A stretch of 18,270 nucleotides of DNA, from positions 2,281 through 20,550 of the forward strand of contig MGQK01000099.1 of the NCBI GenBank assembly GCA_001797815.1. Direction: 5' to 3'. Positions 1-18,270 of the stretch are shown piece by piece; within the stretch, counting starts at the first letter, position 1; every line of letters starts with the position of its first letter. Source of the DNA: Deltaproteobacteria bacterium RBG_13_61_14 (lineage in GTDB: Bacteria > RBG-13-61-14). Below the pieces are notes generated by a model that was given only the letters and a program-made list of their open reading frames with translations, did no database searches and had not been told where the DNA came from. A program made the position numbers and the translations under genes.

Positions 1-505
1 CATGCCACGCCTGGGCCAGCTTGGTCCGGATGTCGGGAAAGTCCGGCCGGAGCTTCAGCGCTTTCTGGTATTCGACGATGGCCTCGTTCTGCAGCCCGAT
101 GCTGCGGTAAACGTCGCCCAACTCGGCGTGCATGTTGGCGATCTTGCCCCGGACAAAGGGGTCGGGCAGCGCCTGGGTCTCGGCCGCGGGCGTGGCTCCG
201 CCGCGCTTGGCGTCGGCGTAGAGGCTCTGGGCCTTGTCGTATTGGCCGAGGTCGTTGTAGGTGACGGCCAGGCTGAGCAGGGCCTCGGTGTATTGGGGGT
301 TGATGGCCAGCGCCTTCTCGAAGCACTCGACCGCCCGGTTGAACTTGCCCTGCTCGTGGTAGATCACGCCCAGCATGTGCCAGACGTCGGCGAAATGGGA
401 GACCGCCTGCACGAACGCCGACAGTTGCTTTTCCGCCTCCTGGTAGTCGTTCTTCTGGAACGCTTCCCGGCCGAGAAGATATTGCACCCGCAACTCTTCA
501 TCCAT
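1..505 (-). CDS. TPR-repeat protein, C-terminus cut by window edge
   Basis: The minus-strand reading frame opens at an ATG at 505-503 and stays open to the window edge, giving 168 codons without a stop. The product has consecutive tetratricopeptide repeats: segments with W/L-G-Y/A-F-A spacing such as WHMLGVIYHEQGKFNRAVEC and the following ALLSLAVTYNDLGQYDKA, then another TPR near the truncated end (LGDVYRSIGLQNEAIVEYQK). TPR proteins are protein-interaction scaffolds; the partner cannot be read from sequence. No signal peptide is visible (it starts MDEELRVQYLLGREAF), so a cytoplasmic location is likely. The start lies 3 nt after the stop of the lipoprotein gene at 509-1285, so it is almost certainly the fourth gene of the dksA/bamD-like operon. 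The true C-terminus lies outside the window. Confidence 0.85.
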   Translation of the reverse strand, partial: MDEELRVQYLLGREAFQKNDYQEAEKQLSAFVQAVSHFADVWHMLGVIYHEQGKFNRAVECFEKALAINPQYTEALLSLAVTYNDLGQYDKAQSLYADAKRGGATPAAETQALPDPFVRGKIANMHAELGDVYRSIGLQNEAIVEYQKALKLRPDFPDIRTKLAQAWH

Positions 506-508
506 GGC

Positions 509-1285
509 TCAAAGCCCCCCGGTGATTTTCCATTGTCCGTCTTCCCGCCGGAGCTCCAACCGCTCGCGGTCCTCCAAGGTCTGATGCTCGCCCATGAGCT
601 CGGCTTCAAGTCGGAAGCCCTGCTCGATCACCGCCTGGTTCCCATCCCAACGGAGCTTGCGATCGAGGACGCGGTAGCGGATTTGGTCAAAGCTTTCAAA
701 AATATCCTGGACCTTGGCGCGGACCGCCTCCGGCCCCCGGCCCTGGTCCTGGTAATGGGGCGAGACCACGGCCATATACCGGCTCAGGTCGCGGCTTTCC
801 AGGGCCTGGACCCGCTGGTCCAGCGCCCGCACGATCCGATCCTCTTCCTCCACCCGGCCGGCCAAAAGCTGGTAGAGCTTGCTCCCGGCCGCGATCTTCC
901 AGCCCGCCGGCGTCCTTTTCAGGCGCACGTGCTGGACCTCCTGAAAGCGCCGCGGCTGCCCGGCGATCACGCCCTCCAGGTAAAATTCCTCGGTGGCCAG
1001 GGCCTGGTCGCCTTCTCGCTCGAGGCTCCGACGGATCAGGCGCGCGCTCAACTTGCCAGGGCTTTGGAGCCGGTCGGCGATGGTCGGCCGCGCCTGGTCC
1101 AGGGGGAAAAACTCGTCCTGGTAGCCCGAACTGAAGGCCGAGAAAAACGCGGCGGCATCACCCTGAGTCACCGCGAAAAGCTCTTGATCCAGCGCCTGGT
1201 TGATCTCTTTATTATCTCCCGAAGCGCAGCCGGCGATCAGCGCCAGGCTTCCGACCGCCAACCCGCGAAAAGCGCGAAGCTTCAT
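509..1285 (-). CDS. Lipoprotein with two tandem NTF2-like domains
   Basis: This 258-residue protein begins with a short basic n-region, a hydrophobic stretch and a clear lipobox (L-I-A-G-C, Cys20), so it should be a lipid-anchored envelope protein. After Cys20 two similar alpha+beta units follow, about residues 25-136 and 148-258. Each opens with a helical E/D-rich segment (INQALDQELFAVTQGDAAAF; IVRALDQRVQALESRDLSRY). Each closes with the same strand pattern (LKRTPAGWKIAAG; ELRREDGQWKITGG). That layout is typical of NTF2-like/SnoaL/DUF4440 domains, which form a small cone-shaped fold and often bind ligands or are purely structural. No catalytic residues can be assigned. The ATG start overlaps the stop of the bamD-like gene by 4 nt (ATGA), which suggests translational coupling. 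The NTF2-like assignment is inferred from pattern, not from a profile search. Confidence 0.8.
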   Translation of the reverse strand: MKLRAFRGLAVGSLALIAGCASGDNKEINQALDQELFAVTQGDAAAFFSAFSSGYQDEFFPLDQARPTIADRLQSPGKLSARLIRRSLEREGDQALATEEFYLEGVIAGQPRRFQEVQHVRLKRTPAGWKIAAGSKLYQLLAGRVEEEDRIVRALDQRVQALESRDLSRYMAVVSPHYQDQGRGPEAVRAKVQDIFESFDQIRYRVLDRKLRWDGNQAVIEQGFRLEAELMGEHQTLEDRERLELRREDGQWKITGGL

Positions 1286-2181
1286 GGCGACACCTGCAGG
1301 GCCTGCAAGCGGGAGCGGGCCCCCGGGGCATAGCGGCTTTGGGGGAACTCATCCACCACCCGCTGGTAGCGCTCGACGGCCTCGGGAGAGCGCTGCAGGC
1401 GATCGTAAGATCGCGCCTCTTGAAAGAGAGCCTGATCGGTGAATCCCGCCTCGGGATAACTCTCTGGGATCACGGCATAGCGCATGGCCGAGGCCCAGTA
1501 TTGCTTTTGGTGGAAGTAGAAGTCTCCCACGTACATCTCGTGCCGGGCCAGGCGCTTCAGGCAGTCCTGGGCCAAGGGGGCGGCCTCGGCGGCGTAGGGT
1601 GAGGCAGGGTAGCGGGTTTGCACAATTTGAAACCGGGTGAGCGCGGCGATGGTCTCGGTCTGGTCGCGCGGGTATTTCAGCCGCTGGTGGTAATGGCACT
1701 GGCCCAGGCGGAAGGTGGCATAGGCGATTTCCGGATGGACCGGGTGGAACTTGATAAAGTCCTCGTATCCAACTGCGGCTTCCTCCCAGTCTTCCATGGC
1801 GAACTTGCAATCGGCGATGCGCAACTCCGCCAACGGGGCATAGCGGCTGTAAGGATAATGGGTGACCAGGTCTTGAAACAGCTTGATCGCTTTCGGGTAA
1901 TTGTGCCGGACCGCCCAGGACCTGAGTTCGCCGGTCCGGCGGTGGTGGCGGAAGGGCAGGGCCCGGCGGAACCAGGTCTCGCGGCCCTGGTAATAACTCA
2001 TGGCCTTGTCAAACAACTGCTCCGGAGGCGGGACCGGCTTCTCTTTTTTCTTCTGTTGAGAGAAGAACTGATAAAAGGGCCGGCGCTGCTCCTGGCCCTG
2101 GGCTCTCTGGGCCGGGACCAGGAGGCCGAAGACCAGGAGCCAGGCTCCTACCCGGAGGGTTCTGAGCCACCCGGCACTCAT
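1282..2181 (-). CDS. bamD: BamD/YfiO-like outer-membrane assembly protein
   Basis: The 299-residue product has an N-terminal signal-like hydrophobic segment (about residues 10-28), then a charged linker, then tetratricopeptide-type repeats from about residue 92 to the end. These include YPKAIKLFQDLVTHYPYSRY, WEEAAVGYEDFIKFHPVHPE and AVERYQRVVDEFPQSRYAPG. The repeated Y-P-x-S-x-Y/A ends and the PRDQTET segment are characteristic of BamD, the lipoprotein that with BamA folds outer-membrane beta-barrels. Canonical BamD is about 240-260 residues and carries a lipobox cysteine. Here the signal ends PAQRAQGQ with no cysteine, and an insert at about 65-95 lengthens the N-terminus. It could therefore be a periplasmic BamD paralogue or a general tol-pal-system-type TPR protein. 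It overlaps the dksA-like gene upstream and the lipoprotein downstream by 4 nt each. Confidence 0.75.
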   Translation of the reverse strand: MSAGWLRTLRVGAWLLVFGLLVPAQRAQGQEQRRPFYQFFSQQKKKEKPVPPPEQLFDKAMSYYQGRETWFRRALPFRHHRRTGELRSWAVRHNYPKAIKLFQDLVTHYPYSRYAPLAELRIADCKFAMEDWEEAAVGYEDFIKFHPVHPEIAYATFRLGQCHYHQRLKYPRDQTETIAALTRFQIVQTRYPASPYAAEAAPLAQDCLKRLARHEMYVGDFYFHQKQYWASAMRYAVIPESYPEAGFTDQALFQEARSYDRLQRSPEAVERYQRVVDEFPQSRYAPGARSRLQALQVSP

Positions 2182-2603
2182 TCGCCCCGCATTTTCTCCT
2201 CGCGCTCCTGCTCGATCTTGCAGTCAATACACAAGGTGGTCACCGGACGCGCTTCCAGACGCTTGTGGTCAATCGGCTCCCCGCAGACCTCGCAGATGCC
2301 GAAGGTCCCGTCGTCAATCCGCTTCAGGGCTTCCTTGATCTTGATGATCAGCTTGCGCTCGCGGTCACGGACCCGGAGCCCGAAGTTGAGGTCGGTCTCG
2401 GCCGAGGCGCGGTCGGTCAGGTCCGGGAAGTTCTCATTGTCCGTTACCAGGTCGTCCACCGTGCCCTCGGCTTTGCCCATCAACTCGCCCATCTGGCTGA
2501 GGAGCAGTTTCCGAAAACGCTCCGCCAGGCGTTTGCTCATGGCGCCGCCGCTCTCTTTCGCTTTTTCTTTCGCGCTGGTTTTCACTGTTTTCTTGGCCAT
2601 CAT
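2178..2603 (-). CDS. dksA: DksA/TraR-family RNA polymerase-binding regulator
   Basis: A 141-residue protein with a lysine-rich N-terminus, a long helical middle and a C-terminal C4 zinc finger (C104-x2-C107-x17-C125-x2-C128, around GICEVCGEPI and LCIDCK). Residues 61-66 read DLTDRA, matching the DxxDxA coiled-coil tip that DksA inserts into the RNA polymerase secondary channel to modulate initiation with ppGpp. The family match is therefore strong. I chose the ATG at 2603 (MMAKKTVK) because GGGGAGGA lies 4 nt upstream. An in-frame ATG at 2672 would add 23 residues but has no ribosome-binding site and would lie upstream of the likely transcript start. Its stop overlaps the bamD-like start (ATGA), placing a global transcription regulator at the head of an envelope-assembly operon. 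Confidence 0.92.
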   Translation of the reverse strand: MMAKKTVKTSAKEKAKESGGAMSKRLAERFRKLLLSQMGELMGKAEGTVDDLVTDNENFPDLTDRASAETDLNFGLRVRDRERKLIIKIKEALKRIDDGTFGICEVCGEPIDHKRLEARPVTTLCIDCKIEQEREEKMRGE

Positions 2604-2607
2604 CGAG

Positions 2608-2615
2608 TCCTCCCC
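2608..2615 (-). promoter_or_regulatory. Shine-Dalgarno site fixing the dksA-like start
   Basis: On the minus strand GGGGAGGA ends 4 nt before ATGATG. It decides for the start at 2603 over the in-frame ATG at 2672. Confidence 0.7.
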
Positions 2616-2654
2616 AAGGTCCTGCAAAACTCGTCGGACTCTTGGATTCAATGG

Positions 2655-2692
2655 ATCTATATAATTTATCATCTCTCAGGCTTTCTGCCAAG
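2655..2692. promoter_or_regulatory. Divergent promoter region between dksA-like operon and secreted-protein gene
   Basis: On the minus strand TTGGCA (2691-2686), a 17-nt spacer and TAAATT (2668-2663) form a plausible sigma70-type promoter for the dksA-like operon. On the plus strand a perfect TATAAT lies at 2660-2665, but I see no good -35 at 16-18 nt. It would drive the gene starting at 2804 with a leader of about 130 nt. The two -10 elements overlap, so the two directions may compete for polymerase. These are consensus matches by eye only. Confidence 0.4.
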
Positions 2693-2803
2693 AAAAAAAT
2701 CAAGCCTCCTTCCAGCCGGGCTTTTGCCTGGACTCGAACCCGGGCTTCTGGTATCATGCTCAAAGAACCTCAGGTCCTCTTGGCCGGAAATGGAGAAAAG
2801 CGG

Positions 2804-3463
2804 ATGAGGCGATGGCAGGCAGCGGCGGCAGGGGCGGCTTTTTTGCTCGCGGCCGCGGCGCGGGCGCAACAGTGGGACGAGCCGGGCACGGACCTGGAGT
2901 CTTTTTACGGCGCGCGCAGCTTCCAGCTCATCACCGTGGGCGCGGCGCCTTATCTCGTTCCCAACGGGGGGATGCTGGAAGAGGTCAGCTTCGCGTTTAA
3001 TACCTTGTCGCGCCGGACCCAGCCCAAGCACTGGCGCAACTATTATGGGGCGGCCCTCGATTTTGCCTCGGCCCAGAAGATCCCTTATGATTTTCGGACC
3101 TTCAAGCAGGCCGACATGGACCTCTGGTATTGCAGCCTGCTCATCCAGAGCAAGCTGTTTTATTCCGACCAGGCCCGGGTCCGGCCCTTTCTGGGCTTCG
3201 AAGGCGGCGGGGGCTTCGGAGGCTTCAGCCTTTACCATCTGGACGACGACGTGGACTCGCCCAAGATTCCCACCCTGAACCTGATCCGCCTGGGGGTGGA
3301 GGCCGGCGTGCACATCGCCCTGGGCGAGCGGGTGGCCCTGGTGATTTCGGACACCACCTCGGCCTACCTCGGGATTATCGGAAGCGATCAGTTTTTCGTC
3401 TTTCCCAACACGGTCTATGTCGGGCTGGCTTTCTGGAAAGGGCTGCCCGAAGACGACCGTTGA
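2804..3463 (+). CDS. Secreted hypothetical protein, probable outer-membrane beta-barrel type
   Basis: A 219-residue product with a clear Sec signal peptide: MRRWQ, an Ala-rich hydrophobic core, and a predicted cleavage after ARA at about residue 21. The mature part is rich in alternating hydrophobic/polar strands, aromatic residues and glycine (FLGFEGGGGFGGFSLYHLDD, then LNLIRLGVEAGVHIALGERV and TVYVGLAFW). It ends in an amphipathic strand with terminal charged residues. This resembles small 8-strand outer-membrane barrels, but I do not recognise a named family. ATG 2804 was chosen because GGAG at 2792-2795 lies 8 nt upstream and the signal peptide starts there; the frame is open further upstream. 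The LOG-family gene starts 28 nt after its stop, so the two are probably cotranscribed. Confidence 0.7.
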   Translation: MRRWQAAAAGAAFLLAAAARAQQWDEPGTDLESFYGARSFQLITVGAAPYLVPNGGMLEEVSFAFNTLSRRTQPKHWRNYYGAALDFASAQKIPYDFRTFKQADMDLWYCSLLIQSKLFYSDQARVRPFLGFEGGGGFGGFSLYHLDDDVDSPKIPTLNLIRLGVEAGVHIALGERVALVISDTTSAYLGIIGSDQFFVFPNTVYVGLAFWKGLPEDDR

Positions 3464-3476
3464 ATTGGATCGGCGC

Positions 3477-3484
3477 GGGGAGGA
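3477..3484 (+). promoter_or_regulatory. Shine-Dalgarno site fixing a GTG start
   Basis: GGGGAGGA ends 7 nt before GTG 3492. It is the only convincing ribosome-binding site for the LOG-family gene and implies that the in-frame upstream ATG at 3417, inside the preceding gene, is not used. Confidence 0.7.
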
Positions 3485-3491
3485 AAGCCAA

Positions 3492-4166
3492 GTGGTCAAA
3501 GAGCGGGCGCACAACGACGAGCAGCAATATTTGGTGGACGCGATCAAGGCCGGCGAGTCCTGGCGCATGTTCCGGATCCTGGCGGAGTTCGTGGAAGGCT
3601 TCGAGGAACTGGGCAAGATTTATCCGGCGGTCTCCATGTTCGGCTCGGCCCGGGCCCAGCCCGGCGACCCGATTTACCAGAAAGCCGAGGCCATCGCCCG
3701 CAAGTGCGCCGAGCACGGCTACGCCGTGATCACCGGCGGGGGCGGGGGCGTGATGGAGGCGGCCAACAAGGGCGCGGCCGAGGCCGGGGGCGTCTCGGTC
3801 GGACTCAACATCGAGCTGCCCTTTGAGCAGGTCCCCAACTCCTACGCCAACGTGCGCCTGTCCTTCCGCTACTTCTTCGTGCGCAAGGTCATGTTCGTCA
3901 AGTATGCCCAGGCCTACATCATTTTGCCCGGCGGCTTCGGCACCCTGGACGAGCTGTTCGAGTCCATCACCATGATCCAGACCCGCAAGATCAAGCCCTT
4001 TCCCGTCTTCCTGGTGGATTCCAGCTACTGGGGCGGGCTGATGGACTGGATCCGGAGCACCCTGCTCGCCCAGGACAAGATTTCGCCGGAAGACCTGGAT
4101 ATTTTCCGGATCATGGACGACCCGGACCAGATCGTCCACGCCCTCGGCCGCACCGTCATCGCCTGA
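3492..4166 (+). CDS. LOG-family (TIGR00730) Rossmann-fold protein
   Basis: A 224-residue protein of the LOG / 'lysine decarboxylase-like' family. Characterised members (plant LOG, some bacterial YgdH/PpnN-like proteins) hydrolyse the N-glycosidic bond of nucleoside 5'-monophosphates, including cytokinin ribotides. The signature PGGFGTLDE is at residues 146-154 and the phosphate-binding glycine loop TGGGGGVMEA at 81-90. R131-K132 follow in the expected place. The N-terminal helix (about 1-45) precedes the Rossmann core, giving a length typical of the ~200-230-residue class. The GTG start is supported by a strong Shine-Dalgarno site. Substrate is unproven: bacterial homologues often act on purine monophosphates. 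The stop is followed 2 nt later by a long inverted repeat (4169-4272). Confidence 0.88.
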   Translation: MVKERAHNDEQQYLVDAIKAGESWRMFRILAEFVEGFEELGKIYPAVSMFGSARAQPGDPIYQKAEAIARKCAEHGYAVITGGGGGVMEAANKGAAEAGGVSVGLNIELPFEQVPNSYANVRLSFRYFFVRKVMFVKYAQAYIILPGGFGTLDELFESITMIQTRKIKPFPVFLVDSSYWGGLMDWIRSTLLAQDKISPEDLDIFRIMDDPDQIVHALGRTVIA

Positions 4167-4168
4167 AG

Positions 4169-4272
4169 AATTGGGGATTGCGGATTGGGGATTGCGGATT
4201 GCGGATGAGCAACGACCAGGCGGGCAGATCAAGGTCTTTCAATCCGCAATCCGCAATCTGAAATCCAAAATT
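4169..4272. repeat. 33-bp inverted repeat built from ATTGCGG-type heptads
   Basis: The left arm (4169-4201) is a run of near-identical 7-mers (ATTGGGG/ATTGCGG). The right arm (4240-4272) is its reverse complement at 28 of 33 positions, with a 38-nt loop. It begins 2 nt after the LOG-gene stop and fills the whole intergenic gap. In RNA it would form a very long hairpin. It may act as a terminator-like or 3'-end-protecting element, although no U-run follows. Confidence 0.8.
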
Positions 4273-4291
4273 GAATAATCCATCATCGCCC

Positions 4292-5437
4292 ATGCCCCCT
4301 GGCTTCGAGCAGGGACCGATCCGCCCGCCCTCCGAGGCCTACAGCCTGCTCCTGCGGGTGACCCGCAACTGCCCCTGGAACCGCTGCGCCTTTTGTCCGG
4401 TCTATAAGCCGGCCAAGTTTTCCCGCCGCTCCCGCGAGGAGGTGCTGGCCGACATCCAGGCCATGCGCTTGTGGCTGGACGAGATCAAGGCCCGCTCCTG
4501 GCAACTGGGCGCCGCCGGCGATCTCTCGCTCCCCACCCTGGCCGCCGTCGAGCGCCGCGACCCGGAGAACCCTTACCTCCGCGCCCTCCTCCTCTTCCTC
4601 CTCGGCGGCGCCGAGACCGTATTCCTCCAGGACGCCGACTCCCTGGTCATCCCCACCGACAACCTGGTCGCCATCCTCCAGAGCCTGCGCGAGACCTTCC
4701 CCACCATCCAGCGCATCACCAGTTACGCCCGGGCCCAGACCTTGTCGCGCCGCACGAAGGAAGAGCTGACCGAGATCCGAAAGGCCGGGCTGAACCGGAT
4801 CCACGTGGGGCTCGAGTCCGGCTCGGATCGGGTGCTCGAGAAAATGAGCAAGGGCGTGACCGCGGAGCGCCAGATCCGGGCCGGCCGCAACGTCAAGGCC
4901 GCGGGCATGGAGCTTTCGGAATACGTGATGCCGGGCCTGGGCGGGCGAGAGCTTTGGCAAGAACACGCGCTCGAGACGGCCCGGGTGCTCAACGCCATCG
5001 CCCCGGACTTCATCCGGCTGCGCTCCCTGGCCGTGCCGCCGGGTGCGCCGCTGTTCGCGATGGTCGAGGCCGGCGAGTTCCAGCCGCCCAACGACCTGGA
5101 GATCGCCCGAGAACTCCGCCTCTTCCTCGAGAGCCTGGAAGGCATCACCTCGAGAATCGTCTCGGACCACATCCTCAACCTCTTCCCGGAGATCGAGGGC
5201 CGCCTGCCCGAGGACCAGCCGCGGCTGCTCGCGCTGCTCGACCGCTTCCTCCGGCTTGGCGAATCCGAGCAGATGGTGTATATATTGGGCCGGCGCCTGG
5301 GCCTGATGGACTCGCTCGATGACCGCGAGCGCGAGCCGGCCCGCGGCCGGGTCCTGGAGCTATTGGCGCGCCTCCAGGCAAAAACCCATGACGACCTCGA
5401 TCGCGTGATCCGGGAAGTGATGACGCGGTTCATTTGA
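4292..5437 (+). CDS. Radical SAM protein with CX4CX2C cluster motif
   Basis: The 381-residue product has the cysteine triplet C27-PWNR-C32-AF-C35. This matches the radical SAM [4Fe-4S] site but with four rather than three residues between the first two cysteines. Downstream it resembles the Elp3/MiaB-NifB barrel: an aspartate-rich strand (VFLQDADSLV), a region with RITSYARAQTL, and GLNRIHVGLESGSDRVLEKM, the 'GLESGSD' segment common in these enzymes. The C-terminal ~110 residues are helical and unassigned. No B12-binding or TRAM domain is visible. The substrate is unknown. The start is uncertain: neither ATG 4292 nor TTG 4271 has a good ribosome-binding site, and 4271 lies inside the inverted-repeat arm, so I prefer 4292. 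A second long inverted repeat begins 3 nt after the stop. Confidence 0.85.
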   Translation: MPPGFEQGPIRPPSEAYSLLLRVTRNCPWNRCAFCPVYKPAKFSRRSREEVLADIQAMRLWLDEIKARSWQLGAAGDLSLPTLAAVERRDPENPYLRALLLFLLGGAETVFLQDADSLVIPTDNLVAILQSLRETFPTIQRITSYARAQTLSRRTKEELTEIRKAGLNRIHVGLESGSDRVLEKMSKGVTAERQIRAGRNVKAAGMELSEYVMPGLGGRELWQEHALETARVLNAIAPDFIRLRSLAVPPGAPLFAMVEAGEFQPPNDLEIARELRLFLESLEGITSRIVSDHILNLFPEIEGRLPEDQPRLLALLDRFLRLGESEQMVYILGRRLGLMDSLDDREREPARGRVLELLARLQAKTHDDLDRVIREVMTRFI

Positions 5438-5440
5438 AGA

Positions 5441-5536
5441 AAGGCTTTAGGCGTCAGGCATTAGGCTTTAGACTCAAGAAGGAGTGAATGCTTTTCTTCT
5501 TCGGCCTAAAGCCTAAAGTCTAACGCCTAAAGCCTT
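5441..5536. repeat. 33-bp inverted repeat built from AGGCTTT-type heptads
   Basis: The left arm (5441-5473) consists of 7-nt units of the type AGGCTTT/AGGCGTC/AGGCATT. The right arm (5504-5536) is its reverse complement at 29 of 33 positions, with a 30-nt loop. It starts 3 nt after the radical SAM stop and ends just before the ribosome-binding region of the FabK-like gene. The architecture equals that of 4169-4272, but the sequence is unrelated. Confidence 0.82.
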
Positions 5537-5550
5537 CAAGGAAAGGGAGC

Positions 5551-6504
5551 ATGAGTCTCAAAATCAACACCCGCGTAACGGAAATTCTCGGCATCGAGTA
5601 TCCCATTTTGCAAGGCGCGATGGCCTGGGTGAGCTTCGCGCCGCTGGTGGCCGCGGTCAGCAACGCCGGAGGCTTAGGGATAATCGGCGGCACCATCTTC
5701 ACCCCGGACGCGATGCGGCAGGAAATCCGGAAGGTCCGGGAGCTCTGCGACAAGCCCTTTGGCGTCAACATCATCTCGCTGCACCCGCTGATTGACCAGA
5801 TCTTGAAGGTGCTGATCGAGGAGAAGGTCCTGGTCGCCACCTACGGCACCGGGAACCCGAGGAAGATCATCGAGATCCTGAAGCCGGGCGGGGTGATGAG
5901 CTTCCCGGTGGTGCCCTCGGTCGCGGCCGCGCTCAAGGCCGAGGCCGACGGCGCCGACGGGGTGATCGTGTCCGGCTGCGAGGGCGGCGGCCACGTGGGC
6001 CAAATTTCCAGCCTGCCCCTGATCCCGCAAGCCCGCGACGCGGTCAAGCTCCCGCTGGTGGCCGCGGGCGGCGTCGCCGACGGCCGGGGCATGGCCGCGG
6101 CCTTTGCGCTGGGCGCCGAGGGCATCCAGATGGGCACCCGCTTCATCGTGACCAGGGAAAGCCCGGCGCACCCCAACACCAAGCAGAAGATCATCGCCGC
6201 CAAGATCGAGGATACGCTGGTGACCGGCAACATCACCGGGCTGCCGGTGCGGGTGATCCGGAACCAGATGGCCGAAGAGTTTTTAAACATGGAGAAGACC
6301 AAGAAGAGCAAGATGGAGATGGCGCTGTTCGGCTCGGGCAAGATGCAGCTCGCGTTCGTCAAAGGCGACGCGGAGCAAGGCTCGGTGATGAGCGGGCAGG
6401 TGGCGGGGTTAATCGCCGATGAGCCGACCTGCGGGGAGTTGATTCAAAGGATCATGCGAGAATTTCACGAGACGATCGCCCAGTTGGGGAAAATTCCCAA
6501 TTGA
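5551..6504 (+). CDS. fabK: FabK-like enoyl-ACP reductase / NPD-family flavoprotein
   Basis: A 317-residue TIM-barrel FMN protein of the nitronate monooxygenase/FabK superfamily. The opening (RVTEILGIEYPILQGAMAWV, residues 8-27), the SNAGGLGIIGG block, the DKPFGVNI segment, EGGGHVG with His148, AAGGVADG (171-178), GAEGIQMGTRF (188-198) and GSVMSGQ (277-283) follow FabK closely. FabK is the FMN- and NAD(P)H-dependent reductase that performs the last step of each fatty-acid elongation cycle. The corresponding histidine in Streptococcus FabK lies in the same E-x-G-G-H-I/V-G motif. Nitronate monooxygenase (2-nitropropane dioxygenase) is the main alternative and annotation pipelines often confuse the two. 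The start is supported by GGAAAGGGAGC just upstream of the ATG. No other fatty-acid genes are adjacent. Confidence 0.85.
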   Translation: MSLKINTRVTEILGIEYPILQGAMAWVSFAPLVAAVSNAGGLGIIGGTIFTPDAMRQEIRKVRELCDKPFGVNIISLHPLIDQILKVLIEEKVLVATYGTGNPRKIIEILKPGGVMSFPVVPSVAAALKAEADGADGVIVSGCEGGGHVGQISSLPLIPQARDAVKLPLVAAGGVADGRGMAAAFALGAEGIQMGTRFIVTRESPAHPNTKQKIIAAKIEDTLVTGNITGLPVRVIRNQMAEEFLNMEKTKKSKMEMALFGSGKMQLAFVKGDAEQGSVMSGQVAGLIADEPTCGELIQRIMREFHETIAQLGKIPN

Positions 6505-6716
6505 CTAATAGGATTGGGGGTCAGAGCCTGACTATTCACAATTTAGTTGATTTTTTCAGAATGCAGGTTTCGGTATCTTGATGGATGGAGAGGTTGAAAT
6601 GTTGGATGAAGTTGAGTCCAAGGTGAGGCATTCCAACGGCTTCTTTATTGCCAATAGAAAATTCCTCTTCGGTGAAGGCAACTGGACAAATCCTTTGAGG
6701 GTGCGAAGCCGCTTGC
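6505..6716. other. Intergenic spacer between convergent genes, with RAYT-type motif
   Basis: The spacer separates the FabK-like gene from the convergent octaheme cytochrome gene. At 6514-6532 it holds a GGGGTCAGAGCCTGAC segment with a small hairpin (GTCAG-AGC-CTGAC, 6520-6532). From memory this is the type of end sequence seen beside REP-associated tyrosine transposases. No transposase is present. Nothing else recognisable was found; a 75-codon frame here runs antisense into the cytochrome gene and looks spurious. Confidence 0.4.
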
Positions 6717-8225
6717 TTACCTCCACTTTTTCTTCTTCGCCCGGAGCTCCATCCAATCTTGCATCTCCTGCAAACGGTTGCTCAGCTTCCACCACCCGTT
6801 CTTGAAGCTCGCGTAGTCCGGGCCGGACATGGCGCCGGCATAGCGGATGGAATTGGAGTAAAAGAGCCACTGCTCGACCCATTCCTGCTCGATCGCCTCG
6901 TCAAAGGGGTTGCTCTGGTCAGCCAGTCCCTTGTCCCAGGCCCGCTCCAGCAGTTGCGTCGCGGCATAAGTCATCTGGTTGGTCTCCTGGACGGTGGTGT
7001 CGAGGCGGAGGAAGAAGAGGTTGGCCCAGTCGGTGCTGTGGCAGGCGGCGCAGACCTTGCTCATGGCCTTTCGCCGCTGATCCTGTTCCTTCTGGTCAAT
7101 GAGGAATTCCGCGGCCGGGACGTTGGCAAAGGTCGTGGGCAGGGGCAGGCCGTCCGCGTTCTTGATGATGGAGGTGTCGCCGGTCTTGGGCTGGGCATGG
7201 GCATAGGGCAGCCCGAACAGCCGCACCCAGAGCCGGGCGCCGAAGTCGTGGCTGCGCTCCGCGATCACTTCCGAGTTCGGGCCTACGATCAAGGCGGCGT
7301 GGCAGACCGCGCAGGTGGGCGCGGTAAAATCCTCGCCCGCCTGCCAGGGCACCTCGGTCCAGTTCCAGCGGTCGCCCGCGGAAAGCGCGAGGTTCCCGTG
7401 CTTGCTCTCGCGCCAGACTTCCCAGCCGGGCACGTCCGGCTCCAGGTGGCATTGGGCGCAGGTCCAGGGCTTGCGGGCCACCTCGATGGAGAAGCCGTGC
7501 CGCGGGTGGCAGGCGGTGCAAGCGCCGCGCGAGCCGTCCGGGTTCACCCGGCCCACGCCCTGGCTGGGCCAGTTAGTTAAATCCGGGACCTCGATCTCGC
7601 CGAGCACGGTGGCGATTTTCTTCAGTCCCTTTACGGTCACCCTGGTGCCGTGGCAGCCGAAACAGGTTTGAGCTCGGGTAGCGGCGGAGGACTGGTGAGC
7701 GATGATCTTCCCGTCCTTCACTTCCTTGACGCCGATGCTGGACTCGACCAGCAGTTGAAACACCGGGTTCTGGTCCAGGTTGACCACGGCGTTGGCCATC
7801 TTGCTCGGCGTGTACTCATCCACCTCCTGGGCGTGACAGGTCTGGCAGTCGTTGGGCGAGACCACCGCGTGAATCTCATAGCCCATGTGCTCAAAGGTAT
7901 CGGGATGGGCGGAAGGGTTCTGGCCGTGGCACTCGAAGCAGCCGATGGCCAGGGTTTGCAGCTTCTCCGGGATGGACTCGCTCGAGACCATCCGGCTCAG
8001 AGGCGGCCTGGTCAGCGCCTGGGCCGGCGTGGTCTGCGAGTGGCGGCTTGTGCGCCAGTCGGCCGCGATGCCGGGCGTGTTGAGCTCGTGGCAGGCCAGG
8101 CAGGCTTGCGTCTCCTCGCTGAGGCGCAGGGTGGGAGCAGGCGGCTTGGTCCCTTTAGCCGAGGCCAGGCTGAGCCCCGCGGTCAGCAAAATCACCATCC
8201 CTGCCGGCAGAATAGTCCTCTTCAT
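6717..8225 (-). CDS. Octaheme cytochrome c, hydroxylamine oxidoreductase (HAO) family
   Basis: The 502-residue product has a signal peptide (basic MKRT, hydrophobic 5-22, A-S-A) and exactly eight CxxCH haem-attachment sites: C42, C96, C127, C188, C236, C256, C305 and C392. The order and the spacer landmarks WRESKHG (271-277), PTCAVCHA and SHDFGARL (325-332) match the HAO family. Members oxidise hydroxylamine, or as epsilonproteobacterial-type reductive enzymes act on nitrite/hydroxylamine, in the periplasm. The fourth site (C188-C191-H192) would hold the catalytic haem by order. Whether a cross-linking tyrosine is present is open; Y471 in the SGPDY segment is a candidate to test. No NrfH/cytochrome c554-like partner is adjacent. 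ATG 8225 was chosen because the signal peptide starts there and GGAGGAGG lies 10 nt upstream; the open frame further upstream is spurious. Confidence 0.88.
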   Translation of the reverse strand: MKRTILPAGMVILLTAGLSLASAKGTKPPAPTLRLSEETQACLACHELNTPGIAADWRTSRHSQTTPAQALTRPPLSRMVSSESIPEKLQTLAIGCFECHGQNPSAHPDTFEHMGYEIHAVVSPNDCQTCHAQEVDEYTPSKMANAVVNLDQNPVFQLLVESSIGVKEVKDGKIIAHQSSAATRAQTCFGCHGTRVTVKGLKKIATVLGEIEVPDLTNWPSQGVGRVNPDGSRGACTACHPRHGFSIEVARKPWTCAQCHLEPDVPGWEVWRESKHGNLALSAGDRWNWTEVPWQAGEDFTAPTCAVCHAALIVGPNSEVIAERSHDFGARLWVRLFGLPYAHAQPKTGDTSIIKNADGLPLPTTFANVPAAEFLIDQKEQDQRRKAMSKVCAACHSTDWANLFFLRLDTTVQETNQMTYAATQLLERAWDKGLADQSNPFDEAIEQEWVEQWLFYSNSIRYAGAMSGPDYASFKNGWWKLSNRLQEMQDWMELRAKKKKWR

Positions 8226-8337
8226 GGTTCGATGGCCTCCTCCTTGAGGAATTTTCACGATCAGGTTGTGATTGATGAAAAATTTTAAGAATAATGATAA
8301 CAGCCGAAGGGAAGGACCACAAGCCGAACCGGGTGCT
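8226..8337 (-). promoter_or_regulatory. Possible promoter of the octaheme cytochrome gene
   Basis: On the minus strand TTGTGG (8322-8317), a 17-nt spacer and TATCAT (8299-8294) give a weak -35 with a good -10. This would give the gene its own transcript, separate from the operon upstream. An AT-rich leader follows. It is a match by eye only. Confidence 0.35.
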
Positions 8338-9117
8338 TTAGCCGAAGACGCGCTGGAGGCGGCTTTCCAGGCGCAGCCCCAGGTCTTGCCAGACCAGGAT
8401 GGCCAAGAGCCACCAGAGCGCGATCCAGAGCGGCACGCCGAGGAGCCAGCCCAGGTGGTAGCGGTGCAGGTGGCCGACGTTGATGAGGAGGATTTCCATG
8501 CCCGGGCCGGCGAGGAGGAAGAAGCCGAGGAGTTTGAGGTCGCGGGTGCTGAGGCGGAAGAAGAAAACGTAGAGGGCGAGGGCGATGGCAAAGGGCGCCC
8601 AGGACCAGATCGGGTCGAGAAAGAGGCGGTAGATGGCCTGGCGGGTGGCGAGGACCAGGGCGAGCAGGACCGCGATCTTGAGCCAGCCGTTGTCCAGGGT
8701 AGTGAAGCCGAGGTGAACCCGGTTGTCCGGGGTTTCGAGCGGAGCGAGCGCCTGCCAGCGGCAGAGGCGCAGGAAGCCGCGCAGGATCATGCCCCAGAAC
8801 AGGAGCATCCAGATCGGGATGGTGGAGAAGGCGAAGAAGTGGGGGACGGTGTAATCGTAAATCTTGTAGTTGCAGACCGAGTTCCAGTCGTTGAAGGCGC
8901 CCAGGCCCAGGCAGATGAGGAAGAGGATCAGCTCGCGGGAGAGCGAGCCGGCCTCGCGTTTGAGGAGGAAAGCGAGGATCCCGAAGCGGAGGACCAGAAT
9001 CACCGGCACGGCCACGGTCAGGAAGAGCAGGCGCTGGCTCATCGCAGAGATGAGCGCGCTCCCCGCGACAATCACCGCGGCGTCGAGCGCGAAGAGGCGG
9101 TGCGAGTCGGGCTTCAC
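8338..9117 (-). CDS. Polytopic integral membrane protein of unknown function
   Basis: A 259-residue, strongly hydrophobic protein with about eight predicted transmembrane helices, roughly at residues 10-28, 31-52, 62-78, 94-116, 146-167, 170-186, 194-213 and 223-242. Positively charged loops and a basic C-terminal tail (RLESRLQRVFG) follow the last helix. A conserved-looking polar patch, FNDWNSVCNYKIYDYT (75-90), between helices 3 and 4 could be an active-site or ligand loop. I recognise no transporter or enzyme signature and do not assign a family. Its ATG overlaps the stop of the TetR gene by 4 nt, so it is the last gene of the radical SAM-TetR-membrane operon. It is probably the effector, exporter or lipid-modifying component of that system. 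Confidence 0.85.
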   Translation of the reverse strand: MKPDSHRLFALDAAVIVAGSALISAMSQRLLFLTVAVPVILVLRFGILAFLLKREAGSLSRELILFLICLGLGAFNDWNSVCNYKIYDYTVPHFFAFSTIPIWMLLFWGMILRGFLRLCRWQALAPLETPDNRVHLGFTTLDNGWLKIAVLLALVLATRQAIYRLFLDPIWSWAPFAIALALYVFFFRLSTRDLKLLGFFLLAGPGMEILLINVGHLHRYHLGWLLGVPLWIALWWLLAILVWQDLGLRLESRLQRVFG

Positions 9118-9785
9118 GGACGAGCAGAACTTTCCCGGCCGAAAATTTTCTCCGGGTTCTGAAGGATGCCGAAGAGCTCGAACTTGACGGCTTCTTCCAC
9201 CACGGCCCAGAAATCGCCGTCCAGCTTATCCGATAATTTCTGCCGGAGCAGGTGCTCGATCATGCCGATCACGCAAAGGGCGAGCACCTTCGGGTCGGCC
9301 GGCCGGAGCAGGCCCCGCTCCATCCACAGCTCGAAATTGGCGGCCGTGGCCTGGACCAGCCGCTGGTGAAGGCGGGAGACCTTCTCTTCAAAACCCGGCT
9401 CCCGCGCCGGCGCTTCCAGCAGGAAGAGGCGGGCCAGGTCTTGATTAGCGCTGAAAACTTCCAGCGCCCAGCTCGAAATGACCACAAACCGCGACCAGAC
9501 TTCCTCCTGGGTGATCACCTGCTCGGCGCCGGGGAGAAAAAAGGTCTGGTAAATCGTCTCGGCGAACGCGTCGAGCAGCGCCTCGAACACCTCGCGCTTG
9601 CTCTGGAAATACAGGTAAAAGGTGCCCTGGGCCACTCCGCAGCGCGCGACGATGGCGCTGACCGAGGCGCCGTGATAGCCCCGCTCGGCGAACACCTCCC
9701 GCGCCGCCTGCAGGATCTGTTCCCGCCGCGCTTCGCGGGACCGGCTCCGCGCCTCCGGGGTTTTCGGTTTCAGTTTGGCATTCAT
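9114..9785 (-). CDS. TetR-family transcriptional regulator
   Basis: A 223-residue protein with a basic N-terminus and the TetR DNA-binding domain at about residues 20-66: REQILQAAREVFAERGYHGA, then the helix-turn-helix SVSAIVARCGVAQGTFYLYF with the diagnostic YLYFQSKREVF. The C-terminal ~150 residues are an all-helical ligand-binding and dimerisation domain of ordinary length. I start at ATG 9785, 25 nt after the radical SAM stop, with AGGAAG about 12 nt upstream; a longer frame to 9830 would overlap that gene. It lies within the operon it probably controls. The palindrome TGACTGAC-AC-GTCAGTCA at 11342-11359 is the likely operator, implying autorepression relieved by an unknown ligand. Confidence 0.92.
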   Translation of the reverse strand: MNAKLKPKTPEARSRSREARREQILQAAREVFAERGYHGASVSAIVARCGVAQGTFYLYFQSKREVFEALLDAFAETIYQTFFLPGAEQVITQEEVWSRFVVISSWALEVFSANQDLARLFLLEAPAREPGFEEKVSRLHQRLVQATAANFELWMERGLLRPADPKVLALCVIGMIEHLLRQKLSDKLDGDFWAVVEEAVKFELFGILQNPEKIFGRESSARP

Positions 9786-9810
9786 GTTGTTCGGTAACTT
9801 CCTTTCTCGC

Positions 9811-11091
9811 TCAGCGGCTCCGGAAAGCAAAATCCCGGATCTCGGAGAAAATGCCGGAGCCGAGAGGGTCGGTCAAGAATTCATGGTAGCGGGCGGTGGT
9901 GTAGTTCTGCATCCAGGCGCAGTTGTCCCCGCACTGCTCCGGCCCGGGACCGTGAAAGTCGGTCGCGCTTTTCAAGCGGTGCGCCGCGGCCCAGCAGGCG
10001 TCCACATTCGGGTATTCGAGCAGGTTCAAGTAAACCGGGTCCACGTGCTTGGGCGCCCGGCAGGGCCAGGCGATGCGGCCGTCCGGGTCCACGTGCGGCC
10101 GCAGCGTGGGCAGGCACAGGTAGGGCCGCACCTGCAGGAGCAGGTCCAGGATGCGATACGAGCCGATCAGCAGGTGCCCCTCCCGCTTGCGCTCCAGGAG
10201 TTTGCCGGCGAAAGCCTGATAATCGGGCCGGACGATCATGTCCCGCTCAAAGGCAAACCCCTCGGCGTCCCGGCCGTGGTAATTGACCGGCACCGGCACG
10301 AACCACACGTCGCCCAGGTCGTTGATGAAATCGAGCACGTCCCCGGCCATGTCCACCGAGTCCTCCCCGACCACCGTGTTCACCACCAGCTTGAAATCCG
10401 CCACCTTTTTGAGTTCGCGGAGCAGCAAAAGGTTCACCAGCACCTGCTCCACCGCCTTGATGCCCCACATCTTTTGCAGCCGGGGCAGAGAAAGCCCGTC
10501 CAGGCTGACGATGATAATGTCCATCTGCCGGAGCCATCTTCTCCACTCCGGCCTTTTCAGCGCCTGGTGGAGCACGAAGCCGTTGGTGTTGATCATCAAG
10601 GGATGGTAGCCGAGATGGAAGGCGAGGTCGGTGAAGACCGGCAGCTCCGGCGCCAGCGTCGGCTCGCCCCCGCAAAAATAAACCGCGCTGGTGCCGGTGC
10701 GCATGATTTTCAGCATCCGCACCCGGTCGGCGAAGCTCATCGGGTGATCCGGCAGGTCGTAGTAGGCGTTGCCCCGGTGGTCGTCGCAATAGTCGCAGCG
10801 GAAGTTGCAGGTGTAGTGCATGGTCCAGATGAAATACATGGGCCGGAGCGCGTGGCTGCCCGCGCGGAAGCGCCGACGGTTGATGAAATAATTCTCCGCC
10901 GCTTTGGCCAGGCCCTTCATCTTCCGGATCGCGTCGGCCGCCTTGTCCGCCGCGGTGTCGTCGGCGTCGGCGTGGATCAGCGGCGCGATCGCCCGCGCCT
11001 CGGCTACCGCCTGCTCGTGGATCGCCGACCAGTCCGGGTGATCCTCCCGGCGCTGGTAATGGTGGAACTGCAAGGGCTTCGGCTCGATCAT
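9811..11091 (-). CDS. Radical SAM protein with C-terminal auxiliary cysteines
   Basis: The 426-residue enzyme has the classic CX3CX2C site (C95-NFR-C99-DY-C102) followed by GGEP at 141-144 for SAM binding. It also shows the NTNG (168-171) and SLDG (196-199) strand motifs of the partial TIM barrel. The N-terminal ~90 residues form a helical extension. In the C-terminal part C326, C344, C366 and C387-GDN-C391 could bind an auxiliary [4Fe-4S] cluster as in SPASM/twitch proteins, though the spacing is not a textbook SPASM. Such enzymes often modify peptides or small metabolites. No precursor peptide gene was found nearby. The start is supported by GGGAGAAG just upstream of ATG 11091. It is the first gene of the three-gene operon with the TetR regulator and membrane protein. 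Confidence 0.9.
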   Translation of the reverse strand: MIEPKPLQFHHYQRREDHPDWSAIHEQAVAEARAIAPLIHADADDTAADKAADAIRKMKGLAKAAENYFINRRRFRAGSHALRPMYFIWTMHYTCNFRCDYCDDHRGNAYYDLPDHPMSFADRVRMLKIMRTGTSAVYFCGGEPTLAPELPVFTDLAFHLGYHPLMINTNGFVLHQALKRPEWRRWLRQMDIIIVSLDGLSLPRLQKMWGIKAVEQVLVNLLLLRELKKVADFKLVVNTVVGEDSVDMAGDVLDFINDLGDVWFVPVPVNYHGRDAEGFAFERDMIVRPDYQAFAGKLLERKREGHLLIGSYRILDLLLQVRPYLCLPTLRPHVDPDGRIAWPCRAPKHVDPVYLNLLEYPNVDACWAAAHRLKSATDFHGPGPEQCGDNCAWMQNYTTARYHEFLTDPLGSGIFSEIRDFAFRSR

Positions 11092-11341
11092 TTCTTCTCC
11101 CGAATCAGGGGCTGAGCAACGCCAAGCCGTCGGCTCTTCCCGCCCCGTAATTTTTTAGTCAGCCCCGAAAAACAAAACTCACTCCGCACTCCTCACTCCG
11201 CACTCCGCATTCCTCATTCCGCACTCCGCACTTGATCCCTGACACTTGCCACATGACACCTGTCACGTTCCCGTCCCAGGGGCTCAAGCATCAATTGCAA
11301 CCCCGAGGCGTTCCTCCGCGAGCATAGCCTAACGCCGCCGC
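11092..11341 (-). other. Long structured 5' leader of the radical SAM-TetR operon
   Basis: Between the promoter (11356-11384) and ATG 11091 lies about 250 nt of untranslated leader. It contains the heptad array 11181-11271. Closer to the gene, the perfect 8-bp inverted repeat GGGGCTGA/TCAGCCCC (11108-11115 with 11159-11166) encloses a smaller stem, AGCCG/CGGCT, at about 11125-11135. The stem ends about 17 nt from the start codon and could influence ribosome access. I recognise no named riboswitch. Confidence 0.45.
11181..11271. repeat. Heptad array, 13 in-register 7-nt units
   Basis: Seven units of the type ACTCCGC/ACTCCTC/ATTCCGC are followed without loss of register by divergent units (ACTTGAT, CCCTGAC, ACTTGCC, ACATGAC, ACCTGTC, ACGTTCC), nearly all opening with AC. 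Unlike 4169-4272 and 5441-5536 no complementary arm is nearby. Confidence 0.75.
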
Positions 11342-11359
11342 TGACTGACACGTCAGTCA
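11342..11359. promoter_or_regulatory. Palindromic operator, probable TetR binding site
   Basis: TGACTGAC (11342-11349) and GTCAGTCA (11352-11359) are perfect 8-bp inverted arms around the 2-nt centre AC. Size and symmetry fit TetR-family operators. It overlaps the -10 element of the minus-strand promoter, a position suited to repression. Confidence 0.72.
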
Positions 11360-11384
11360 TACCACGAAGAACCCCGAATGTCAA
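11356..11384 (-). promoter_or_regulatory. Sigma70-type promoter of the radical SAM-TetR-membrane operon
   Basis: The minus strand reads TTGACA (11384-11379), a 17-nt spacer, then TATGAC (11361-11356). The -35 is a perfect consensus and the spacing is ideal. The operator at 11342-11359 overlaps the -10 and the start site. Confidence 0.7.
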
Positions 11385-11557
11385 GAACCAATTTCGGAAG
11401 CCAACGCATCAAGATTCTGGCCCAAATCACCAGAATTAAGTATGGTGTCCCCCGAATTAGCGGTAATGCCAAGGGGGAGCCCTTCCCAGCCGAAGACTAA
11501 GGGTCTTTAGGGAAAGAGAGATTTGTCTTGACTGGGACTTTCATAGATGACCCCAAT
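11385..11557. other. Intergenic DNA between nuclease-like gene and operon promoter
   Basis: It contains a small stem ATTCTGG/CCAGAAT at about 11414-11436. It also has a TATGGTGTCCCCCGAATT segment (11441-11458) of the kind I remember near REP-associated transposases, and a short AAGGG/CCCTT hairpin near 11472-11487. Nothing here is coding. It may hold the end of the nuclease-like gene's transcript, but no canonical terminator is evident. Confidence 0.35.
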
Positions 11558-12820
11558 TCACTTGGGCAGGTCAAAGACAAGCACCGTAAGGATAAGTTCA
11601 AGGTCTTGGTCTTGTGGGTGACGAAAAATATAGCGGGGTGTAATGCCCGATTCTCTCCCTCCATCAGGCCGCTTGAATTTATTATGATCTTTTACAGCTT
11701 TTCGAATTTCAGCTACCACCTTGGAAGTCCTTTGCTTGCGATTAAATACAATAAGAACCGTCTCGGGATAACGCCAATTTAAATTGCCAAAAAGCTGATC
11801 TACAGCTTCCAGAAATTTCTTTTTCCCACCCCAAATCTTGCATTCAGCCACAAATGCTTTTTCGCTATCAAGCTGAATATAAATATCTGTCTTCCCTTTA
11901 TGACTAAAGGTCTCCGCCGTTGCGTCTCCTTTCAATAGGGCATTCAATGTCCTCAGAAGGTGGTCGCGCAATCTTTCTTCTCCATCTTTTACATAAGTAT
12001 CTGGCCTTTTCTCCATATCTTTACCTGCATTGTAAATTATTGAGATAATTTTTTTGTAATCCAAGGTGTTTTCCCCAATTTGGATTTCAGCCTGGCCCTT
12101 GATCTTTTCCACTACCGATTCCGCTTTTTGGGCCAGGGACCGCAACATCTCAGCCGTTGGGAATGCTGTGCCGGGTATATTCAAGACTTCCAAGGTGGGA
12201 GGCATGACCCGAATCGCCGCCGCGAGCTGATTAAGAATTCCTGCGGCTGTGCTCGCAAACTCATCTGCGCCCTGATAAGCAGCTCGCTCATTTAGGATAG
12301 TGGTTACTTTGAAAAAATCTTCCATCATGTCATCGAGCCCATCCCGGGGCATGATTGGGGCCGAGGCCAGATAATGGGCAACGTATCCCCGCCAGCGAGA
12401 AATGATTTCATCAAGGGGAAGCGTTCGCAATTGAACGGTGGTCATTGCCAGGCTAGGCGTGGCATTTGTCTTGCCGCTCTTGCTATTCGATTCAAGTAGC
12501 TCCGGATAATCAGCGAGGACATGTTTAAAAGCCATTTCTAGGGATGTCTTTGTAGCTTCATGGATTTTACTTCCGCTTAAACCTACGCGGGCCATATCTC
12601 CTTCTAGATCGTTATTTTCATTTGCAAGAAATGAATATATGCGCGTTGAGGCCCCACTTTCTATAAGTTCTCGGAGAGTTGCTTTAAAAAGCTTCATGCG
12701 AGTTTTATTATAGTATCCACTTGGTGTAGATAATCCCCTTCGGGCGCAATCTGCCCTGAGCTTTTCTACCTCCTCTCTATACCACTCGATAATTTCGTTG
12801 GGACGTCTTTGGCGTGTCAT
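11558..12820 (-). CDS. Unrecognised protein with C-terminal PD-(D/E)XK nuclease-like domain
   Basis: A 420-residue protein. Residues 1-110 are helical and charged (IIEWYREEVEKLRADCARRG). The middle (about 130-265) is also helical and unassigned. The C-terminal part carries a restriction-endonuclease-like pattern: helix E281-E282-x-LRDHLLRTLN, then ETFSHKGKTDIYI with D312, then FVAECKIW with E326-C-K328, then a helix and hydrophobic strands (FLEAVDQLFGNL; TVLIVFNRK). The D-x(13)-E-x-K arrangement fits the metal-binding core of PD-(D/E)XK nucleases. It has clearly more A/T-ending codons than its neighbours and stands alone, which suggests acquisition by transfer and perhaps a defence role. AGGAGG 5 nt upstream supports ATG 12820. 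The nuclease call is from motif reading only. Confidence 0.8.
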   Translation of the reverse strand: MTRQRRPNEIIEWYREEVEKLRADCARRGLSTPSGYYNKTRMKLFKATLRELIESGASTRIYSFLANENNDLEGDMARVGLSGSKIHEATKTSLEMAFKHVLADYPELLESNSKSGKTNATPSLAMTTVQLRTLPLDEIISRWRGYVAHYLASAPIMPRDGLDDMMEDFFKVTTILNERAAYQGADEFASTAAGILNQLAAAIRVMPPTLEVLNIPGTAFPTAEMLRSLAQKAESVVEKIKGQAEIQIGENTLDYKKIISIIYNAGKDMEKRPDTYVKDGEERLRDHLLRTLNALLKGDATAETFSHKGKTDIYIQLDSEKAFVAECKIWGGKKKFLEAVDQLFGNLNWRYPETVLIVFNRKQRTSKVVAEIRKAVKDHNKFKRPDGGRESGITPRYIFRHPQDQDLELILTVLVFDLPK

Positions 12821-13051
12821 GTCCGCCTCCTGTGGCGTCTGTCCTGGAAGGTTTTGGCCTGAAGCAATCGGCCAGGATTTCCGCCGTTCGGGTGATCTTC
12901 CCTAGCCCCAGGTTAAGCTTGTTTCCTCCAGCGTATCAGGAGGGAAAATTATTTCAAGTGTTTTTTTACGCCCCCGCCCCATGTCGCCGCCGCATCAAAC
13001 CGCCGCCTGATTTCTTTCACCTCAGCAGATTGGCAGCAGATTGGGGTCAAC

Positions 13052-13129
13052 GCTTCATCCGCCTCCGCCAAGGCTTTCAGCCTTCGTAGCCTTAGGCTAC
13101 TAAGGCGAAGTAGGCTCTGCGGATGAAGC
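13052..13129. repeat. Composite palindrome, 11-bp perfect outer arms
   Basis: Outer arms GCTTCATCCGC (13052-13062) and GCGGATGAAGC (13119-13129) are perfect complements. An inner stem GTAGCC-TTA-GGCTAC (13086-13100) is flanked by CTTCG/CGAAG (13082-13086, 13106-13110). The whole can fold as a long cruciform or RNA hairpin. It resembles a dispersed REP-like intergenic element, but copy number cannot be seen from one window. Confidence 0.72.
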
Positions 13130-13158
13130 TTGACAGTTGGTTTTCGGACCGGTATTGT
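13130..13158 (+). promoter_or_regulatory. Sigma70-type promoter of the ferredoxin-like gene
   Basis: TTGACA (13130-13135), a 17-nt spacer and TATTGT (13153-13158). The -35 is perfect and directly abuts the palindrome's right arm. The leader to ATG 13239 is about 75 nt. Confidence 0.6.
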
Positions 13159-13238
13159 TTAGATTGCATTTTTGAGGGGATCATGGCCACAGGGCGGCTT
13201 GGCCGCGCAATCCAAGAATAAAAAGAAGGATAGAACAG

Positions 13239-14411
13239 ATGAAGACTGCGAAGAAGGCCGGCAACCGGTTGATCGAAATCAAGGCCGGCAAGGTGGGTCC
13301 GATCAAGCCCCGGCAGAAAACGGTCAAGGTCAAGCAACCCGGGGATTATCCGGGGCTTCCGCCTGTCTATCTTGAGATCTGCCAGAACTACCGCAAATTT
13401 ATGGAAGGCCCCCCGCTCTGCGATGAACTGGTGGCGCTGGTCCAGCACATGTTCACGGAAGAGGAAGCCTCGGTGGTCCGATATCTCGGACCGCTCACGA
13501 TGCTGCCCGCGGACAAGGTGGCTGAAAAGGCGAACCGGCCGGTCGAGGAAGTCCGCCCAATCCTGGACGAGCTGGCAGAAGAAAAACACATCATCGTCAG
13601 CTTCGGCCCGGCCGGGGCCAAGACCTACGTGGGCCTGCCCATTGTGCCGGGCGCGTTCGAGATGGTCCTGATCCGGCAATCCCTGGACACCTTGACGGAC
13701 TGGCACCGCCGCTTCGCCAAGCTGTTCGAGGACCTTTACGAGACCGGATTCATGGTGGACGGCGTGGGCAAAATGCCGCCGGCGATCCGGTATTTGCCGG
13801 TGGGAGGCGTCATCGAAGCCCATCCCATGGCCTTGCCCTCGGACCTGCTGGAGCAGATCATTGACCAGTATAACTCTTTCGCGGTCGGGCTTTGCCAGTG
13901 CCGGATGACCGAAAATATCGTGGGCCGCGGCTGCGGCCGGCCCCTGGACAACTGCACCGCCATGGGCGCCATGGCCGATAGGGCGATTGCCGCCGGCCAG
14001 ATGCGGAGGGTCGAGAAAAAGCAGCTCCTGGAGATCAAGCGGCAGGCTGAGGCCAGCGGTCTGGTCAACTGGGCCATGAACCAGAACCTGATGCCGGGGT
14101 CGAGCGCCATCTGTTCCTGCTGCGGGTGCTGCTGTCACGCCATGCGCATGATCAGCGAGTTCAACCTGCCGGGGACCATCGCGCCGCCCCATTTCATGCC
14201 GGAAGTAGATCAAGACCAGTGCGACTATTGCGCCAAGTGCGCCCGGGCCTGTCCCATGGGCGCCATCACCATAAACACCAAAGCCAAGACGCGCGAGTTC
14301 CAGCCCTTGCGCTGCGTGGGCTGCGGCCAATGCCTGGTGGCCTGCGACAAGCAAAAGGCCATCCGCCTCGAACCGGTCCCTGGATACCAGCCGCCAAAAT
14401 TCCTAGGCTGA
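13239..14411 (+). CDS. Winged-helix / cysteine-rich / 2[4Fe-4S] ferredoxin fusion protein
   Basis: The 390-residue product begins with a basic tail. A helical part resembling a winged-helix domain follows at about 60-125 (MLPADKVAEKANRPVEEVRP). A central cysteine-rich region has C219-x-C221, C232, C239 and the striking CSCCGCCC at 292-299. The C-terminus is a ferredoxin with C328-x2-C331-x2-C334-x3-C338 and C359-x2-C362-x2-C365-x3-C369. The last motif has C-D where C-P is usual. Proteins of this layout (GRGCGRPL..., CSCCGCCC, then two 4Fe-4S motifs) occur in anaerobes and are annotated as 4Fe-4S proteins of unknown role; electron transfer in the cytoplasm is likely. GAAGGA about 7 nt upstream supports the ATG. 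A perfect hairpin follows the stop directly. Confidence 0.87.
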   Translation: MKTAKKAGNRLIEIKAGKVGPIKPRQKTVKVKQPGDYPGLPPVYLEICQNYRKFMEGPPLCDELVALVQHMFTEEEASVVRYLGPLTMLPADKVAEKANRPVEEVRPILDELAEEKHIIVSFGPAGAKTYVGLPIVPGAFEMVLIRQSLDTLTDWHRRFAKLFEDLYETGFMVDGVGKMPPAIRYLPVGGVIEAHPMALPSDLLEQIIDQYNSFAVGLCQCRMTENIVGRGCGRPLDNCTAMGAMADRAIAAGQMRRVEKKQLLEIKRQAEASGLVNWAMNQNLMPGSSAICSCCGCCCHAMRMISEFNLPGTIAPPHFMPEVDQDQCDYCAKCARACPMGAITINTKAKTREFQPLRCVGCGQCLVACDKQKAIRLEPVPGYQPPKFLG

Positions 14412-14434
14412 TTTTCAGCCCGCCGGGCTGAAAA
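14412..14434. terminator. Perfect 10-bp hairpin after the ferredoxin-like gene
   Basis: TTTTCAGCCC (14412-14421), loop GCC, GGGCTGAAAA (14425-14434) begins immediately after the stop. It is symmetric, and no U-run follows on either strand, so it may be an atypical terminator or a 3'-stabilising stem. Confidence 0.55.
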
Positions 14435-14439
14435 CGATA

Positions 14440-14544
14440 GTGCCTCCATGAGTGCGATTCGTGCTCCGGTGAGTATGATACGTGCTTCCATGAGTGCGAA
14501 AGGCGACTGGATGAGGAAGATAGGTGTCGGGGTGGGGAAGATCC
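14440..14544. repeat. Five degenerate tandem copies of a 21-nt unit
   Basis: Copies start at 14440, 14461, 14482, 14503 and 14524. The first and third differ at few positions (GTGCYTCCATGAGTGCGA...), the second is closely related, and the fourth and fifth drift. Each unit itself divides into three 7-nt parts (for example GTGCCTC-CATGAGT-GCGATTC). Confidence 0.72.
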
Positions 14545-14584
14545 GGACAGAACGGGGCTCGTTATGGGTGCGATGCGCGAAGAC

Positions 14585-14619
14585 GCGGTAGGCAGTATGC
14601 AGTAGGCAGTAGGCAGGGA
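14585..14619. repeat. Heptad array of GCAGTAG type
   Basis: Five in-register 7-mers: GCGGTAG, GCAGTAT, GCAGTAG, GCAGTAG, GCAGGGA. It has the same period as the other intergenic arrays but a different sequence. Confidence 0.7.
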
Positions 14620-14773
14620 AAGAAGAAAATAAATTTTAAATAGTTGCGAGAATTTGAGAGTCTCCAAGTGGCAATGCAGACCCTGACCAGAGAAACTCGC
14701 GATTTTTTGGCGGCCATCGAACAAAAAAAGCCATTATAAATCGCCAGGTTACGATCTCGAACCATTGTTTGAT

Positions 14774-14808
14774 TTCAGCCTTCATCCTTCAGAATTCATC
14801 CTTCCTTA
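14774..14808. repeat. Heptad array of TTCATCC type
   Basis: Five in-register 7-mers: TTCAGCC, TTCATCC, TTCAGAA, TTCATCC, TTCCTTA. Confidence 0.65.
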
Positions 14809-14907
14809 TTATATGTAGAAATGTTGCAGTTTTTGGCGGGCCCCACCCTTTGCGGACAAAGGGCGGGCTACAAGGTGCACAAAGGACTGTAAGCGGTTTA
14901 AATACGG

Positions 14908-15255
14908 TCAAGAAAGGTCTTCGTGATCGGCCGGCTCGAGGCACTGGCTGAGGCGGAGCGCGAGGAGGTCGCGGACGCGGCCGGCTTTCTCGAAGTAGCT
15001 CAGGTCCAGGGCGTCCACTTCAGCCACCTTGCCGGCAAGCTCATGGTCGCCGATGGTCGCGAACAGCCAGGTTTGCAGTTCACCCAGGTCCAGGACCGGA
15101 TTGGGTTTGCAGAGGAAGCCCACCACTTCGGAGAAGCCGTAGAGGTCAATGTCCAGGTATCCGAGCCGGGGGTGCAGCAGGCTGCCGACCAGACGCTGTT
15201 TAAATTCCAAATTTGCCAGAACCGCCTCGCGCAAGCGGCCGCGGGGTTGGGTCAA
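14908..15255 (-). CDS. Small protein of unknown function downstream of aldehyde oxidoreductase
   Basis: A 115-residue frame starting at TTG 15255, five nt after the aldehyde oxidoreductase stop. The composition looks like a soluble folded protein (GYLDIDLYGFSEVVGFLCKP; VDALDLSYFEKAGRVRDLLA), with no membrane segment, one cysteine in the middle and one near the end. No alternative start codon lies inside, so TTG with translational coupling is the only reading; purine-rich GGGAGGGAAGAG inside the end of the preceding gene may serve as ribosome-binding site. I do not recognise the family. The position suggests a role with the tungsten enzyme (chaperone, regulator or small subunit). The opposite strand also has an open frame here, but this frame has the more protein-like composition and fits the operon. 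Confidence 0.6.
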   Translation of the reverse strand: MTQPRGRLREAVLANLEFKQRLVGSLLHPRLGYLDIDLYGFSEVVGFLCKPNPVLDLGELQTWLFATIGDHELAGKVAEVDALDLSYFEKAGRVRDLLALRLSQCLEPADHEDLS

Positions 15256-15260
15256 CTCAA

Positions 15261-17441
15261 TTATGTCTCTTCCCTCCCGATCCGGCCGGCGGCTTTCAGC
15301 TCATCCGCGGCCGATTTGAGTCCCAGGGATTCCAGGGTCCTGGCCCGGGGCCAGCCAGTGGTCGGGTCCCAGCCCTCGAACCGATAATACCGCGTTTTCC
15401 ATTCCTCGAATTTTTTCTCGTCAATGGAGCGGCCCCTGACGCTCAAGTATTCCCATTTTCCATTTTTAAGACCGGGCAGGTAAGCCGGTTTATTGAAGGG
15501 CGTCTGGTAAATGTAGGGCGAGAACCGCGCCAGGTCGCGGTGCCGGCCCTGCAGGGTCCAGATCGCGTTATCGAGGTTCCAGATTTTCCGGCCCAGCTCG
15601 ATGCCGTCGCCGAAAGAGAGGTTCGAGCCGGTGACCGCTTTGAAGAACCGGGGCTCTCCTTCTCCGAGCATTCCGCGTTTATCCGGCACCGCGGGGTTGA
15701 TAAAGTCCGGGAAGAGCAGATCGCAGAAGAGCATGGACTGCTTCCAGAACCGGGTGTAGCGGCGGTGCCAGGCCACCAGCTTGACCATGCTCTCCGAATA
15801 CATGTTTTCGGTGCTGTAATCCAGCATCCGCAAATCGCCCTGGAACGGCGCCATCCGGCTGGTAAACAAGTAGGCGGCTTCTTCCGCGGTCACGATCGGT
15901 TCCTTCCTCAGCAATTGGGACAGGGTGCCGATCATGAATAACGCGACAAAGCCATGTTCATTGATGTCCCGGTCGCCCAAGATTGAGCCGTATCCCCATT
16001 CGAGCTGGAACCGGGGGTCGTAATGATCCGGCAGTCCCCAATAGGCAAAGCGGAGCAGGCCGGAATTCAGATCCTCTTCCAGCCGGCCCCATTTCTTGGC
16101 CGCGCGATAAAAGCCTTCGGCCAGGTCATCGCCCAGTCCCGCCTCCCGATAAGCCACCGCGTGGAAAAGCTTCTCGGCCAGCTCTTCTTCGCCCAGCTTG
16201 TCAAAAGGCAGGTCCGTGGCGATCTCCCGGCCCGGGCCGAGTTTCTTCATTTGATAGAGGCTGCGGAGGTAGAGGAGGCCGAGCAAGAACTCGAAAGCAT
16301 TGATCCCGTATTTTTGCAGCAAGTCCGTGGCCCGGAAAGCGGCGTCGGTTTGTTTCCCTTTCAAGAGCAGGACCGGGTCCAACGGCAGCCCGGCCAGCAT
16401 GCCGCCGACCAGCTTGGACATGGCTTTGGCCAAAAGCCCGGAGTGCTTCTGCAAATCATACATGGCATAGACTCCGGATTCGCCGCAGGAGGACTCATTG
16501 CCCAGGCCGGACTGGTTCCGGGTCCGGCATCCCACGGGACAGCCCATGCAGGCCTGCGGTCGGGACTGCCGCGGCCATTGCCAGAAGACGATGGGCGCGG
16601 GCATTGAGCCGGGAGAAACGGCCGTGCCCCGGGGATGGACGCTGGTTTCGAGGAGTTGATCAAGCGCGGCCGGATCGTCCACGTTCAGACCGTAATTCCG
16701 TTTCGCCCACAACCGGGCGTTGAGCACCTCCCGGGGGTCGGACACCTCCACGCTCCCGGTCCCGATCACGCTGATCGCCTTGAGGTTCTTGGAGCCCCAG
16801 ACCGCGCCGAACCCGCCCTGGCCGGCCGCGTTGCCGGCGTCATGGATCACGGCCCCGACCCGGGCCAGGTTCTCCCCGGCCGGGCCGATGGCCAGCACTG
16901 CCGGCCGCTGGGTAGTGCGCCCGTCCGCTTCCGAGCCGGCCACTTCGTTCCAGTCGCCGAAGCTCTCGCCGCAGACTATCTTCCAGATCCGCGCCTGGGT
17001 CTCCCAGGTGTCAAGTCCCCAGAGCGGACGGGCATCCTCGATCCGGACCTCGTCGTTCCTCAGGTCCAGCCAGACCGGTTTCTCGGCCCGGCCCTCGATC
17101 ACGATCCCGTCCCAGCCGGCGAATTTAAGCATGGGCCCGAACCGGCCGCCCACGTTGCTCCGGGTAAACCACCCGATGGGGTAGGACTGCACCCCGATCC
17201 CCTGCATCTCGGTCCGGGAAGCGGCGCCGGGGATCAGGGTCCCGGTCAGAGGCGAGGTCATGATCGTGATCACGTTCCTGGGGTCGAGACCCTCGATGGT
17301 TTTGTCCTTGACCAGGTCAAAGAAGATGGCCGAACCCAGGCCGTGGCCTCCGCCCCAGGGGGAGTATTCGCGGGTATCCAGACGGGTGATCCGGCCGCTG
17401 GTGAGGTTGACCCGGAGGATCTTGCCGGTGTATCCGTTCAT
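15261..17441 (-). CDS. aor: Tungsten-containing aldehyde:ferredoxin oxidoreductase family protein
   Basis: A 726-residue member of the AOR family, which binds a bis-pyranopterin tungsten cofactor and one [4Fe-4S] cluster and interconverts aldehydes and carboxylates (or related substrates) with low-potential electron carriers. The start NGYTGKILRVNLTSG, the pterin-binding N-terminal beta region (PLTGTLIPGAASRTEM; RFGPMLKFAGWDGIVIEG) and GPAGENLARVGAV are typical. The cluster ligands are C298-x2-C301-x3-C305, with C573 (LFCDLLFP) as the probable fourth. It is longer than the ~605-residue archaeal AOR, which fits a bacterial subclass; substrate is unknown. There is no signal peptide. CAGGAG 7 nt upstream supports ATG 17441. 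The ferredoxin gene upstream (17500-18198) is the likely electron partner; a small gene follows after 5 nt. Confidence 0.92.
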   Translation of the reverse strand: MNGYTGKILRVNLTSGRITRLDTREYSPWGGGHGLGSAIFFDLVKDKTIEGLDPRNVITIMTSPLTGTLIPGAASRTEMQGIGVQSYPIGWFTRSNVGGRFGPMLKFAGWDGIVIEGRAEKPVWLDLRNDEVRIEDARPLWGLDTWETQARIWKIVCGESFGDWNEVAGSEADGRTTQRPAVLAIGPAGENLARVGAVIHDAGNAAGQGGFGAVWGSKNLKAISVIGTGSVEVSDPREVLNARLWAKRNYGLNVDDPAALDQLLETSVHPRGTAVSPGSMPAPIVFWQWPRQSRPQACMGCPVGCRTRNQSGLGNESSCGESGVYAMYDLQKHSGLLAKAMSKLVGGMLAGLPLDPVLLLKGKQTDAAFRATDLLQKYGINAFEFLLGLLYLRSLYQMKKLGPGREIATDLPFDKLGEEELAEKLFHAVAYREAGLGDDLAEGFYRAAKKWGRLEEDLNSGLLRFAYWGLPDHYDPRFQLEWGYGSILGDRDINEHGFVALFMIGTLSQLLRKEPIVTAEEAAYLFTSRMAPFQGDLRMLDYSTENMYSESMVKLVAWHRRYTRFWKQSMLFCDLLFPDFINPAVPDKRGMLGEGEPRFFKAVTGSNLSFGDGIELGRKIWNLDNAIWTLQGRHRDLARFSPYIYQTPFNKPAYLPGLKNGKWEYLSVRGRSIDEKKFEEWKTRYYRFEGWDPTTGWPRARTLESLGLKSAADELKAAGRIGREET

Positions 17442-17499
17442 CGGGAAACTCCTGGCTGAGAGTGTCCAGCCGCTCTGATTTGCTCAGGTCCTTCGCGGT

Positions 17500-18198
17500 T
17501 TAATCAGGGGAGTAGCCAAAGCTTCTCCAGGTGGCTTTGCGCAGATTGACCTGGTAGTCGGCATACCCTTCCTGGACCGGCAGCTCGATAACCAGGGCAA
17601 TGGCATTGAGGGGGCAGGCCTCACGGCAGGCCTGTTTGCCGGCCGGACCTCCCGCTTCGTCAAAAAACTTGGCCCCGGCGCAGAGGTCGCATTTGTGCGC
17701 GCGTTTTATCTGGGGGTTCCAGATGGAGCGACTCGGCGGGAAAGGGCATTCTTTCACACAGGTCTTGCAGCCGATGCACTTCGTCGGGTCCACCGTCCGG
17801 ACAAACCCGTGCTCCGGGTCGGCGTGCATGGCGCCGGTGGGGCATCGGGTCACACACACCGGATCGGCGCATTGCCGGCAGGGCGCCATGCTCAGGTCTT
17901 GCGGGAAGCCCTGAAACGGGTCTTGCAGGACCTGGATCCGGGCCAAGGATAGGTTCTCCTTGCCCTCGTGCGCCATCGAGCAGGCCAGCATACAGGTCAG
18001 GCAGCCCTGGCACTTTTTGGGGTCAACCAACAGGTAACCCTTGGCCAAAGGGACTTCCGCGGTTTTCGCCGCAAGGGCGCGCGGTCCCGAAAGGCCGACG
18101 ACCGCGAGCACCGATAGGCCGGCGGACTCCTTTAAAAATTCCCGCCGCGCTATCGGCCTACCTGCTTTTCCCCTTTTCCTGTCCTCGCCGCTGCTCAT
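17500..18198 (-). CDS. Tat-signal four-cluster ferredoxin, electron partner of the AOR
   Basis: A 232-residue iron-sulfur protein of the DmsB/HybA-like type. The N-terminus has a twin-arginine motif RREFLK (18-23), a hydrophobic core SAGLSVLAVVGLSG and a cleavage-like ALAA. Sixteen cysteines form four [4Fe-4S] motifs: C63/66/69/73, C107/110/115/119, C141/144/147/151 and C170/173/191/195. Such subunits pass electrons between a molybdo- or tungstoenzyme and membrane or soluble carriers. ATG 18198 was chosen because GGGAGG lies 9 nt upstream and because this start lies downstream of the -10 element; the frame is open further up. It is the first gene of the AOR operon. The Tat signal is odd, since the AOR itself lacks one. 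Confidence 0.9.
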   Translation of the reverse strand: MSSGEDRKRGKAGRPIARREFLKESAGLSVLAVVGLSGPRALAAKTAEVPLAKGYLLVDPKKCQGCLTCMLACSMAHEGKENLSLARIQVLQDPFQGFPQDLSMAPCRQCADPVCVTRCPTGAMHADPEHGFVRTVDPTKCIGCKTCVKECPFPPSRSIWNPQIKRAHKCDLCAGAKFFDEAGGPAGKQACREACPLNAIALVIELPVQEGYADYQVNLRKATWRSFGYSPD

Positions 18199-18207
18199 CT
18201 TGATCGG

Positions 18208-18213
18208 CCTCCC
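18208..18213 (-). promoter_or_regulatory. Shine-Dalgarno site fixing the ferredoxin start
   Basis: GGGAGG on the minus strand, 9 nt before ATG 18198. It rules against the in-frame ATG at 18267, which would lie upstream of the promoter's -35. Confidence 0.6.
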
Positions 18214-18231
18214 GACCTTTACTTTTTGCAA

Positions 18232-18260
18232 AGTATAGCGAGGCATAATTATCCCGTCAA
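18232..18260 (-). promoter_or_regulatory. Sigma70-type promoter of the AOR operon
   Basis: The minus strand reads TTGACG (18260-18255), a 17-nt spacer, then TATACT (18237-18232). Both hexamers match the consensus at five of six positions. The leader to ATG 18198 is short, about 25-30 nt. Confidence 0.68.
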
Positions 18261-18270
18261 GCTTCACCGG

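Follow-up and report, generated by a model that had tools for sequence, protein, structure and literature searches.

Intergenic hairpins built of heptads in a deltaproteobacterial genome: a dispersed set with a short box every seven nucleotides

Two hairpins on either side of a radical SAM gene in the genome of Deltaproteobacteria bacterium RBG_13_61_14 have the same architecture and are built from unrelated 7-nt units, which raises the question of what keeps the architecture when the sequence differs. Reports of heptameric repeats in several bacteria go back decades, to our knowledge, and we know of no explanation for the number seven. The initial annotation of this DNA had proposed either a generating mechanism that preserves a 7-nt register or selection on RNA shape rather than on sequence. 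The stretch that was analysed (the window; 18,270 nt) lies on contig C99 of an assembly of 4.74 Mb in 132 contigs. Its relevant features are listed below.

3417-4166, plus strand: gene of the LOG/'lysine decarboxylase' family (PF03641), upstream of hairpin 1
4169-4201, plus strand: hairpin 1, 5' arm, with a 31-nt array (4170-4200) of five GATT-type boxes, one every 7 nt
4202-4239, plus strand: spacer or loop of hairpin 1, 38 nt, with 40 nt between the box arrays
4240-4272, plus strand: hairpin 1, 3' arm, with AATC boxes (the inverse of GATT), one every 7 nt
4292-5437, plus strand: radical SAM protein gene (PF04055), between the two hairpins
5441-5481, plus strand: hairpin 2, 5' arm, composed of AGGCNTT/TTAGRCN heptads with a CAAGAAG end
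5482-5495, plus strand: terminal loop of hairpin 2, 14 nt
5496-5536, plus strand: hairpin 2, 3' arm, composed of GCCTAAA heptads
5551-6504, plus strand: gene of the nitronate monooxygenase family (PF03060), downstream of hairpin 2
11180-11232, plus strand: unpaired heptad array CACTCCG, 7.6 copies, of the same repeat class
14588-14616, plus strand: unpaired heptad array GTAGGCA, 4.1 copies, from the tandem-repeat search
14774-14804, plus strand: unpaired degenerate heptad array TTCAGCC/TTCATCC, from the tandem-repeat search

Both hairpins proved to be real and as first described. A repeat search placed the arms of hairpin 1 at 4169-4201/4240-4272 (33 nt, 28/33 paired or 85%, 38-nt loop) and those of hairpin 2 at 5441-5473/5504-5536 (29/33 paired, 30-nt loop); the latter extend to arms of 41 nt with 35/41 positions paired (85%) and a 14-nt loop. 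Hairpin 1 begins 2 nt past the stop codon TGA 4164-4166, hairpin 2 begins 3 nt past TGA 5435-5437, and Tandem Repeats Finder reported period 7 in all four arms. The inverted-repeat scores of 20.5 and 26.0, respectively, exceeded the best inverted repeat in each of 60 shuffles of the window under a first-order Markov model (maximum 14.5, mean 12.1). Folded as RNA, hairpins 1 and 2 had z scores of -3.5 and -7.3, and none of 200 shuffles was equally stable. We assigned hairpin 1 to a GATT class and hairpin 2 to a TTAGGC class. The equal arm length of 33 nt, stressed in the first description, is partly a coincidence: genome-wide, a GATT arm measures 31 nt, made up of five boxes at 7-nt steps and lengthened by 1-2 nt that pair by chance, whereas TTAGGC arms range from 29 to 41 nt. 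An intrinsic terminator, that is, a G+C-rich stem followed by a T-run, was rejected for both hairpins since no terminator-like site was present at either, and an Rfam search of the window returned zero RNA families. The radical SAM gene likelier starts at ATG 4292 than at the ORF-listed TTG 4271, which sits inside a hairpin arm. Elsewhere in the window, positions 14435-14499 contain a 21-nt direct repeat (CGATACGTGCCTCCATGAGTG) in about three imperfect copies, directly 3' of a gene ending near 14411, and an open frame of 420 codons with zero Pfam matches lies on the minus strand at 11558-12820.

The wider occurrence of such elements was examined base by base in a first sample of 1.30 Mb, later 1.63 Mb (~34% of the genome), with our own gene calls. 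The first sample contained 46 arrays of period 7, at most 8 of any other short period that is not a multiple of seven and, at period 14, which is such a multiple, 19; the Markov control gave 0. Period-7 arrays were found 107 times outside genes and only twice inside, even though ~74% of bases are coding. Heptad hairpins accounted for 41 of the 135 inverted repeats in the 1.63 Mb, and their heptads (GATTNNN, TTAGRCN, GGTTNCT and others) are mutually unrelated, which bears out the claim of a common architecture over unrelated sequences. The arrays add further heptads, including ATTNNGG, AAAGCCT, AACCAGG, ACAGTGC, AAGGGTG, ACATACG, ACCTACG and ACTGCCT, and in single arrays such as C65:8477-8529 and C75:3337-3405 one heptad family gives way to another in register. 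A G-quadruplex reading was rejected because most heptads lack G-tracts. Separately, a dispersed repeat of ~340-390 bp, with ~85-92% identity among copies, carries several types of heptad array; its copies were found at C118:10663-11050, C82:42218-42605, C81:60915-61303, C125:65563-65954 and C130:44321-44677, and shorter pieces on C22, C35, C41, C110 and C113.

We consider that the two hairpins belong to a set of non-coding inverted repeats dispersed over the genome, with arms that carry a 4-5-nt box every 7 nt, and that these repeats were multiplied by copying, are maintained by a reader of the box and were left after stop codons by selection; taken together, this account is about an even call. 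Its best-defined members belong to the GATT class. Exactly five boxes were present in 43 of 52 GATT arms (26 hairpins). The spacers of these 26 hairpins measured 14 nt in twelve cases, 21 nt in four and 13 or 15 nt in four, the remainder being 26-46 nt; in 17 of 26 the spacer was exactly 14, 21 or 42 nt. Together with the enrichment of period 7 and the in-register family switches, these spacers support the view that the 7-nt register is kept. Genome-wide, the pattern GATTNNN x3, spacer, AATCNNN x3 gave 60 overlapping matches, corresponding to at least 25 separate hairpins, and the reverse polarity, with AATC in the 5' arm, gave 0. The TTAG/CTAA hairpin pattern similarly had 5 matches and the opposite orientation 0, so in this genome each family has a single polarity. 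The TTAG/CTAA polarity is not universal, as the CTAA-first form is present in two other genomes (G336 and G401).

What is conserved within the GATT arms is the box. In 22 GATT hairpins, ATT was invariant in 164/164 heptads and the final G of ATTNNNG was kept in 159/164, while the triplet varied freely; the commonest heptads were ATTTTGG/ATTTTAG. These box statistics come partly from hairpins picked for lag-7 similarity and membership in the GATT family, and box conservation is somewhat favoured because family selection required several ATT per arm. The two arms of a hairpin, in contrast, did not covary. Cognate heptads were identical in 18/82 cases (20.3 when shuffled within elements, 18.7 between elements); matching nucleotides (487) were slightly above the between-element shuffle (468.6, p 0.013) and did not exceed the within-element shuffle; and in an alignment of nine 76-nt GATT hairpins the paired fraction was 89.2%, the same as the shuffled expectation of 89.2%. 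Mismatches on the sense strand were G-U in 36 cases vs A-C in 29, an excess that is not clear. With arms that do not covary, an invariant box and a free triplet, selection on shape over sequence is unsupported in the GATT class, and this part of the initial annotation was not upheld. Pairing in this class is a by-product of two inverted box arrays, and its free positions are not maintained for pairing. The smaller TTAGGC class differed: arm-arm likeness was 9/26 vs 3.6 within and 5.9 between elements, for which RNA-level or copying effects may be responsible.

These data bear on two alternatives. Firstly, the hairpins may be kept for RNA structure, as stem-loops between cistrons with a role in protecting or processing polycistronic mRNA. 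Folds far stabler than shuffles and the likeness of the TTAGGC arms agree with such a role, but the GATT class shows neither covariation nor a clear G-U excess, and the box is conserved where shape has no need for conservation; we regard this reading as unlikely. Secondly, neutral slippage would expand STRR-like heptamer arrays, and fold-back copying of one array would yield its inverted partner. Period 7 as the sole favoured period, in-register heptad changes inside arrays and the over-representation of heptameric repeats in many bacteria (PMC4692102) are consistent with slippage, as is a pair of related hairpins on C20 that differ by one heptad. However, free slippage fails to predict a fixed number of five boxes, an invariant box next to a free triplet, or strict polarity, and if fold-back copying were fresh, cognate heptads should match, which was not seen in the GATT class. 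We therefore judge it a rather improbable explanation. The invariant box with its free triplet points away from RNA pairing and free slippage and towards recognition of the box every 7 nt.

Part of the set appears to have been spread by copying, as indicated by loops or an exact arm common to some copies. The seventeen 14-nt loops were more alike than expected (5.64 vs 3.97 matches per pair; 0/200 shuffles as high), the TTAGGC hairpins C81:86612 and C125:132863 have a common 30-nt loop with 97% identity, and the C20 pair has both loop and flank in common. The arm ATTTTGGATTTTAGATTTTGGATTTTGGATT was found exactly (31/31) in six hairpins. The majority of hairpins have arms alone in common, with no common loop or flank, and hairpin 1 itself has a loop for which a homologue was not found among the other hairpins. 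The initial annotation had named copies of one ordinary dispersed element as a refutation; this reading fits a minority of hairpins only and was rejected for most. The likeliest history is that whole hairpins or arms were copied and the copies then diverged in all parts but the boxes; whole heptads would also have been gained or lost. When compared with MITEs, the hairpins have inverted arms, and a consistent target-site duplication was not seen in their flanks. The arm nearest the stop was the conserved one in 11/17 cases, which is not significant.

Copying could also be the work of a transposase. REP elements are described in the abstract of one study as a short palindrome with a GTAG or CGTC tag (PMC3733652), and a REP/REPIN-type element with a Y1 (RAYT-like) transposase as its mobiliser deserves mention since 19 Y1_Tnp matches were present here, the highest count of 290 genomes searched, most of them in open frames of ~320 codons (e.g., C81:127918-128244 and C41:44225-44545). 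Moreover, paired inverted units of ~76-110 bp resemble REPINs. On inspection, however, the arms were direct heptad arrays rather than palindromes and had no tag of the kind given in that abstract. A Y1 transposase as mobiliser was rejected because adjacency was not seen: none of five Y1 genes checked (of 19) was flanked by a heptad hairpin, nearby arrays were not clearly above expectation, and Y1 genes are common (169/290 genomes) without a clear link to GATT arrays. Mobilisation of this type is very unlikely.

The hairpins had been described as set directly after stop codons, and their closeness to stops is real. Among co-directional hairpins, 20/30 lay at most 11 nt from the stop, against 10.8 expected under uniform placement (0/5000 simulations as high), and 24/30 were closer to the stop than to the start. 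The spacer length minus the hairpin was often 9-33 nt, lengths that usual co-directional spacers of this genome also span (median 47 nt, quartiles 6 and 132). Such closeness is expected of tolerated inserts in short operon spacers, and no stop-seeking mechanism needs to be invoked, since an insert would land there if it had to leave the ribosome-binding region of the following gene intact. The post-stop position would then be what remains after purifying selection, for example in an operon spacer of 15-35 nt. Position directly past stops and location between co-directional genes in 30/38 cases also suit a function in polycistronic mRNA, but the latter is not a significant excess over the background of 297/439 (68%), and 8/38 hairpins lie between convergent or divergent genes. 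Although the first sample had a co-directional share of 28/31 vs 70%, we do not claim a co-directional preference given the result of the larger sample. Long imperfect intercistronic hairpins would still form in mRNA, with an effect predicted to be secondary.

Returning to the favoured reading of a recognised box, several known heptad systems can be compared. It has been reported that GGGAATC heptamers of Xanthomonas and GGGGA(T/C)T heptamers of Nostoc are tandem, dispersed and mostly intergenic, and that 70-75 convergent pairs in Xanthomonas are able to form stem-loops (Rehm et al. 2015, PMC4692102). The repeats studied here are likewise intergenic tandem 7-nt units at many loci, in close inverted pairs as in Xanthomonas, and GGGGATT of Nostoc is the same heptad as GATTGGG of hairpin 1. 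In contrast to those systems, each with one G-rich heptad for which a G-quadruplex was proposed, many heptads occur here, mostly without G-tracts, and box number, short spacers and polarity are fixed. In the P6b stem of the Nostoc tRNA-Leu(UAA) group I intron, heptads build the stem arms, and two unrelated motifs lead to one structure (Kaasalainen et al. 2015, PMC4476775). TDNGATT, its class I motif, agrees with the heptads GATTTTG/GATTTTA in both arms of our hairpins; that system, however, is confined to one intron, whereas our elements occupy many intergenic loci, and the window has no Rfam intron match. The statement that inverted heptad hairpins are little described therefore holds in part only, as inverted heptamer pairs and heptad-built stems had already been published in these two studies.

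A closer parallel in number is found in class 3 sites of Geobacter metallireducens, which are paired, consist of five tandem heptanucleotides each, include one pair between proB and proA and were proposed to bind an unidentified global regulator; the same genome has GGGACCG x4 elements (PMC2700814). Five heptads per site and sites in pairs are common to both systems, but the Geobacter consensus is MTYCTGA, there are just eight pairs and a hairpin form with fixed spacer is not established. Dispersed intergenic heptamers over unrelated lineages are also represented by the direct repeats TAACTGA of Beggiatoaceae (PMC4679880) and by cyanobacterial STRR; these are direct, almost never inverted and near start codons, whereas the hairpins here are inverted and near stops. 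In parS of pSM19035, the ribbon-helix-helix protein omega/ParB binds contiguous 7-bp repeats, at least four of which are needed for full activity (PMC9499535). The arms here also have contiguous 7-bp units, at least four and usually five boxes per arm; parS differs in its consensus WATCACW, its few plasmid sites and its known protein. By analogy with such tandem-heptad-binding proteins, a multimeric nucleic-acid-binding protein could read the box once per 7 nt and so keep the box, the number of boxes and their register. Recognition of the box is the most likely source of the constraint, yet it is difficult to imagine a single reader for many heptads that are unrelated to each other. In outline, then, such elements are known from Xanthomonas, Nostoc and Geobacter, and the conserved feature here is the box every 7 nt, not the pairing of the hairpin. 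One genome with several heptad types in one architecture, and with an invariant box against a free triplet, offers a testable handle.

The distribution of GATT heptad hairpins is patchy and does not track kinship. The sequence ATTTTRGATTTTRGATT occurs 127 times in this genome, and two genomes that are related to it at no more than domain level have 97 and 85 copies; in total, the sequence was present in 21/290 genomes, and it was absent from both genomes of the same order. GATT heptad hairpins were found in 11/386 genomes in the search of relatives and in 3/50 further genomes (one deltaproteobacterial and two Desulfobacteraceae assemblies). The two nearest genomes available, G001 and G002, had no strong lag-7 arrays in 224 kb; their radical SAM proteins had only 54-62% identity, and the stretches read showed neither synteny nor an empty site. 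Recurrence in unrelated lineages may reflect convergence or transfer, and it connects reports that had been treated separately, namely the Xanthomonas and Nostoc repeats, Nostoc trnL P6b and the Geobacter sites. More speculatively, and in our opinion improbably, these hairpins might be a recurrent element of unrelated lineages read by a common, horizontally acquired factor that binds or templates heptads. If true, such a factor would account for the exclusive preference for period 7, for the single architecture of unrelated heptads, and for the presence of the hairpins in distant lineages but not in the nearest relatives. Period-7 arrays were also observed in other, mostly Desulfobacterota, assemblies, with 23 in 719 kb, whereas any other short period that is not a multiple of seven gave 3 at most; long examples were L145:8561-8707, L124:2562-2692 and L149:5148-5216 (GCTGGAT, AATCCAG/CCCAATA and GATTGAA).
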